NCBI GenBank assembly: GCA_017441065.1
Contig: JAFSAI010000044.1
Span: 1-61,291 of the forward strand
Direction: 5' to 3'
Length of the DNA: 61,291 bases
Source of the DNA: Bacilli bacterium
GTDB lineage: Bacteria > Bacillota_I > Bacilli_A > RF39 > UBA660
This document shows positions 1 through 61,291 of the stretch, in pieces; the stretch's first letter is position 1, and the number at the start of each line of letters is the position of its first letter. Under the pieces are notes generated by a model. It saw only the letters and a program-made list of their open reading frames with translations. It was not told the origin of the DNA and did not search any database. Position numbers and translations under genes: made by a program.

Positions 1-94
1 TAACTTGTCTTGATACACTCAGCTTTTCTGCAAGTTGTTCTTGTGATAAATTAAATATTTTTCTATATTCTTTTATCTTTTCATTTAATTTCAT
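1..94 (-). CDS. XRE-family helix-turn-helix regulator, 3' part outside the window
   Basis: Only the first 31 codons are present; the gene runs off the left edge. The protein begins MKLNEKIKEYRK and continues LSQEQLAEKLSVSRQ, which is the start of a Cro/C1-type (XRE) helix-turn-helix, so a DNA-binding regulator is likely. AGGAGGA lies six bases before the ATG at 94-92. The next gene upstream in transcription order is the nitroreductase-like gene on the same strand, 107 bases away, which could be its partner. No effector domain is visible in this fragment, so target and signal cannot be stated. Confidence 0.7.
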   Translation of the reverse strand, partial: MKLNEKIKEYRKIFNLSQEQLAEKLSVSRQV

Positions 95-201
95 TAATAT
101 TCCTCCTTACAGTTTTAATATACAATTTAAAATACTTTTTTAAAAGCAATACTATTTTACATTTATGCTACTTATCGTAGCAATCATTAAATTGTAATTT
201 G

Positions 202-957
202 TTAGTTAATTTTATATGTAGCAGTTAAATTTTTCTCATTATCTACATTTTCTTCTATATATAATGTTCTTTCAAATTTGATATTATTTTTATTTAAACA
301 TAATTCTATGAAACATAAGAAAATACCAATATCTATCTGATTATAGTATTTAACCATTTCTATAGGCATTATTCCTCTTTTTCCTGGTTTTCTATATCTA
401 TAGACTTTCAGTTCTTTTTCAGAAGATTCTACAAGCCATGGTTGAGTATTACATGCACTTGGAGTAAATCTTACAATATTTGCTATGTCTAAATAATAAT
501 CTCCATTCCAAATTTCGGATAATTCTTTTCTTTTACTTTTATACATATCTTTTCTAAATTTAGTTTCATCGTCTATTTTTGCGATTGCAATCATTATCAC
601 AAAATCTAAACCATCTAATTGTTTTTCTTCTACTTTGCCTATACCAAACCAAAGTGTACCAATGTTTTTAGATACTAAATATAAATCTAATTGTTCTCCA
701 ATATAACCTATGTTTTGTAAGTAATTATCTTTCTTTTCAGAATATAAAAGTATGCAATACTCTTGACCTCTTTTGCATGTAGTTGAATCCTTTACTATCT
801 TCATTTTCACTTTAATATCTTCAACTAATGGTTTAAAATCATTAAACTCATTTTCAATGTCTTTTAGTTCATCTTCTGTAATATGTTCATTTCCAATATT
901 TCTAAATAAATGAAAAGATTTTCTTTTAAAAATCATATCATATAAATTATTATTCAT
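202..957 (-). CDS. Nitroreductase-like protein (TM1586 type)
   Basis: A 251-residue protein resembling the putative TM nitroreductase family (PF14512), which binds FMN in two tandem half-domains. Visible family features are FKRKSFHLF near the N-terminus, GYIGEQLDLYLVSKNIGTLW around residues 83-102 and RFTPSACNTQPW around residues 162-173. These proteins presumably reduce nitro or quinone-like substrates with NAD(P)H; the substrate is unknown. GAGGTGATT precedes the ATG. It stands alone between secA and a regulator fragment. A 5-bp hairpin (168-182) lies downstream but has no clear T-run, so it is not called a terminator. The family call is from motif memory only. Confidence 0.65.
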   Translation of the reverse strand: MNNNLYDMIFKRKSFHLFRNIGNEHITEDELKDIENEFNDFKPLVEDIKVKMKIVKDSTTCKRGQEYCILLYSEKKDNYLQNIGYIGEQLDLYLVSKNIGTLWFGIGKVEEKQLDGLDFVIMIAIAKIDDETKFRKDMYKSKRKELSEIWNGDYYLDIANIVRFTPSACNTQPWLVESSEKELKVYRYRKPGKRGIMPIEMVKYYNQIDIGIFLCFIELCLNKNNIKFERTLYIEENVDNEKNLTATYKIN

Positions 958-1104
958 TTAATCACCTCTACAAATTACTATTTATCTGTCTATTTAATTA
1001 TATCATGTTTTTTATAATTAAATTGTCAAGATTATGCTCAAAATCACTGAAAAAATCGTATGTAAAACGTATGTAGAAGCACTTTTTGAGTAAAAAGTAC
1101 AACT

Positions 1105-1159
1105 TTTTGAAAAAAGAAAAAACCTCACGAGCCCTTATTTTATGGGGCTTTGCGAGGTT
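1105..1159 (-). terminator. Rho-independent terminator of secA
   Basis: On the minus strand a two-part stem (1121-1126 with 1154-1159, and 1130-1134 with 1145-1149) is followed by a T-rich run copied from the A-rich stretch 1105-1120. The 3' arm overlaps the secA stop codon. Confidence 0.8.
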
Positions 1160-3644
1160 ATTTACCACAACACTGTTTATACTTGCGACCGCTGCCACAT
1201 GGACATGGGTCATTTCTACCAATTTTAGTTACTCTTTTTGGAGCACTTTTGATTGTTTCTTTACCATCATTAGCAACTCCATTTAATGTTTGTTTTCTTT
1301 CAGCGTTTTGTCTTACTTCTGATTTTAATAAAAATTGTGCAGTTAAATTTTCAATTTTTATTAATAAATCATCAAACATTTCAAACCCTTCCATAGTGTA
1401 GGCTTGAATCGGATTTGTTTGACTATATCCACGAAGAGAAATACCTTCTTTTAAATGTTCCATTGCGCTCATATGATCTACCCAATTTGAATCAATTATT
1501 TTTAGGGATATTGCTTTTTCAAATTCATTCATAACTGGTTCTTCAATCATTTTCTTTTCATAGTCTTTTATAATTAATTCATAAATAGAATCTCTTAATT
1601 CTTCATCATTTAATTTAGCAACATCTTTGAATGTTAAACTGTTATTTTTTAAGTAATTAGCATTTACATATTCAACTAATTCTTTTTTATCTTCATCACT
1701 CATCGTTCCATCTTTTGAATAATGACTTTCAACTAAATTAGTTATAGTATTTTTGAATACTCCTAAAATATTTTCATGAATACTTTCTTCATTTAAAATA
1801 TCATTTCTTCTATTATAAATAATTTCTCTTTGTTCATTTAATACATTATCATAATCAAGTAAAGTTTTTCTTATATCGTAGTTATTTCCTTCTACTTTTT
1901 TTTGAGCTGTTTCTATACTTTTTGTTAATGCTCCAGAACGAATTGCTTGACTTTCATCTATACCTAAAGATGTTAACATTGTCTTAATTCTATCAGTACC
2001 AAAACGACGCATTAAATCATCTTCAAATGATACAAAGAATTGGCTCTTACCTGGGTCACCTTGACGTCCAGCACGACCACGAAGCTGATTATCTATACGA
2101 CGAGATTCATGTCTTTCGGTACCAATAACACAAAGACCACCAAGTTCTTTAACGCCTTTTCCAAGTTTAATATCTGTACCACGACCAGCCATATTTGTAG
2201 CAAGAGTAATTGAACCTATTTCACCAGCTTTAGCAATTATTTCAGCTTCTCTTTCATGATTTTTAGCATTTAATACTTCATGCTTTAATCCTGCTTTTTT
2301 TAATAATCCACTTAAATATTCATTAGCTTCTACTGAGATTGTACCAATAAGTATTGGCTCTCCTGTTTTGTGTACTTCAGATACATATCTAATTATTGCA
2401 TCATATTTACCTTTACTAGTTGCATAAACTAAATCAGCATAATCTTCTCTTATTACATCTTTATTAGTTGGTATTTCGATAACATACATGTTATAAATAC
2501 TTCTAAATTCTTCTTCTTCGGTTTTAGCAGTACCTGTCATACCAGATAATTTTTTGTACATTCTAAATAAGTTTTGGAATGTTATTGTAGCCATTGTTTT
2601 AGTTTCTGTATTAATTGTTACACCTTCTTTAGCTTCAATTGCTTGGTGTAACCCTTCACTAAATTGTCTTCCTTGCATTAAACGTCCAGTAAATTGGTCA
2701 ACAATTATTACTTCATTTTCTTGTACTACATAATCTACATCTTTTTTAAATCCATAGTTAGCTTTTAAAGCTTGATTTAGATGATGTACTAAAGCAGTAT
2801 TATCTAAGTCATAAAGATTTTTTAAATTAAATATTTTTTCAATTTTCTTACTTCCTTCTTCAGTTAAAGAAACATTTTTTGTTTTAACATCAATGTCATA
2901 ATCTTCATTTTCTTTTAATTTTTTAACTGCTCTATCAGCATCCACATATAAGTTTTTAGAATTAAATTTACCTCCACTTATAATTAATGGAGTTCTTGCT
3001 TCATCAATCAAAATAGAGTCTACTTCATCGATAATACAATGATTTAATGGTCTTTGTACTCTATCTTCTTTTCTTACTACCATATTGTCTCTTAAATAGT
3101 CAAATCCTATTTCATTATTTGTAGAATATAAAATATCTTTACTATATGCTTCTTGTTTTTCTAATGGATTCATACTTCTTAAGTTAACTCCAACAGTAAC
3201 TCCAAGCAAATCATATACCGGTTTCATCCATTCAGCATTTCTTGAAGATAGGTATTCATTTGTAGTAACTACATGCACGCCTTCACCAGTTAATGAATTA
3301 ACATAAGCTGGTAATATAGTAGTTAATGTTTTACCTTCACCAGTTTTCATTTCAGCTATATTACCATAATGAATAGCAAGACCGCCTAAAAGTTGTACAT
3401 AATAGGCTTTTTCACCAATAGTTCTCGATGCTGCTTCACGAGCTAAAGCAAAAGCTTCTACTAAAATATCATCTAATGTTTCACCATTATTTAGTCTATC
3501 TTTAAATTCTTGTGTTTTCTTTGCAAAATCTTCATCTTTTAGCTTTTGCATTTCTTCATCTAAAAGTACAATTTTATCTGCTATACTTTTAAATCTTTTT
3601 AATTCTTTATACTCACTATCGAATAATTTCTTGAATAGTCCCAT
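1158..3644 (-). CDS. secA: Preprotein translocase ATPase SecA
   Basis: SecA drives secretory proteins through SecYEG at the membrane using ATP. The 828-residue protein shows Walker A TGEGKT at residues 101-106, the DEVDS Walker B box, the GRGTDIKLG helicase motif and a C-terminal zinc-binding SEC-C motif (CPCGSGRKYKQCC). The start is set at the ATG at 3644, because GAGGTGG immediately upstream is a good ribosome site that would otherwise be coding; an in-frame ATG four codons earlier is less likely. The prfB gene that usually follows secA in Bacilli is absent: a terminator comes at once. Confidence 0.97.
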   Translation of the reverse strand: MGLFKKLFDSEYKELKRFKSIADKIVLLDEEMQKLKDEDFAKKTQEFKDRLNNGETLDDILVEAFALAREAASRTIGEKAYYVQLLGGLAIHYGNIAEMKTGEGKTLTTILPAYVNSLTGEGVHVVTTNEYLSSRNAEWMKPVYDLLGVTVGVNLRSMNPLEKQEAYSKDILYSTNNEIGFDYLRDNMVVRKEDRVQRPLNHCIIDEVDSILIDEARTPLIISGGKFNSKNLYVDADRAVKKLKENEDYDIDVKTKNVSLTEEGSKKIEKIFNLKNLYDLDNTALVHHLNQALKANYGFKKDVDYVVQENEVIIVDQFTGRLMQGRQFSEGLHQAIEAKEGVTINTETKTMATITFQNLFRMYKKLSGMTGTAKTEEEEFRSIYNMYVIEIPTNKDVIREDYADLVYATSKGKYDAIIRYVSEVHKTGEPILIGTISVEANEYLSGLLKKAGLKHEVLNAKNHEREAEIIAKAGEIGSITLATNMAGRGTDIKLGKGVKELGGLCVIGTERHESRRIDNQLRGRAGRQGDPGKSQFFVSFEDDLMRRFGTDRIKTMLTSLGIDESQAIRSGALTKSIETAQKKVEGNNYDIRKTLLDYDNVLNEQREIIYNRRNDILNEESIHENILGVFKNTITNLVESHYSKDGTMSDEDKKELVEYVNANYLKNNSLTFKDVAKLNDEELRDSIYELIIKDYEKKMIEEPVMNEFEKAISLKIIDSNWVDHMSAMEHLKEGISLRGYSQTNPIQAYTMEGFEMFDDLLIKIENLTAQFLLKSEVRQNAERKQTLNGVANDGKETIKSAPKRVTKIGRNDPCPCGSGRKYKQCCGK

Positions 3645-3661
3645 AATCCACCTCATTATTT

Positions 3662-3689
3662 ATTATAACACCATAAATTATAAACTCAA
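3662..3689 (-). promoter_or_regulatory. SigmaA-type promoter of secA
   Basis: Minus strand: TTGAGT (3689-3684), 16-base spacer, TATAAT (3667-3662) preceded by TGT (extended -10). It lies just upstream of the secA ribosome site. Confidence 0.6.
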
Positions 3690-3720
3690 AGTTTAATCAC
3701 AAAAAATTCATAATCAACCA

Positions 3721-3745
3721 TTAAAAAAAGGCTTTTTCAAGCCTT
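3721..3745 (-). terminator. Terminator of hpf
   Basis: A 7-bp stem AAGGCTT/AAGCCTT (3728-3734 with 3739-3745) followed on the minus strand by seven T. It overlaps the hpf stop codon. Confidence 0.85.
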
Positions 3746-4280
3746 ATTTAACATTAATAATTCCGTATTTATTGTCTTTTCTTTTATAAATAACAGATAC
3801 ACATTCTTCATCAATATTTTTAAATACAAAGAAGTCATGATTTAAAAGTTGCATTTGTAATAACGCTTCTTCTTCATCCATTGGTTTAGTATCAATATCT
3901 TTTCTTTTAACGATATCTAATACTTCTTCTTCCTCATCATCTACTATTTCAAAGTTTAAATACATTTCTTGCATTTCTACTTTTTCATATCTATTTTTAA
4001 GTCTAGTTTTATTTTTTCTTATTTGTCCTTCTAATTTATCAACAACTAAATCTATAGCAGCGTATAAATCCTTTTCTGATACTTCAGCTCTTAAAATAAA
4101 TTTATTAGCAGGTATAGTAACTTCGATGCTTTGTAAGTTATTTTTACTTCTTACTACTACTTTGCATTCTAAATCTTTAGAGTTTTCGTAATATTTATTA
4201 AGTCTATCTAACTTCTCTTCAATGTACTCTTTAATTGATTTAGTAACAACTAACTTATCTCCTCTAATGTTGTATTTCAT
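3744..4280 (-). CDS. hpf: Long-form ribosome hibernation promoting factor
   Basis: Long HPF binds the decoding region of idle 30S subunits and joins 70S ribosomes into 100S dimers. The 178 residues comprise an N-terminal S30AE/YfiA domain (MKYNIRGDKLVVTKSIKEYI, basic KNKTRLKNRYEK near residues 94-105), an acidic linker, and a C-terminal dimerisation domain from about residue 125 with KPMDEEEALLQMQLLNHDFF, typical of the long form. AGGAGAGTGATATA precedes the ATG. TATACT with an extended TG lies at 4306-4301 as a possible -10. In B. subtilis hpf also sits directly upstream of secA, supporting the call. Confidence 0.95.
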   Translation of the reverse strand: MKYNIRGDKLVVTKSIKEYIEEKLDRLNKYYENSKDLECKVVVRSKNNLQSIEVTIPANKFILRAEVSEKDLYAAIDLVVDKLEGQIRKNKTRLKNRYEKVEMQEMYLNFEIVDDEEEEVLDIVKRKDIDTKPMDEEEALLQMQLLNHDFFVFKNIDEECVSVIYKRKDNKYGIINVK

Positions 4281-4320
4281 TATATCACTCTCCTAATTAA
4301 AGTATAACATAAAAATCTTG

Positions 4321-4363
4321 TAAACAAAACAAAAGAAAAGAGAAATTGCGACTATTTCTCTTT
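4321..4363 (-). terminator. Terminator-like hairpin upstream of hpf
   Basis: A perfect 10-bp stem (4354-4363 with 4337-4346, 7-base loop) is followed on the minus strand by a T-rich run (rc of 4321-4336). It lies between csp and hpf and would end transcripts entering from csp, or act as an attenuator ahead of hpf. Confidence 0.6.
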
Positions 4364-4430
4364 CCAAGAATTTTTGAGCTTGCCGATATGACATAAATGA
4401 ATCCATAAGTACTTCGGTCATGTATGCACT
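4325..4430 (-). ncRNA. Possible small structured RNA between csp and hpf
   Basis: The stretch from the end of the csp terminator to the hairpin at 4337-4363 is about 100 bases and more mixed in composition than neighbouring spacers. On the minus strand it can form ATGACCGA paired with TCGG/GTCAT segments and ends in a clear terminator. A 42-codon reading frame (4421-4293) also crosses it but has no ribosome site. I see no promoter of its own, so it could be a csp read-through product or an hpf leader. The family is not recognised. Confidence 0.3.
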
Positions 4431-4458
4431 AAAAAAAACTATTTAAGCAATAGTTTTT
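4431..4458 (-). terminator. Terminator of csp
   Basis: Stem AAACTATT/AATAGTTT (4449-4456 with 4436-4443) with a 5-base loop, followed by T8 on the minus strand; overlaps the csp stop codon. Confidence 0.8.
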
Positions 4459-4655
4459 TGTTCTTCTACTACATCAATAGCTTGTAATCCCTTAGATGTT
4501 TCAACAAGTTTAAAATTTACAAGCGCACCTTCATTTAAAGTTTTGTAACCTTCTTTAACAATTGCAGAATAGTGAACAAAAATATCCTCTAAATTTTCGT
4601 ATTCAATAAAGCCATAACCCTTGTCGTTGTTAAACCACTTTACTTTACCATGCAT
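4443..4655 (-). CDS. Cold-shock protein, CspA family
   Basis: A 70-residue single OB-fold nucleic-acid-binding protein of the CspA family, which melts RNA structure. RNP1-like KGYGFIEY is at residues 12-19 and RNP2-like DIFVHYSAI at 24-32. The start is the ATG at 4655, preceded by GAGGTGG; a longer in-frame reading to 4730 would add 25 residues that do not belong to the family and would place the ribosome site inside the gene. A 5' leader of roughly 100 bases, usual for cold-shock genes, contains a small GTTG/CAAC hairpin. Confidence 0.93.
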
Positions 4656-4762
4656 ACATCCCACCTCTTTCCTTTGCAGATTCATTATTTCATACCATAT
4701 GTTGTTTTTGCAACAAAATTCGTATGCCATAAATCGACAAATTTTTTATTTGGGACATCTTA

Positions 4763-4791
4763 ATGATAGCAAATAAATGAATTATTTAAAA
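4763..4791 (-). promoter_or_regulatory. Possible promoter of csp
   Basis: Minus strand TTTTAA (4791-4786), 17-base spacer, TATCAT (4768-4763) with TGC before it. The -35 match is weak. Confidence 0.35.
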
Positions 4792-4817
4792 GATTATTTT
4801 GTTAATTTTTTTCTACT

Positions 4818-5408
4818 TTACACTTTTTTATTATGAAGCAAAAATTTGATCAACAAATTATCACTATCATCATAAAAATAGTAATCTATTTTTTCTTTTT
4901 TTAATATATTTTCTAATTCTTTAATATTTTTCCCATAAAGTATTATATTTTTAGCATTTAAACTCTTTATTATATATTTTATAACACCATTATTTATATC
5001 ATCTTTTTTATATAAATTAACCTCTATTTTACCTAATTCATTTATATATAAAATATAAAAATAACTGTTGTTATAATTAATATATATATTATCTTTATTT
5101 AGTTTTAGATATTCTGTTTCTTGTATAAATTTGATATTCTTATAATTTAATTCTTCCATTATATCTTTTAACAATATTTTATCTTCATAAGTATGTAAAT
5201 TGTTAATAACAATAAATATGTTTTCATTAAAAAAAGTACTACCTAAATTATATTCATCAATTATTTTTTGAAATTTTTTGATAAACTTATTTCTATCTAT
5301 AATCATTCCGTTTCTTAATGTATTTCTATATGGTTTCAAAATTATCAAAGCATGATTCTTTTTACTATATAAATTTATAAAGTCATCTAAATATAATATA
5401 TTATCCAT
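4818..5408 (-). CDS. Degenerate MreB/Mbl-like actin-fold protein (inferred)
   Basis: A 196-residue protein without obvious function. Three segments line up by eye with MreB/Mbl: LKPYRNTLRNGMIIDRNKF with the RPxxxGVIADFE region, NIFIVINNLHTYEDKILLKD with the VPxxITxVERRAVxDA region, and NIILYGKNIKELENIL near the C-terminus with the LTGGGALLRGLD region. The N-terminal phosphate loop, the DIGGGT motif and the GGG turn are all lost, so nucleotide binding is unlikely. Position supports the idea: in B. subtilis mbl lies downstream of spoIIQ (after spoIIID), as this gene does here. TAGAAAGGA precedes the ATG. It could instead be an unrelated hypothetical protein. Confidence 0.5.
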   Translation of the reverse strand: MDNILYLDDFINLYSKKNHALIILKPYRNTLRNGMIIDRNKFIKKFQKIIDEYNLGSTFFNENIFIVINNLHTYEDKILLKDIMEELNYKNIKFIQETEYLKLNKDNIYINYNNSYFYILYINELGKIEVNLYKKDDINNGVIKYIIKSLNAKNIILYGKNIKELENILKKEKIDYYFYDDSDNLLIKFLLHNKKV

Positions 5409-5425
5409 ATAAAATATTCCTTTCT

Positions 5426-5453
5426 AAAAAAATAATCCACTAATGGGATTATT
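5426..5453 (-). terminator. Terminator of spoIIQ
   Basis: 8-bp stem AATAATCC/GGATTATT (5446-5453 with 5431-5438), then a T-run on the minus strand; adjacent to the spoIIQ stop. Read-through would still be needed for the gene at 4818-5408 unless it has its own promoter. Confidence 0.75.
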
Positions 5454-5454
5454 T

Positions 5455-6087
5455 TTAATTATAATCAGTTACTTTTGTTTCAATAAATGTTTCCGGATTT
5501 ATTAATTCATTATTATGATAAACTTCAAATAAGAATGATTTTTTGTTATTCATTATTTCATTATTTTTACTAACACCTATAACTGTACCAACTGCAAGTT
5601 CATCCCCAATTGCAACTTCAATTTTATCAAGACCATAATAATATGTTCTTAAAGAACCTGTATGTTCTACAACAACACATTTACCAAAAAATTCGTCATC
5701 TAATATTTCTGTTACTTTACCTTCAAAAGATGTTAAGACGTTAAATTCATTATCGCTTGTATAAAGTACACCTGTATTTGGTAAATAAGTATTTTCGAAA
5801 TAAATTAGACTACTTTGTTGTCTAGCTTCATCTTCGTCTTTACTATAAAAATGAACACTTATTTCTGCTTTCCCTTCTTCAACTGGTGATGATATTTTAC
5901 TAGAGGCAATTGTATCTTCTACTATAACTGATTCGACATTATCTTCAAGTGCGTTAATACCATAATCATAATCTTTTTCTTCTAATACAAAGTTATTGCC
6001 TAATAATATTACACTAGTAAAAATACATATTGTAATTAGTAAATACAACGTTGGTAAAACAAATCCTTTTAACTTTCTTTTCTTCAT
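5455..6087 (-). CDS. spoIIQ: Stage II sporulation protein Q, M23-like domain without catalytic residues
   Basis: SpoIIQ sits in the forespore membrane and pairs with SpoIIIAH to form the channel between mother cell and forespore. The 210-residue protein has a short basic cytosolic start, one membrane segment (about residues 10-30) and a C-terminal LytM/M23 fold: LTSFEGKVTEI, CVVVEHTG, VAIGDELAVGTVIG and FLFEVYHNNELINPETFI. The catalytic HxH is replaced (SFLFEV where HLHFEV is usual) and the YxHL histidine is Gly (YYYGLD), so it is structural rather than enzymatic. ACGGTGAATT precedes ATG. Context next to spoIID is as in Bacillus. Confidence 0.85.
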   Translation of the reverse strand: MKKRKLKGFVLPTLYLLITICIFTSVILLGNNFVLEEKDYDYGINALEDNVESVIVEDTIASSKISSPVEEGKAEISVHFYSKDEDEARQQSSLIYFENTYLPNTGVLYTSDNEFNVLTSFEGKVTEILDDEFFGKCVVVEHTGSLRTYYYGLDKIEVAIGDELAVGTVIGVSKNNEIMNNKKSFLFEVYHNNELINPETFIETKVTDYN

Positions 6088-6134
6088 AATTCACCGTCCT
6101 ACTTAAAGTATTGACGAAAAAAATATCTTTATAC

Positions 6135-7034
6135 TTAAATAGAACTTATTTTTATATTTTTATAATAATATTTTAATATTTCTTCATAATTGTAACCTTC
6201 TTTAGCCATTCCATTAGCACCATATTGACTCATTCCGACACCATGACCATATCCTCTAGTGGTTATTTTTATCAAATCATTCTCTTCTTCAATTGTAAAA
6301 TCTGTCGATCTTAAACCAAGTTTATTTCTAAACACTGTTCCTTTAAAAGTAGTATCATTGACTGTTATTGAATTAACCCTATTAGTATTGCTTCTAATAA
6401 TATTTGAAAAAGATAACGAAGCACATTTAATATTTAATTTTTGGCATATTTCTTCTTTCTCAAAATTTACTGTTACTTCAAAATTCTTTAAATTACTATT
6501 ATCATATGTAGATTTTACACTTTGCAAATAATCTTTATCTTCACTAAATACTAATCCCGCTTGTTCAGTATAACCATTACTCATTGCAAAATAATAAGCT
6601 TCTACTATTTCATCATCATAATACATAATCATACCCTTAGTAGCATTTACTGCATTAGCTATTTTAGTGTAATATTTATTAAATTCACTTTCCCACTTGT
6701 TTTTCATTTCTTCTATAGTTATATAACTTTGGTTAGAAACATCTGTTACCACATCATATTCTTTGCTCTCTTGTTCCATTTTATACGCTGCATAAGTTCT
6801 AGATGCTATAGCTTGGGCCTTTAGTGCTTCATCACTAAACGAAGCAGGCATTTCTGCAGCTACTACACCTATAACATACTCTTCTAAATTTAGTGAATCT
6901 ATTTCATCCGTTTTTGTATTTTTTATCTTAATATTTGGCTCACTATTAAAAAAAGTAGTATTTTTATTACTACTTATTGATACTAAAATTAAACTTAAAA
7001 TAAATACTACTATTATAAGTATTCTATTTTGCAT
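6135..7034 (-). CDS. spoIID: Stage II sporulation protein D, lytic transglycosylase
   Basis: SpoIID cleaves glycan strands during engulfment, together with SpoIIM and SpoIIP. The 299-residue protein begins with one membrane anchor (ILIIVVFILSLILVS) and carries the SpoIID/LytB core: EYVIGVVAAEMPASFSDEAL with the catalytic-type glutamate, KAQAIASRTYAAYKM, AMSNGYTEQAG and the C-terminal GYGHGVGMSQYGANGMA. GGAGAAAA precedes ATG. It lies between the DUF1146 gene and spoIIQ, matching the murA-spoIID-spoIIQ order of Bacillus; murA here is separated by four genes. In B. subtilis expression is by sigmaE; no such promoter was identified here. Confidence 0.95.
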   Translation of the reverse strand: MQNRILIIVVFILSLILVSISSNKNTTFFNSEPNIKIKNTKTDEIDSLNLEEYVIGVVAAEMPASFSDEALKAQAIASRTYAAYKMEQESKEYDVVTDVSNQSYITIEEMKNKWESEFNKYYTKIANAVNATKGMIMYYDDEIVEAYYFAMSNGYTEQAGLVFSEDKDYLQSVKSTYDNSNLKNFEVTVNFEKEEICQKLNIKCASLSFSNIIRSNTNRVNSITVNDTTFKGTVFRNKLGLRSTDFTIEEENDLIKITTRGYGHGVGMSQYGANGMAKEGYNYEEILKYYYKNIKISSI

Positions 7035-7043
7035 TTTTCTCCT

Positions 7044-7232
7044 TTAAGCTAAGTTTAAGAAATCTAATACAAAATTAGTTAGTAAATAGGATAAAGCAAA
7101 GCTTAAACTCATTACTAATAATCTTGCTTCGATTACTTTATCTCTTCTCATTATTTTTTCAAAATTTACACCAGAAAATATGAATATACTTAAGAATAAG
7201 AATATAGTATATAAACATACTTTATAATTCAT
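7044..7232 (-). CDS. DUF1146 family small membrane protein (YwzB-like)
   Basis: A 62-residue protein with two membrane segments (VCLYTIFLFLSIFIFSGVNF and LLVMSLSFALSYLLTNFVL) separated by the basic stretch EKIMRRDKVIEAR, the pattern of DUF1146/YwzB. YwzB lies near murAA-spoIID in Bacillus, and this gene sits directly upstream of spoIID. The start is set at 7232 because GGAG lies just before it; the longer reading to 7250 has no ribosome site. It overlaps the end of rpiB by 11 bases, so translation is probably coupled. Function unknown. Confidence 0.75.
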   Translation of the reverse strand: MNYKVCLYTIFLFLSIFIFSGVNFEKIMRRDKVIEARLLVMSLSFALSYLLTNFVLDFLNLA

Positions 7233-7677
7233 TATATTCTCCATTTTCATAACTTATGATTTTATTTATTCTATTTACATATCTATCAAGAGATGCTGGT
7301 TTTGTTGAAATAAAAGTATCAACTATTTCTTTTATTCTTTCAATACCTAAATTAGCTCCTAATGCAAGAACATTTGCTCCATTATGATTTTTTCCTTTAA
7401 AAGCATCATCTGAATCTACAGCTCTTACACATCTAATGCCATCTACTTTATTTGCAGCGATAGCCATTCCTACTCCATTACCACAAATTAATATTCCTAA
7501 TGAATTCTCGTTTTCTCTAACTAATCTCCCTAATTTAAATGCAAAATCAGGATAATCATCTAATTCACTATTTTCAATTCCTATTTCTAATGCTTCTATT
7601 TCATTTGATTTTAAATATTCAATCAATTCTTTTTTTACTTCTACCCCTAAATGATCTGCTGCTATAAATAATTTCAT
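7222..7677 (-). CDS. rpiB: Ribose-5-phosphate isomerase B / LacAB-RpiB family
   Basis: Interconverts ribose 5-phosphate and ribulose 5-phosphate, or a related sugar phosphate. The 151-residue protein shows the family signatures MKLFIAADHLG at the start, LGILICGNGVGMAIAANKV with the active-site cysteine, and GKNHNGANVLALGA. The start at 7677 follows GGAGAGTGATTAC; five further in-frame codons upstream are not needed. The corresponding Bacillus gene (ywlF) also lies in the spoIIR-mntP-prfA neighbourhood. It overlaps the DUF1146 gene downstream. Confidence 0.9.
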   Translation of the reverse strand: MKLFIAADHLGVEVKKELIEYLKSNEIEALEIGIENSELDDYPDFAFKLGRLVRENENSLGILICGNGVGMAIAANKVDGIRCVRAVDSDDAFKGKNHNGANVLALGANLGIERIKEIVDTFISTKPASLDRYVNRINKIISYENGEYNEL

Positions 7678-7711
7678 GTAATCACTCTCCATATTAATTA
7701 TATCAAATCAT

Positions 7712-7740
7712 AAAAAAAGAACAACTTTTTATTGTTCTTT
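7712..7740 (-). terminator. Terminator of rpmE
   Basis: 9-bp stem AAAGAACAA/TTGTTCTTT (7732-7740 with 7716-7724) followed by T-run on the minus strand. Confidence 0.85.
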
Positions 7741-7938
7741 ATTGAAACCATATTTTTTGTTAAATTTTTCAATGTTACCAGTTTTTTTAGTTTTTCCTTG
7801 AGCACCAGTATAGAATGGATGACATTCACTACAAACTTCTACATTGATTTCATCTTTAGTTGATTTTGTATTAAATGTTGCACCGCAAGCACATTTTACT
7901 ACTGCATCTTTCATTTCTGGATGAATATTTGCTTTCAT
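7729..7938 (-). CDS. rpmE: Ribosomal protein bL31 (zinc-binding form)
   Basis: A 69-residue 50S protein. [20 protein letters not shown] is followed by [15 protein letters not shown], so both cysteine pairs (CxC and CxxC) of the zinc-binding C+ form are present, with the basic C-terminal tail. In zinc-limited Bacillus this form is exchanged for a cysteine-free paralogue, which is not in the window. GAGAGGAGAGAAAT precedes the ATG. Confidence 0.95.
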
Positions 7939-8071
7939 ATTTCTCTCCTCTCGCCATACTAACTTTTAAGTATAGTAACTTTCGTTCTTAAGTATTATAT
8001 CACATTTTTCATACTCTGCAAGTTTTTTTATAAAAAACAAAAGTAAACAACGTATACTAAGTTAATATCAA

Positions 8072-8755
8072 TTATATTGAATGGATAATCATTTCTGCAA
8101 TTTCTTTATGTCCTTTATAATTAAAATAAAAACTATTATCATTTACATAAAAATCTTTGTTTAACATTAAATCACTAATATTTATAAAAATTGCTTGATA
8201 TTTAATAGCAATATTAGATAATTCTGAATTTAATATTATAACTTTTCCTTTATCTAAATATTTATTTTCATAAAAACCTACTAGAACTATTTTTGCTTCG
8301 GTAATATCTTTTAATAAATACATTAAATCATCATATTCGTTTATAAATTTCTTTAAATAATCAGTATCTAAATCTTTTGTTATTGCTAATTTTACTAATT
8401 CTTCTTCACCAATACTTATTGTAATTAAAGAAGCATTATGAAGTATTTGTTTTATAAATAAATCTTCATCTTCATGAAGATTATTGTTTTTTAAATCATT
8501 TATTAAATCATTAATTTTATAATTTTTAAAAGCATATTTATTGTCATAATTTTTTAATAATTTTTTACTATCATAATATTCTTTTATATAATCATTAAAA
8601 CTTATACCGTCAATGTTATAAGAGGTTTCACCACTAGCTATTCCATCTCCTAATGCTACAATACTTATTTTTTCATCTTTATTAAAGAAATATATTAAAT
8701 ATGTTAGAATTGCACTTATTAAAACTATTAAAATTATTTTATATTTTCTTTTCAC
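8072..8755 (-). CDS. Membrane-anchored SGNH-hydrolase-like protein lacking the catalytic serine
   Basis: The 227-residue protein has one N-terminal membrane segment (IILIVLISAILTYLIYFF) and an extracellular domain of the SGNH/GDSL type. Block I reads IVALGDGIASGE, where the nucleophilic serine of GDS is glycine. A later ITISIGEEELV matches the block III region (GxND) poorly, and the C-terminus FYFNYKGHKEIAEMI keeps the histidine of block V. It may therefore bind rather than hydrolyse its ligand, presumably in the cell wall. The start codon is GTG after GGGGTGAATTA. It is downstream of murA on the same strand. Confidence 0.6.
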   Translation of the reverse strand: MKRKYKIILIVLISAILTYLIYFFNKDEKISIVALGDGIASGETSYNIDGISFNDYIKEYYDSKKLLKNYDNKYAFKNYKINDLINDLKNNNLHEDEDLFIKQILHNASLITISIGEEELVKLAITKDLDTDYLKKFINEYDDLMYLLKDITEAKIVLVGFYENKYLDKGKVIILNSELSNIAIKYQAIFINISDLMLNKDFYVNDNSFYFNYKGHKEIAEMIIHSI

Positions 8756-8770
8756 TAATTCACCCCAAAT

Positions 8771-8794
8771 AAAAATGTAGAGATTTCTCTACAT
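8771..8794 (-). terminator. Terminator of murA
   Basis: 8-bp stem ATGTAGAG/CTCTACAT (8787-8794 with 8775-8782), 4-base loop, then T5 on the minus strand; touches the murA stop. Confidence 0.8.
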
Positions 8795-10047
8795 TATATT
8801 TCTTCTAGACTTATTTTAGCACCAACATTACTTAACTTATTAATTATATTTTCATATCCTCTAAGTATATAATCAATATCATAAATAGATGTTGTTCCCT
8901 CTGCTATTAATCCGGCTAGTATTAATGCTGCTCCTCCGCGAAGATCTGTTGCATTAATATCTGTACCAATTAATTTTGATTTACCTTTAATAGTTGCTTT
9001 TAAACCATCTAATTTGATTTTTGCTCCCATTTTTTGTAAATATGGATAATGGCCAATTCTATTTTCCCAAATTGTTTCTTCCATAATTGAAGTTCCTTTT
9101 GCTTGAGTAAGTAATACACTCATTGGTTGACCTAAGTCAGTTGGGAAACCAGGATAAACTTCTGTTGTAACATTTGTTGGTTTTAAATCATCTCTTTTAT
9201 TTAAGATAACACTATTACCTTCTATTTTATAATCAACATTCATTTCTGTTAACTTTTCAAATAATGCTTCATTATGTTCTGGAACAATACCTTCTACTTT
9301 TAAATCTTTTCCCATTAAAGCACCCATAAGTATATAAGTTCCTGCTTCAATACGGTCTGGAATAACTTCTATTTCAGCTCCATTTAAATGATCAACACCT
9401 TCAATAGTTATCATTTCTGTTCCTGCACCAGTTATTTTTGCACCCATCTTATTTAAGAAATCTGCTACATTAATAATTTCTACTTCTTTAGCAGCATTAT
9501 TAATAATAGTAGTTCCTTTTGCTCTAACAGCTGCAAACATAATGTTAATAGTAGCACCAACACTAGCAAAAGCTAAATTAATGTTAGCACCATGTAATTC
9601 TTCAGCACTTATTGTGTATTTATGTTTGCTCTTAGTAACTTTTGCTCCTAATGCTTTAAATCCCTTTAAATGAATATCAATAGGTCTTGTACCAATATTA
9701 CATCCTCCAGGAAAATATATTTCTACATGTTTATACTTTCCAAGTAATACTCCCATAAAATAATAAGATGCTCTTAGTTTAACACTTAATGCTTCACTAA
9801 TTGGAACATTTTCTAATTTTGTTGAATCTATTTCAATAGTTTTATCATTCTGTTTAATATCACAATTTAATAATCTTATAATTTCAAATAAAGCATCTCT
9901 GTCAGTTATGTTAGGTACATTTTTTATTGTACAAACACCATCAGCTAGTAATGCTGCCGGGATTAACGCTACCGCACTATTTTTAGCTCCACCTATAGTG
10001 ATAGTACCACTTAGAGGGAACCCACCCTTAATAACAATTCTTTCCAT
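8794..10047 (-). CDS. murA: UDP-N-acetylglucosamine 1-carboxyvinyltransferase MurA
   Basis: Catalyses the first committed step of peptidoglycan synthesis, transferring enolpyruvate from PEP to UDP-GlcNAc in the cytoplasm. The 417-residue protein has GGAKNSA at residues 19-25, the active-site loop PGGCNIGTRP with Cys116 (target of fosfomycin), and RAGAxLI-like and PDRIEAGTY motifs. The start is the second of two close ATGs (10047), because AAGGA abuts the first. It has its own promoter and a leader of about 170 bases. In B. subtilis murAA adjoins spoIID; here four genes intervene. Confidence 0.96.
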   Translation of the reverse strand: MERIVIKGGFPLSGTITIGGAKNSAVALIPAALLADGVCTIKNVPNITDRDALFEIIRLLNCDIKQNDKTIEIDSTKLENVPISEALSVKLRASYYFMGVLLGKYKHVEIYFPGGCNIGTRPIDIHLKGFKALGAKVTKSKHKYTISAEELHGANINLAFASVGATINIMFAAVRAKGTTIINNAAKEVEIINVADFLNKMGAKITGAGTEMITIEGVDHLNGAEIEVIPDRIEAGTYILMGALMGKDLKVEGIVPEHNEALFEKLTEMNVDYKIEGNSVILNKRDDLKPTNVTTEVYPGFPTDLGQPMSVLLTQAKGTSIMEETIWENRIGHYPYLQKMGAKIKLDGLKATIKGKSKLIGTDINATDLRGGAALILAGLIAEGTTSIYDIDYILRGYENIINKLSNVGAKISLEEI

Positions 10048-10053
10048 ACTCAT

Positions 10054-10447
10054 TCCTTCTTTTGAATATACAAGATTTTTTCAGATGAAATTACCTTTTA
10101 CTATTATTTATGTAATTTCTGGGTTTTTGTGATATATATCAAAAATCCTCAAAAAAAATATGTATATTTATATTTTTGTTTTTCTATTACTAATCCGAAT
10201 ATCTCGGCCTTTCTAAGCAATAATATACGATTTAAAAAATCGTTTGTCAATACAAATGAGTTAAATTGTTATTTACAAGATTTATATCAAATTTGATAAT
10301 TTCACCCTTAAATATTCGTAAAATGTGACATCATTTGGGCTTATTAAGTCTTTTGTTAAAATACTTTTTATTATCAAATATAACATAACAAACTCTATAA
10401 AAAAGAGAAAAACATTAATTATTACAAACATTTTTTTAGTTACATAT
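10054..10447. other. Gene-free spacer: murA leader, promoter and a palindrome
   Basis: This 394-base stretch holds no convincing gene. From 10227 to 10048 it is the murA leader (minus strand) with two hairpins: CCGA/TCGG near the 5' end (10204-10207 with 10195-10198) and GAAATTAC/GTAATTTC (10112-10119 with 10087-10094). The murA promoter is at 10250-10222. A perfect 14-base palindrome TATCAAATTTGATA lies at 10285-10298, upstream of the promoter. The rest (10300-10447) shows nothing I can assign. Confidence 0.6.
10222..10250 (-). promoter_or_regulatory. SigmaA promoter of murA with palindromic spacer
   Basis: Minus strand TTGACA (10250-10245), 17-base spacer, TATATT (10227-10222). The spacer contains CGATTT...AAATCG, an inverted repeat that could be an operator. 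Confidence 0.75.
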
Positions 10448-11269
10448 CTATTCATTTTCTTTATCTAAGTAAATACTGCAACTAATTATTTCAGATGATT
10501 CAATATTTATATAACCATCTTCATAAGTAATATCAGTATCTGTCCTTTCATTATTATTGTTAATACAAACACTTTTAGTTTCATTTAATACATAATTTAT
10601 ATTAGAGGGTATACTTATTCTTTCAATGTAATCTCCCATTTGATAAGTTTCTTCTACATATAAATTTACTTTTATATCAGAGGATTCTTGAGTAAAATAA
10701 ATACTACAATGTTCTTTTGTAGAAGAAGATAATTTTACTGTATGAAGTTCGCTATTATATTCTAACGTACCATCGTTAGCACATTCATAATAGCTATATT
10801 TATAACCATAAGCTGGTATTCTTTCACTAATTGTATAAGTATTACTTCCTGGATTATCTTCTAACATAATTTGTACGGATAAATCCATACTACCTATTAC
10901 GTCAAAATAAACAGAACATACTTCTTTTTTTTCTATGGTAACGCTTGTTGTTTTTGTTTCTTCATCATAAATTAACGTTGAATTGTTTTGACATTTATAA
11001 CCACTGTAATTGTATCCTAATGTTGGAATTTCATCTCCTAAACGATATTTACCATTACCATTTCCTGTAGAATCCATATTTTCTAAATAAACCAATAAAA
11101 CATAGTCATATTCTTCTAAGTACATATTTCCGACAGTAGCTTTTATCAAAGATAATGATGCATTTTCATAATAATAGCCAAAAGATATATATATATTAAT
11201 TAAAAGTAAATTAATTATAATCAGAATACCTGTTGTAGTTAAATATTTTTTTCTATTCTCTTTTTTCAA
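10448..11269 (-). CDS. Membrane-anchored protein with three cysteine-paired repeats; N-terminus probably truncated
   Basis: A 273-residue open frame with one membrane segment (GILIIINLLLINIYI) followed by three extracellular repeats at about residues 55-122, 130-192 and 197-270. Each repeat starts with a beta-strand such as VNLYVEE and has two conserved cysteines, as in YSGYKCQNNSTLIYD...EVCSVYFD, YSYYECANDGTLEYN...EHCSIYFT and KSVCINNN...ISCSIYLD. No known domain is recognised; a surface adhesin or binding protein is a guess. The apparent start is a TTG with no ribosome site, and the frame is open upstream except for one TAA (see 11270-11404), so the gene may be a pseudogene. Confidence 0.55.
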   Translation of the reverse strand: MKKENRKKYLTTTGILIIINLLLINIYISFGYYYENASLSLIKATVGNMYLEEYDYVLLVYLENMDSTGNGNGKYRLGDEIPTLGYNYSGYKCQNNSTLIYDEETKTTSVTIEKKEVCSVYFDVIGSMDLSVQIMLEDNPGSNTYTISERIPAYGYKYSYYECANDGTLEYNSELHTVKLSSSTKEHCSIYFTQESSDIKVNLYVEETYQMGDYIERISIPSNINYVLNETKSVCINNNNERTDTDITYEDGYINIESSEIISCSIYLDKENE

Positions 11270-11404
11270 AAAATTTTCTTTTATTTTTTTATAATAATAT
11301 AAAAACTTCTTATAAGATTTTTTTGTTTTTCTTTTTTAAATTTTCATATATTTTAAAAATTCATCTTTATAATCATTATATATTTTTAATATTTTATTTT
11401 TCAA
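11270..11404 (-). pseudogene. In-frame upstream extension of the surface protein, interrupted by one stop
   Basis: Reading back in the same frame from 11269, the sequence is open to a TTG at 11404-11402 preceded by GTGGTGAT, except for a single TAA at 11338-11336. Before the stop it encodes LKNKILKIYNDYKDEFLKYM and after it KRKTKKSYKKFLYYYKKIKE, both lysine- and tyrosine-rich like the downstream start. This looks like the true cytosolic N-terminus cut by a nonsense mutation or a sequencing error. Alternatively it is a separate 22-codon peptide. Confidence 0.5.
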
Positions 11405-11458
11405 AATATCACCACTCATTTATATAATGAAAAAGTATTTTAATTTTTATACAATATA

Positions 11459-11995
11459 TTATTTAAAAATGTGCATTATACCTAAAAAAATAAGCAAAAT
11501 TATCCCTAAAATATTAGCATAAACACCTAATTTTTCGCCAGAATATTTTCCAATCAAAAGGCCTAAAAATGTAAAAGAAGCGGCACATGTACTAAAAATT
11601 ATACCTGAAAGGAAGACATTTTCAGTAATTGCACTTAGCCCTAATCCAGTGGAAAAACTATCCAAACTAACTGAAATAGATATTAACATCATATTAAATA
11701 AAGTTAATTCAAAATATTTTTCTTCCGTTTTTATTAAATCTAGTATCATTTCGATACCAATAAATAAAAGAATTATTCCAAGTAAAAAATTAACATTAAT
11801 GTTTAAAAAAGTAATTATTTTATTTCCTAATAATGAACCTAAAAGAGGCATAAAAAAGTGCATTACACCTACTAAAAAACATAAAAAAATAGTTTTTTTC
11901 CTAGTTATATTAAAAGTTCCTATGCTTAAAGAAATTGAAAATGTGTCCATTGACAAGGAGATACCTATTATAAATAGTGAAATTATTATTGACAC
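11459..11995 (-). CDS. mntP: Manganese efflux pump MntP
   Basis: A 178-residue integral membrane protein with six predicted hydrophobic segments. It contains the two internal repeats of MntP: SLSMDTFSISLSIGTF near the N-terminus and ISVSLDSFSTGLGL in the middle, with the aspartates used for metal passage, and FLVGVMHFFMPLLGSLLG between. YtaF sporulation proteins are related, but the GTF-x-H-x-FMP-LG pattern and the location next to spoIIR (as ywlD/mntP in B. subtilis) favour MntP. The start is GTG after GGGTGATTAT. No manganese riboswitch was seen upstream. Confidence 0.82.
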   Translation of the reverse strand: MSIIISLFIIGISLSMDTFSISLSIGTFNITRKKTIFLCFLVGVMHFFMPLLGSLLGNKIITFLNINVNFLLGIILLFIGIEMILDLIKTEEKYFELTLFNMMLISISVSLDSFSTGLGLSAITENVFLSGIIFSTCAASFTFLGLLIGKYSGEKLGVYANILGIILLIFLGIMHIFK

Positions 11996-12017
11996 ATAAT
12001 CACCCTAATTAAATATA

Positions 12018-12527
12018 TTAATTATTTCGAAATTTATTAATTATTTTTGTAGCATAAAACTCATATTCAGCATTGCTTAAATTATTTTGCTCATCAAGTA
12101 AACATAACGGAGGAAATAAAACACACCACCAATTTTTACCTAATCCTTCTCCTACTGTTATTACTAAACTTTCATAATTTCCTGATTTATAAGTTATACC
12201 TTTATACTCCTTAGTTGGAAAATAATTATCTCCATAACTTATGTCATATTCTACATTATAGTCATTTAATATAGAATCAACTTTATTTATATTATTATTA
12301 ATTATATTTCTTGCTTCTTCTATATCTTTTGCATTACTAATTAACGCATACAATTCTTTTTCTACGTCATTTTTGATACTTAATTTCAATTTTTGATCTT
12401 CTATACTATCACTGTTTGCAATAACTCTAAATCTAATTGCATTATCCGGTATTAAAATATGTTCTTTTTCATTTATTCCAACTGATATTACAACTACCAT
12501 AAATAATATAATAATTATTTTCTTCAT
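12018..12527 (-). CDS. spoIIR: Stage II sporulation protein R
   Basis: SpoIIR is secreted from the forespore and triggers SpoIIGA to process pro-sigmaE in the mother cell. The 169-residue protein has an N-terminal signal/anchor (IIIILFMVVVISVG), then IRFRVIANSDSIEDQKLKL at about residues 31-49 and GNYESLVITVGEGLGKNWWC followed by VLFPPLC, the hallmarks of the family. TTTAGGTGAAATA precedes the ATG. It lies next to prmC-prfA as in B. subtilis. Control by sigmaF is expected from the family, but I could not identify a clear sigmaF site. Confidence 0.96.
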   Translation of the reverse strand: MKKIIIILFMVVVISVGINEKEHILIPDNAIRFRVIANSDSIEDQKLKLSIKNDVEKELYALISNAKDIEEARNIINNNINKVDSILNDYNVEYDISYGDNYFPTKEYKGITYKSGNYESLVITVGEGLGKNWWCVLFPPLCLLDEQNNLSNAEYEFYATKIINKFRNN

Positions 12528-12691
12528 TATTTCACCTAAATAAATATTGTCATACTTTACTTATATTTATTCAAATTAATAAAATTTTGTTGATAAGTTC
12601 GGTATTTGTAACATATAATATTATATATAGATAATAAAAGAAGTCTTTTGTGGCTTCTTAGGGTTAAGTCTATTTTAATGTCTTTATTGAC

Positions 12692-12724
12692 AAAAAAGAG
12701 ATATTATTCAAATATCTCTTTTTT
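12692..12724 (-). terminator. Terminator of prmC (stem could work in both directions)
   Basis: Perfect 14-bp stem (12692-12705 with 12711-12724) with a 5-base loop; A6 and T6 tracts at its ends give a T-run on either strand. It overlaps the prmC stop codon. Confidence 0.8.
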
Positions 12725-13432
12725 ATTTGTTATAAAAATATATCTTTCAAAATCATTATAATCTTTTTCTATTTTTACATATGCTTCTGGCATAAATGAT
12801 TTAACAATATTTTTAATTAAATTTCCTTCTTTATCTCCAATTTCAAATGCTATTAGAAAATCTTTATTTAAATTGTTATGAAGTCTTTCTAATATTATTT
12901 TATAAAAATGTATTCCATCCTCTGGAGCAAATATTGCGTTTTGAGGTTCATATTTAGTTTTTTGATCAACATTCGAATTAAATGGTACGTATGGAGGATT
13001 ACTTATAATTAAATCATATTTTGCTTCTGTCTCAAATTCATGAATATCTTTATGCAAAAATGTTATATCAACATCATTATTTAATGCATTAAGCTTTGCT
13101 ACTTCTAAAGCTTCATCACTTATATCAATGGCTAAAATATTAGCATCTAACGCCTTTTTTAAAGCAATACTTATACATCCACTTCCAGTTCCAATCTCTA
13201 AAATATTTGGTTTTGAAATATTAAATTTATTGAAATATTTCAAAGCTTTTTCAATTAAATATTCCGTTTCAAATCTTGGTATTAATACTTTTTCTGAAAC
13301 ATTTATAATATTCCCATAAAATTCTACATTACCTATTATATATTGAACCGGATAACCTTTTTCTAGTTTTTCAAAAGCTTCTTTTTGGCTTTCTAAAGGA
13401 ACATATTTCTTTATTAATTCAATATCATTCAT
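12704..13432 (-). CDS. prmC: Peptide chain release factor N5-glutamine methyltransferase
   Basis: PrmC methylates the glutamine of the GGQ motif of release factors with S-adenosylmethionine. The 242-residue protein shows the substrate-entry motif VLIPRFETEYL, the SAM-binding ILEIGTGSGCISIAL and the catalytic NPPYVP. Its ATG shares one base with the stop of prfA (TAATG), so the two are translationally coupled and the methylase is made with its substrate. The chain is short at the N-terminal helical domain compared with the usual 270-280 residues. Confidence 0.95.
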   Translation of the reverse strand: MNDIELIKKYVPLESQKEAFEKLEKGYPVQYIIGNVEFYGNIINVSEKVLIPRFETEYLIEKALKYFNKFNISKPNILEIGTGSGCISIALKKALDANILAIDISDEALEVAKLNALNNDVDITFLHKDIHEFETEAKYDLIISNPPYVPFNSNVDQKTKYEPQNAIFAPEDGIHFYKIILERLHNNLNKDFLIAFEIGDKEGNLIKNIVKSFMPEAYVKIEKDYNDFERYIFITNKKEIFE

Positions 13433-14499
13433 TATGAATTAAAATTTTCTCCTGCTAATTTCAAACGCATATCTTCTGTTATTAATGCTTCTACTATAGG
13501 AGCTAAGTTACCATCCATTACTCTATCTAGTTCCATAAGAGAAAAATTAATTCGATGATCTGTAACTCTGTTTTGAGGATAATTATAAGTTCTTATCTTC
13601 TCAGATCTATCCCCAGTACCAATCTTAGTTTTTCTTGTTGCTCCAACTTCTTGTTCTTGCTTTTGTTTCATCTCATCATGAAGCTTTATTCTTAAAAGTC
13701 TCATAGCATTTTCTTTATTTCTTAATTGACTTCTTTCAGTTTGACAACCAACTACTACACCAGTCGGTACGTGTGTTATTCTTACTGCTGAATTTGCAGT
13801 ATTTACTGATTGTCCACCAGCTCCACTAGAGTGAAATACGTCTATTTTTAAATCGCTTTCTTTTATTTCAATATCAACATCTTCTACTTCTGGCATAACT
13901 AGTACTGTTGCAGTTGAAGTATGTACTCTACCTTGAGTTTCTGTTGCAGGAACTCTTTGAACTCTATGAGAACCACTTTCGTATTTTAATTTAGAATAAA
14001 CATTAGTTCCTTTAATCATACATTCAATTTGAGAAAAACCACCAGACGTACCTTCAATAGAGTTTAAAACTTCTATTTTCCATCCCATTTCTTCAGCATA
14101 ATAAGAGTACATTCTAAATAAGTCTCCAGCAAAAATATTTGCTTCATCACCACCTGCTGCTCCTCTTATTTCCATGATTACGTTTTTACCATCATTTTCA
14201 TCTTTTGGTACTAATAAAATTTCTAATTCCTTGTGTAAAGATTCTATCTTTTGAGATAAATTTTCAACTTCTACTAATGCTATTTCTCTAAATTCTTCAT
14301 CATTTATAAGTGATTTTGCTTCTTCTAATGCTTTTTCTGTTTCTTTATATTCATTATAAACATTTACAGTTTCTTCTAAATCACTTTGTTCTTTTGATAA
14401 TTCTTTCAATTTATTATAGTCATTCAAAACTTCTGGTTTTGTTAACTCTAATTTCAATTCTTCTGATTTTTTTAAGATATTTTCTAATCTTTCAAACAT
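13432..14499 (-). CDS. prfA: Peptide chain release factor 1
   Basis: RF1 ends translation at UAA and UAG. The 355-residue protein has a coiled-coil N-terminal domain, the PAT-type codon-recognition region near residues 180-190 (VPATETQGRVHTS) and GAGGQSVNTANSAVR with the GGQ that enters the peptidyl-transferase centre. The start is the ATG at 14499 after AAAGGTGAT; the GTG three codons earlier is part of the ribosome site. A sigmaA-like promoter lies at 14548-14521. Forms an operon with prmC. Confidence 0.96.
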   Translation of the reverse strand: MFERLENILKKSEELKLELTKPEVLNDYNKLKELSKEQSDLEETVNVYNEYKETEKALEEAKSLINDEEFREIALVEVENLSQKIESLHKELEILLVPKDENDGKNVIMEIRGAAGGDEANIFAGDLFRMYSYYAEEMGWKIEVLNSIEGTSGGFSQIECMIKGTNVYSKLKYESGSHRVQRVPATETQGRVHTSTATVLVMPEVEDVDIEIKESDLKIDVFHSSGAGGQSVNTANSAVRITHVPTGVVVGCQTERSQLRNKENAMRLLRIKLHDEMKQKQEQEVGATRKTKIGTGDRSEKIRTYNYPQNRVTDHRINFSLMELDRVMDGNLAPIVEALITEDMRLKLAGENFNS

Positions 14500-14520
14500 A
14501 AAAATCACCTTTCTTTTTAA

Positions 14521-14548
14521 ATTATAACATATAATTAAAATTTGTAAA
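14521..14548 (-). promoter_or_regulatory. Promoter of prfA-prmC
   Basis: Minus strand TTTACA (14548-14543), 16-base spacer, TATAAT (14526-14521) with extended TGT. Confidence 0.6.
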
Positions 14549-14591
14549 AAACACTAGAATGATTATACTATTCAGACTATTTTTTTACAAG

Positions 14592-14621
14592 AAAAAAATA
14601 CAATAATCTATAATTATTGTA
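14592..14621 (-). terminator. Terminator of rpoE
   Basis: 9-bp stem TACAATAAT/ATTATTGTA (14613-14621 with 14599-14607) followed by T7 on the minus strand; overlaps the end of rpoE. Confidence 0.8.
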
Positions 14622-15051
14622 CGTTTTCATCTTCATCAATGATAACTAAATCTTTTAAATCATCATCTTCATCATCATTATCATCTAATTCATTATCATA
14701 GAAAATATCTTCATCTTCTTCATTTTCTATTTCTAAATCTTCATCTTCAGGTAGTTCTTCACTTGTATCAATATCTTCTTCATCTTCAACTACTATATTT
14801 TGTAAATGATTTGTAGCTAAATCCCAATATCCTTTTGGAAGTAATACAAATTTTTTATTAATTGAAAGTAGTTCAAAGAAATCCCCAATTCTATCTTCAA
14901 CAGTATTTTCTGGTAATTCTAATACTTTACATACTTTTTTAAACAAATCAAGAAGCTTCATTTTCTTTCCTGCTTGTTCTAAAATTAAATAAGCAATTTC
15001 ATCATATCCCATTGTTTCTAATTCTGCTTTTGATATATCTTTTAAACTCAT
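14614..15051 (-). CDS. rpoE: RNA polymerase delta subunit
   Basis: Delta binds RNA polymerase of low-GC Gram-positives and raises promoter selectivity and recycling. The 145-residue protein has an N-terminal HARE-HTH domain (about residues 1-85, with GYDEIAYLILEQAGKKMKLLDL-like helices) and a C-terminal tail of about 55 residues made almost only of Asp and Glu, which is the signature of the family. AAGGAGATAATT precedes ATG. Confidence 0.95.
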   Translation of the reverse strand: MSLKDISKAELETMGYDEIAYLILEQAGKKMKLLDLFKKVCKVLELPENTVEDRIGDFFELLSINKKFVLLPKGYWDLATNHLQNIVVEDEEDIDTSEELPEDEDLEIENEEDEDIFYDNELDDNDDEDDDLKDLVIIDEDENVQ

Positions 15052-15099
15052 AATTATCTCCTTTTCAAACTCATTATATGCAATTTATTATATATGTTA

Positions 15100-15435
15100 T
15101 TATAATAAATGTATTATTATTCTTTTTTCTTCATCTAATTTATAATTTAATATAATTTTATCTTTATCCTTTATAAAACTACACTCAATTTTATCTTCGA
15201 TATTTATATTATTTTCTTTTAATATATAATTAAATAAAGATTTATTAAAATCTATTTTAAACATAAATTCATTATTTTCTCTTATATAAATTTTATCTTC
15301 TAAATTTATATAATTTGAAGTATTATTATCTTCTTCATATTTAACAAATTTATCTACTATATACTCACACTCAATTTTTTTATCAATGATTATAAAACCA
15401 TTACTTAATAAACTTAAGTTTATTGCTTTTTTTAT
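15100..15435 (-). CDS. Short hypothetical protein with an ATA start codon, possibly DUF1934-like
   Basis: A 111-codon open frame that conventional gene callers would miss: no ATG, GTG or TTG is found before its middle. GAGGTGAT is followed three bases later by ATA (15435-15433), exactly where the start codon should be; the frame is closed upstream by TGA. The product reads like a small beta-barrel: alternating polar and hydrophobic strands such as GFIIIDKKIECEYIV, EFMFKIDFNK and KDKIILNYKLDEEKRIIIHL at the C-terminus, which resembles DUF1934/YwiB proteins. Codon use matches the neighbours. It could be functional with AUA initiation or a gene silenced by an ATG to ATA change. Confidence 0.6.
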   Translation of the reverse strand: MKKAINLSLLSNGFIIIDKKIECEYIVDKFVKYEEDNNTSNYINLEDKIYIRENNEFMFKIDFNKSLFNYILKENNINIEDKIECSFIKDKDKIILNYKLDEEKRIIIHLL

Positions 15436-15452
15436 ATAATCACCTCTTTTTT

Positions 15453-15501
15453 CTAGAAAACTATATCATAACATATATATAATTTCAACATAATTTTCTA
15501 G
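15453..15501. repeat. Inverted repeat in the divergent promoter region
   Basis: CTAGAAAA (15453-15460) and TTTTCTAG (15494-15501) face each other 33 bases apart, between the divergent gene at 15100-15435 and the penicillin-binding protein gene. Could be an operator pair; no T-run follows. Confidence 0.35.
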
Positions 15502-15532
15502 TTTCTTTACATAATAATTTTAGGTGATTTAA

Positions 15533-17485
15533 TTGAAAGCTTTAAAATTTTTTTCTAAACTTTGTATTTTCAGTTTTGTATCTTTTATTATTTGTTATAT
15601 TGGCATAAATATTTATGCAATGATTATACCTAATTTAAATATTACTAATAATGGAACATATTATTTATTTGATAATAAAGATACCTTAGTATATCAAGGA
15701 AGTAGTACTAGTTCATGGGTGGATTTAAAAGACATTGATGAAGATCTTATAAATGCTGTTATAGCTATTGAAGACAAAAAATTTTATAATCATTTTGGGT
15801 TTGATATCTTGAGAATTGGTAAAGCAATGATTACAAATATTCAAACTGGACATATTGTACAAGGTGCTTCAACAATTACACAACAATTAGTAAAAAATTT
15901 GTATTTAGAATTTGATAAAACTTGGGAAAGAAAAATTAAAGAAGCTTTTTTAACAATTATTACAGAATTACAATATAATAAAGAAGAAATACTAGAAGCT
16001 TATTTAAATACAATTAATTATGGAAATGGCAACTATGGAGTAAGCAATGCCAGTAAATACTATTTTAATAAAGATGTTAGTAATTTATCTCTTGAAGAAG
16101 CTATAATACTTGCAGGTATTCCTAAAAGTCCAAATAAATATAATCCTGTTTCTAACAAAGAAGAATCATTAAAAAGAGCGTCTATCGTTGCTAAAGCATT
16201 ATTAAATAATGAATTTATTAATAATGATACTTATAATAATTTAAATTTTAATAATATTGAAATTTATGGTAAAAATGATAAAAATAATTTACAAATGCTT
16301 ATGTATTATCAAGATGCTGTTTATAAAGAGTTAGAAAGTTTAGGTATTAGTAAAGAAACATTAGAAACTGGTGGACTTAAAGTTTATACAAACTTAGATA
16401 TTGAAAAACAAAGCGCTTTAGAAAAGAATATTTTAAATACTATAACTCAAGATAAAGAATTACAAGTAGCAAGTGTTATTGTTGATCCTGAGACAGGAAA
16501 AATAGAAGCTTTAACTGGTGGTATTGATTATGGTACAAGTCAGTATAATCGCGCTACTGAATCCAAAAGACAAGTTGGTTCTACAATGAAACCATTTTTA
16601 TATTATGCAGCTTTAGAAAATAACTTAACAGCATCATCTAAGTTTAAAAGCGAATATACAATATTTAATATTAACAATAAAGAATCTTATTCTCCAACAA
16701 ACTATAATGATAAATATGCTAATAAAGATATTACTATGGCTGCTGCTATTGCATTTTCTGATAATATATATGCTGTTAAAACTAATTTATTTTTGGGTGT
16801 TGATAGATTAGTAGATACTGCTAAGACTGTTGGAATTAAAGAAAATTTGAGTGCTGTACCATCACTTGCATTAGGTACAGGTGAAATTAATATTTTAGAT
16901 TATGCTACTGGATATACTACTCTAGCAAGTGGTGGTTATAAGAAAGATTTATACTTTATTAGAAAAATTGAAGATAAAGATGGAAATGTTATTTATACAA
17001 AAGAAAACAAAAAAAGTTTAGTACTAAATCCTAATTACGTTTATATCCTAAATGAATTATTAGCTAACACTTCTAGTAGTGCTTTTAAAGACTATACTAG
17101 TGCAACTGCCAGTACAATTGCTAGCAAATTAAGTAGAAAGTATTCTATAAAAACGGGAACTACTGCAAGCGACTATTGGACTGTTGGATATAATAAAGAT
17201 GATTTAATGTTAATATGGATTGGTTATGATAATAATCGAGAATTTACAAAAAGTTATGGTTATATGACAAAAAATATTTGGGCAGATACTATGGAAGAAA
17301 TCCAATCAGATATTTCTAATAATTGGTATGAAACTCCAGATAACGTAGTAGGTGTTATTCTAGATTCTGTTACTGGAGAGGTTACCAATAATGAAGAAAG
17401 GGCTGTAGTATATTATTACTTAAAAGGTAGCGAACCATTAATTAGTAGTGCATCTACTATAGATAATGAAAAAAAGAAGAACTAG
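15533..17485 (+). CDS. Class A penicillin-binding protein (PBP1A-type)
   Basis: A bifunctional peptidoglycan synthase. The 650-residue protein has one N-terminal membrane anchor (about residues 10-35), a GT51 glycosyltransferase domain with catalytic Glu80 (EDKKFYNHFGFD) and GASTITQQLVKNLY at 111-124, and a transpeptidase domain with S350-T-M-K353, SDN in FSDNIYAV and KTGTT near residue 540. It is the only plus-strand gene left of the origin, and so is transcribed against replication. The start is TTG after AGGTGATTTAA. The C-terminus lacks PASTA or long tail domains. Confidence 0.92.
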   Translation: MKALKFFSKLCIFSFVSFIICYIGINIYAMIIPNLNITNNGTYYLFDNKDTLVYQGSSTSSWVDLKDIDEDLINAVIAIEDKKFYNHFGFDILRIGKAMITNIQTGHIVQGASTITQQLVKNLYLEFDKTWERKIKEAFLTIITELQYNKEEILEAYLNTINYGNGNYGVSNASKYYFNKDVSNLSLEEAIILAGIPKSPNKYNPVSNKEESLKRASIVAKALLNNEFINNDTYNNLNFNNIEIYGKNDKNNLQMLMYYQDAVYKELESLGISKETLETGGLKVYTNLDIEKQSALEKNILNTITQDKELQVASVIVDPETGKIEALTGGIDYGTSQYNRATESKRQVGSTMKPFLYYAALENNLTASSKFKSEYTIFNINNKESYSPTNYNDKYANKDITMAAAIAFSDNIYAVKTNLFLGVDRLVDTAKTVGIKENLSAVPSLALGTGEINILDYATGYTTLASGGYKKDLYFIRKIEDKDGNVIYTKENKKSLVLNPNYVYILNELLANTSSSAFKDYTSATASTIASKLSRKYSIKTGTTASDYWTVGYNKDDLMLIWIGYDNNREFTKSYGYMTKNIWADTMEEIQSDISNNWYETPDNVVGVILDSVTGEVTNNEERAVVYYYLKGSEPLISSASTIDNEKKKN

Positions 17486-17500
17486 TCTTCTTTTTTTATT
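17471..17500. terminator. Bidirectional terminator between pbp and noc
   Basis: 10-bp stem AAAAAGAAGA/TCTTCTTTTT (17471-17480 with 17486-17495) with the loop ACTAG. It serves the plus-strand PBP gene and the minus-strand noc gene; both stop codons lie in or beside the loop. Confidence 0.85.
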
Positions 17501-18486
17501 GTAATTGTATATTTTAATTCTTCTGTATTTTCATCTTTAATAACATTGATTTGATAATTATTATTTGTTAACTCACTAGCTAATTTATCCAAAAGATTTG
17601 TAGCTATACTCATATCTTTTTTATTATTCTCCACTGGTGCTAAAAAATCCAACATTTCTATTTCTTCTACCGGACTTGTAACTACAGTTTCTTCAATACT
17701 CATATTAGCTGATTCATCTTCTAAATAATTAAAGAATTTATTAGGAATAGATGAACTACTAGTATTTTTATTTGTAGGTATTATATCTTCAAATTGAGGA
17801 ACTGGAGGAATTTCAACAACCGGTGTAACATTTTCTACTTTTGGTGGCACTTCTGTAATTGGAATTTCCACTTTTTTATCATCCTTTTTTCTTCCTTTTA
17901 ATCTTTTATCTAATTCTCTTACTGTTAATCTTTCTTCAATAATTGTTTCTAACCACTTTTCTTGTTCTTCTAAATCATCTACTTGTAATAGACTTCTAGC
18001 ATGCCTTTCAGAAATTTTACCTTCCATTAAAGCATTTTGAACACCATTAGCTAACGATAATAGACGTAGTTTATTTGAAATTGCTGATTGGCTTAAACCC
18101 ATTTTTTTAGCTAACTCTTCTTGAGTTAAATATCCTTTATCAAGAAGTGCTTTATAAGATTTTGCTTCTTCTATCGAAGATAAGTCTCTTCTTTGAACAT
18201 TTTCTACTATTGCAACTTCCGCACTTTTTTGATCATCTAAAGCTGATATAATAGCAGGAACAGATGTTAATCCTGCTAACTTTGAAGCTTTATATCTTCT
18301 TTCTCCAGCAATAATTTCGTATTTATCTCCTAAGCGTCTTAAAACTAGGGGTTGAATAATCCCATGTTCTTTTATTGAAGCAGCTAATTCTTTTAATCCA
18401 TTTTCGTCAAAATTTAATCTTGGTTGAAAACGATTAGGAATAATATCTTCAATTGGCACATTTAAAACTTGTGATTCTGTATTCAC
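17482..18486 (-). CDS. noc: Nucleoid occlusion protein Noc (ParB family)
   Basis: Noc is a CTP-dependent DNA clamp that binds NBS sites and blocks division over the nucleoid. The 334-residue protein has the ParB core: NRFQPR at 18-23, GERRYKAS at 61-68 and ENVQRRDLSS at 95-104, then a helix-turn-helix (TQEELAKKMGLSQSAISNKL, 121-140). QSxxIxNKL and SERHARSL match Noc rather than Spo0J, and the last 45 residues also align with the Noc end. The N-terminal membrane-targeting helix of Bacillus Noc is missing; an unusual 90-residue linker contains IPNKFFNYLEDE. Downstream of rsmG as in Bacillus. Start is GTG. NBS palindromes occur in this window. Confidence 0.85.
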   Translation of the reverse strand: MNTESQVLNVPIEDIIPNRFQPRLNFDENGLKELAASIKEHGIIQPLVLRRLGDKYEIIAGERRYKASKLAGLTSVPAIISALDDQKSAEVAIVENVQRRDLSSIEEAKSYKALLDKGYLTQEELAKKMGLSQSAISNKLRLLSLANGVQNALMEGKISERHARSLLQVDDLEEQEKWLETIIEERLTVRELDKRLKGRKKDDKKVEIPITEVPPKVENVTPVVEIPPVPQFEDIIPTNKNTSSSSIPNKFFNYLEDESANMSIEETVVTSPVEEIEMLDFLAPVENNKKDMSIATNLLDKLASELTNNNYQINVIKDENTEELKYTITIKKED

Positions 18487-18525
18487 AATAAATCAAGCCC
18501 CTTTACCTTTCTATTTAATTCTAAC

Positions 18526-19242
18526 TTATTTAGAATTTTTTTTCAATGGCTTTTTGATTATTTTGTCATACGGTCTTAAAAGTTTTACGTCTGTGCTTTT
18601 TTCTTTTTTTATTACAATAATATTTCTTAATCCAGAATTATTATATAGATTAAAAGTAATTCTATTAATAATCTTAGAATCAAGTATTTCAATAGTACTA
18701 ATTGAATCTTCTAAAGAATCGTCCATATTTCCTTTTAAAGCAATAAATAATCCATCAACTTTTACAAGAGGGATTGCTAATTCTGCCAAAACTCTTAAAT
18801 TTGCTACAGCTCTAGACGTTACTATATCAAATTTATTTAAGTTGTTTTTGGAAAAATTTTCAACTCTATCATTTACAACATCTACATTTAAAGATAATTT
18901 TTTTGAAAGTTCTATTAAAAATTTTGTCTTCTTGTTATTAGAATCTATTAATGTAATATTTAATTGAGGAAAAAATATTTTAAGTACCATTCCAGGAAAA
19001 CCAGCACCACTACCAATATCTACAAGACTATTATACCTACTTAAATCAACACTTTTTACAATAGTTAAAGAGTCATAAAAATGTTTTAGATAAATTTCTT
19101 CTGGTTCTTTTATTGCAGTTAAATTTGTATGACTATTATACTCAATTAGATAATTCATATAAATATCTAACTTATTTAAATAATCATCTTTTACTTCTAT
19201 ATTTAATTTTCTTAATTCTTCTATAAATGTATCTTTATTCAT
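18526..19242 (-). CDS. rsmG: 16S rRNA m7G527 methyltransferase RsmG
   Basis: Methylates G527 of 16S rRNA; loss gives low-level streptomycin resistance in other species. The 238-residue protein contains HFYDSL, LVDIGSGAGFPGMVLKI (SAM loop) and VTSRAVANL, all typical. It overlaps the end of mnmG by eight bases and is followed by noc, the conserved mnmE-mnmG-rsmG-noc order. AAGGAAT lies about ten bases before ATG. Confidence 0.95.
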   Translation of the reverse strand: MNKDTFIEELRKLNIEVKDDYLNKLDIYMNYLIEYNSHTNLTAIKEPEEIYLKHFYDSLTIVKSVDLSRYNSLVDIGSGAGFPGMVLKIFFPQLNITLIDSNNKKTKFLIELSKKLSLNVDVVNDRVENFSKNNLNKFDIVTSRAVANLRVLAELAIPLVKVDGLFIALKGNMDDSLEDSISTIEILDSKIINRITFNLYNNSGLRNIIVIKKEKSTDVKLLRPYDKIIKKPLKKNSK

Positions 19243-21097
19243 TTTTACTATATTCCTTTTTTAAATAAATAGCTAATATTGTTATATCAGCAGGATTTAC
19301 ACCACTTATTCTTGATGCTTGAGCTATTGTTTTTGGCCTTACACTATTTAATTTTTGTTTAGCTTCGCTTGCTAAATTTTTAATTTTATTATAATCAATA
19401 TCATCTGGTATTTCTTTTTCCTCTATTTTTTGTAATTTTTCTGCTTCTTTGTATGCCTTTTTTATATAACCACTATACTTTAATTCTATTTCAACTTGTT
19501 CTAACACATCATCAGTATAATCAAAATTTTCAAAATTCTTCAAAAAATTAAATGTTATTTCTGGCCTTTTTAATAAATCTTCATATGTCATTGATTGTTT
19601 TGGTACATCATAACCATTATTTATAAATTTTTCTTTTACTTCTTCTTTAATTAATAATTTTTTATTTTTAACTTCTTCAAATAATTTATTGATATTTGCC
19701 ACTTTTTCAACATATCTTTTATATTGTTCTTCACTAACTGAACCAACTTGATATCCAGTTTCTCTTAATCTCAAATCTGCATTATCATGTCTTAATAATA
19801 ATCTAAATTCTGCACGGCTTGTAAGCATTCTGTATGGATCTGTTACACCTTTTGTTACTAAATCATCTATTAATACACCTATATATGCTTCATTTCTTTT
19901 TAAAATTAATGGACTTTTTCCTTTTAATTTAAGTACTGCATTAATACCTGCAACAAGACCTTGTCCTGCAGCTTCTTCGTAACCACTTGTTCCATTTATT
20001 TGTCCTGCAGTAAATAATCCCTCTATTAATTTATTTTCTAAACTTGGATTAATTTGCAAAGGACTAATCGCATCATACTCTATTGCATACGCATATTTAG
20101 TAATAACTGCATTTTCTAATCCTTTTAAACTATGAACCATTTCTTCTTGAACATATCTAGGCATACTTGTAGAAAAACCTTGTAAATACCATTCATCATA
20201 ATACATACTCTCTGGTTCTAAAAATAATTGATGTCTTTCTTTATCAGAAAATCTAACAACTTTATCTTCTATTGAAGGACAATATCTAGGTCCAACACCT
20301 GTTGCATAACCACCATACATTGCAGATTCATCTAAGTGATTTTGTATTATTTTATGAGTTAATTCATTTGTATATAATAAGTAACATTTTTGTTGATTAT
20401 TTATTTCATAAACAGGATTTATGTCATGACTAAATGACCAATATGTGTTATCACCATTTTCTTCGTGCATTTTTGAAAAATCTATTGATTCTTTTTTTAT
20501 TCTTGGAGGAGTTCCTGTTTTTAGTCTTATTATGTTTAATCCATTTTCTTTTAATCTTTCGCTTAAATAATTACTTCTTCTCTCCCCATGCGGTCCATTC
20601 GGAGTATTTTCACTACCAATTAAAATATTTGCTTTTAAATATGTTCCTGTTGTAAGTATAACTGTTTGTCCGAAAATTTGTGAATTATCTTCTAATATAA
20701 CTCCTTTAACTTTACTATCTTCAATTACTAAATCTTCTACCATTCCTTCTTTAATTTCTAAATTAGGATTTTGTTCTAGAAATTCTAACATCTTTTTTGG
20801 ATATATTTTTTTATCAGCTTGTGCACGTAAACTTCTTACAGCAGGACCTTTAGAATTATTAAGCATTTTTATTTGAAAATGACTTAAATCTGCTACTATT
20901 CCCATAAGTCCACCTAAAGCATCTATTTCTCTTACAATTATTCCTTTAGCTGTTCCTCCAATTGAAGGATTACAAGGCATATCAGCAATATTATTTTTAT
21001 TGATAGTTAATAATAAAGTTTTCATCCCCATTTTTGCAGAAATATTTGCCGCTTCACAACCGGCATGTCCTCCACCAACAACTATAACATCATACAT
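19235..21097 (-). CDS. mnmG: tRNA U34 carboxymethylaminomethyl synthesis protein MnmG
   Basis: FAD-dependent partner of MnmE; together they modify the wobble uridine (cmnm5U34) of several tRNAs. The 620-residue protein starts MYDVIVVGGGHAGCEAA, the dinucleotide-binding loop, and later has CNPSIGGTAKG, GPRYCPSIEDK and the C-terminal helical domain that docks MnmE (ARISGVNPADI). The start is the ATG at 21097 after AGGTGAT; the GTG four codons before is inside the ribosome site. It follows mnmE with almost no gap. Confidence 0.96.
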   Translation of the reverse strand: MYDVIVVGGGHAGCEAANISAKMGMKTLLLTINKNNIADMPCNPSIGGTAKGIIVREIDALGGLMGIVADLSHFQIKMLNNSKGPAVRSLRAQADKKIYPKKMLEFLEQNPNLEIKEGMVEDLVIEDSKVKGVILEDNSQIFGQTVILTTGTYLKANILIGSENTPNGPHGERRSNYLSERLKENGLNIIRLKTGTPPRIKKESIDFSKMHEENGDNTYWSFSHDINPVYEINNQQKCYLLYTNELTHKIIQNHLDESAMYGGYATGVGPRYCPSIEDKVVRFSDKERHQLFLEPESMYYDEWYLQGFSTSMPRYVQEEMVHSLKGLENAVITKYAYAIEYDAISPLQINPSLENKLIEGLFTAGQINGTSGYEEAAGQGLVAGINAVLKLKGKSPLILKRNEAYIGVLIDDLVTKGVTDPYRMLTSRAEFRLLLRHDNADLRLRETGYQVGSVSEEQYKRYVEKVANINKLFEEVKNKKLLIKEEVKEKFINNGYDVPKQSMTYEDLLKRPEITFNFLKNFENFDYTDDVLEQVEIELKYSGYIKKAYKEAEKLQKIEEKEIPDDIDYNKIKNLASEAKQKLNSVRPKTIAQASRISGVNPADITILAIYLKKEYSKNE

Positions 21098-21106
21098 TTT
21101 TATCAC

Positions 21107-22450
21107 CTACTTTCCTAAACAAAAATTACTAAATAATGTTGTAATTAATTCATCTTGGTATGTATCTCCTGTAATTTCACCAAGCAAATTCCAAGCATTT
21201 GTAATATCAATTTCTGCTATATCTACTGGCATACCTGCCTCTAAATTTTGAATTGCATTTTCTATAGCAGATAATGATTTTTTTAACAAATCTATTTGTC
21301 TAACGTTAGACATATATGTCATATCTTTATTTAAAATATTATCAAGTTTTAATTTATTAATTATTGCTTCTTTTAAACTTAACAAACCATCTTGATCAAT
21401 AGTATTTCCTGTAATATAGTCAAAATCAATTTTAATTTTCTTATCTAAATCTGATTTATTTATAAATATTATTCTTTTTTCTGTTGGAATCATTTTTAAT
21501 AGTTCTTTATCATAATCAGTTAAATCTTCATTATTATTTAATACTAATATTACTAAATCAGCTGTTTCTATTGCTTTTTTACTTTTTTCAACACCAATTT
21601 TTTCAACAACATCTTCAGTATCTCTTATACCTGCAGTATCTATAAATTTTATTAAAAATCCATTTAAAGTCATACTACCTTCAACAATATCTCTTGTAGT
21701 TCCAGCAATATTTGTTACAATTGCTTTTTCTTCATCTAATAAAGAATTCAATATACTACTTTTTCCTACATTGGGCTTACCTACTATTGCTATATTTATC
21801 CCTTCATTTATTAGTCTGCCATTTCTTGAATCCTTTAGTATATCTTCTATTTCCATTTTTACTTTACTTAATTTTGGTAATAAAGTATCTTTTGTAACGA
21901 TTTCTATATCTTCATATTCAGGATAATCGATATTAACTTCAATATTTGCCATTATTCCAACAACTATTTCTCTTATACTTCTAATTTTATTAGTTAAATT
22001 GCCCTTCATATTATTTAGTGCTAAATTTCTAGCAGCGTCATTTTTGGCATTAATAAGATCATTTACAGATTCAGCCTCTATTAAGTCTATTCTTCCATTT
22101 AAAAAAGCTTTTTTTGTAAATTCACCTGGTTCAGCTAGTCGGCATCCTTTTTCTAATAATAATTCTAATATTTTATTTGTTGTGTTAATTCCACCATGAC
22201 TATTTATTTCAATAATATCTTCCATTGTATATGTTTTTGGCGCTAACATAACACTTACTAAAACTTCATCTATTTTTTCTTCATCATCATAAATAAATCC
22301 ATAATTTATGGTATGTGATTCTACTTCTTTTAAATTTTTGCCACGATAAATTTGTGATACTATATCTAAAGTTTTTGGTCCACTTACTCTTATTATAGAT
22401 ATTGCTCCAATTCCTGGGGCTGTTGATATTGCACATATTGTATCTTCCAT
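21107..22450 (-). CDS. mnmE: tRNA modification GTPase MnmE
   Basis: GTPase partner of MnmG in wobble-uridine modification. The 447-residue protein has the N-terminal folate-binding domain (TICAISTAPGIGAISIIRVSG), a G domain inserted in a helical domain (GKPNVGKSSILNSLL, DTAGIRDT, NKSD) and the extreme C-terminal NFCLGK, equivalent to the F-C-I-G-K end whose cysteine is needed for activity. First gene of the mnmE-mnmG-rsmG-noc run; GAGGCGATTACT precedes ATG. Confidence 0.96.
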   Translation of the reverse strand: MEDTICAISTAPGIGAISIIRVSGPKTLDIVSQIYRGKNLKEVESHTINYGFIYDDEEKIDEVLVSVMLAPKTYTMEDIIEINSHGGINTTNKILELLLEKGCRLAEPGEFTKKAFLNGRIDLIEAESVNDLINAKNDAARNLALNNMKGNLTNKIRSIREIVVGIMANIEVNIDYPEYEDIEIVTKDTLLPKLSKVKMEIEDILKDSRNGRLINEGINIAIVGKPNVGKSSILNSLLDEEKAIVTNIAGTTRDIVEGSMTLNGFLIKFIDTAGIRDTEDVVEKIGVEKSKKAIETADLVILVLNNNEDLTDYDKELLKMIPTEKRIIFINKSDLDKKIKIDFDYITGNTIDQDGLLSLKEAIINKLKLDNILNKDMTYMSNVRQIDLLKKSLSAIENAIQNLEAGMPVDIAEIDITNAWNLLGEITGDTYQDELITTLFSNFCLGK

Positions 22451-22501
22451 AGTAATCGCCTCTTCCGTCTTATATTAGCACAAAATAGTAATAAATTCAT
22501 T

Positions 22502-22527
22502 AAAAAAACTAAAGAAATCTTTAGTTT
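22502..22527 (-). terminator. Terminator of the rpmH-rnpA-yidC-jag operon
   Basis: 10-bp stem AAACTAAAGA/TCTTTAGTTT (22518-22527 with 22506-22515), 2-base loop and T-run on the minus strand; overlaps the jag stop. Confidence 0.75.
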
Positions 22528-23134
22528 ATTCTGGTTTAATTACTACATGTCTATTTGGTTCTTCGCCAACACTTGTAGTTGAAACACCTTTAAAATTAGT
22601 AAGTGCATTATGAATTATTCTTCGATCATAAGCATTCATATTTTCTAAATGTACTTCTACATTTGTTTTGCTAACTTCTTTAGCTAAATTTTTAGCTAAT
22701 CTTTCAAGTCTTTTTTGTTGTTTTTCTCTATAATTTTCAACATCTAAACTTATAAATGGTCTAATGTTAAAATCAGTATTTATTTTTTGTTTAACCAAAG
22801 TTTCTAATGCTTTAAGAGTATTTCCTCCCTTACCAATTAGAACAGGGTTATTTGATGAATATATTTTTACATATATTATATCTTCTCTTAGCTTAGTCTC
22901 AAAATTAGCCTCTAATCCCATATTATTTAGTAATTCTTCTAAATAATCCTTAATATATATAACTAATTCATTTTTTAATATTATATCTACTGAAACAGTA
23001 CTATTTTTATTAAATAGTCCACTTTTCTTTTCAGTATATTTATAGTAAAAATCATTTCTTTCTACATTAAGTTCACTACAAACATCATTTAATACTGTTT
23101 CTAATTCTTTTCCTTCTCTATTTATTATTTCCAT
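22526..23134 (-). CDS. jag: RNA-binding protein KhpB/Jag
   Basis: A three-domain RNA-binding protein: Jag_N (about residues 1-50), KH-like domain with VLIGKGGNTLKALETLV in the middle, and an R3H domain at the C-terminus (ERLAKNLAKEV, MNAYDRRIIHNAL). KhpB works with KhpA in cell-wall and division control in related bacteria; in Bacillus it accompanies SpoIIIJ (YidC). It overlaps the end of yidC by 17 bases, so translation is coupled. Confidence 0.93.
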   Translation of the reverse strand: MEIINREGKELETVLNDVCSELNVERNDFYYKYTEKKSGLFNKNSTVSVDIILKNELVIYIKDYLEELLNNMGLEANFETKLREDIIYVKIYSSNNPVLIGKGGNTLKALETLVKQKINTDFNIRPFISLDVENYREKQQKRLERLAKNLAKEVSKTNVEVHLENMNAYDRRIIHNALTNFKGVSTTSVGEEPNRHVVIKPE

Positions 23135-24164
23135 ACTTAAGACCTCTCTTCACTTCTAATTTTTCTTTTATTTTTGAATTATTTTTTTTATCTTCTTTTG
23201 GCTTTTTATTTCCTTCACCAGATAGTTTTTTAAAAATAAAAGTTTGAATTGCTATAAAAGCATAAGTTATTATCCAATAAAATGCTAATGCTGTTGTTAA
23301 TGAGAATGATGTAACTACAATTAATACAACCATAATATTTGTCATCATTTTCATTTGACTTTCCATTTCAGGAGATTGATTCATTGCTCCTGTTGATTTC
23401 ATTGAATATTTAAATGAGAAGTATGTTGATACCGCTATTAATATAATAAGGATAATGTATAAGTAATTTCCATTTGATAAACCAACATAAGGAGTCATAC
23501 CTAAATTAAATCCTAATAATTTATCTTCAAAGATTGCCGGAACACGATTAATTGCTTGTAAGAAAGCAAAGAATAAAGGCAATTGAATAAATGATACTAA
23601 ACATCCTGACATTGGTTTAACATTATACTTTTTATATAATGCCATCATTTCTTGACTTTTCATCATCATAGATTCGTTATCATCACGTCCACGATATTTA
23701 AGTTCAAGCTTTTGCATTTCTTTATTAACCTTTTGCATATTTTTACTTTGTTTATGTGTTTTATATGAGAAAGGTAATAAAATTAAACGAATTAATAATC
23801 CTATTATAATTAAGGATATACCCATATTACCAACTAAGTTACCTAATTTTAAAATTAAAAAGGCTAGTGGTTTAACAAATAAAAATTCCCAAATTCCAGA
23901 ACTCTTATTAGATGTTATTTTAAATTCGCTACAAGTTGGTAGTTCATTAAGTGATATTTTTAATTCTTTATCATATTGTTCATATAATTTATATAATTCT
24001 GAACTTTCTTCTGGTTTACATAAAATATCATTTGGCAAGTTTTGTCCTGTTTCAGAATATTGAACAATTTTTTTATCTTTATCCTTAATATAATTATTAC
24101 TTCCACATCCACTTGTTAGTAAAACCATCATTATTAATATAATGGCTAATAATTTATTTTTCAT
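23118..24164 (-). CDS. yidC: Membrane protein insertase YidC/SpoIIIJ
   Basis: Inserts membrane proteins, alone or with SecYEG. The 348-residue protein begins with a lipoprotein signal (LLTSGCGS, Cys20) and has the five-helix YidC/Oxa1 core: MGISLIIIGLLIRLILLPFS with the hydrophilic-groove arginine, KYNVKPMSGCLVSFIQLPLF and a final hydrophobic hairpin, then a lysine-rich tail. Bacillus SpoIIIJ is needed for sporulation, and this organism sporulates. It overlaps rnpA at its start and jag at its end; AAAGGAGAACAAA precedes ATG. Confidence 0.95.
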   Translation of the reverse strand: MKNKLLAIILIMMVLLTSGCGSNNYIKDKDKKIVQYSETGQNLPNDILCKPEESSELYKLYEQYDKELKISLNELPTCSEFKITSNKSSGIWEFLFVKPLAFLILKLGNLVGNMGISLIIIGLLIRLILLPFSYKTHKQSKNMQKVNKEMQKLELKYRGRDDNESMMMKSQEMMALYKKYNVKPMSGCLVSFIQLPLFFAFLQAINRVPAIFEDKLLGFNLGMTPYVGLSNGNYLYIILIILIAVSTYFSFKYSMKSTGAMNQSPEMESQMKMMTNIMVVLIVVTSFSLTTALAFYWIITYAFIAIQTFIFKKLSGEGNKKPKEDKKNNSKIKEKLEVKRGLKYGNNK

Positions 24165-24492
24165 TTTGTTCTCCTTTATTTAATAATTTAATTAATTCTT
24201 TTTCCATTTCACTATAAGATAATTTTAATATCTCTTTCTTACATATTATAATATAATTGTGAAAATTTGGAAATAATTTCAAATTATTATCTATAATATT
24301 TCTTAATTGTCTTTTTATTTTATTTCTAGTAACTGCATTACCCACTTTTTTTCCTACAGCTATTCCAAAATTATTACTAACCTCATTTTTACTAACACTA
24401 CAAATAACAAAATACTTATTAGCATTTCGTTTTCCAGTTTGAATTATATCATTAAATAAAATTTTTGATCTAACTACGTTTTTCTTTTTCAT
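24154..24492 (-). CDS. rnpA: Ribonuclease P protein component
   Basis: The protein subunit that helps the RNase P RNA bind and cut pre-tRNA. The 112-residue basic protein has the family core GIAVGKKVGNAVTRNKIKRQ with the RNR motif. The ATG lies directly after the T-run of the rpmH terminator and has no Shine-Dalgarno sequence, so translation is likely weak. This would keep RNase P protein low relative to L34, whose gene it follows. Confidence 0.93.
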   Translation of the reverse strand: MKKKNVVRSKILFNDIIQTGKRNANKYFVICSVSKNEVSNNFGIAVGKKVGNAVTRNKIKRQLRNIIDNNLKLFPNFHNYIIICKKEILKLSYSEMEKELIKLLNKGEQNEK

Positions 24493-24500
24493 AATATTAA

Positions 24501-24537
24501 AAAAACACGTAAGAAATTATTTAGTTAATTCCTTACG
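24501..24537 (-). terminator. Terminator/attenuator between rpmH and rnpA
   Basis: An 11-bp stem (24527-24537 with 24508-24518, one G-T pair), formed partly from the last rpmH codons, is followed by TG and T7 on the minus strand. Partial read-through would set the rnpA level. Confidence 0.7.
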
Positions 24538-24639
24538 ACCTTTTCTACGACGATTGTTAATAATCTTTGTTCCTTTACGTGCAAAGAAACCATGCTTTTT
24601 AGCTTTTTTTCTATTATTTGGTTGATAAGTTCTTTTCAT
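24517..24639 (-). CDS. rpmH: Ribosomal protein bL34
   Basis: A 40-residue, very basic 50S protein: [18 protein letters not shown], then [20 protein letters not shown]. It is a few residues shorter than the usual 44. GAGGTGG lies a suitable distance before the ATG at 24639. It heads the rpmH-rnpA-yidC-jag operon that marks the origin-proximal left arm in nearly all Firmicutes, and is driven by the promoter at 24700-24671. Too short for a 60-codon ORF cut-off. Confidence 0.96.
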
Positions 24640-24670
24640 TTCGAATTCCACCTCTTTCTTCAGCGTTATT

Positions 24671-24700
24671 ATTATAATATTATTAAGATAAGAATGTCAA
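24671..24700 (-). promoter_or_regulatory. Promoter of rpmH
   Basis: Minus strand TTGACA (24700-24695), 18-base spacer, TATAAT (24676-24671). Confidence 0.75.
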
Positions 24701-25042
24701 GAAATAACGGGTTTTCAACATTTTATCTCTATTTTTTTATTTTAAATAACACTTTGTTTTCTAGTTTGTTGAAAACTTTTTATCTTTAAACAGTATACTT
24801 AATTATAAATATCCAATATGTAACACTTTCAACAATTCTAAAAAATTAATCAACATGTTAATAAGTTAAAAAGTTAAAACTTTTTTGTTGAAATTGTTAA
24901 TAACTTTTTGTATTATAGATTTTATCAAGAAAAATAATGTTGAAAATTGTGTTGTTATTAACAATTTTTTAAATTTTTCTTGTAATAAAAAATCATTTAA
25001 GTTAAAATGAATTTGGGATATATTTGATTGTGGGGTGAGGTA
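24701..25042. other. Left part of the replication origin (rpmH-dnaA intergenic region)
   Basis: A gene-free, extremely AT-rich spacer between divergent rpmH and dnaA. It holds several DnaA-box-like 9-mers of the form TTTTCAACA: 24712-24720 (+), 24775-24767 (-), 24826-24834 (+, CTTTCAACA), 24894-24886 (-, ATTTCAACA) and 24946-24938 (-); TAATCAACA at 24847 and TTATTAACA at 24955 are weaker. A likely unwinding region is the T/A tract at 24960-24995. Strand orientation of genes flips here, supporting oriC. Confidence 0.75.
24980..25008 (+). promoter_or_regulatory. Promoter of dnaA
   Basis: TTGTAA (24980-24985), 17-base spacer, TAAAAT (25003-25008). Located downstream of the DnaA-box cluster, so DnaA could autoregulate. 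Confidence 0.55.
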
Positions 25043-26398
25043 TTGAAAACACAAGAAATTTTTAAACAATTTTTGAGTGAAATAGCAGAAACTGTAAGTC
25101 CAAGCACATATTCTGTGTGGTTTAATGATCTTGAACTTGTGAATATGGATGATAAAGAACTTGTTATTAAAGTACCTCTTCCAGTACATAAAAAAATATT
25201 AAGAACAACTTATATAGATTTATTTGATGAAACAATTTTTTCATTGACTGGTATTAATTACTCTTTTAAATTTGTAACCGAAGATGAACTTGAAGAAATA
25301 AAGGAAGTTACTAATATAATACCTGAAGAAGTTCATGAAAAAACAGTAGAATGGAATACTAATTTAAATCCAAATTTAAATTTTGATAACTATGTTGTTG
25401 GAGAATCAAACAGACTTGCTTTTATATCAGCGATGAACGTAGCTCAGTCACCTGGAACCATACGTAATCCTTTATTTATATATGGTAGAAGTGGAATAGG
25501 TAAGACTCATTTAATGCATGCAATAGGTAATTATATTACTGAACATTCTAATAAAAAGGTATTATATACAACGAGTGATGATTTTAAAAATGAATATGTT
25601 GAAATATCTAAATTAGAACGAGGGCAAGCATCAATTGAGTATGCTAAACAATTTAAAAATAAATATCGTGGAGTAGATGTACTGATTGTTGATGATATAC
25701 AATTCTTAGTTGGTGCTGAACTAACACAGCAAGAGTTTTTCCACACATTTGAGGCGTTACATCAAGCTAATAAACAAATTATAATATCTAGTGATAAGAG
25801 TCCTGATGATTTAAAGAAAATCGAAGAAAGGTTACGAAGTAGATTTACTTGGGGACTTCCAGTTGATATTTACCCACCGGACTTTGAACTTAGATGTGAA
25901 ATAATTAAACAAAAACTATCAAATACAAGTATTAAAAATAAAGTAAATAGAGATGTTATTGAATATATTGCCAATGCTTGTCCAAATGATGTTAGACAAA
26001 TAGAGGGAACAATTAATAGATTACTAGCTTATACAGCGATGTATGCTCCAGATATTATTACACTTGATTTTACTATAGAAGCTATAAAAGATTACGTTAA
26101 TACTAACGTTTATCAAGAAAATACAATATCACATATTCAAAAAGTTGTTGCAGATTTCTTTAAAATAACAGTAGAAGACTTAAAAAGTAAAAGAAGAAGC
26201 AATAATATAGCGAAACCAAGACATATAGCTATGTATCTATGTAGAATAGAAACTGATGAAAACTTAGCAAAAATTGGTTTAGAATTTGGTGGTAGAGATC
26301 ATTCAACTGTAGTTGCAAGTTGTGATAAAATAAAAAATGATTTAAAGAATAATACTAATCTTGATAATATGTTAAAAGAAATCAAATCAAAGTTATAA
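25043..26398 (+). CDS. dnaA: Chromosomal replication initiator DnaA
   Basis: The AAA+ protein that melts oriC. The 451-residue protein has domain I (residues 1-80), a short linker, the ATPase domain with Walker A GRSGIGKT at 148-155 and VDDIQFL Walker B, arginine-finger region RLRSRF, and domain IV with the DnaA-box reading helix (GGRDHSTVVASCDKI). The start is the TTG at 25043 after GGGGTGAGG; the TTG five codons earlier precedes the ribosome site. DnaA boxes flank it on both sides. Confidence 0.96.
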   Translation: MKTQEIFKQFLSEIAETVSPSTYSVWFNDLELVNMDDKELVIKVPLPVHKKILRTTYIDLFDETIFSLTGINYSFKFVTEDELEEIKEVTNIIPEEVHEKTVEWNTNLNPNLNFDNYVVGESNRLAFISAMNVAQSPGTIRNPLFIYGRSGIGKTHLMHAIGNYITEHSNKKVLYTTSDDFKNEYVEISKLERGQASIEYAKQFKNKYRGVDVLIVDDIQFLVGAELTQQEFFHTFEALHQANKQIIISSDKSPDDLKKIEERLRSRFTWGLPVDIYPPDFELRCEIIKQKLSNTSIKNKVNRDVIEYIANACPNDVRQIEGTINRLLAYTAMYAPDIITLDFTIEAIKDYVNTNVYQENTISHIQKVVADFFKITVEDLKSKRRSNNIAKPRHIAMYLCRIETDENLAKIGLEFGGRDHSTVVASCDKIKNDLKNNTNLDNMLKEIKSKL

Positions 26399-26536
26399 TA
26401 TTGTGGATAAAGTATTAGTTATTAACACCCGTATTTATCGTGATTTAAGTTAATAAATAGGGAGTTATCAACATTTTCAACACTATAATAAATACAATAA
26501 TATAATATTAATAATAAAAAGAAAGAAGGAGATAAA
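26399..26536. other. Right part of the replication origin (dnaA-dnaN intergenic region)
   Basis: Contains one perfect consensus DnaA box on the minus strand (TGTGGATAA, 26402-26410), TTATTAACA at 26419-26427, and a back-to-back pair TTATCAACA (26465-26473) and TTTTCAACA (26474-26482). With the left cluster this gives a bipartite origin around dnaA, as in B. subtilis. Confidence 0.75.
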
Positions 26537-27655
26537 ATGAAATTTGTTATTGATAAAAATATTTTATTAGAAGCACTTACTAATGTTACTAGAGCAATAG
26601 GAACTAGAACTACAATACCAATTCTTAATGGAATTAAATTTGATTTAACAAATGAAGGATTAAGTTTATTAGCAAGTGATTCTGAATTAACTATTAAAAT
26701 AAATATTCCAGAAACTGAAATTAAAAAAATTGATAAATGTGGAAGTATGATTATTCAAAGTAAATATATATTAGAAATTATTAGAAAAATGCCATCTGAT
26801 GTTATTAATTTTGAATCTGTTGATAGTAGTAAAATTAAAATCTTTACAGATAATAATGAATATAATTTAAATTGTTATGATATTAATGATTATCCACATA
26901 TATCTTTAGAAGAAAGTAAAGAACCAATTACTATTAAAGCAGAAACCTTAAAAGCTATTATAAATGAAACTTCTTATGCAGTATCAACTCAAGAAGTAAG
27001 ACCTCTTTTAACAGGTATTAACCTTAAAATAACAGGAGATATGCTTGAATGTATTGCTACAGATTCATATCGTCTTGCTAAAAAGAATATAAAATTAGAT
27101 ACTATGGTAAATGCTACTATAAATATTGTTATTCCAGGAAAAAGTATTAATGAATTTGAAAAAATGTTAACAGATGATGACGATATAGTAATGCATATAT
27201 TTAATAATAAAATATTATTTAAGTATAAAAATATTCAATTTCAAACAAATTTATTAAGTGGTACTTATCCTGATACAAATCATTTTATTCCAAATGAATT
27301 TGCATACATGATAAATTTAGATTTAAAAGCGTTTAATGATGCTGTTGATCGTGCTTCATTACTTGCACAAAGTAAAGATAAAAATATTGTAAGAGTGTTA
27401 ATTGATGATAAAACTATGGTTATTTCATCTAGTGCAAGTGAAATTGGAAAAACTGAAGAAAAAATAGCTATTGAATGTAGCAACAAAGATAGATTAGAAA
27501 TAGCATTTAGTTCTAGATATATGTTAGAAGCTTTAAAAGTTATTAAAGATGATAATATATTATTGTTAATTAATAGTGATGATAAACCAATTTTAATAAA
27601 ATCAGTTAAAGATGAGTCATTAATTGAACTTATATTACCAGTAAAAACTTATTAA
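26537..27655 (+). CDS. dnaN: DNA polymerase III beta sliding clamp
   Basis: The ring-shaped processivity factor. The 372-residue protein has three similar clamp domains, with MKFVIDKNILLEAL at the start, RPLLTGINLKITGD and ATDSYRLA in the second, and the C-terminal LPVKTY that closes the peptide-binding pocket (usual end LPVR-Y). GAAGGAGATAAA precedes ATG. Followed by a strong terminator, so the next gene is transcribed separately. Confidence 0.97.
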   Translation: MKFVIDKNILLEALTNVTRAIGTRTTIPILNGIKFDLTNEGLSLLASDSELTIKINIPETEIKKIDKCGSMIIQSKYILEIIRKMPSDVINFESVDSSKIKIFTDNNEYNLNCYDINDYPHISLEESKEPITIKAETLKAIINETSYAVSTQEVRPLLTGINLKITGDMLECIATDSYRLAKKNIKLDTMVNATINIVIPGKSINEFEKMLTDDDDIVMHIFNNKILFKYKNIQFQTNLLSGTYPDTNHFIPNEFAYMINLDLKAFNDAVDRASLLAQSKDKNIVRVLIDDKTMVISSSASEIGKTEEKIAIECSNKDRLEIAFSSRYMLEALKVIKDDNILLLINSDDKPILIKSVKDESLIELILPVKTY

Positions 27656-27660
27656 TCGTA

Positions 27661-27689
27661 AAAATTAGCTAAATATAGCTAATTTTTTT
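27661..27689 (+). terminator. Terminator of dnaN
   Basis: 10-bp stem AAAATTAGCT/AGCTAATTTT (27661-27670 with 27677-27686) followed by T-run. Confidence 0.85.
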
Positions 27690-27694
27690 GTGAA

Positions 27695-27718
27695 AAAATA
27701 TTTCCCGGGAAATATTTT
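27695..27718. promoter_or_regulatory. Noc-binding site (NBS)-type palindrome
   Basis: A perfect 24-base palindrome (AAAATATTTCCC and its reverse complement) centred on 27706/27707; it contains the full Noc consensus ATTTCCCGGGAAAT at 27700-27713. Its right end overlaps the -35 of the following gene. No T-run follows directly, so it is not a terminator. Confidence 0.75.
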
Positions 27719-27746
27719 GACAATTTTTTTAAACTTTTTATGTTAT
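27717..27746 (+). promoter_or_regulatory. Promoter of the ComK-like gene
   Basis: TTGACA (27717-27722), 18-base spacer, TGTTAT (27741-27746). The -35 shares two bases with the NBS palindrome. Confidence 0.5.
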
Positions 27747-27772
27747 AGTAGGCCATATTCAGGAGGATTATT

Positions 27773-28219
27773 GTGGAAAACTATATAATTAATAACAAAA
27801 CTATAGCAATATTAAAAAATAATAATAAGACAATTATTTATGATGTTGATAACATACGAGTTATTAACAAAAATATAAAGAGAATATTAGATGAAAATTG
27901 TAGTTTTTATGGTAGTAGTTTAAGCGGGAGAAAGAAAAGTGCTAAAAATATATTAAATATTCATTATAAAGTCCCAGTTGTAGTAAAAGAAGATGTTATT
28001 TTATTACAAGTTAATAACATTAGAAACAAAGAATGTTTATTTTTAGTGTTAAATAAAATTGTTGATTATAAATTAGAAAATCAAAAATTAAAAATAATAT
28101 GTATTAACAAACAAGTATTTTTAATTAATATATCAAAAAATAGTTTCGAAAAAATGTTAATTAATTCTATTAAATTAAATAACATTTTAAAATGGCAAAA
28201 ATGTGAGAATTTTGTTTAA
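27773..28219 (+). CDS. comK: ComK-like competence transcription factor
   Basis: The 148-residue protein resembles ComK, the activator of DNA-uptake genes in Bacillus: CSFYGSSLSGRKKSAKNI at residues 43-60 is the family core (usual form C-R-x-Y-G-S-S-x-x-G-R), followed by HYKVPVVV and NNIRNKECLFLVLNKI, matching the region usually reading SPxNxxCxWLS. ComK binds AT-rich boxes as a tetramer. It occupies the slot between dnaN and recF where B. subtilis has the S4-domain gene yaaA. The start is GTG after AGGAGGATTATT. Call rests on motif likeness only. Confidence 0.72.
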   Translation: MENYIINNKTIAILKNNNKTIIYDVDNIRVINKNIKRILDENCSFYGSSLSGRKKSAKNILNIHYKVPVVVKEDVILLQVNNIRNKECLFLVLNKIVDYKLENQKLKIICINKQVFLINISKNSFEKMLINSIKLNNILKWQKCENFV

Positions 28220-28243
28220 AACACGTCTATTTTATGTTATAAT
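28215..28243 (+). promoter_or_regulatory. Promoter of recF-gyrB-gyrA
   Basis: TTTAAA (28215-28220), 17-base spacer, TATAAT (28238-28243) with extended TGT. It overlaps the end of the ComK-like gene. Confidence 0.55.
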
Positions 28244-28309
28244 TATATATAGGTATAGGTGTACTTAAATTACCTTAAAATTAAATAAGCATCAAAAGAA
28301 AGGCAAAAT

Positions 28310-29398
28310 ATGAAAATCAGCTCATTAAAATTGGTTAATTTTAGGAATTATGAAAAAATAGAATTAGACTTCAATGATTCTTTAAATATTATCTATGGAA
28401 ATAATGGAGTTGGGAAGACAAATTTAGTAGAAGCAATATATGCTTTGTCTTTAACAAAATCATTTAGAACATCAAATGATAAAAATTTAATAAAAAAAGA
28501 TGAGTTAAGTACAAAAATAGAAGGAGTAGTAGAGACTAATACCACAAATAGTTATCAAGTTATTTTAAATAAGGAAGGTAAAAAAGTAAAAATAGACGGA
28601 GATATAATATCTAAAATTAGTGATTATATTTCTAATATAAATATTGTTCTATTACAACCAGAGGAACAAATGATTTTTACAGCACCACCATCATCAAGAA
28701 GAAAACTTCTAAATATCGAAATTAGTCAATTAAAAAAAGACTATATTATTTATTTAAATAATTATAATAAAGTATTAAAACAAAGAAATTTTTATTTAAG
28801 AGAATTGTATATTAATGGAAATGCTAGTAAAGATTATTTAAATATTCTAACTAAGAAGTTGATTGAATATGGTAAAAAAATATATGATATAAGATTTGAA
28901 TTTATTGAAAAAATTAATACTTATATAAATGATTGTTACCATAATATCTTTGAATCTGGTGAATTAAAGATTAAATATGTTTCTGATTATAATAAAAAAA
29001 ATGAAGAAGAGCTATTTAATATTTATGTTAAGAATTATAATAAAGAGATAATTTTAGGAAAAACATCTTTAGGGATTCATCATGATGATTTAGTATTTAT
29101 GTTAGATAATCAAAATATAGCCGAATGGGGAAGTAATGGGCAAAGAAAAAATGCTATATTTGCCTTCAAATTGGCTGAAATTGAGGTATTTAATAAAGAA
29201 AAAGGTAATTATCCTATTTTAATACTAGATGATTTATTTAGTGCTCTTGATAACAATAAAATTAAAAACATTGTTAAATTATTAAATAACAATATTCAAA
29301 CATTTATAACTACTACAGAATTAGAAAGAATAGATGAAACACTTTTAAGTAACGCAAAATTATTTAATGTTACTTATGGTAATATTACGGAGGTATGA
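28310..29398 (+). CDS. recF: DNA replication and repair protein RecF
   Basis: RecF helps load RecA at gaps with RecO and RecR. The 362-residue SMC-like ATPase starts [20 protein letters not shown], has Walker [19 protein letters not shown], a signature-type motif [17 protein letters not shown] and Walker [25 protein letters not shown] precedes the ATG. The stop TGA lies two bases before the gyrB ATG and overlaps its ribosome site, so the two are coupled. Confidence 0.96.
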
Positions 29399-29399
29399 A

Positions 29400-31325
29400 A
29401 TGGCAGAAAATAATTTACATTATAGTGATAATGATATTCAAGTATTAGAAGGATTAGAAGCTGTTAGAAAAAGACCTGGTATGTATATTGGTACAACTGA
29501 TGTTAAAGGGTTACATCATCTTGTATGGGAAATTGTTGATAACTCAATAGATGAAGCTTTAGCGGGTTTTTGTAAAAATATTGAAGTTATAATTAATAAA
29601 GACAATTCTATTACAGTAAAAGACGATGGTCGTGGTATTCCTGTAGGAATTCACCCAAAAACAGGAATTTCGACAGTTGAAACAGTTTATACAGTGTTGC
29701 ATGCTGGTGGTAAATTTGGTGGAGGCGGATACAAAGTAAGTGGCGGTCTTCATGGTGTTGGTGCATCAGTTGTTAACGCTTTGTCAAAATGGGTTACAGT
29801 AACTGTATATAAAGATGGAAAAATTTATGAAACTAAATTTGAAAATGGTGGAAAAACGCTTCAAAGATTAGAAATAATTGGTGAATGTGAATTAAATAGA
29901 ACTGGTACTCATGTTACATTTAAACCAGATCCAGAAATATTTGATACAGATATTTATGATTATGAGACTTTAAAAGTAAGAATAAGAGAACTTGCTTTTC
30001 TTAATAGAGGATTATGTCTTACTATTAGAGATGATAGAGATGATGAAGATACAATTGGTGAAAAATTCCTTTATGAAGGTGGAATTAGTGAGTATGTTAA
30101 GTACTTAAATCAAAATAAAACTCCTATTCATAATGAAATTATTCATTTAGATGGTGAAGAAGATGGAATTATGTTTGAAGTTGCAATGCAATATAATTCT
30201 GGATATAACGACAGTATTTATTCATTTGTTAATAATATAAATACCCATGATGGTGGAACTCATGAAGAAGGTGTTAGAAGAGCCTTAACAAGAGTTATTA
30301 ACAACTATGCAAGAAAAACTAACATGTTAAAAGAAAAAGATGATTCTTTAACTGGAGATGATGTTAAAGAAGGTTTAACAATGATAGTATCTTGTAAGCA
30401 TCCAAATCCTCAATTTGAAGGACAAACTAAGGGTAGACTTGGAAATTCTGAGGTTAGAAAGTTAGCTGATAATGTATTCTCTCAAGGATTTGATAGATTC
30501 TTAATGGAAAATCCCGAAGAAGCTAAAATTATTGTTGAAAAAACAATGACTGCAGCAAGAGCAAGAGTAGCCGCTAAGAAAGCTAGAGAATTAACAAGAA
30601 GAAAAAGTGACTTAGATGTTGTCAATTTTGGTGGAAAACTAGAAGATTGTAAGGATAAAGATCCTTCAGTATGTGAAGTATTTATAGTCGAAGGTGATAG
30701 TGCCGGTGGATCTGCTATTAAAGGTAGAGATTCAATGACACAAGCAATATTACCGATAAGAGGTAAAATACTTAATGTTGAAAAAGCAAGACTTGATAGA
30801 GCTCTTTCTAATGAGGAAATAAGAACTATTATTACTGCATTTGGTACTGGAATAGGTCAAGAATTTGATTTAAGTAAACTTAGATATCATAAAATAATAA
30901 TCATGACCGATGCCGATGTCGATGGAGCACATATTAGAGTATTGTTATTAACATTATTCTATAGATTCTTTAAACCAATTGTTGAAGCAGGGCATGTATA
31001 TGCTGCTCAACCTCCACTTTTCTGTATTAAACATGGGAAAACAATAAAATATGTTTTAGATGAAAAGGAAAGAGATGAGTATATAGCATCATTAAATCCT
31101 AATACTAAATACGATATTTCTCGTATGAAAGGTTTAGGTGAAATGGATCCTGAAGAATTAAACGAAACAACAATGGATATTAATAAACGTGTGTTAAGAA
31201 AAATAACAGTAGAAGACGCTATTGAAGCAGATGCTGCATTCTCTAAACTTATGGGTGAAGAAGTAGAACCTAGAAGACAATTTATTGAAGAAAATGCAAA
31301 ATTTGTTGAAAACTTAGATGTTTAG
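29400..31325 (+). CDS. gyrB: DNA gyrase subunit B
   Basis: ATPase subunit that powers negative supercoiling. The 641-residue protein has the GHKL ATPase domain ([45 protein letters not shown]), transducer domain, and TOPRIM with [26 protein letters not shown] and DADVDGAHI. The start is the ATG at 29400 after ACGGAGGTATGAA; earlier in-frame ATG codons lie inside recF. Co-transcribed with recF and gyrA. Confidence 0.97.
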
Positions 31326-31338
31326 AAGGGAGTAAAAC

Positions 31339-33783
31339 ATGGATAAAGATAAATTAACAGTAAATAATATTGTAGATGAAATTGAAAAATCCTTTTTAGA
31401 TTATTCCATGAGTGTAATTGTATCTCGTGCTTTACCAGATTTAAGAGACGGTTTAAAACCTGTTCATAGAAGAATTTTATGGTCAATGTATGAGTCTGGT
31501 TATACTCCAGATAAACCACACAAAAAATCAGCTCGTATAGTTGGGGATGTTATGGGTAAATATCACCCACATGGAGATTCAAGTATATATGAAGCAATGG
31601 TTCGTATGGCTCAAGATTTTAGCTATAGAAATGTTTTAGTAGATGGTCACGGAAACTTTGGTAATATTGCTGGAGCTGGAGCTGCAGCTATGCGTTATAC
31701 AGAATCAAGACTTGCTAAAATTTCTTTAGAATTATTAAGAGATATTAACAAAGATACAGTAAATTTCATTCCAAACTTTGATGAATCTGAAAAAGAACCT
31801 GAAATATTGCCTTCTAGATTTCCTAATATTCTTGTTAATGGAACAATGGGAATTGCCGTAGGTATGGCTACAAATATACCTCCACATAATTTAGGAGAAG
31901 TAATTGATGGATGTGTAGCGTATATTGATAATCCGGATATAGATGTTGATGGATTAATGCAACATATTAAAGGTCCAGATTTTCCAACTGGTGGTTTAAT
32001 ATTAGGTAATAGTGGTATTAAAAAGGCTTATGAAACAGGTCGTGGTAGTATTACTATTAGAAGTAAAGCGACTATTGAAGAAAAAGATGGTAAACATTAC
32101 ATAATTGTAGATGAAGTTCCATATGGTGTAAATGTTTCTGATTTAAAAAATAAAGTTGCAGAACTTGTACATAATAAGGTAATTGAAGGAATTGCGGATT
32201 ATCATACAGACTTAAAAAATGGTATTAAAATTACTATAACTTTAAAGAAAGATGCTAATCCACAAGTTGTTCTTAACAATTTGTATAAACACACTCAATT
32301 TCAAGTAAATTACGGAATTATATTCCTAATGATAGATAATAAGGTACCTAGAACTTTAGGTTTAAAAGATATAATCTCTAAATACATTAATTATCAAGAA
32401 GAAGTTATTATAAGACGTACTAGATTTGAATTAGATAAAGCAGAAAAAAGAGTTCATATTCTAGAAGGCTATAAGATTGCTTTAGACAACATAGATGAAG
32501 TTATTAAAATTATTAAAGAATCAGAAACAGATTTATTAGCTAAAGAAAAACTAATGTCAAAATTTGGATTTAGTGAAATTCAAGCTGATAGTATTTTAGA
32601 ATTAAAATTACGTCGATTAACAGGTCTAGAACGAAATAAAATCGAAGAAGAATTAAAAGAATTACTTGCTAAAATTCAAGATTATAGAGCAATTCTTGCT
32701 TCTAGAGAAAGAATTTTGGAAATAATAAAAACAGAATTACTAGAAATTAAAGATAAATACGGTGATGATCGTCGTACTAAAATTGATATGACTGCAGTTG
32801 AATACATTGAAGATGAATCTTTAATTCCTGAAGAAGATGTTATGGTTGTGTTAACTAATAAGGGCTATATTAAGAGAACAACAAATGATACATTTAAAGT
32901 TCAAAATCGAGGAGGTGTTGGTGTTAAAGGTTTAACAACAAACGATGAAGATTATGTTGAACATTTAATTAACTTATCAACTCATGATTATATTATGTTC
33001 TTTACTAATAAAGGTAAAGTTTACCGTATAAAAGGTTATGAAATACCCGAATTTAGTCGTCAATCTAAAGGAATACCAGTAATTAATTTACTTCAAATAG
33101 AAAAAGATGAAAGAATTAATTCAGTTGTTAAAATCAATAAAAATGATGAATATAAATACTTATTATTCGCCACTAAAAAAGGTGTTGTTAAAAAGACTTT
33201 ATTAACTGAATTTGAAAATATTAGAACATCTGGTAAATTATGTATTAGTTTAAATGAAAATGATGAATTATTAGATGTTAAAAAGACTAATGGCGACAAT
33301 ATTATCCTGTTAGGTAGTGATAATGGTAGAATGGTAAAATTTGATGAGAATGAAATCAGAGCCATGGGTAGAACTGCTACTGGTGTAAGAGGAATTAACC
33401 TAGAAGGTGGAAATTGTATTTGTTGTGAAGTTGTTAATGACGATTCAACAATATTATTAGTTACAGAAAAAGGTTACGGAAAACGAACAGAAGTTCGTGA
33501 ATTCAGACAAACAAAACGTGGAAGTAAAGGTGTTTTAGCTCTTAATATCACAGAAAAGAATGGAACTTTGGTATCTGCTAAGTTAGTAGAAAATGATAAG
33601 GATGTAATAATCATGAGTAATGCTGGTATTACAATAAAACTACCAGTTGATCAAATTTCTTTATTAGGAAGAGTTACACAAGGACTTAGATTAATCTCAT
33701 TAAGAGATAATCAAACTGTTGCAACAATTAGTGTTGTTGATAAAATTGAAGTTGATTCAGAGGAATCAAGTTCTGAAAAATAA
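31339..33783 (+). CDS. gyrA: DNA gyrase subunit A
   Basis: Breakage-reunion subunit. The 814-residue protein shows the quinolone-resistance region [20 protein letters not shown] with serine and glutamate at the two classic positions (no resistance-type change), the catalytic tyrosine in AAAMRYTE, and the C-terminal six-bladed beta-pinwheel with the GyrA-box-like [24 protein letters not shown] precedes ATG, 13 bases after gyrB. The transcript ends at an NBS-like hairpin. Confidence 0.97.
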
Positions 33784-33791
33784 TAAATAAA

Positions 33792-33819
33792 AAAATATTT
33801 CCCAGGAAATATTTTTTTT
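33792..33819 (+). terminator. Terminator of gyrA built from an NBS-like palindrome
   Basis: 11-bp stem AAAATATTTCC/GGAAATATTTT (33792-33802 with 33805-33815) with loop CA and a T-run. It equals the Noc consensus except for one central base (CCCAGG instead of CCCGGG). Confidence 0.8.
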
Positions 33820-33874
33820 ATTTGTATTAAACAATTTTTCTAAAGGCATCAATATTTTTATTTTAAAACACAGG

Positions 33875-33898
33875 AAATTATTTCCCGGGAAATAATTT
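33875..33898. promoter_or_regulatory. Noc-binding site palindrome
   Basis: Perfect 24-base palindrome (AAATTATTTCCC and its reverse complement) containing ATTTCCCGGGAAAT at 33880-33893. Confidence 0.8.
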
Positions 33899-33909
33899 TG
33901 AGTGTTGAA

Positions 33910-33925
33910 AGTTTCACGTGAAACA
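33910..33925. promoter_or_regulatory. parS site 1
   Basis: AGTTTCACGTGAAACA, 15 of 16 bases of the parS consensus TGTTTCACGTGAAACA; binding site for Spo0J/ParB. Confidence 0.85.
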
Positions 33926-34239
33926 TTTTTTATGTTGAAAACTTATGTCTTTTTAACAAAATTATTAAAAATTGCCGGCAAAATAAAAAATTTATTAATA
34001 AACCAATTATTTATTTTGAATAAAATAAACATTAAAGATAAAAAATATGTTTGTGAAAATCTTACTAGATATGGCCTTAAATCGCTGGTGATTCATCGCA
34101 AAGATGAAGAATTGTTTGTTTTTGCATTTTTATTTTTGAAAAAACAAAGAAATCCTTTATTTTTCTTAAATAGATAAATTATCCTATTACAACAATTAAA
34201 TATGAGTGTTTAAAACGAAACTAATTATTTTAAATAAAT

Positions 34240-34253
34240 ATTTCCCGGGAAAT
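34240..34253. promoter_or_regulatory. Noc-binding site
   Basis: Exact ATTTCCCGGGAAAT, palindromic over 16 bases with flanking T and A. Confidence 0.8.
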
Positions 34254-34274
34254 AAAAAATGTTGAAAATTATGA

Positions 34275-34290
34275 TGTTTCACGTGAAACT
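34275..34290. promoter_or_regulatory. parS site 2
   Basis: TGTTTCACGTGAAACT, 15 of 16 bases of the parS consensus, 365 bases from site 1. Confidence 0.85.
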
Positions 34291-34348
34291 AATTCAAAAA
34301 CATAAAAATAAGCTTATTTTGATGTCAAAAAACAAAAAATGGATAATT

Positions 34349-34362
34349 ATTTCCCGGGAAAT
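34349..34362. promoter_or_regulatory. Noc-binding site upstream of the SRP RNA promoter
   Basis: Exact ATTTCCCGGGAAAT, palindromic over 16 bases; ends 11 bases before the -35 of the SRP RNA promoter. Confidence 0.8.
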
Positions 34363-34373
34363 ATCTAAATGAA

Positions 34374-34402
34374 TTGAATTATAAAAACAAATATGCTATT
34401 AT
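34374..34402 (+). promoter_or_regulatory. Promoter of the SRP RNA
   Basis: TTGAAT (34374-34379), 17-base spacer, TATTAT (34397-34402); the RNA 5' end predicted at about 34409 fits. Confidence 0.65.
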
Positions 34403-34408
34403 TTTTAT

Positions 34409-34487
34409 GCACAACAAATATATCGTAAACTGGTCAGAGTTGGAAGACAGCAGCCACATCGTTCACTATTTGTGTGTGCTTTTTTTA
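34409..34487 (+). ncRNA. ffs: Signal recognition particle RNA (small bacterial type) with terminator
   Basis: The conserved helix 8 core is present: GGTCAGAG, tetraloop GGAA at 34442-34445, and GACAGCAGCC, the Ffh-binding sequence. The ends pair (GCACAACAAAT near 34409 with ATTTGTGTGTGC near 34479, one bulge) and T7 follows, giving a short hairpin RNA of about 71-75 bases without Alu domain. It lies just before tadA-dnaX, close to where scr is found in Bacillus (between tadA and dnaX). Confidence 0.88.
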
Positions 34488-34499
34488 TGAGGTTATATT

Positions 34500-34916
34500 A
34501 TGACAGAAAAAATTATAGAAACAATGTATAAAGAAGCCGTAAAAGCATACAAAAAAGGTGAAATACCTGTAGGAGCTTTAATAACAAAAAACAACAAAAT
34601 TATTGCTAAATCTCATAATAATAGACAAAAAAAACATAATTTACTAGGTCACGCTGAAATAAATTGTATTTTAAAAGCTGAAAAACGTATAAAAGATTGG
34701 CGATTAGATGAATGTGAAATGTATGTAACATTAAGTCCGTGTTCAATGTGTGAAACTATTATTGAAGAATCAAGATTAAAAAAAGTTCATTTTTTAGTAA
34801 AACAGCATAATTATAACGAAAAAAACTCTAAAATAGTTCAAATTAGTGATCAAAATAATCAAAAAGAAGAATATGAGAAACTTTTAAAAAGTTTTTTTGA
34901 ACGATTAAGAAAATAA
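34500..34916 (+). CDS. tadA: tRNA-specific adenosine deaminase TadA
   Basis: Deaminates A34 to inosine in tRNA-Arg(ACG). The 138-residue protein has the zinc site GHAEINCI (HAE, proton shuttle Glu) and LSPCSMCETI (PCxxC), with GEIPVGALI near the start. GAGGTTATATT precedes the ATG, right after the SRP RNA terminator. The neighbour order tadA, SRP RNA, dnaX is conserved in Bacilli, here with the RNA first. Confidence 0.94.
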   Translation: MTEKIIETMYKEAVKAYKKGEIPVGALITKNNKIIAKSHNNRQKKHNLLGHAEINCILKAEKRIKDWRLDECEMYVTLSPCSMCETIIEESRLKKVHFLVKQHNYNEKNSKIVQISDQNNQKEEYEKLLKSFFERLRK

Positions 34917-34938
34917 ATATAAAAAAAGCGATTAATCG

Positions 34939-34947
34939 TGATATAAT
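34939..34947 (+). promoter_or_regulatory. Extended -10 promoter of dnaX
   Basis: TGATATAAT (34939-34947), an extended -10 without a good -35, directly after the palindrome CGATTAATCG (34929-34938). Confidence 0.4.
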
Positions 34948-34969
34948 ATTAATTGAAAGGAATCTCATC

Positions 34970-36529
34970 ATGAATTATAAAGTACTTTATAGAAAATATA
35001 GACCAACAAACTTTGAAAATATAATTGGTCAAGAATATATTGTAAAAACACTAAAAAATTCAATAATTAACAACAATATTTCTCATGCATACATTTTTTC
35101 GGGCCCTAGAGGGACAGGAAAAACTAGTACTGCAAAGGTTTTTTCAAAAGCTATTAATTGCATAGAACATATTGATGGTTCTCCGTGTGAAAAATGTGAA
35201 TTTTGTCTTAATTTTGTAGAAAATCCCGACATTATTGAGATAGATGCTGCTTCAAATAATGGTGTTGATGAAATAAGGGGTTTAATTGATAACATTAAAT
35301 TAACCCCAACAAATGGTAAATATAAAGTTTATATAATCGATGAAGTTCATATGCTAACAACAAGTGCTTTTAATGCTTTATTATTAACATTAGAAGAACC
35401 ACCAGCACATGCAATTTTTATTTTAGCTACGACAAATATAGAAAACGTGCCGATTACTATCTTGTCCAGATGTCAAAGATTTGATTTTCAAAAAATAACA
35501 ATAGAAAATTTAGTAAGTGGGTTAAAAAAAGTTTGTGAAAAAGAAAACATTTCTATAGATGAAGAAGCTTTAACTGAAATAGCTTATTTATCTGAAGGTG
35601 GAATGCGTGATGCCTTAAGTTTATTGGACCAGCTATCGAAAAATGGCCAAAATATCTCATTAGATTTAGTAGAAAAACAAATAAAAACTATTTCACAAAA
35701 AGGAATAAATGAATTAATAGAAACAATTGAAAAAAATGATGTTGAAAATTGTTTAAGACTTATTAACGAATATAGAATTAGAGCTATAGATTATAAGACT
35801 TTAATTAAAAAGGTAATTGATATTTGCAGTTTTAGAGCAAAAAATATCAAGAAAACAGGCCGTATTGTAAGACTTGATTTCAAAGATTATAAAGATTTAA
35901 TTATAAATTTGTCTGATTGTTTAACTAAAATTAACATTAATGTTGAACCATATACAATCATTGAAATGATATTATTAGAATTTTTCAATGTTGAAACCAA
36001 TAATACCGAATCAATAACGATGATAAAAGAAGAGAATAGCAAAAAGATAGAAACAAATGTTCAACAAACAAAAGTTTTTGAAAGTGAAATTGATAATGAT
36101 TTAATAAATATTAGAATTAATAATACATTTGTAAATGCACAAAAAGTGTTCTTAGAAGAAGCTAAAAATGTTATAGATAGTTGTAATAATTCGGTATCAA
36201 TAGATGGAAAAATTAAATCAATTCTGATAGATAGTAATGTTGTAGCAGCATCTGATGAATATGTTATTCTTACTTGTATTAGTGATCACGCTGCTGATAA
36301 TGCTAATAAATTATTAAATGAAATTGAAAAAAGTATTAAAGATAGTTTAAATAAAAAATATAAGTTAGTATTTATATCAGAAGAAAGATGGCAAAAGGAA
36401 AAATCTGATTATATTTTAAATATTAAATCCAATAAAAAGTATGAATATATTGAGGAAGAAGTAACTGAAGAAAGTACTGAACCCATTATAAATGATATAT
36501 TTGATATGTCGAAAGTAGAAATTATTTAA
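34970..36529 (+). CDS. dnaX: DNA polymerase III tau/gamma subunit
   Basis: Core of the clamp loader. The 519-residue protein has Walker A SGPRGTGKTSTAK at about residues 44-56, a zinc knuckle with PCEKCEFC, Walker B VYIIDEVHML and the SRC motif LSRCQRFDF. The C-terminal third is short and lysine-rich compared with Bacillus DnaX. GAAAGGAATCTCATC precedes ATG. First gene of a long run dnaX-ybaB-recR-bofA-holB-ricT-trmN6-pth-mfd-spoVT with small gaps or overlaps. Confidence 0.96.
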   Translation: MNYKVLYRKYRPTNFENIIGQEYIVKTLKNSIINNNISHAYIFSGPRGTGKTSTAKVFSKAINCIEHIDGSPCEKCEFCLNFVENPDIIEIDAASNNGVDEIRGLIDNIKLTPTNGKYKVYIIDEVHMLTTSAFNALLLTLEEPPAHAIFILATTNIENVPITILSRCQRFDFQKITIENLVSGLKKVCEKENISIDEEALTEIAYLSEGGMRDALSLLDQLSKNGQNISLDLVEKQIKTISQKGINELIETIEKNDVENCLRLINEYRIRAIDYKTLIKKVIDICSFRAKNIKKTGRIVRLDFKDYKDLIINLSDCLTKININVEPYTIIEMILLEFFNVETNNTESITMIKEENSKKIETNVQQTKVFESEIDNDLINIRINNTFVNAQKVFLEEAKNVIDSCNNSVSIDGKIKSILIDSNVVAASDEYVILTCISDHAADNANKLLNEIEKSIKDSLNKKYKLVFISEERWQKEKSDYILNIKSNKKYEYIEEEVTEESTEPIINDIFDMSKVEII

Positions 36530-36543
36530 GGAGGTGAAAAATT

Positions 36544-36843
36544 ATGAATATGCAAAATTTAATGGCTCAAGCTCAAAGAATGCAAAGAGAAATAACTGCA
36601 AAAAAAGAAGAACTTGAAAAAATGGAATTTGTAGGTAAATCTGAATGGATAGAAATGACATTTAATGGTGCTAGACAAATATTAAATGTTAAGATTATAA
36701 AAGATGGCGATATTGAAGACGAAGATAAAGAAATATTAGAAGATATGATTCAAATTGCTACAAAAGATGCTTTTATTCAAATAAATAACGCAATGAATGA
36801 TAAATTAGGACAATATGCTGGTGCATTAGATGGGTTAATGTAA
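36544..36843 (+). CDS. YbaB/EbfC nucleoid-associated protein
   Basis: A 99-residue DNA-binding protein of the YbaB/EbfC family, starting MNMQNLMAQAQRMQREITAK and continuing with the conserved G-AR(Q) strand and an acidic stretch DGDIEDEDKEILEDM. It forms dimers that coat DNA; its genetic partnership with dnaX and recR is conserved. AAGGAGGTGAAAAATT precedes ATG, and RecR starts one base after its stop. Confidence 0.93.
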   Translation: MNMQNLMAQAQRMQREITAKKEELEKMEFVGKSEWIEMTFNGARQILNVKIIKDGDIEDEDKEILEDMIQIATKDAFIQINNAMNDKLGQYAGALDGLM

Positions 36844-36844
36844 T

Positions 36845-37447
36845 ATGATATATCCTGAATTATTGCAAAAATTGATAAATTTTTATAAAAAATTACCTGG
36901 TATAGGAGATAAATCAGCTGAAAGAATGGCTTTAGCTACATTAGAATTAAAGAAAAATGATGTTGAAGACTTTTCAGAAGCTTTGGTTGATTCTAAAAAT
37001 AATTTAAGAAATTGCAAAATATGTGGACACATTACTGAAAATGAAATATGTCACATATGTAGCAATCCAAATAGAAATCAAAATTTAATATGTGTAATTG
37101 AAGATTATAAAAGTGTTTTTTCTTTTGAAAAAGTGGGAAATTATCAAGGTGTATATCATGTATTAAATGGTTTAATCTCTCCTATGGATGGGACTGGACC
37201 AGAAGATATTAATATTTCATCTTTAGTAAAAAGAGTTGAATCACTAGAAAATCCAGAAATAATTTTGGCATTGAAATCATCAATTGAAGGTGAAACAACA
37301 ACGCTTTATATAAAAAAAATATTTGAAGAAAAGAATGTTACTATATCTAGATTATCATATGGTATACCAATTGGAGCCGAAATAGATTATTTAGATATTA
37401 TAACGTTAGATAAGGCATTAGAAGATAGAAAAAAAATATCAGAATAA
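36845..37447 (+). CDS. recR: Recombination protein RecR
   Basis: Zinc-containing clamp that acts with RecF and RecO in gap repair. The 200-residue protein has the helix-hairpin-helix LPGIGDKSAERMAL, a four-cysteine zinc finger (CKICGHITENEICHIC) at about residues 58-73, the Toprim start LICVIEDYKSV and GIPIGAEIDYLD near the end. Immediately downstream of ybaB as in most bacteria. Confidence 0.96.
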   Translation: MIYPELLQKLINFYKKLPGIGDKSAERMALATLELKKNDVEDFSEALVDSKNNLRNCKICGHITENEICHICSNPNRNQNLICVIEDYKSVFSFEKVGNYQGVYHVLNGLISPMDGTGPEDINISSLVKRVESLENPEIILALKSSIEGETTTLYIKKIFEEKNVTISRLSYGIPIGAEIDYLDIITLDKALEDRKKISE

Positions 37448-37484
37448 ATTGAATTATTAAAAATATAATTTATTGGTGATATAT

Positions 37485-37673
37485 ATGAAAAGTAAGCTAG
37501 GTACTATATTAAAAAGATTAGTATTTGCATTTGGTATTATTTATGGAATAAATGTAATGCTTAAAAATGTCGGAATATACATTCCAATTAATATTATTAC
37601 TATTGGAATAACATCTTTTTTAGGAGTACCTGGTTTATTATCATTATTTACAATCTTCTATATAATTAATTAG
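37485..37673 (+). CDS. bofA: Pro-sigmaK processing inhibitor BofA
   Basis: BofA sits in the outer forespore membrane with SpoIVFA and holds SpoIVFB inactive until sigmaK is needed. The 62-residue protein has two membrane segments and the family pattern: VFAFGIIYGINVMLKNVGIY, then PINIITIGITSFLGVPGLLS with the conserved GxPGLL. The start is ATG 37485 after TTGGTGAT; an earlier TTG in frame would place the ribosome site in the gene. Located after recR as in B. subtilis. Confidence 0.88.
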   Translation: MKSKLGTILKRLVFAFGIIYGINVMLKNVGIYIPINIITIGITSFLGVPGLLSLFTIFYIIN

Positions 37674-37683
37674 GAGGTTTATT

Positions 37684-38550
37684 ATAAATAGTAGTGAGTT
37701 AGAAAAATTAATACAGTATTATAAAGATGGTAAATTATCACACGCTTATTTAATCTCTACAAATAATACTAGGAAATGTATGGAAGTTCTTTTAAAAGTC
37801 ATAAAGAACATTTTTTGTAATGAAGAATATTCAGAAGAATGTAAAAAGTGTTCTTTATGCCATTTAATTGATATTAATAGCCTTCCAAGCTTAAAAATTA
37901 TTGAACCAGATGGAAATTTTATTAAAAAAGATCAAATATTAGAACTTAAAAATTTATTTTCTAAAGATTCTCAATATACAAAGGAAAACATATATGTTAT
38001 AAAAAATTGTGAGAAAATGAATAAAGAATCTGCAAATACAATGTTGAAATTTTTAGAAGAACCAGATGGTAATGTAATAGGGTTCTTTATAACAAATCAT
38101 CAAGATAATGTAATGTCAACAATTCAGAGCAGATGCCAACACATAGATATAGTCTTTGATAATGATTTATATGAAGATTTTAATATAGAAGAAGAAAAAT
38201 ATAATGAACTAAAATCCATATTAGATGAATACTTATATAAAATTGAAGTTGATAGAAAAGAACTTATTTTATATAATAAAACTTATTTAACCGGTCTTTC
38301 AAAAGAAGATATAAAAATATTTTTTCAAATATTATTATCAATATATAAAGGTGAGTTAAATAGAAGATATGGGTTAGAAACTAGAGAAAACATGTATGAT
38401 TTTCTAAGCAAAAGTAAAATAAACAACATTATAAAAAAAGTTAATTTAATAATAGAATTACTTAAAGAGATAAATTATAATGTGAATGTAGATTTACTTC
38501 TTGATAGGTTTGTTATAGAAATGGATGGTATTAATAATGAAACTTTATAG
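37684..38550 (+). CDS. holB: DNA polymerase III delta-prime-like subunit, ATA start codon
   Basis: Clamp-loader subunit related to DnaX. AGGAGG (in the bofA stop region) is followed six bases later by ATA at 37684-37686; the frame then reads NSSELEKLIQYYKDGKLSHAYLI, with SHAYLI being the conserved delta-prime start. The first ATG in frame (37780) would remove 32 residues including this motif, so ATA is the likely start. The 288-residue protein has the zinc motif CKKCSLC, lacks a Walker A (STNNTRKC instead), and keeps ANTMLKFLEEP and IQSRCQHI (SRC). It overlaps ricT at its end. Confidence 0.85.
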   Translation: MNSSELEKLIQYYKDGKLSHAYLISTNNTRKCMEVLLKVIKNIFCNEEYSEECKKCSLCHLIDINSLPSLKIIEPDGNFIKKDQILELKNLFSKDSQYTKENIYVIKNCEKMNKESANTMLKFLEEPDGNVIGFFITNHQDNVMSTIQSRCQHIDIVFDNDLYEDFNIEEEKYNELKSILDEYLYKIEVDRKELILYNKTYLTGLSKEDIKIFFQILLSIYKGELNRRYGLETRENMYDFLSKSKINNIIKKVNLIIELLKEINYNVNVDLLLDRFVIEMDGINNETL

Positions 38551-39325
38551 TGTTATTTTCAAAAGTCATGGTAAAGGATATTATTTTAATGGTGATGATA
38601 ATCTTAATATAAAAGACTATGTAATTGTAGAAACAGAAAAGGGTCTACAATATGGTCAAATAAATAATATTTTAACAGAACCATCAGATAGCGAAAAATA
38701 TAAAAATATTATTAGAATTGCAACAAAAGAAGATGAAAATAACTATCATAATCTATTAAAAGAAAGCTCTAAAGCTTTACAAAAATGTAAGGAATTAGTT
38801 CGTAAATTAGATTTGAATATGAATGTTATTAATGCTGATTTTACTTTTGATAAGACTCAATTAATATTTAGTTTTGTATCCGATGAAAGAGTAGACTTTA
38901 GAGAATTAGCAAAGAAATTAGCTGCAATTTATCATACAAGGATTGAACTTCGTCAAATTGGAGCTCGTGATAAAGCTAAAGAAGTTGGTGGAGTTGGAGT
39001 TTGTGGGCAAAATATCTGCTGCGGTAGATTTTTAGATCATATTGATGCAATATCTATGAATATGGCTAAAAATCAAAATTTAGCTTTAAATCCATCAAAA
39101 ATAAATGGTTTATGTGGAAGATTACTTTGTTGTTTACAATATGAAGATGAAAATTATCAAGAGTGTGGTAAGGGAATGCCTAATGTAGGTAGTACTTATA
39201 AAACACAAAACGGTGAAGGAAAAGTAATAAGTGTTGATATATTAAATCGTAAATGTAAGGTATTAATTGGAAGCAATAAAGAAGAAATAGATTTTGGTGA
39301 AATAGATGCAAATAGTACTAAATGA
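38537..39325 (+). CDS. ricT: RicT/YaaT, PSP1-domain regulator of RNA processing
   Basis: In Bacillus, RicT acts with RicA and RicF on RNase Y mRNA maturation and aids Spo0A phosphorylation. The 262-residue protein shows the PSP1 C-terminal pattern: RTEIRQIGARDKAKEVGG-like RIELRQIGARDKAKEVGGVG, then CGQNICCGRF and LCGRLLCCLQYE, cysteine pairs that bind iron-sulfur clusters in the Ric complex. The ATG at 38537 inside the holB end is taken as start; an ATG four codons earlier is possible. Adjacent to holB as in B. subtilis; yabA is missing. Confidence 0.9.
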   Translation: MKLYSVIFKSHGKGYYFNGDDNLNIKDYVIVETEKGLQYGQINNILTEPSDSEKYKNIIRIATKEDENNYHNLLKESSKALQKCKELVRKLDLNMNVINADFTFDKTQLIFSFVSDERVDFRELAKKLAAIYHTRIELRQIGARDKAKEVGGVGVCGQNICCGRFLDHIDAISMNMAKNQNLALNPSKINGLCGRLLCCLQYEDENYQECGKGMPNVGSTYKTQNGEGKVISVDILNRKCKVLIGSNKEEIDFGEIDANSTK

Positions 39326-40022
39326 TTTATTTGACTATACTAATTTAAAAATATATCAATATGTAGAAGGATTTAAATTTTCTTTAGATTCAATTCTCTT
39401 AGCTGAATTTGTAAAAGTGACTAGTAAAACAAAATCAATTTTAGATTTATGCAGTGGAAATGCTGCAGTACCTATGATTTTATCTACAAAAACAAAGGCA
39501 CAAATTGATGCTTTTGAATTACAAGAAAGTATTTTTAAGTTAGCTAAAAAATCTATTGATTATAATAAATTAGATAAACAAATAACGTTATACAATAGTG
39601 ATATTAAAGAAATAGATAATTATAAAAAAGGTAAAAAGTATGATATAATTACATGCAATCCACCTTATTTTAAAGTGGAAGATAATGAACATATAAATGA
39701 TACTGAAGTATTAGCTATAGCTAGACATGAATTAAAAATTAATTTAGAAGATATTTTTATGATTTCATCAAATCATTTAGATGACAAAGGTGAATTTTAT
39801 TTAGTTCATCGTGTATCTCGTTTAGATGAAATTATAATTTTAGGAAATAAATATAATTTAAATGTTAAGAATGTAGAACTTATTAAAACAAAAGATAATG
39901 GTAAGCCATATATTGTTTTGGTAAGATGTATAAAGAATTCTAAATTAGGAATAAAAGTAAATTCTGAAAAAAATATAGGGAACTTAAAAACATATCAAAA
40001 CATGTTCAAGGAGGAATTATGA
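39306..40022 (+). CDS. trmN6: tRNA1(Val) adenine-N6 methyltransferase TrmN6 (YabB)
   Basis: SAM-dependent methylase modifying A37 of tRNA-Val. The 238-residue protein has FKFSLDSILLAEF near the start, the SAM loop ILDLCSGNAAVPMIL and the catalytic CNPPYFK (NPPY), the usual pattern of this family. It overlaps ricT by 20 bases with GGTGAAATAG before ATG, and its TGA overlaps the pth ATG. The YazA and RsmI genes that follow in Bacillus are absent. Confidence 0.9.
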   Translation: MQIVLNDLFDYTNLKIYQYVEGFKFSLDSILLAEFVKVTSKTKSILDLCSGNAAVPMILSTKTKAQIDAFELQESIFKLAKKSIDYNKLDKQITLYNSDIKEIDNYKKGKKYDIITCNPPYFKVEDNEHINDTEVLAIARHELKINLEDIFMISSNHLDDKGEFYLVHRVSRLDEIIILGNKYNLNVKNVELIKTKDNGKPYIVLVRCIKNSKLGIKVNSEKNIGNLKTYQNMFKEEL

Positions 40023-40570
40023 AATTAATTGTTGGACTTGGTAATCCTGGTAGAGAATATAAGAATACGCGTCATAATGTTGGGTTTATGGTATTAGATA
40101 ATTATTTAGGTAAAGTTGATTGGAAAACAAAAATGGAAAGTTATTTCTATAGTACAGAAATAAAAGGAGAACAAATATTATTTATTAAACCATTAACATA
40201 TATGAATTTATCAGGATTGGCAGTTAGTAAAATAGTAAATTTCTATAAGATAGATATTAAAGATATTTTAATTATTCAGGATGATTTAGATTTAGATACA
40301 GGAGTATATAAAATAAAACGTAATAGTTCATCTGGAGGTCACAATGGTATTAAATCAATTATCTCAGAATTACATACTGAAGAATTTGCTAGACTTAAAA
40401 TAGGAATTAGCAAAAATGCACAAATTCCTGTAGATAAATATGTATTAGCAAAATTTAGTTCTGAAGAATCAGAAAAAATAAATTCTAATATGAATAATTA
40501 TTGTGATGTTGTAGATACATTTATTAAATTTGGTATAGAAGAAACAATGGCTAAGCATAATAAAAATTAA
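40019..40570 (+). CDS. pth: Peptidyl-tRNA hydrolase
   Basis: Releases peptides from dropped-off peptidyl-tRNA. The 183-residue protein starts MKLIVGLGNPGREYKNTRHN with the catalytic His (NTRHNVGF), and has KPLTYMNLSG and IQDDLDLDTG plus GHNGIKSI. It shares ATGA with trmN6, and AAGGAGGAATT lies at the end of trmN6. Pth upstream of mfd is the Bacillus order. Confidence 0.96.
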   Translation: MKLIVGLGNPGREYKNTRHNVGFMVLDNYLGKVDWKTKMESYFYSTEIKGEQILFIKPLTYMNLSGLAVSKIVNFYKIDIKDILIIQDDLDLDTGVYKIKRNSSSGGHNGIKSIISELHTEEFARLKIGISKNAQIPVDKYVLAKFSSEESEKINSNMNNYCDVVDTFIKFGIEETMAKHNKN

Positions 40571-40578
40571 GGTGTATT

Positions 40579-43500
40579 ATGAATTTTAGTAAGTATTTTA
40601 ATTATGAAAATGGAAGTATAACATATGGGTTAACAAATGAGTTAATCGCTTTTTTCGTTGTAGAATTATTTAAAAAGAAGAAAGAAAATATTATTTTACT
40701 TACAAGCAATTTATATGAAGGTAATAAAGCTTTTAATGCAATAAAAAATCATACTGATGATGTTGTTATGTTTCCTATGGATGATTTTGTAACATCTAAA
40801 GTAGTAGCTATGTCACCAGAATTTCAATCAGGTAGATTGAATGCTTTAGATAAGATAAAAAAAAGTAATCAAATTATAGTAACTAATTTAATGGGATATT
40901 TAAAGTATTTACCAAATAAGAATGTAAATAATACTTTGAATTTAAATGTTAATAAAGAAATTAAATATGATGATTTAATAAATGAACTAATTAGATTTGG
41001 ATACAAAAGAGAATCTTTAGTAACAACTACAGGAGAATTTTCTGTAAGAGGATTTATAATAGATATTTATCCAATAAATGAACTACATCCAATTAGAATT
41101 GAATTTTTTGGAAATACAATCGAATCTATTAGATATTTTGATGAAAATACTCAAAGAAAAATAGAGGATATAAATGAAATAAATATTAGCTCATTTCAAG
41201 AAATAAAAACTGAAAATAATGATTCATTATATAATTATACTAATAATGGAATTGTTGTATATTTGAATAAAGAACAAATAGATGTTGCTTATAAAAAATT
41301 ATGTAATGAAATTGCGGAATATAAAGAATCAAATAATAGTAGTGAAAAATATATGTATGAATTAGAAGAAATTAATCCTTCATATGAACTTTTTATTGAT
41401 ACTATTAATAATCCAACTAATGTTACTTCATCAGAAATTCCTTCATTTAATGAAGATTTTGAATATTTAAAAGATACTGTTTTTAAATGGAAAAAAGAGG
41501 GAAAAGAAGTATTCTTTTACTTATCTAAAGATAGCGAAATAAAGATTATTAAGGGCTTGATACCCGATGCAAATATTATTAATAGCAAATTAACTAAAGG
41601 TTTTATGATAGATAATATTGTATGTATTTCAGAAAATGATATTGGAACACATGCAATAACCCAAACTAAATTTAGTAGTAATTTACATATTGGTAAAAAA
41701 ATAAAAAGTTATAATGATTTAGAAAAAGGAGATTATGTAGTACATATTAATCATGGAATTGGAGTATATAATGGTTTAGTTACTTTAACTAAAGATGGAC
41801 TAAAAAAAGACTATATTCAACTATTATATGATGGAAATGATAAAATCTATATTCCTGTAGAAAAAATAAATTCAATATATAAATATTCAGGTAAAGATAG
41901 TTTAAAACCTAAGTTAAATAAGTTGAATTCTTCTAGTTGGGCTAAAACAAAAACTTATGTTAAAGCCAAAGCAAAAGATATTTCTAAAGAATTACTCTCA
42001 TTATATGCTAAAAGAGCTCAAGTAAAAGGTATACCTTATAAAGATTATGTTGAACAAGATATGTTTGCATCAAGTTTTGAATATACTGAAACTAGAGATC
42101 AAGCTAAAGCTATATCTGAAATAAATAGTGATTTAAATAGTGAAGTACCAATGGATAGACTTTTATGTGGTGATGTAGGTTTTGGTAAAACAGAAGTTGC
42201 TATGCGAGCTATATTTAAAACAGTAGTTAATAATATGCAAGTTATGTATTTATGTCCTACTACAATTCTTGCTAAACAACAATACAATGTTATTAAAGAA
42301 AGATTTAAAGATGTTCCTGTAGAGATTCGCCTTTTAAATAGATTTACTACTCCTAAAGAAGTAAAAGATACAGTTGAAAAATTAAAGTTGGGACAAATAG
42401 ATATTCTAGTTGGAACACATCGATTATTAAGTGATGATATTAAACCTAAAAAGTTAGGGCTTTTAGTTGTTGATGAAGAACAAAGATTTGGAGTTAAACA
42501 CAAAGAAAAAATAAAAGAGTTTAAAAATGATGTTAATGTTTTAACATTATCTGCAACCCCAATACCAAGAACTTTAAAAATGGCATTATCAGGTTTAAGA
42601 GATTTATCAATAATTGATACAGCTCCAGTTAATAGATATCCTGTTCAAACTTATGTAGTAGCAGAAAATGATTTGTTAATTAAAGATGCAATTTATAAAG
42701 AATTATCTAGAAAAGGACAAATTTTTATTTTATATAATAAAATTGAAGGTTTAGATAAAATAGTTGATAGAGTTCAAAAATTAGTTCCAGAAGCCAGAAT
42801 TAAATATGCTCATGGTCAAATGAAAAAAGAAGAATTAGAAAGTATCATGGATGACTTTGTTAATTATCAGTATGATATTTTAATTTGTACTACTATTATA
42901 GAAAATGGTATTGATATATCTAATGCAAATACATTAATTGTCTTTGATGCTGATCATTTTGGACTAGGACAGCTTTATCAAATTAGGGGTAGAGTTGGAA
43001 GAAGTGATCGTATTGCTTATGCATATTTACTTTATGATAATAAGAAAATGTTAAATGAAATAGCAGTTAAGAGATTACAAGCAATTAAAGAATTTACGGA
43101 ACTCGGAAGTGGATATAAAATTGCAATGCGAGATTTATCGATTCGTGGTGCTGGTGATATCTTTGGAAGTGATCAAGCTGGATTTGTTGATTCAGTAGGA
43201 ATTTCTTTATATATGAAACTTATTGAAGATGAAATGAAGAAAGCTAAGGGTGAATATGTAGAGGAAGAAGATGAAGATAATACAAATCTAATTGAAGTAT
43301 CAACTCATATTAAAGATGATTATGTTAGTGATGAGGATATAAAAATAGAGATTCACCAAAAAATAAATGAAATAGATTCCCTAGAAAAACTTAATGAAGT
43401 AAAAGAAGAATTAGAAGATCGTTTTGGTAAGATTGATAATGATATGGAAATATATATGTATGAAGAATGGTTTACTAATCTTTGCAAGAAATTAAATATT

Positions 43501-43725
43501 ACTAAGATAAATAAAACAGATAGATTTGTTGAAATAACTATACCTGAAGAAATATCAAATACTATTAAAGGTGATAAGTTGTTATTTGAAACAATGAGTA
43601 TTACAAATAAATTTAATATAAAATATATTCATAAAAATATTATAATAACTTTGTTTTATAAAGGTCTTGATAAACATTACGTTTATTATTTAGTTAAACT
43701 TTTGATTGCTATAAAGGATAATTAA
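40579..43725 (+). CDS. mfd: Transcription-repair coupling factor Mfd
   Basis: Removes RNA polymerase stalled at lesions and recruits UvrA. The 1048-residue protein has the UvrB-like N-terminal module, the RNA polymerase-interacting CarD-like domain (GDYVVHINHGIGVYNGL), a superfamily 2 helicase core with LLCGDVGFGKTEVAMRA, VVDEEQRFGV, LSATPIPRTL and QIRGRVGRSDR, and a C-terminal TRCF domain. It is about 100 residues shorter than B. subtilis Mfd. AAGGTGTATT precedes ATG. Confidence 0.97.
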   Translation: MNFSKYFNYENGSITYGLTNELIAFFVVELFKKKKENIILLTSNLYEGNKAFNAIKNHTDDVVMFPMDDFVTSKVVAMSPEFQSGRLNALDKIKKSNQIIVTNLMGYLKYLPNKNVNNTLNLNVNKEIKYDDLINELIRFGYKRESLVTTTGEFSVRGFIIDIYPINELHPIRIEFFGNTIESIRYFDENTQRKIEDINEINISSFQEIKTENNDSLYNYTNNGIVVYLNKEQIDVAYKKLCNEIAEYKESNNSSEKYMYELEEINPSYELFIDTINNPTNVTSSEIPSFNEDFEYLKDTVFKWKKEGKEVFFYLSKDSEIKIIKGLIPDANIINSKLTKGFMIDNIVCISENDIGTHAITQTKFSSNLHIGKKIKSYNDLEKGDYVVHINHGIGVYNGLVTLTKDGLKKDYIQLLYDGNDKIYIPVEKINSIYKYSGKDSLKPKLNKLNSSSWAKTKTYVKAKAKDISKELLSLYAKRAQVKGIPYKDYVEQDMFASSFEYTETRDQAKAISEINSDLNSEVPMDRLLCGDVGFGKTEVAMRAIFKTVVNNMQVMYLCPTTILAKQQYNVIKERFKDVPVEIRLLNRFTTPKEVKDTVEKLKLGQIDILVGTHRLLSDDIKPKKLGLLVVDEEQRFGVKHKEKIKEFKNDVNVLTLSATPIPRTLKMALSGLRDLSIIDTAPVNRYPVQTYVVAENDLLIKDAIYKELSRKGQIFILYNKIEGLDKIVDRVQKLVPEARIKYAHGQMKKEELESIMDDFVNYQYDILICTTIIENGIDISNANTLIVFDADHFGLGQLYQIRGRVGRSDRIAYAYLLYDNKKMLNEIAVKRLQAIKEFTELGSGYKIAMRDLSIRGAGDIFGSDQAGFVDSVGISLYMKLIEDEMKKAKGEYVEEEDEDNTNLIEVSTHIKDDYVSDEDIKIEIHQKINEIDSLEKLNEVKEELEDRFGKIDNDMEIYMYEEWFTNLCKKLNITKINKTDRFVEITIPEEISNTIKGDKLLFETMSITNKFNIKYIHKNIIITLFYKGLDKHYVYYLVKLLIAIKDN

Positions 43726-43776
43726 GTATAATAAATAAAAAATTATTCACACTATTAGATAGAGGAGTGAGTAGTT

Positions 43777-44286
43777 TTGAGTAAAAGTGGAATTACAAGG
43801 AGAATTGATGAATTAGGTAGAATCGTAGTTCCCAAAGAAATAAGATTTAATTTAGGAATTAGAGATGGTGAACCATTAGAAATATATACAGAAAATAATT
43901 CTATAGTTATAAAAAAGTATTCTCAAGTAGAGAATATTAAAGATATTAGTATAAATATATCTAAAATAATTAGTGATGTATGTAATGTAGGAATACTTAT
44001 CAGTGATAGAGAAAAAATTATTGCAGCAAGTGATAATTTAAAAGAATTAATAAATTATAAATTAGAAGAAAAATACAAATTATTAATTGATGGTAGAGAA
44101 ACATATATTAGTGAAAAAGAAGAAATATCTTTTAATACTAAAAGTTTCTTTACTATAGTTCCTATAATAACTTCTACTGATTGTAGTGGTCTTGTTATAA
44201 TAGTAAGCAAAAATAAAAATGATGTTAACTTAAAATATGCCAAAATAGCTTGTAAGCTTATTGTTCATAAATTAGATGTTGCTTGA
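43777..44286 (+). CDS. spoVT: Stage V sporulation protein T
   Basis: Forespore regulator acting downstream of sigmaG. The 169-residue protein has the AbrB-type swapped-hairpin DNA-binding domain (SGITRRIDELGRIVVPKEIR, residues 4-23) and a C-terminal GAF-like domain, the two-domain layout of SpoVT as opposed to the short AbrB. The start is TTG after GAGGAGTGAGTAGTT. Position after mfd is as in Bacillus; SpoVB and MazG, which follow there, are missing. Confidence 0.94.
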   Translation: MSKSGITRRIDELGRIVVPKEIRFNLGIRDGEPLEIYTENNSIVIKKYSQVENIKDISINISKIISDVCNVGILISDREKIIAASDNLKELINYKLEEKYKLLIDGRETYISEKEEISFNTKSFFTIVPIITSTDCSGLVIIVSKNKNDVNLKYAKIACKLIVHKLDVA

Positions 44287-44311
44287 TAAAAAAAACAACT
44301 TGTGCTAAACT
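44283..44311 (+). promoter_or_regulatory. Promoter of the T-box operon
   Basis: TTGATA (44283-44288), 17-base spacer, TAAACT (44306-44311). The -35 overlaps the spoVT stop codon. Confidence 0.5.
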
Positions 44312-44317
44312 AAATTT

Positions 44318-44514
44318 AATTAACGGAGAATAAGCATAAAAATTGTGAAATTTTAAAGAGAGTTAATGGTTGGTGTAAATTAACAAAGGAAGCAATCTAG
44401 TATGGGCTTAGGAGTTAAATCGGTGATGATCGTTAAAACTAAGAGTGTATGATTAATTTCATAAATAAAGGTGGTACCGCGGATATATCCGTCCTTTGTT
44501 TATGAAATTTTTTT
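44318..44514 (+). promoter_or_regulatory. T-box leader with a methionine (AUG) specifier
   Basis: A tRNA-sensing leader. Stem I carries AGAGAG at 44357-44362 and GGTTGGTGTAA at 44368-44378; the base helix pairs ATAAGC with GCTTA, and the specifier position just before that 3' arm reads ATG (44402-44404) followed by G, i.e. methionine. The T-box AAGGTGGTACCGCGG is at 44468-44482. The terminator stem is 44455-44470 with 44494-44509 followed by T-run. Uncharged tRNA-Met should allow read-through into pncC-dut-metG-tatD. Confidence 0.9.
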
Positions 44515-44529
44515 ATTGTAAGGAGTATT

Positions 44530-44994
44530 ATGAAAGATATAGTATTGTTATTAAAAAAGAAAAATAAAACTATTTCAACTATGGAATCATGTACCGGTGG
44601 AGGTGTTGCTAATGCAATTACAAACATTGAAGGTGCCAGTGAAGTTTTAAAATATTCAGCAGTAACTTACTCTAATGAATTTAAAATAAAAATGGGAGTT
44701 AGTAGTGAAGTTATAGATAAGTATTCTGTATATAGTATGGAAACTGCTATGGAAATGAGTAAAGCTATATCTGAATTTACTAATTCATCAATAGGAATAG
44801 GTATTACTGGTAAACTTAATAGAGTAGATATTAATAATCCTTATGGTGAAGATAATATAGTTTATATAAGTGTTTATAATAGAGAAGAAAATAAATACTA
44901 TAATAAAGAATTAAAAGTAGATAAATCATCACGTAAAGAGAATAAAGAATTAGTTATTAATGAAATTATTAATATGTTAAAAGATATAATTTAA
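44530..44994 (+). CDS. pncC: CinA C-terminal domain protein, nicotinamide-nucleotide amidase
   Basis: Hydrolyses nicotinamide mononucleotide to the acid form in pyridine nucleotide recycling. The 154-residue stand-alone domain has MESCTGGGVAN with catalytic-type Ser20, KYSAVTYSNEFKIKMGV and GIGITGKLN; the N-terminal CinA domain is absent. First gene behind the Met T-box, which is an unusual place for it. GTAAGGAGTATT precedes ATG. Confidence 0.88.
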   Translation: MKDIVLLLKKKNKTISTMESCTGGGVANAITNIEGASEVLKYSAVTYSNEFKIKMGVSSEVIDKYSVYSMETAMEMSKAISEFTNSSIGIGITGKLNRVDINNPYGEDNIVYISVYNREENKYYNKELKVDKSSRKENKELVINEIINMLKDII

Positions 44995-45003
44995 GGAGGC
45001 ATT

Positions 45004-45498
45004 ATGGAAAGATATTTTGAAAAAATTAGTTTTGAACAATTCAAAAAAGATATTAAAGATGATAGTAATTTATATGAAGAATATAAATTGCCAATAAGAA
45101 AAACTAAATGTAGTGCTGGTTATGATTTTCTAGCTATTGAAGATTTTGAAATAATGCCAGGTGAAATAAAGAAAATACCAACTGGTTATAAAGCAAACTT
45201 TGGTGCTGATGAAATGCTTATGTTACTTGTAAGAAGTAGTATGGGATTTAAGTATAATATGCGAATGTGCAATCAAGTTGGTATTGTTGAAAGTGATTAT
45301 TTTAATAATCCTGATAATGAAGGACATTTATTTGTAGCACTTCAAAATGAAGGTGACAAAATATTTAAAGTAAAAAAAGGAGAAGCTTATTCTCAAGGAA
45401 TATTTACAAAATTTCTAACTTGTGGTGATGAAGTTAATGAAATAAGAACTGGTGGAATAGGTAGTACAAATAAGAAAGAAGGAAATGAAAATGAATGA
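45004..45498 (+). CDS. dut: dUTPase-family protein (trimeric type)
   Basis: Likely cleaves dUTP to dUMP, or a related deoxynucleotide. The 164-residue protein has the five motifs in order: SAGYDF (1), VRSSMGFKYN (2), NQVGIVESDYF (3), GEAYSQGIF (4) and GGIGSTN (5). Motif 2 has VRSSMG in place of PRSSLG, and motif 5 lacks the usual GFG. A 35-residue N-terminal extension is present. AAGGAGGCATT precedes ATG; the end overlaps metG. Confidence 0.85.
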   Translation: MERYFEKISFEQFKKDIKDDSNLYEEYKLPIRKTKCSAGYDFLAIEDFEIMPGEIKKIPTGYKANFGADEMLMLLVRSSMGFKYNMRMCNQVGIVESDYFNNPDNEGHLFVALQNEGDKIFKVKKGEAYSQGIFTKFLTCGDEVNEIRTGGIGSTNKKEGNENE

Positions 45499-47017
45499 TA
45501 AAAAATTTTATATAACAACTCCAATATATTATCCAAGTGCTGAGTTTCATATTGGACATTGTTATACAACTATAATTGCAGATGCAATTGCAAGATATAA
45601 AAGATTAGATGGATATGATGTGTTTTTTCAAACTGGAACTGATGAACACGGATTAAAAATTGAAACAAAAGCAAAAGAAAAAGGTGTTACACCAAAAGAA
45701 TATGTTGATGTAATAATTGAAAATGCTAAAGACCTATGGAAATCTTTAGGTATATCTTATGATTTCTTTATAAGAACTACTGATGATTTTCATGTAGAAA
45801 AAGTTCAACAAATATTTAAAAAATTATATGATCAAGGAGATATTTATAAAAGTGAATATCAAGGATTATATTGTGTTCCATGTGAATCATTTTGGACTGA
45901 AACGCAACTTGTGGATGGTAAATGTCCTGATTGTGGAAGAGATGTTCATGAAGTTACTGAAGAAGCTTACTTTTTTAAATTAAGTAAGTATCAACAAAAA
46001 TTAGAAGAATATTATGAAACACATCCAGAATTTATACAACCTGTATCTCGTAAAAATGAAATGTTAAACAATTTTATTAGACCAGGTTTAGAAGATTTAT
46101 GTGTTTCTCGTACTAGTTTTAAATGGGGAATACCAGTATCTTTTGACGATAAACATGTAATTTATGTATGGATAGATGCCTTAACTAACTACATAACAAG
46201 TTTAGGTTATCCAGAACTTACTCCAGAATTTAAAAAATATTGGCCAGCAGATTTACATTTAGTTGGTAAAGAAATAGTAAGATTTCATACCATTATTTGG
46301 CCAGCAATTTTAATGGCTTTAGATTTACCATTACCTCATCAAGTGTTTGGTCATGGTTGGTTAATTATTGACGGTGGAAAAATTAGTAAAAGTAAAGGAA
46401 ATTATAAAGATCCAAGAGAATATATAAATACTTATGGTGTAGATGCAGTTAGATATTTTGCATTACGTGAAGTACCTTTTGGAAGTGATGGAAACTTCTC
46501 AGAAGAATCATTAATTACAAGAACTAATGCTGATTTATGTAATGTTTTGGGAAATCTTGTTAGTAGAACTATTCAAATGGGAATTAAATATTTTGATGGT
46601 TTTATTTCTAATAAAAATGTATCTCAAGATATAGATAATGAATTAATTGATGCAACTAACAATTTAAAATCTTTAGTAGATGATAAAATGAGTGAGTTAA
46701 AAATTAATGAAGCATTAGAAAGTATATTTGAAGTACTTCGAAAATGTAATAAATATATTGATGATACTACTCCTTGGATATTAGCAAAAGATGAAACTCA
46801 AAAAGATAGACTTGAAACAGTAATATATAACTTGCTTGATTCAATAAGAGTATGTGCTATTTTATTACAAGCATTTATCCCAACTACATCTGAAAAAATA
46901 TTTAGTGGTTTAAAGATTAGTAATACTAGTTTTGAAGATTTATATGTAAAAAATGATACTTATGAATTAGGTTTAGAAAAACCAGCTAATTTATTTGAAA
47001 GGATTAAAGAAGATTAA
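45491..47017 (+). CDS. metG: Methionyl-tRNA synthetase (short form)
   Basis: Charges tRNA-Met. The 508-residue protein shows the HIGH signature in AEFHIGHCYTT, a zinc knob with CVPCESF and CPDCG, the WIDALTNY motif and GGKISKSKGN for KMSKS. It lacks the C-terminal tRNA-binding dimer domain of the B. subtilis enzyme (664 residues). The ATG at 45491, seven bases after GAAGGA, is preferred to the one two codons before. Controlled by the upstream T-box with an AUG specifier, which agrees with the product. Confidence 0.96.
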   Translation: MNDKKFYITTPIYYPSAEFHIGHCYTTIIADAIARYKRLDGYDVFFQTGTDEHGLKIETKAKEKGVTPKEYVDVIIENAKDLWKSLGISYDFFIRTTDDFHVEKVQQIFKKLYDQGDIYKSEYQGLYCVPCESFWTETQLVDGKCPDCGRDVHEVTEEAYFFKLSKYQQKLEEYYETHPEFIQPVSRKNEMLNNFIRPGLEDLCVSRTSFKWGIPVSFDDKHVIYVWIDALTNYITSLGYPELTPEFKKYWPADLHLVGKEIVRFHTIIWPAILMALDLPLPHQVFGHGWLIIDGGKISKSKGNYKDPREYINTYGVDAVRYFALREVPFGSDGNFSEESLITRTNADLCNVLGNLVSRTIQMGIKYFDGFISNKNVSQDIDNELIDATNNLKSLVDDKMSELKINEALESIFEVLRKCNKYIDDTTPWILAKDETQKDRLETVIYNLLDSIRVCAILLQAFIPTTSEKIFSGLKISNTSFEDLYVKNDTYELGLEKPANLFERIKED

Positions 47018-47766
47018 TGTTTACTGATAGTCATTGTCATTTATATGATGAATACTATGATAATTTAGATAATATTTTAAAAATATCTGAAGATAATAAA
47101 GTAAATAGATTTATAAATAATGGTTGTGATTCAAAAACTAATAAGGAAGTATTAGATAAAGTTTCTAAATATAAAAATATGTATGGAACTATTGGAATAC
47201 ATCCAGAATATGTTGATAATTATACTGATGAAGATATTTTATTTATAAAAAGTAATTTAAATAATAAAAAAATTATTGCTATTGGAGAAATTGGACTTGA
47301 TTACCATTACACTAAAGAAAATAAAGATAAACAAATAGAATTATTTGAATCTCAGTTAAAATTAGCAGAAGCATCTAATATGCCTGTAATAATTCATAGT
47401 AGAGAAGCTACTCTTGATACAATTAATACATTAAAAAAATATAATGTTAGAGGTGTAATACATTCTTTTTCTGGTAGTTTAGAGACAGCTAAACAGTATA
47501 TGAAGATGGGATTTCTAATCGGGGTTAATGGGGTTATTACTTTTAAAAATGCTAATTTAAAAGATGTTATAAAAGAGATACCTTTAGAACATTTAGTATT
47601 AGAAACTGATTCTCCATATTTAACTCCAGAACCATTTAGAGGAAAACAAAATTATCCAGGTCATATTTTAGATATTGCCAAATATGTTTCTGAATTAAAA
47701 GATATATCATTGGAAGAACTATCTAATATAACTAACAAGAATTTAAATAAATTGTTTAATATATAA
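47017..47766 (+). CDS. TatD-family metal-dependent DNase
   Basis: A TIM-barrel metalloenzyme with nuclease activity in homologues. The 249-residue protein has the metal ligands FTDSHCHLYD at the start, AIGEIGLDYHY, PVIIHSREA, VIHSFSG and LETDSPYL near the C-terminus. Its ATG shares a base with the metG stop (TAATG). The metS-tatD (yabD) pairing is conserved in Bacillus. Confidence 0.95.
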   Translation: MFTDSHCHLYDEYYDNLDNILKISEDNKVNRFINNGCDSKTNKEVLDKVSKYKNMYGTIGIHPEYVDNYTDEDILFIKSNLNNKKIIAIGEIGLDYHYTKENKDKQIELFESQLKLAEASNMPVIIHSREATLDTINTLKKYNVRGVIHSFSGSLETAKQYMKMGFLIGVNGVITFKNANLKDVIKEIPLEHLVLETDSPYLTPEPFRGKQNYPGHILDIAKYVSELKDISLEELSNITNKNLNKLFNI

Positions 47767-47806
47767 AAAGTGTTGAAAACATTTAAGTTATCAACACTTT
47801 TTATTT
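47765..47806 (+). terminator. Terminator of the T-box operon
   Basis: 12-bp stem AAAAAGTGTTGA/TCAACACTTTTT (47765-47776 with 47791-47802) followed by T-rich sequence. Confidence 0.8.
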
Positions 47807-47813
47807 TCCCTTT

Positions 47814-47842
47814 TTGACAAAATATTCTAACTTATGTATAAT
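47814..47842 (+). promoter_or_regulatory. Promoter of the 3D-domain gene
   Basis: TTGACA (47814-47819), 17-base spacer, TATAAT (47837-47842); perfect sigmaA consensus. Confidence 0.85.
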
Positions 47843-47866
47843 TTAGTTGTATAAAGAAGGTGAATG

Positions 47867-48397
47867 ATGAAAAGATTATTTAGTAGAACTATACGTATGA
47901 TTATAATTATTCTTTTTGTTATGGCCTCAACTAGTTATGTACATATAATTGAAACTAAATCTTTTAGTGATAATACAAATAAAAATGTTAACTTATCTAC
48001 AATGGCAATGAAGGTTGAAGAATTAAAAGAAAATGATATATATAGTGCAAAAGATACTTTTACTGGAGATTTAACTGGTTATGTTTTTAATTGTCCTTTA
48101 TGTAATGGTACTTTAGGATGTATGAGAAGTTATGATATTACAGATGGAAAAACTACTTATCCGGATGAAATATATGGTAATGTTAGAATTGTAGCATCTT
48201 CTAAAAATTTACCTTGTGGTTCAATTGTAAGGTTCAATAATGCTAGAATATCTAGTGAACCAGTTTTAGCTATAGTATTAGATCGTGGTGTTAGAGGAAA
48301 TGCTCTAGATTTATTAAGTGAAAATATTGATTATGCTTATATGGTAGGTAGAAGTGTTATAACTTATGATGTATTAAGGGAAGGATGGGGAAAATAA
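47867..48397 (+). CDS. Secreted or anchored 3D-domain protein (YabE-like position)
   Basis: A 176-residue protein with an N-terminal membrane segment (MIIIILFVMASTSYV) and a C-terminal double-psi barrel 3D domain: VRIVASSKNLPCGSIVRF and VLAIVLDRGVRGNALDLL. The family includes lytic transglycosylase-like wall enzymes such as Bacillus YabE and YocH. The insert CPLCNGTLGCM adds three cysteines. The G5 and DUF348 domains of YabE are missing. It lies between tatD and ksgA like yabE. ATG 47867 is preferred over the one directly before it by spacing from AAGGTG. Confidence 0.85.
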   Translation: MKRLFSRTIRMIIIILFVMASTSYVHIIETKSFSDNTNKNVNLSTMAMKVEELKENDIYSAKDTFTGDLTGYVFNCPLCNGTLGCMRSYDITDGKTTYPDEIYGNVRIVASSKNLPCGSIVRFNNARISSEPVLAIVLDRGVRGNALDLLSENIDYAYMVGRSVITYDVLREGWGK

Positions 48398-49179
48398 CTC
48401 GTCTTATGAAAGCAAAAAAAAGTTTAGGACAAAATTTTTTAATTGATAAAAATATTATAAATAAAATTGCTGATAGTATTACAGCTACAAAGGATGATTT
48501 AATAATTGAAATAGGTCCTGGAATGGGAGCTTTAACTAAAATAATAAAGAATAAGGGATCTAATATAATCTGTTATGAAATTGATACAGATATGAAACCA
48601 TATTTAAATGCTCTTTTAGATGATAAAACAAAAGTTATTTATACTGATATACTACTTAGTGATATAAAGAAAGATATTAAAGATATTAAATATAATAATC
48701 TATATATTGTTGGAAATTTACCATATTATATAACAACTCCAATTATAAAATTTTTAATTAGTTTAAAATTAAACGTTAAAGAAATGATTTTTATGGTACA
48801 AGAAGAAGTAGCTGATAGATTTTCATCACTTCCTGGTAGTAAAGAATATGGAAGTATAACACTATATTTGAAATATTATTTTAATGTTGAAAAATTATTT
48901 AAGGTAAGTAAAAAATGTTTTAATCCTGTACCTAAAGTAGAGAGTGCTATTATTAAATTAGAAACAAGAACTAATAGGCCAGAAATAGATGAAGATAAAT
49001 ATTTTAAATTAATAAATGATAGTTTTAAAATGAAAAGAAAAACTTTAAGAAACAATTTAAATAATTATGATTTTGATAAGATTAAAAAAATTTTAGAAAA
49101 ATATAATTTATCTGAAACAGTAAGAGCAGAAGAATTATCTGAAGAAATATTCTTGAGTATTTATAACGAAATAGAATAA
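48385..49179 (+). CDS. ksgA: 16S rRNA dimethyladenosine transferase KsgA
   Basis: Dimethylates A1518 and A1519 of 16S rRNA late in 30S assembly. The protein has KSLGQNFLIDKNI, the SAM loop IEIGPGMGALT, and the catalytic VGNLPYYITTPII (NLPY). The ATG at 48385 lies inside the end of the 3D-domain gene with AAGGG upstream; ATG 48406 (MKAKKSLGQ) is also plausible and gives the usual short N-terminus. The rnmV gene that precedes ksgA in Bacillus is absent. Confidence 0.95.
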   Translation: MGKITRLMKAKKSLGQNFLIDKNIINKIADSITATKDDLIIEIGPGMGALTKIIKNKGSNIICYEIDTDMKPYLNALLDDKTKVIYTDILLSDIKKDIKDIKYNNLYIVGNLPYYITTPIIKFLISLKLNVKEMIFMVQEEVADRFSSLPGSKEYGSITLYLKYYFNVEKLFKVSKKCFNPVPKVESAIIKLETRTNRPEIDEDKYFKLINDSFKMKRKTLRNNLNNYDFDKIKKILEKYNLSETVRAEELSEEIFLSIYNEIE

Positions 49180-49197
49180 TAATTCTATTTTTTTTAT
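49170..49197 (+). terminator. Terminator of ksgA
   Basis: 8-bp stem AATAGAAT/ATTCTATT (49170-49177 with 49182-49189), 4-base loop, T-run; spans the ksgA stop. Confidence 0.75.
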
Positions 49198-49225
49198 TTG
49201 TGAATATAATTTACTGGTGATATTT

Positions 49226-49999
49226 TTGGAAATTAATAAAGGGGATTTTGTAACAAGAAAAAGTTATAATCACGATACTATTTTTAAAGTTATTAATATA
49301 AAAGATGGTATTTATTATTTAAAGGGTGCGGAAGTAAGATTATATGCTGATAGTGATTATAATGATTTAGTTAAATGTAAAGAACCAGAAGAGGATCTTT
49401 TTGAAGAAGGGAATCGTGGAGAAAAGATTAAACAACTTGATGAGTACTTTTTTCTTATTCCCAAAATTTTACATCTAGATGGAGATTCAGAATTTCTAAA
49501 TAAGTGTTTAAAATTTTATAAAAATGCAGGAATTTATGCTATTGGTAAAAAGGTAAAAGAAGAAGATGTAAGTGATCAAATAGGAATATTATTAAGAGAA
49601 TATAAACCTGATATAGTTATTATTACAGGTCATGATGCTTATTATAAGAAAAAAGGTAGTATTAATGATTTAGATAATTATAAAAATTCAAAAAATTTTA
49701 TAAAGGCAGTTAAAACTGCTAGAAATTATGAAAAAAGTCATGAAAAATTAGTAATTATTGCTGGTGCTTGTCAAAGTAATTATGAAGAATTAATTAAGGC
49801 TGGTGCTAATTATGCTTCAAGCCCTAAAAGAGTAAATATTCATGCTCTAGATCCTGCTATTATTGCAATTGCAGTAGCACTTACTGAAAGAAACAAAGAA
49901 ATAGATTTAAAAAAAGTACTAGAAAAGACAAAATATGGTAAAGATGGAATGGGTGGAATTATAGGTAATGGATTAATGTATGTGGGGTATCCAAGATAA
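49226..49999 (+). CDS. yabG: Sporulation-specific protease YabG
   Basis: YabG processes spore-coat proteins in the mother cell. The 257-residue protein starts EINKGDFVTRKSYNHDTIFK, the family signature, and has VIITGHDAYYKKKG, VIIAGACQSNYEELIKAGAN and the final GLMYVGYPR. The start is TTG 49226 after CTGGTGAT; the upstream GTG at 49217 lies in the ribosome site. It follows ksgA and overlaps veg by one base, the Bacillus order ksgA-yabG-veg. Confidence 0.94.
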   Translation: MEINKGDFVTRKSYNHDTIFKVINIKDGIYYLKGAEVRLYADSDYNDLVKCKEPEEDLFEEGNRGEKIKQLDEYFFLIPKILHLDGDSEFLNKCLKFYKNAGIYAIGKKVKEEDVSDQIGILLREYKPDIVIITGHDAYYKKKGSINDLDNYKNSKNFIKAVKTARNYEKSHEKLVIIAGACQSNYEELIKAGANYASSPKRVNIHALDPAIIAIAVALTERNKEIDLKKVLEKTKYGKDGMGGIIGNGLMYVGYPR

Positions 50000-50211
50000 T
50001 GAATATAGATTTAGTTAGACAAAAAATTGAAAGTAATCTTAATAAAAAAGTAATGGTATCAGTTTATGGACTTAGAAATAAAGTATCAAGATATGAAGGA
50101 ATACTTTATAAAACGTATCCAAATATCTTTAGTATTATAAGTGATGGTGTAGAAAAAAGTTTTTCATATAATGAATACATTACTGGCGATGTAAAGATTA
50201 AATTTTTATAA
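49999..50211 (+). CDS. veg: Veg protein
   Basis: A 70-residue protein of the Veg family, which affects biofilm genes and, in Bacillus, spore outgrowth. Conserved features are the small SH3-like barrel with VMVSVYGLRNKVSRYEGILY, YPNIFSI and KSFSYNEYITGDVKI. The ATG shares the last base of the yabG stop (TAATG). In B. subtilis veg is very strongly expressed from its own promoter; none was found here, so it may depend on yabG transcription. Confidence 0.9.
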   Translation: MNIDLVRQKIESNLNKKVMVSVYGLRNKVSRYEGILYKTYPNIFSIISDGVEKSFSYNEYITGDVKIKFL

Positions 50212-50232
50212 ATTATCATGATGTGAAAATAG

Positions 50233-50261
50233 TTGAAAAAAATTATTCAATGTTTTAAAAT
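50233..50261 (+). promoter_or_regulatory. Promoter of spoVG
   Basis: TTGAAA (50233-50238), 17-base spacer, TAAAAT (50256-50261). This fits sigmaA; no clear sigmaH pattern was seen although sigmaH drives spoVG in B. subtilis. Confidence 0.5.
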
Positions 50262-50295
50262 GATAATAAGTAATATTCAAGATAGGAGTGGTAAG

Positions 50296-50568
50296 ATGGA
50301 AATTACAAAAGTTCGTGTACATAGAGTAGATAGAGAAGGTTCAAAACTTAAAGGTTATGCTACTATTGAAATTGATAATTGTTTAGAAATTAATAATATT
50401 AGAATTATTGAAGGGAATACAAGAATATTTTGTGCAATGCCAAGCCATAGAATAAATGATGATAAATTTGAAGATTATGTTCATCCAAAAAATCAAGAAA
50501 CTAGAGATATGTTTGAAGCTGTTATTTTAGAAGAATATAACAATCCAAAAACTGAAGAAGAAAAATAG
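50296..50568 (+). CDS. spoVG: SpoVG, RNA-binding regulator
   Basis: SpoVG is a small RNA/DNA-binding regulator, originally found for its effect on spore cortex and division. The 90-residue protein reads MEITKVRVHRVDREGSKLKG, then ATIEIDNCLEINNIRIIEG and FCAMPSHR, all conserved, with an acidic C-terminal tail. The ATG at 50296 after GATAGGAGTGGTAAG is the start; a longer frame to 50233 would swallow the promoter. Placed with yabP-yabQ-divIC. Confidence 0.95.
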   Translation: MEITKVRVHRVDREGSKLKGYATIEIDNCLEINNIRIIEGNTRIFCAMPSHRINDDKFEDYVHPKNQETRDMFEAVILEEYNNPKTEEEK

Positions 50569-50592
50569 TATTAAAAAGTACTATTTTTTTTT
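50562..50592 (+). terminator. Terminator of spoVG
   Basis: 9-bp stem AAAATAGTA/TACTATTTT (50562-50570 with 50579-50587) followed by T-run; overlaps the spoVG stop. Confidence 0.8.
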
Positions 50593-50623
50593 ATTTATGA
50601 ATATCATTTATCAGGAGGATTTT

Positions 50624-50914
50624 ATGGAAAGTGGCATAGATTTAAATAGTTATGGTAATCATGAAATAAAAATAACTGATAGAAGTATAATTAGTTTAAG
50701 TGGGATTAATAAAATAAGTAGTTTTGATGACCAAGAATTTTTAATGGAATCTAATATGGGAATGATTTTATTAAAAGGTGAAGGTCTTGAAATTATTAAG
50801 TTAGATACTCACGATGGTAATGTAAAAATAAAGGGAAAATTAAATAGTTTTGCATATATTGAAAATATAAAAAAAGGTAAGGAAGAAAGTCTAATTTCCA
50901 AGTTATTCAAATAA
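50624..50914 (+). CDS. yabP: Sporulation protein YabP
   Basis: A 96-residue sporulation protein of the YabP/YqfC fold. HEIKITDRSIISLSGINKI and SFDDQEFLMESNMGMILLKG match the family, as does the IKLDTHDGNVKIKGKLNSFAY end. YabP and YabQ are sigmaE-dependent in Bacillus and needed for the spore cortex. TCAGGAGGATTTT precedes the ATG at 50624; nine further upstream codons are not needed. It overlaps yabQ by one base. Confidence 0.92.
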   Translation: MESGIDLNSYGNHEIKITDRSIISLSGINKISSFDDQEFLMESNMGMILLKGEGLEIIKLDTHDGNVKIKGKLNSFAYIENIKKGKEESLISKLFK

Positions 50915-51216
50915 TGAATAGTAATATGCAGTTATTATCATTTTTTATATCATTCATATTTGGAATAGTATTTTGTTTGATAACCATATTGAATTTTAAG
51001 TTAATAAAAGATTTAAAACGATATGTTCAACATTTACTTACATTCATTTATGTAATAGATATGGTAATAATTTATATAATACTTTTATATCATTTGAATA
51101 AAGGCTATTTTCATATTTATTTTATAGCAATGGTATTTTTAGGATTTTTTTGTGGGTTTATAATATATAAAAAATTACTTAGTAAAATTAATGTAAATAC
51201 ATTGTTTAAGAATTGA
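50914..51216 (+). CDS. yabQ: Spore cortex protein YabQ
   Basis: A 100-residue membrane protein with three hydrophobic segments (LLSFFISFIFGIVFCLITIL, LLTFIYVIDMVIIYIILLYH and IYFIAMVFLGFFCGFIIY). Composition, size and position between yabP and divIC fit YabQ, a mother-cell membrane protein needed for cortex formation. Its TAATG junction with yabP indicates co-translation. Confidence 0.85.
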   Translation: MNSNMQLLSFFISFIFGIVFCLITILNFKLIKDLKRYVQHLLTFIYVIDMVIIYIILLYHLNKGYFHIYFIAMVFLGFFCGFIIYKKLLSKINVNTLFKN

Positions 51217-51241
51217 AAAAAGTCTAGACCTGTGCTAGTAT
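51213..51241 (+). promoter_or_regulatory. Promoter of divIC
   Basis: TTGAAA (51213-51218), 17-base spacer, TAGTAT (51236-51241), allowing vegetative expression of divIC apart from the sporulation genes before it. Confidence 0.55.
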
Positions 51242-51266
51242 CAAATTGAAATAGGATGGGTAAAAG

Positions 51267-51557
51267 ATGCGTGCTAGAACTAGTAAAAAGGAAAAAAAGA
51301 GACTTTTTTTGATTACCATAGCAATTATTACATTGTTAGCGCTTTTGATTGGCAGTGTATATTCAGATTGGAAACAAATACTGAAAAATAGAAGAACTGA
51401 AGTAGAGCTTACCCAAAAATATGAAGAGCTTTTAGAAAACGAATTAAAATTAAGTGCTGAAATTACTAAATTACAAGATGATGAATATTTAGCAAGATAT
51501 GCTAAAGAAAAATATATGTTATCTGCTGAAGGAGATACAATTATAAAAATCGATTAA
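51267..51557 (+). CDS. divIC: Septum formation initiator DivIC/FtsB
   Basis: Bitopic division protein that forms a complex with FtsL and DivIB. The 96-residue protein has a basic cytosolic start (MRARTSKKEKKRL), one membrane segment (FLITIAIITLLALLIGSVY) and an extracellular coiled coil (RTEVELTQKYEELLENELKL...), then LARYAKEKYMLSAEGD, the family C-terminal motif. ATAGGATGGGTAAAAG precedes ATG. Follows yabQ as in Bacillus. Confidence 0.93.
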   Translation: MRARTSKKEKKRLFLITIAIITLLALLIGSVYSDWKQILKNRRTEVELTQKYEELLENELKLSAEITKLQDDEYLARYAKEKYMLSAEGDTIIKID

Positions 51558-51583
51558 ACTCAAAATACACTTTGAGTTTTTTT
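51557..51583 (+). terminator. Terminator of divIC
   Basis: 9-bp stem AAACTCAAA/TTTGAGTTT (51557-51565 with 51571-51579) followed by T-run, convergent with clpP. Confidence 0.8.
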
Positions 51584-51584
51584 G

Positions 51585-51609
51585 TAATAAAAAATAGCAT
51601 TACGCTATT
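51585..51609 (-). terminator. Terminator of clpP
   Basis: 6-bp stem AATAGC/GCTATT (51604-51609 with 51593-51598) with T-rich tail on the minus strand; overlaps the clpP stop. Confidence 0.6.
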
Positions 51610-52172
51610 ATTTCATCAATGAGACCATATTCTAAAGCATCTTCTGGATCCATAAAATTGTCTCTTTCAGTATCTTGTTCAATTGTTTTAATATCTTTAC
51701 TAGTTACTTTAGCTAATATATTATTAAGCTTATCTTTTATTTTTAAAATTCTTTCAGCAGCAATTTTTATATCAGTTGCTTGGCCTTGAGTGCCACCTAG
51801 TGGTTGATGAATCATTATTTCTGAATTAGGAAGACTACATCTTTTTCCAATTGTACCATTTGCTAGTAAGAATGCTCCCATACTTGCAGCTAACCCTATA
51901 CAAATTGTTTTTACATCACTTTTTATATAATTCATTGTATCGTAAATTGCCATTCCACTTGTAATTGAACCACCAGGAGAATTTATATATAAATAGATAT
52001 CATTATGATTTAAACTATCTAAATATAATAATTCAGAAACAACTATACTAGCTAAATTATCATTAATTTCCCCATTAATAAAAACTATACGATCATTTAA
52101 AAGTCTTGAGTATAAATCGTATGCATATTCTTTATTACTGCTTTTTTCAATAACTGTTGGAATTATATTCAT
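51600..52172 (-). CDS. clpP: ATP-dependent Clp protease proteolytic subunit
   Basis: Serine protease barrel that degrades proteins fed by ClpX or ClpC. The 190-residue protein has the catalytic triad Ser97 ([11 protein letters not shown]), His122 (MIHQPLGG) and Asp171 ([18 protein letters not shown]). It is the only minus-strand gene right of the origin, against replication. TATAGGTGAAAAA precedes ATG. No CtsR operator (tandem GGTCAAA heptads) was seen upstream. Confidence 0.97.
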
Positions 52173-52272
52173 TTTTTCACCTATAATTATAATATAAAAA
52201 ATAGTAAGTTTTTATTCAAAAAAATTATAATTTATGATAAACTATTTTATAGTAAAGGGTTGGCTAGATGTT

Positions 52273-53913
52273 ATGATAACTATAACGGATGACTTTGGCA
52301 AAAAATTAGAGTTTGAAAAGAATACAACTTACTATGAAATTAGTAAGGGGTTTAATTTGGGAAAAGAAATATTAGGCGTTAAAATTAATAACGAAGTTTT
52401 TTCGTTAAGTGAAAAAGCTAATCAGGATTCTAAAATAACATTTATTGATTTAAATGATTTAACTGGTAATAAAATATATAAAAGTGGTTTAGAATTTATT
52501 TTTGAAGTTGCATTGAAAGAAGTATTTCCTAATCTAGAAATAACATATCAACATAGTGTACCTAAAGGTGTTTTAGGAGAAATTGTTGGAGATAAAGTTA
52601 TAACTCAAGAAGATTTGGGTAAAATAAAAAGTGTGATGGCTAGAATAATTTCTGAAGATAAAATATTTAAAAAATTAAATATTAAGAAAAAGGAAGCCAT
52701 AGAATTTTATAAAACTGTAGGACAAGAAGAAAAAGCTACAAATATTCAAAATATATCTGATAAAGTTGTTACTTTATATGAATTAAATGGAATTTATAAT
52801 TACTATTATTCAGATATGCCATATTCTACAGGGAGTATAACACAATATGATATTATTTATTTAGGTAGAAATAGATTAGTATTTGTTGTACCAAGTAATA
52901 GAACAGATGGAAAATTACCAGAGTATGTTCATTATGATAGTATTATTAATTCATTTTTAGTAGGTAAAAAATGGTTAGAAACTTTAGATATGAAGTATGT
53001 AACATCAATTAATAAAACTATTAGTGATAATAAAATAAAAGAATTTATTAAATCATGTGAACTAGTATTTAATTTAAATGTTTCTAAAGTAGCAACGGAA
53101 GTTACTAACGATAGAAATGTTAAATTTGTTTTAATAGCAGGACCTTCTTGTAGTGGTAAAACAACTACTACAAAAAGATTATCATCTTATCTTATTGCTC
53201 AAGGATTTGATCCAATAAATATTTCTATTGATGATTTCTTTGTTAATAGAGAAGATTCTCCGAAAGATGAATTTGGAAATTATGATTTTGAATGTTTGAC
53301 TGCAGTAGATTTAGAATTATTTAATGACACTTTAAAAAGATTATTAAATAAAGAAGAAGTTAGAATGCCATTATATAATTTTCAAACTGGTAAAAGAGAA
53401 TTTCAAGATAAGTACATTAAATTAAAAGATAATAGTATTGTTTTAATTGAAGGCTTACATGCTTTAAATGATGACTTATTATTAGGAATTGATAATAAAT
53501 ATAAGTATAAAATTTATTTAAGCCCATTTATTCCATTAAATCTTGATAAACATAATTATATATCTACAGTTGATTTAAGATTAATGAGAAGAATTATTAG
53601 AGATAATAGAGATAGAAATCAAAGTATTAATAAAACTATTCATAGATGGCAAAGTGTTAGAAATGGTGAAGAAAAATATATATTCCCGTATATACATCAA
53701 GCAGATGTAATAATTAATACAGCACTTCCATATGAAATCGGAGTAGAAAGAGTTTACATTGAACCACTTCTTCGTTCAATAAGTGTAGAAAGCATTTATT
53801 ATGAAGAAGCTAGAAGGTTATTAAACTTCTTGAAGTTATTCTTTTTAATTCCAAGTGAATATGTAAATGGAGATTCAATAATTAGAGAATTTATAGGAGG
53901 AAATTATGATTAG
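52273..53913 (+). CDS. TGS-domain uridine kinase-like protein
   Basis: A 546-residue fusion: an N-terminal TGS-like domain (ITITDDFGKKLEF to about residue 60), a threonyl-tRNA-synthetase-like second domain (EITYQHSVPKGVLGEI), and a C-terminal P-loop kinase of the uridine kinase/phosphoribulokinase family with IAGPSCSGKTTTTKRLSSYL and a ISIDDFF Walker B-like strand. Homologues are annotated as nucleoside kinases. The start is ATG 52273; ribosome-site quality is modest, and ATG 52234 overlaps the likely promoter. It overlaps gap by eight bases. Confidence 0.85.
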   Translation: MITITDDFGKKLEFEKNTTYYEISKGFNLGKEILGVKINNEVFSLSEKANQDSKITFIDLNDLTGNKIYKSGLEFIFEVALKEVFPNLEITYQHSVPKGVLGEIVGDKVITQEDLGKIKSVMARIISEDKIFKKLNIKKKEAIEFYKTVGQEEKATNIQNISDKVVTLYELNGIYNYYYSDMPYSTGSITQYDIIYLGRNRLVFVVPSNRTDGKLPEYVHYDSIINSFLVGKKWLETLDMKYVTSINKTISDNKIKEFIKSCELVFNLNVSKVATEVTNDRNVKFVLIAGPSCSGKTTTTKRLSSYLIAQGFDPINISIDDFFVNREDSPKDEFGNYDFECLTAVDLELFNDTLKRLLNKEEVRMPLYNFQTGKREFQDKYIKLKDNSIVLIEGLHALNDDLLLGIDNKYKYKIYLSPFIPLNLDKHNYISTVDLRLMRRIIRDNRDRNQSINKTIHRWQSVRNGEEKYIFPYIHQADVIINTALPYEIGVERVYIEPLLRSISVESIYYEEARRLLNFLKLFFLIPSEYVNGDSIIREFIGGNYD

Positions 53914-54919
53914 AGTAGCAATAAATGGTTTTGGTAGAATTGGTAGAATTGCATTTAGAGAAATGATTACAGGAACAGATTTTGATATAGTAGCAATTAA
54001 TGACTTATCAAATGCTGAAGAATTAGCACATTTAGTTAAGTATGATACTATTCATAGAACATTTCATGAAGATGCTATAACTTTTGAAGATGACACTATA
54101 GTAGTAGCAGGTAGAAAGAAAATTAAAGTTTTTGCAGAAAAAGATCCTGTTAATTTACCATGGAAAGATTTAAATATTGATTTAGTATTAGAATGTACTG
54201 GTGTTTTTACTAAAGAAGAAGGCGCTAGAAAACATATTGAAGCTGGGGCAAAAAAAGTTTTAATATCAGCTCCCGGTAAAGGTGAAATGAAAACAGTGGT
54301 ATATGGTGTTAACGAAGGTATTCTAGATGGTAGTGAGAAAATCGTTTCAGCAGCTAGTTGTACAACAAATTGCTTAGCGCCTGTACTAAAAGTTATACAA
54401 GATAATTTTGGTATCGAAAAAGGATTTATGACTACAGTGCATGCTTTTACTAATGACCAAGTTACATTAGATATATCTCATAAAAAAGGAATATATGCTC
54501 GTCGAGGTAGAGCAGCAAGTCAAAATATAATCCCAGCATCAACTGGAGCAGCATCTTCAATAGGCCTAGTAATTCCTGAACTTAAAGGAAGAATGGATGG
54601 TAATGCATATCGAGTTCCTATCCCAGATGGTTCCTTAGTAGATGTAACACTTGATTTAAAGAAAGATGTTACTATTGAAGATATTAATAATGCTTTTAAA
54701 AATAATCAAGGTGATGCTTTAAGATATACAGAAGATCCAGTTGTATCAAGTGATATCATTGGTAAACGCTATGGTGGATTAGTAGATGGACTTTTAACTA
54801 ATTTAGTTGAAGTTGATGGAAAGAAATTATATAAGATAGTTGCTTGGTATGATAATGAGTTAGGTTATACTGCTCAAATGTTAAGGGTAGCTAAGTGTAT
54901 GTTTAAAAATGTTAACTAA
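53906..54919 (+). CDS. gap: Glyceraldehyde-3-phosphate dehydrogenase
   Basis: Glycolytic enzyme producing 1,3-bisphosphoglycerate. The 337-residue protein has the NAD loop AINGFGRIGRIAFR, an adenine-side INDL typical for NAD preference, catalytic Cys152 in SAASCTTNCLAP, and WYDNELGY near the end. AGGAGGAAATT at the end of the kinase gene precedes ATG. CggR is absent. A strong terminator separates it from pgk. Confidence 0.97.
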   Translation: MIRVAINGFGRIGRIAFREMITGTDFDIVAINDLSNAEELAHLVKYDTIHRTFHEDAITFEDDTIVVAGRKKIKVFAEKDPVNLPWKDLNIDLVLECTGVFTKEEGARKHIEAGAKKVLISAPGKGEMKTVVYGVNEGILDGSEKIVSAASCTTNCLAPVLKVIQDNFGIEKGFMTTVHAFTNDQVTLDISHKKGIYARRGRAASQNIIPASTGAASSIGLVIPELKGRMDGNAYRVPIPDGSLVDVTLDLKKDVTIEDINNAFKNNQGDALRYTEDPVVSSDIIGKRYGGLVDGLLTNLVEVDGKKLYKIVAWYDNELGYTAQMLRVAKCMFKNVN

Positions 54920-54935
54920 TTGTTAACATTTTTTA
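54905..54935 (+). terminator. Terminator of gap
   Basis: 12-bp stem AAAAATGTTAAC/GTTAACATTTTT (54905-54916 with 54922-54933); the stop codon is at the stem-loop border. Confidence 0.8.
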
Positions 54936-54987
54936 ATTTTTATAAATAATAGATTGCAACCATGTTAAAATAATAGTGGTGAATAAT

Positions 54988-56145
54988 ATGAATTATTTAA
55001 GCGAGAATTCTTTTTCTAATAAAAGAGTAATATTAAGATGTGATTTTAATGCGCCAGTTAAAGATGGTGTTATTACAGATGATAGTAAAATAACTAGAAG
55101 CTTAAAGACAATTAAACATTTATTAGATAATGATAATACAGTTATTTTATTGAGCCATTTTGGTAGAGTAAAAAAAGAAGAAGATAAAGAAAAGAATAGT
55201 TTATATGTAGTTTATGAATATTTAAAAAAAGATATTGATTTAGAATTTATACAAGATCCATTAGATTTAAATAATATAAGTACGTCAAATAGCAAATGTT
55301 TTTTAGTAGAAAATACTAGATTTACTGATGTGCCTGAAAAACGTGAAAGCGCCAATGATTTAGAACTTGCACATATGTGGAGTGAATATGCTGATATTTT
55401 TGTATTAGATGCATTTGGTTCTGCTCATAGAGCTCATTCATCAACTGCAGGTATTAGCAAATATTTACCAACTTATTATGGATTTCTAGTTGAAGAAGAA
55501 CTTAAGAATTTAGAATGCCTTATAAATATTGAGAATCGACCTTTTATAGTAGTAATGGGTGGTGCCAAAGTTGATGATAAGATAAAAATAATTGAAAGTA
55601 TGTTATCTAAATGTGATAAGTTAATTTTGACTGGTGGAATACTTAATACTTTCTTAAAAGTGTCTGGAAAAAATATAGGCAATAGCTTGGTAAGTGATGA
55701 AGAAGAAGTTTTAGAAAGCGTTAGAAATGTATTAGATAAATATCAAGAAAAAATATATTTTACTGATAAATTTATAATCAATAGAAATGATGAAATAAAA
55801 GAAGTTACTATTGATGAAGTGGAAAATGAAGATGTTATTTATGATAATGTAGTTAATGTTAAAGATTTATTACAGAATGCAAAAATTGTTTTCTTTAATG
55901 GTACCTGTGGTAAATATGAAGATAAAGAATATGCAAAAGGAACTTATACATTATTAAGTGAATTAAGTAATATAGATGGGAAAGTTATAATTGGTGGAGG
56001 AGATACAGTATCTGCAGTTACTAAATTAGGGTTCCTTGATAATTTTGATTATTTATCTAGTGGTGGAGGAGCAACACTTGAATATGTTGCGTATGGAAAA
56101 CTTAAAGCTTTAGAATGGATAAAAGAAAATGGTGTTGATAACTAG
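54988..56145 (+). CDS. pgk: Phosphoglycerate kinase
   Basis: Makes ATP and 3-phosphoglycerate. The 385-residue protein begins with RVILRCDFNAPV (substrate loop), has SHFGRVK, LLVENTRF-like FLVENTRFTD, SAHRAHSSTAG, GGAKVDDKI and IIGGGDTVSAV with SSGGGATLEY. The start is ATG 54988 after AGTGGTGAAT; the GTG four codons before is in the ribosome site. Confidence 0.97.
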   Translation: MNYLSENSFSNKRVILRCDFNAPVKDGVITDDSKITRSLKTIKHLLDNDNTVILLSHFGRVKKEEDKEKNSLYVVYEYLKKDIDLEFIQDPLDLNNISTSNSKCFLVENTRFTDVPEKRESANDLELAHMWSEYADIFVLDAFGSAHRAHSSTAGISKYLPTYYGFLVEEELKNLECLINIENRPFIVVMGGAKVDDKIKIIESMLSKCDKLILTGGILNTFLKVSGKNIGNSLVSDEEEVLESVRNVLDKYQEKIYFTDKFIINRNDEIKEVTIDEVENEDVIYDNVVNVKDLLQNAKIVFFNGTCGKYEDKEYAKGTYTLLSELSNIDGKVIIGGGDTVSAVTKLGFLDNFDYLSSGGGATLEYVAYGKLKALEWIKENGVDN

Positions 56146-56164
56146 AATGTTATCAACATTTTTT
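56133..56164 (+). terminator. Terminator of pgk
   Basis: 10-bp stem TGTTGATAAC/GTTATCAACA (56133-56142 with 56149-56158) followed by T6; spans the stop codon. Confidence 0.8.
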
Positions 56165-56186
56165 AATTTTGGTTAATAATTCATAT

Positions 56187-56247
56187 TTCGACATTTCTTT
56201 ACATAGTTAGACAAATGTTGTCAATACTTCCTATGGCTTTTTGTCAA
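56187..56247. promoter_or_regulatory. Possible Spo0A boxes in front of spo0A
   Basis: One exact 0A-box core on the minus strand (TGTCGAA, 56193-56187) and two near matches TTGTCAA at 56218-56224 and 56241-56247. A TATAAT at 56257-56262 is a likely -10. GACAA/TTGTC around 56210-56222 also makes a small inverted repeat. Confidence 0.4.
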
Positions 56248-56307
56248 ATAATCTTTTATAATGAATTTACAAGCAGTACAAAATTATTAATTTAAAAGGA
56301 GAAAATC

Positions 56308-57063
56308 ATGAAAACTAGTATTAAAGTATTAGTTATTGATAGTAATGAATCAATGACTAAAGACGTTAAGAAGTACTTTAGCAGTCATGAAGTAATTGAA
56401 GTAGTAGCTTGTAAAAAAGATGGAGAAGAAGGATTAAGTTATATACTTAATAATCATAATAATATTGATGTTATAGTAATGGATTTAATACTTCCGAAGT
56501 TAGATGGTTTATTTATATTAAGTGAACTTGATAAAAGAGAAATTAATAAAAATATAATAATCACAACTAGCTTTAAAGATGATAGAGTAATGGATGAAGC
56601 TAATGAATTTGGAGTAGATTATTATATGCTTAAACCAGTTAACTTTATGAGTCTTGAAAAAAGAATATTAAGTGTAAGTTTAAAAAATAAGAATGATAGA
56701 TTATTTAATCAAGAAGCAATTGTTACAGATATGCTTCATAATTTAGGAATACCTTCACATATAAGAGGCTATCAATATATAAAAGAAGGAATTCTTTATG
56801 TATATAAGAATGCTCATAGAATTTCTTATATAACTAAGGACGTATATCCTGAAATTGCTAGAAAATTTAAAACTACTCCAACTAGAGTTGAAAGAGCAAT
56901 AAGACATGCAATAGAAATTAGTTGGAATAGAGGAGATTTAGATTTAATGGAAAGTATATTTGGAAATAGTTTAAATGTTAATAGAGATAAACCAACTAAT
57001 GCTGAATATTTAACAACTATTGCCGATAGACTAAAAATAAATCAAAACTTAATTTATAACTAA
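56308..57063 (+). CDS. spo0A: Sporulation master regulator Spo0A
   Basis: Response regulator that commits cells to sporulation. The 251-residue protein has a receiver domain with Asp59 (IVMDLILPKLDG), Thr-Ser at 87-88 and Lys109 (MLKPVNF), and the Spo0A-specific DNA-binding domain from about residue 135: IPSHIRGYQYIKEGI, YPEIARKFKTTPTRVERAIRH and SWNRGD. The usual paired acidic residues near the start are D11-S12, so one is replaced. TAAAAGGAGAAAATC precedes ATG. Unusual location between pgk and gpmI, where tpiA would be expected. Confidence 0.97.
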   Translation: MKTSIKVLVIDSNESMTKDVKKYFSSHEVIEVVACKKDGEEGLSYILNNHNNIDVIVMDLILPKLDGLFILSELDKREINKNIIITTSFKDDRVMDEANEFGVDYYMLKPVNFMSLEKRILSVSLKNKNDRLFNQEAIVTDMLHNLGIPSHIRGYQYIKEGILYVYKNAHRISYITKDVYPEIARKFKTTPTRVERAIRHAIEISWNRGDLDLMESIFGNSLNVNRDKPTNAEYLTTIADRLKINQNLIYN

Positions 57064-57089
57064 AATTACATTTATTGTAATTTTTTTTT
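57062..57089 (+). terminator. Terminator of spo0A
   Basis: 7-bp stem AAATTAC/GTAATTT with loop ATTTATT followed by a T-run, directly after the stop codon. Confidence 0.75.
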
Positions 57090-57120
57090 GAGTGTGATAT
57101 ATTAAACCTAAGGTGAGACT

Positions 57121-58614
57121 ATGAAGAAAATACTTACTATTATATTAGATGGATTTGGTTACCGAGAAGAGGCAGAAGGAAATGCTATTAAAGATGCCGA
57201 TATGACATGTTTTAATAAATTGTGGGAAGAATATCCTCATTCACTATTAAAAGCTTCAGAAGAGGCAGTAGGACTTCATGAAGGTCAATTTGGTAATAGT
57301 GAAACTGGTCATATGACAATAGGTGCTGGTAGACTTATTAAACAAAATGAAACTTTGGTAAATGAATTTTTAGATAGTGATGTATTAGAAAATGAAGTGT
57401 TTCAAAAGTTACTTTTAAATAAGGATAAAGATGTACATTTAATGGGATTGTGCAGTGATGGTAATGTTCATGCTGGTATAGATGATGCTTTGAAAATGTA
57501 TGAAATATTAGTTAAGAATGGTTTTAAAAAGATTCATTTTCATGTAATAACTGATGGTAGAGATACAGAAGTACATTCTTCTTATAAGTATATTTCCCAA
57601 ATAGAAGAGTTAATTAATAAATATAAAGTAGGTAATATATCAACTATATGTGGTAGATATTATGCCATGGATAGAGATAATAATTTTGATAGAACTAAAG
57701 TATATTATGATTTAGTTACTAGAGGAGTAGGAATTACTACTTATGATATAAATAAAACACTAAATAAAATGTATGAGAAAGAAATAACTGATGAATTTTT
57801 AAAGCCAATTGTATTAGATACTAATTCATTAATTAAAAATGGTGACGTATTAATTTGGTTAAACTATAGAGCAGATAGATCAAAACAAATAATATCATCT
57901 TTTGTAGATAGTTTATTTGATGGATTTAATGCTTATAAGATGGATGAGTTAGAAGTATATAGCTTTTTTCCAATTGATAAAGCTATTCCAACATTACATT
58001 TTTTAGAAGAACAAAAGATAACAAATCCATTAGGTTTGTATTTATCTGAGTTAGGTATAACTCAAGCTAGGATAGCTGAATCAGAAAAGTTTCCTCATGT
58101 AACTTATTTCTTTGATGGTGGCTATAATGGGAAAATTCAAAAATGCAATATGTTTCATATTCCATCACCGAATGTTCCTACATATGATTTAAAACCTGAA
58201 ATGAGTGCGATTGGTGTTACTAAAAAATGTATAGAATGTATGGTTCAAGATTATGATTTTATTTTAGTTAACTTTGCTAATCCAGATATGGTCGGACATA
58301 CTGGGGTGTATGATGCTGCTGTTAAAGCTTGTATGGCGGTTGATTTATGTTTGGCTAAGATTATGGAAAAAGCTGAGGAAAACTTTTATAAAGTTATAAT
58401 ATTAGCAGATCATGGTAATGCAGATATAATGTGCGATAGCGAAGGTAATAAAGTTACAACGCATACTTTATCTAAGGTTCCTTTTATTATAGTGGATAAG
58501 AATGTGTCTTTAAAAGAAGAAGGAGATTTAACAATGGTAGCTCCGACAATATTAGAATACATGGATATAGCTGTACCAGATGAAATGAAAGACACAGAAA
58601 ATTTAATTGATTAA
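57121..58614 (+). CDS. gpmI: Phosphoglycerate mutase, cofactor-independent
   Basis: Manganese-dependent mutase interconverting 3- and 2-phosphoglycerate. The 497-residue protein starts KKILTIILDGFGYREE (metal ligand Asp10) and has Ser60 in GNSETGHMTIGAGR, HVITDGRDTE, RYYAMDRDNNF and the C-terminal ADHGNADIM. In Bacillus this manganese-dependent enzyme also senses pH in spores. AAGGTGAGACT precedes ATG. Eno and tpiA are not in the window. Confidence 0.96.
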   Translation: MKKILTIILDGFGYREEAEGNAIKDADMTCFNKLWEEYPHSLLKASEEAVGLHEGQFGNSETGHMTIGAGRLIKQNETLVNEFLDSDVLENEVFQKLLLNKDKDVHLMGLCSDGNVHAGIDDALKMYEILVKNGFKKIHFHVITDGRDTEVHSSYKYISQIEELINKYKVGNISTICGRYYAMDRDNNFDRTKVYYDLVTRGVGITTYDINKTLNKMYEKEITDEFLKPIVLDTNSLIKNGDVLIWLNYRADRSKQIISSFVDSLFDGFNAYKMDELEVYSFFPIDKAIPTLHFLEEQKITNPLGLYLSELGITQARIAESEKFPHVTYFFDGGYNGKIQKCNMFHIPSPNVPTYDLKPEMSAIGVTKKCIECMVQDYDFILVNFANPDMVGHTGVYDAAVKACMAVDLCLAKIMEKAEENFYKVIILADHGNADIMCDSEGNKVTTHTLSKVPFIIVDKNVSLKEEGDLTMVAPTILEYMDIAVPDEMKDTENLID

Positions 58615-58637
58615 TCTCGTTTTTACGAGATTTTTTA
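58613..58637 (+). terminator. Terminator of gpmI
   Basis: 8-bp stem AATCTCGT/ACGAGATT (58613-58620 with 58625-58632) followed by T6. Confidence 0.8.
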
Positions 58638-58664
58638 TATGTAAAGAAAATGAAATTTTAGGGG

Positions 58665-58694
58665 TTGCAAATCATATAATTAGTGTGCTATAAT
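58665..58694 (+). promoter_or_regulatory. Promoter of the S10 ribosomal operon
   Basis: TTGCAA (58665-58670), 18-base spacer, TATAAT (58689-58694) with extended TGC. Confidence 0.75.
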
Positions 58695-58700
58695 GGTAGT

Positions 58701-58822
58701 CGTATGACTGCGATGATGCGCGAGGTTGCTGATACACTAGGAAGAGTTGGTAAATATCTTTCTGGTTAACCCAGGTAATTCGGGTGGAGCAAGTCTATAC
58801 TAGATATAGGCGAAAGGAGGAC
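58701..58822 (+). promoter_or_regulatory. S10 operon leader RNA
   Basis: A 120-base structured leader of higher GC than its surroundings. It includes GCGATGATGCGCGAGGTTGC, a motif I recall from rpsJ leaders of Bacilli, and hairpins CTGG/CCAG near 58763-58776 and CTATA/TATAG near 58795-58809, just before the ribosome site. Likely the autoregulatory element for the operon; the ligand (L4 in E. coli) is not proven here. Confidence 0.55.
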
Positions 58823-58828
58823 ATGGAA

Positions 58829-59137
58829 ATGTCAAATAGTAAAGTAAGAATCAACTTGAAAGCATATGATCACAGATTACTTGATGTGGCTGCTAGCAAA
58901 ATAGTTGAAACTGTAAAAAGAACTGGTGGAGAAGTTTCTGGTCCAGTACCACTTCCAACTGAAATTGAGAAGTTTACTGTATTAAGAGCTGTTCACAAAT
59001 ATAAAGACTCTCGTGAACAATTTGAAAGAAGAACTCATAAGAGACTTATTGATATTAAAAATCCTAGTAAGGAAACAATTGATGCTTTAACTCATTTAGA
59101 TTTACCAAGTGGTGTAGACATCGATATTAAATTATAG
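58829..59137 (+). CDS. rpsJ: Ribosomal protein uS10
   Basis: A 102-residue 30S protein, also NusJ in antitermination. [50 protein letters not shown] and [11 protein letters not shown] are conserved. The start is ATG 58829, eight bases after AAAGGAGG; an ATG two codons earlier is too close to the ribosome site and a longer frame would run into the leader. First gene of the S10 operon. Confidence 0.96.
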
Positions 59138-59159
59138 TAATAAAGGAAGGAAATAAAAA

Positions 59160-59918
59160 ATGAAAGGAATCTTAGGACGCAAAGTTGGAATGACTCAAGT
59201 ATTTACTAAAGATGGTAAATTAATTCCTGTAACAGTAGTTAGTTGTGAACCAAACGTAGTAATGCAAGTTAAAACTGTTGAAACTGATGGTTATAATGCT
59301 ATTCAACTTGGCGTATTCGACAAAAAAGAAAATCGTGCAAATAAGGCTGAAAAAGGTCATGCACAAAAAGCAAATACTACTCCTAAGCGCTTCTTAAAAG
59401 AAATCAGAGATGCTGCTGGAACTTATAACGTTGGAGATAAAGTTGGAGTAGACATTTTTGAAGTAGGTGCTGTTGTTGATGTAACTGGTACTTCAAAAGG
59501 AAAAGGAACACAAGGTGTTATTAAAAGACATAACCAATCTCGTGGTCCAATGGGACATGGTTCACATTATCATAGAGGACCAGGTTCAATGGGTACAATG
59601 TTACCAAAAAGAGTATTAAAGGGTAAAAAACTTCCAGGACATATGGGAGCTGATACTGTAACAATTCAAAACTTAGAAATAATTGAAGCTAATGTAGCTG
59701 AAAATTATATCTTAGTAAGTGGCAATATTCCAGGTGCTAAAAATTCTTTAGTTTATATTAGAGAAGCAGTTAAAAATTCTCGTAAAGAAGATCCAAAAGA
59801 AATAATTCTTTATGAAGAAGAAACTGTTGTAGATGCTGTAGAAGAAGTTGTTGAAACTACTGAAGCAGTAGCTGAAACTGAAGAAGTAAAAAGCGAAACT
59901 CCGGAAGAAAGCAAATAG
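59160..59918 (+). CDS. rplC: Ribosomal protein uL3 with an acidic C-terminal extension
   Basis: 50S protein near the peptidyl-transferase centre. The first 209 residues are standard L3: [39 protein letters not shown] and [16 protein letters not shown]. The protein is 252 residues long; the last 43 form an extension rich in Glu, Val and Thr ([20 protein letters not shown]) not found in typical L3. GAAGGAAATAAAAA precedes ATG. Confidence 0.96.
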
Positions 59919-59937
59919 GCTTTAGAAAGGAATTAAT

Positions 59938-60561
59938 ATGACAAAGATAAGTGTTAAAAATATAAAAGGCGAAACTGTTAAAGATATTAATCTTGATAGT
60001 AAAATCTGGAATATAGAAGTTAATGACGATGCTTTAAAGAAAATGATTAGATTACAACTTGATAGTATGCGTCAAGGAACTAGAAAAACTAAAACAAGAA
60101 GCGAAGTATCTGGTGGTGGAAGAAAACCATGGAAACAAAAAGGTACTGGACGTGCTCATCAAGGTAGTATCAGAGCTACTCAATGGCGTGGTGGTGGAAT
60201 TGCTTTTGGTGTTAATCCAACAAATTTCACATTCAAAATTAATAAAAAAGAAAGAGTATTAGCATTAAAAACTGCTTTAACTTATAAAAATACAGAAAAA
60301 GCTTTAGTAGTTCTTGATAGTGTTAAATTAGATACTCTAAAAACAAAAGAAATTACAAATATCTTAACTACTTTAGAATTAAGTGGAAAAATCTTATTTG
60401 TAACTAAGAACGAAAATGAAAACTTATACATGGCTACAAGAAATTTAGGAAATGTATTAGTTCTTATGGCTGATGAAATCAATTGTTATGACATCGTTAA
60501 TGCTGATGTAATGGTAGTTGAAGAAGAAGCTATTAGCACAATTGAGGAGGTGCTTAAATAA
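59938..60561 (+). CDS. rplD: Ribosomal protein uL4
   Basis: 50S exit-tunnel protein and, in E. coli, repressor of its own operon. The 207-residue protein contains [20 protein letters not shown] and [19 protein letters not shown], the extended loop that reaches the tunnel, and [14 protein letters not shown] at the end. GAAAGGAATTAAT precedes ATG, and its stop overlaps the rplW ATG. Confidence 0.96.
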
Positions 60562-60836
60562 TGAAACATTATAGTGATATTATTATAGCGCCAGTTATTA
60601 CTGAAAAATCTATGGTTGAAAGACAAAACAATGTTTATACATTTAAAGTAGCTAAAGATGCTACAAAAGATGAAATTAAATTCGCTGTAGAAGAAGCTTT
60701 CAAAGTTAGTGTTAAAAAAGTTAACACATTAAATACTAAAGCAAAAAGACGTAGAGTTGGTAGATTCACAGGAAAGAGTAAAACTTATAAAAAAGCAATA
60801 GTTACTCTTGCAGAAGGATCTTCAATAGATTTATAG
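60561..60836 (+). CDS. rplW: Ribosomal protein uL23
   Basis: 50S protein at the tunnel exit that docks trigger factor and SRP. The 91-residue protein has [40 protein letters not shown] and [20 protein letters not shown]. Its ATG overlaps the rplD stop (TAATG) and GAGGTG lies in the rplD end. Confidence 0.96.
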
Positions 60837-60849
60837 GAGGGAATAGAAT

Positions 60850-61291
60850 ATGGCAATTAAACATTATAAACCTACGACAAATGGTCGTAGAGGTATGACT
60901 ACACTTCTTAATGAAGAAATTACTGTAAACAATACTCCTACTAAATCATTACTTAAAAAAGTAAATAAAACTGGTGGAAGAAATAATCAAGGTAAAATGA
61001 CTGTTCGTCACATTGGTGGTGGAGCAGGGAGAAAATATCGTGTTATTGATTTCAAAAGAAATAAAGTTGGAGTTACAGGTCGTGTAGCTACTATCGAATA
61101 CGATCCAAATAGAAATGCAAATATCGCATTAATAAATTATCGTGATGGAGAAAAAAGATATATTATTGCTCCTAACGGATTAAAAGTAGATATGATTATT
61201 GAAAATGGTGAAAATGCTGATATCAAAGTTGGTAATGCATTACCACTTCAAAACATACCTGTTGGTACAATGGTACATTGTATCGAATTAA
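60850..61291 (+). CDS. rplB: Ribosomal protein uL2, 3' part outside the window
   Basis: The first 147 codons of L2 run to the right edge: [39 protein letters not shown] and [20 protein letters not shown] are conserved. AGGAGGGAATAGAAT precedes ATG, 13 bases after rplW. It continues the S10 operon order rpsJ-rplC-rplD-rplW-rplB. Confidence 0.96.

What the first reader, a model, noticed from the sequence alone, without database searches (positions are those of the whole stretch)
15100..15435. Second gene with ATA in start position, missed by standard gene calling
This 111-codon frame has native-looking codon use, an ideal GAGGTGAT and ATA at the right distance, but no usual start. Together with holB it suggests AUA initiation may be tolerated in this organism, or that two ATG to ATA changes were kept. 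If true, gene catalogues of this lineage lack such genes.
Basis: partly seen in the sequence, partly recalled or inferred. Interest (0 to 1): 0.55.

Follow-up and report, generated by a model that had tools for sequence, protein, structure and literature searches.

The report
Conserved AUA/AUU/AUC-started ywiB-like gene
A small protein gene in a gut bacterium starts with AUA instead of AUG, and nearly all its sister species keep the same kind of unusual start (AUA, AUU or AUC), which points to deliberately weak translation of a real gene that ordinary gene finders would miss.

Summary
It is a real, conserved gene. It was found in 37 of the 38 genomes held for the genus; the start is ATT, ATA or ATC in 36 of 37, GTG in one, ATG in none. 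In two species the whole frame holds no ATG, GTG or TTG. A conserved promoter ends about 24 bases upstream, so no earlier start is likely to be transcribed. The predicted structure is a beta-barrel that superposes end to end on B. subtilis YwiB (Z 11.7), and the gene sits before rpoE (delta), as DUF1934 genes do in some related families. holB is also AUA/AUU in 30 of 37 genomes, and infC (IF3) is AUA in 30 of 30 read. A 35% sample of the genome, plus two whole-genome pattern scans, gave few further cases, so this is gene-specific and not general tolerance. The kind is known (infC, pcnB, sigR, and S. aureus ccpN and cvfC1). New here are the genes, the lineage and the depth of conservation. IF3-limited translation is inferred.

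The parts
15100..15435 (-). ywiB-like (DUF1934-like fold) protein gene, 111 codons plus TAA
   Evidence: open frame; 37 of 38 genus genomes; structure match to 1r0u
15433..15435 (-). AUA start codon; AUU/AUC/AUA in 36 of 37 genus members
15439..15446 (-). Shine-Dalgarno GAGGTGAT
   Evidence: conserved in relatives; 8-base match seen in 13 of 360 sampled genes with canonical starts
15460..15468 (-). extended -10 element TGATATAGT, ending 24 nt before the start codon
   Evidence: sequence; matched in 34 of the 35 rows with upstream sequence
15483..15488 (-). -35 element TTGAAA, 17 bp from the TATAGT hexamer
   Evidence: sequence; conserved as TTGAA(A/T)
14614..15051 (-). rpoE, RNA polymerase delta subunit, next gene downstream (ordinary ATG)
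   Evidence: NCBIfam TIGR04567 44.9 bits, cut-off 42
15533..17485 (+). divergent class A penicillin-binding protein
   Evidence: Pfam PF00912 and PF00905
37684..38550 (+). holB (DNA polymerase III delta'), starts at ATA 37684-37686
   Evidence: PF13177 142 bits; AUH in 30 of 37 genus genomes
37672..37678 (+). Shine-Dalgarno AGGAGGT of holB

Best explanation
The frame is a working gene for a YwiB-type beta-barrel protein. Translation starts at the AUA codon, decoded by ordinary initiator tRNA and made possible by an unusually strong Shine-Dalgarno at ideal distance. Shown by sequence: the conserved AUH start, SD, promoter and protein. Inferred from known cases: AUH codons are poor initiators that IF3 rejects, so the gene pairs a good promoter and SD with a weak start codon. 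This keeps the protein low and makes its yield depend on IF3 activity. holB and infC in the same genus use the same device.
For: AUH in 36 of 37 genus members: 35 of 36 (21 ATT, 8 ATA, 6 ATC, 1 GTG) plus G011. In 30 of the 35 AUH rows no ATG/GTG/TTG lies between the start and the upstream in-frame stop; in G006, G004, G015 and G031 that stop is 3 codons back; G004 and G029 have no canonical start codon in the whole frame. The promoter places the transcript start roughly 17 nt before the codon (the position is estimated from the -10). The N-terminus is folded protein: first strand at residues 2-11, mean pLDDT 94.9, superposed on YwiB over 108 of 111 residues. dN/dS is 0.33 for codons 2-57. holB is AUH in 30 of 37; infC is AUA in 30 of 30 loci read, of 33 genomes with a match among 38 searched. 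Precedents: PMC13009471, where AUU/AUA starts gave about 10% of AUG in reporters in poor medium, and PMC5472188, IF3 repression of a GTC start.
Against: No expression data. IF3 dependence is untested. One species uses GTG (G019), and holB has ATG in 7 of 37, so the weak start is not indispensable. In five of the 35 AUH rows canonical codons exist upstream in frame, though on reading they fall in the promoter or SD. dN/dS for codons 2-22 alone is 0.77, on only 10 changes.
Confidence: 0.8

Rival explanations
1. The AUH codon is an internal Ile codon and translation starts further upstream at a canonical codon.
For: In G003, G016, G022, G027 and G030 (5 of 35) the frame is open upstream and holds ATG, TTG or GTG codons.
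Against: In 30 of 35 rows there is none before the stop; in several the stop is 3 or 4 codons back. The upstream codons coincide with the -35, -10 or SD, before or at the predicted transcript start (reading).
Confidence: 0.04
2. Translation starts at a downstream canonical codon (codon 58 in this genome), giving a short product.
For: An ATG exists at codon 58.
Against: The first downstream canonical codon is at 43 or later, or absent, in 23 of 35 rows, at different places; none at all in G004 and G029. The product would lose half the barrel. In this genome I see no SD before codon 58.
Confidence: 0.03
3. Translation starts at the GTG inside the SD and a frameshift leads into the gene.
For: GAGGTGATT contains GTG in many species.
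Against: That frame stops at once in some species (GTG ATT ATA TAA here) and runs on in others, and I saw no common slippery site (reading; not tested by a separate computation).
Confidence: 0.03
4. Weak start kept by drift: AUG was lost once in the ancestor and the AUH codon works well enough, without regulation.
For: The loss is shared by the genus; holB has ATG in some members and G019 uses GTG, so canonical codons are tolerated.
Against: At least 10 start-codon changes on the holB tree and none to ATG, with a strong SD and promoter kept. A one-base change would restore AUG.
Confidence: 0.2
5. An mRNA hairpin hiding the SD is the main control and the start codon is secondary.
For: In this genome and in G025, G014, G035, G001, G010, G020, G026, G029, G032 and the G022/G016/G027 clade the SD region pairs with downstream coding sequence (z from -2.8 to -6.2); few synonymous changes in codons 2-22.
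Against: No such fold in many lineages; RNAalifold gives no consensus; pair counts do not exceed shuffles.
Confidence: 0.08

Closest known systems
infC (IF3) with AUU/AUA/AUC start; in this genus AUA
   Same: AUH start after a strong SD; conserved across species
   Different: IF3 autoregulates its own gene; the gene here encodes an unrelated barrel protein
ccpN (AUA) and cvfC1 (AUU) of Staphylococcus aureus, PMC13009471 (passages read)
   Same: conserved AUH start with strong or extended SD in Bacillota; cvfC1 is a small first gene of an operon
   Different: those are shown by ribosome profiling and reporters; different genes
sigR GTC start of Streptomyces, PMC5472188 (outline and passages read)
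   Same: non-canonical start with extensive conserved SD, GTC in 32 of 34 species per the paper, repressed by IF3
   Different: GTC codon; IF3 effect shown by experiment
pcnB AUU start of E. coli (named in passages and reference lists of PMC1780047 and PMC13009471; its own paper not seen)
   Same: AUU keeps expression low
   Different: different gene and lineage
B. subtilis YwiB, PDB 1r0u (DUF1934)
   Same: fold over 108 of 111 residues, Z 11.7; DUF1934 genes lie before rpoE in some related families
   Different: 13% identity, no Pfam DUF1934 hit; the DUF1934 genes read in the class have an ATG nearby

Membership tests
Non-canonical AUH-start genes (infC/ccpN kind) | no usable ATG/GTG/TTG at the 5' end of the coding frame | tested here: met
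   30 of 35 AUH rows have none between start and upstream stop; two frames have none at all
Non-canonical AUH-start genes (infC/ccpN kind) | strong or extended SD at proper distance | tested here: met
   GAGGTGAT, 8-base match
Non-canonical AUH-start genes (infC/ccpN kind) | start codon conserved across species as AUH | tested here: met
   36 of 37 genus members
Non-canonical AUH-start genes (infC/ccpN kind) | translation from the codon shown, lower than AUG and IF3-sensitive | not testable with these tools
   needs reporters or ribosome profiling
DUF1934 / YwiB | fold of YwiB | tested here: met
   VIA-align Z 11.7, rmsd 2.5, 108 of 111 aligned to 1r0u; next hit 8.6. Foldseek alone gave no E <= 0.001
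DUF1934 / YwiB | match to Pfam PF09148 | tested here: not met
   no PF09148 hit at this gene in the genus; profile comparison with 14 class members E 0.11
DUF1934 / YwiB | gene position directly upstream of rpoE (lineage-dependent) | tested here: met
   here; same order in G038, G047, G050, G058 by my reading

The most novel reading that the evidence does not exclude
In this genus AUH starts form a small IF3-controlled set: infC, holB (clamp loader delta') and the ywiB-like gene ahead of rpoE. When IF3 is scarce relative to ribosomes all three would rise together, tying a replication protein and a gene beside RNA polymerase delta to the state of translation initiation.
Probability: 0.2. Interest if true: 0.72.

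Novelty: new member of a known kind. Interest (0 to 1): 0.5.

Why it matters
Conserved AUH-started protein genes are rarely documented, and gene callers that allow only ATG, GTG and TTG cannot find them. Here a core-genome gene would be missed or truncated in a genus of uncultured gut Bacilli, and in two species it could not be called at any length. It gives a comparative signature (AUH drifting among A, U and C, strong SD, adjacent promoter, conserved N-terminus) that can be scanned for elsewhere, and it makes the idea of IF3-set expression of holB and ywiB testable.

Tried and rejected
Pfam and NCBIfam scans of the protein and its 36-row family gave nothing meaningful. Profile comparison with class DUF1934 proteins was negative, sequence search of solved structures was negative, and Foldseek had no match at E <= 0.001; identity as YwiB-like rests on VIA-align and gene order.

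SD-hiding hairpin: strong in some species, rejected as a genus-wide feature.

General tolerance of AUA: rejected from the sample and from the AGGAGG..ATA (47 places) and GAGGTG..ATA (28 places) scans of the whole genome (read with 67). The broader GGAGG..ATH scan listed only part of its 209 matches, so weaker SDs and ATT/ATC starts outside the sample were not fully covered.

Literature: AUH starts for holB or ywiB were not found by the searches (listings only); one search listed general AUH papers. This covers only the open library held. PMC5397182 is not held.

Rows dropped: G019 (GTG start) was left out of the RNA alignment A3; dN/dS used 10 close pairs only; the tree left out the first three codons; infC starts were read in 30 of 33 matched genomes.

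Full report
WHAT IS THERE. The frame is on the minus strand. SD GAGGTGAT at 15446-15439, spacer TAT, ATA at 15435-15433, 111 codons, TAA. Upstream, a -35 TTGAAA (15488-15483), a 17 bp spacer and an extended -10 TGATATAGT (15468-15460) leave 24 nt before the start codon. The next gene downstream is rpoE (delta; NCBIfam TIGR04567 over its cut-off); the divergent neighbour is a class A PBP.

CONSERVATION. A protein search of 60 genomes found the frame in 35 of the 36 other genus members sampled, without internal stops, and convincingly in none of the 23 same-class genomes. A profile search found it in the missing one (G011, cut by a contig end) and not in G060, a 38th genus member. So 37 of 38 genus genomes have it. 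Named public records of the same family are MAGs of uncultured Bacilli from 'Lapin' samples and one called SIG200.

START CODON. Lining up the starts: ATT 22 (21 plus G011), ATA 8, ATC 6, GTG 1 (G019), ATG 0. In the G022/G016/G027/G011 clade ATC and ATT stand side by side and either may be the start. Among the 35 AUH rows, 30 have no canonical codon before the upstream stop; the other five (G003, G016, G022, G027, G030) have some, in promoter or SD sequence. The first canonical codon downstream is at codon 43 or later, or absent, in 23 of 35, at codons 22-30 in 11, and at codon 4 in one (G035). G004 and G029 have none in the whole frame. On a tree of 37 holB proteins the start codon of this gene changed at least 10 times.

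PROTEIN. AlphaFold2 on the 36-row family gives an all-beta model, mean pLDDT 94.9, with the first strand at residues 2-11. VIA-align ranks B. subtilis YwiB (1r0u) first, Z 11.7, rmsd 2.5, 108 of 111 residues aligned, 13% identity; the next entry has Z 8.6 over 57 residues. Foldseek alone gave no match at E <= 0.001, Pfam DUF1934 does not match the gene and a profile comparison was negative. DUF1934 genes lie directly before an rpoE-like gene in G038, G047, G050 and G058 (my reading). I call it YwiB-like, a diverged probable DUF1934 member. dN/dS is 0.33 for codons 2-57 and 0.23 for 58-110; codons 2-22 gave too few changes to judge (10 close pairs).

IS IT GENERAL. In 428,153 bases of this genome (window plus 22 stretches) the script kept 404 ORFs, 390 not at an edge. 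Of 18 flagged by the first rule most have an ordinary start nearby on reading. The convincing AUH cases after the stricter scans are infC, holB and this gene; a mobile-element relaxase is plausible and one AUU frame on C29 is unresolved. SD matches of 7 or more bases are seen in 59 of 360 genes with canonical starts, while the three AUH genes have 7, 7 and 8 (my scan favoured strong SDs, so this is biased). Initiator tRNA is ordinary. IF3 passes its family cut-offs.

HOLB AND INFC. holB was found in 37 of 38 genus genomes: 24 ATA, 6 ATT, 7 ATG. Three AUH rows (G020, G026, G032) have a TTG overlapping the SD, and two (G013, G017) a TTG 12 codons up. Many rows have TAG overlapping the SD three codons before the start, which bounds it. 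The 7 class holB genes read have ATG near the 5' end, one of them (G045) from a partial match. infC starts ATA in 30 of 30 read (33 of 38 matched).

MECHANISM. AUH codons pair imperfectly with initiator tRNA, and IF3 destabilises such complexes (PMC8266586 and PMC5472188, passages). In S. aureus conserved AUU/AUA starts with extended SDs gave about 10% of AUG in poor medium (PMC13009471, passages). In Borrelia burgdorferi an AUU-started enzyme was long annotated as a truncated protein (PMC13398362, abstract). The same design here suggests low, IF3-sensitive output. This step is inferred.

RNA STRUCTURE. A fold hiding the SD appears in 13 of the 35 species folded (my count), but consensus folding and pair counts do not support it genus-wide.

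VERDICT. In detail: a conserved gene with an AUH start, ordinary in kind, new as a case.

Noticed in passing
L127 10804 onward (G000:C30): A MobA/VirD2-type relaxase gene (PF03432) whose N-terminus appears to start at ATA after AGGTGAT; a GTG inside the SD is the alternative.
   Followed up: partly
L258, minus strand, about 558 down to 1 (G000:C29): A 186-codon frame opening with ATT seven bases after AAGGAGG, just downstream of another ORF; possible AUU start, no Pfam family.
   Followed up: partly
window 37684 (holB) in G011, G015, G016, G022, G023, G027, G031: holB has ATG, at or one codon beside the AUH position of the others, in 7 of 37 genomes; on the holB tree this can be a single change, though the forks are poorly supported.
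   Followed up: partly
window 15072-15083, minus strand: TTGCATATAATG between the ywiB-like gene and rpoE looks conserved across the genus and may be rpoE's own promoter.
   Followed up: no
window 15370-15432, minus strand (codons 2-22 of the ywiB-like gene): Very few synonymous changes (2 in 10 close pairs) compared with the 3' half; may reflect start-site or RNA constraint.
   Followed up: partly
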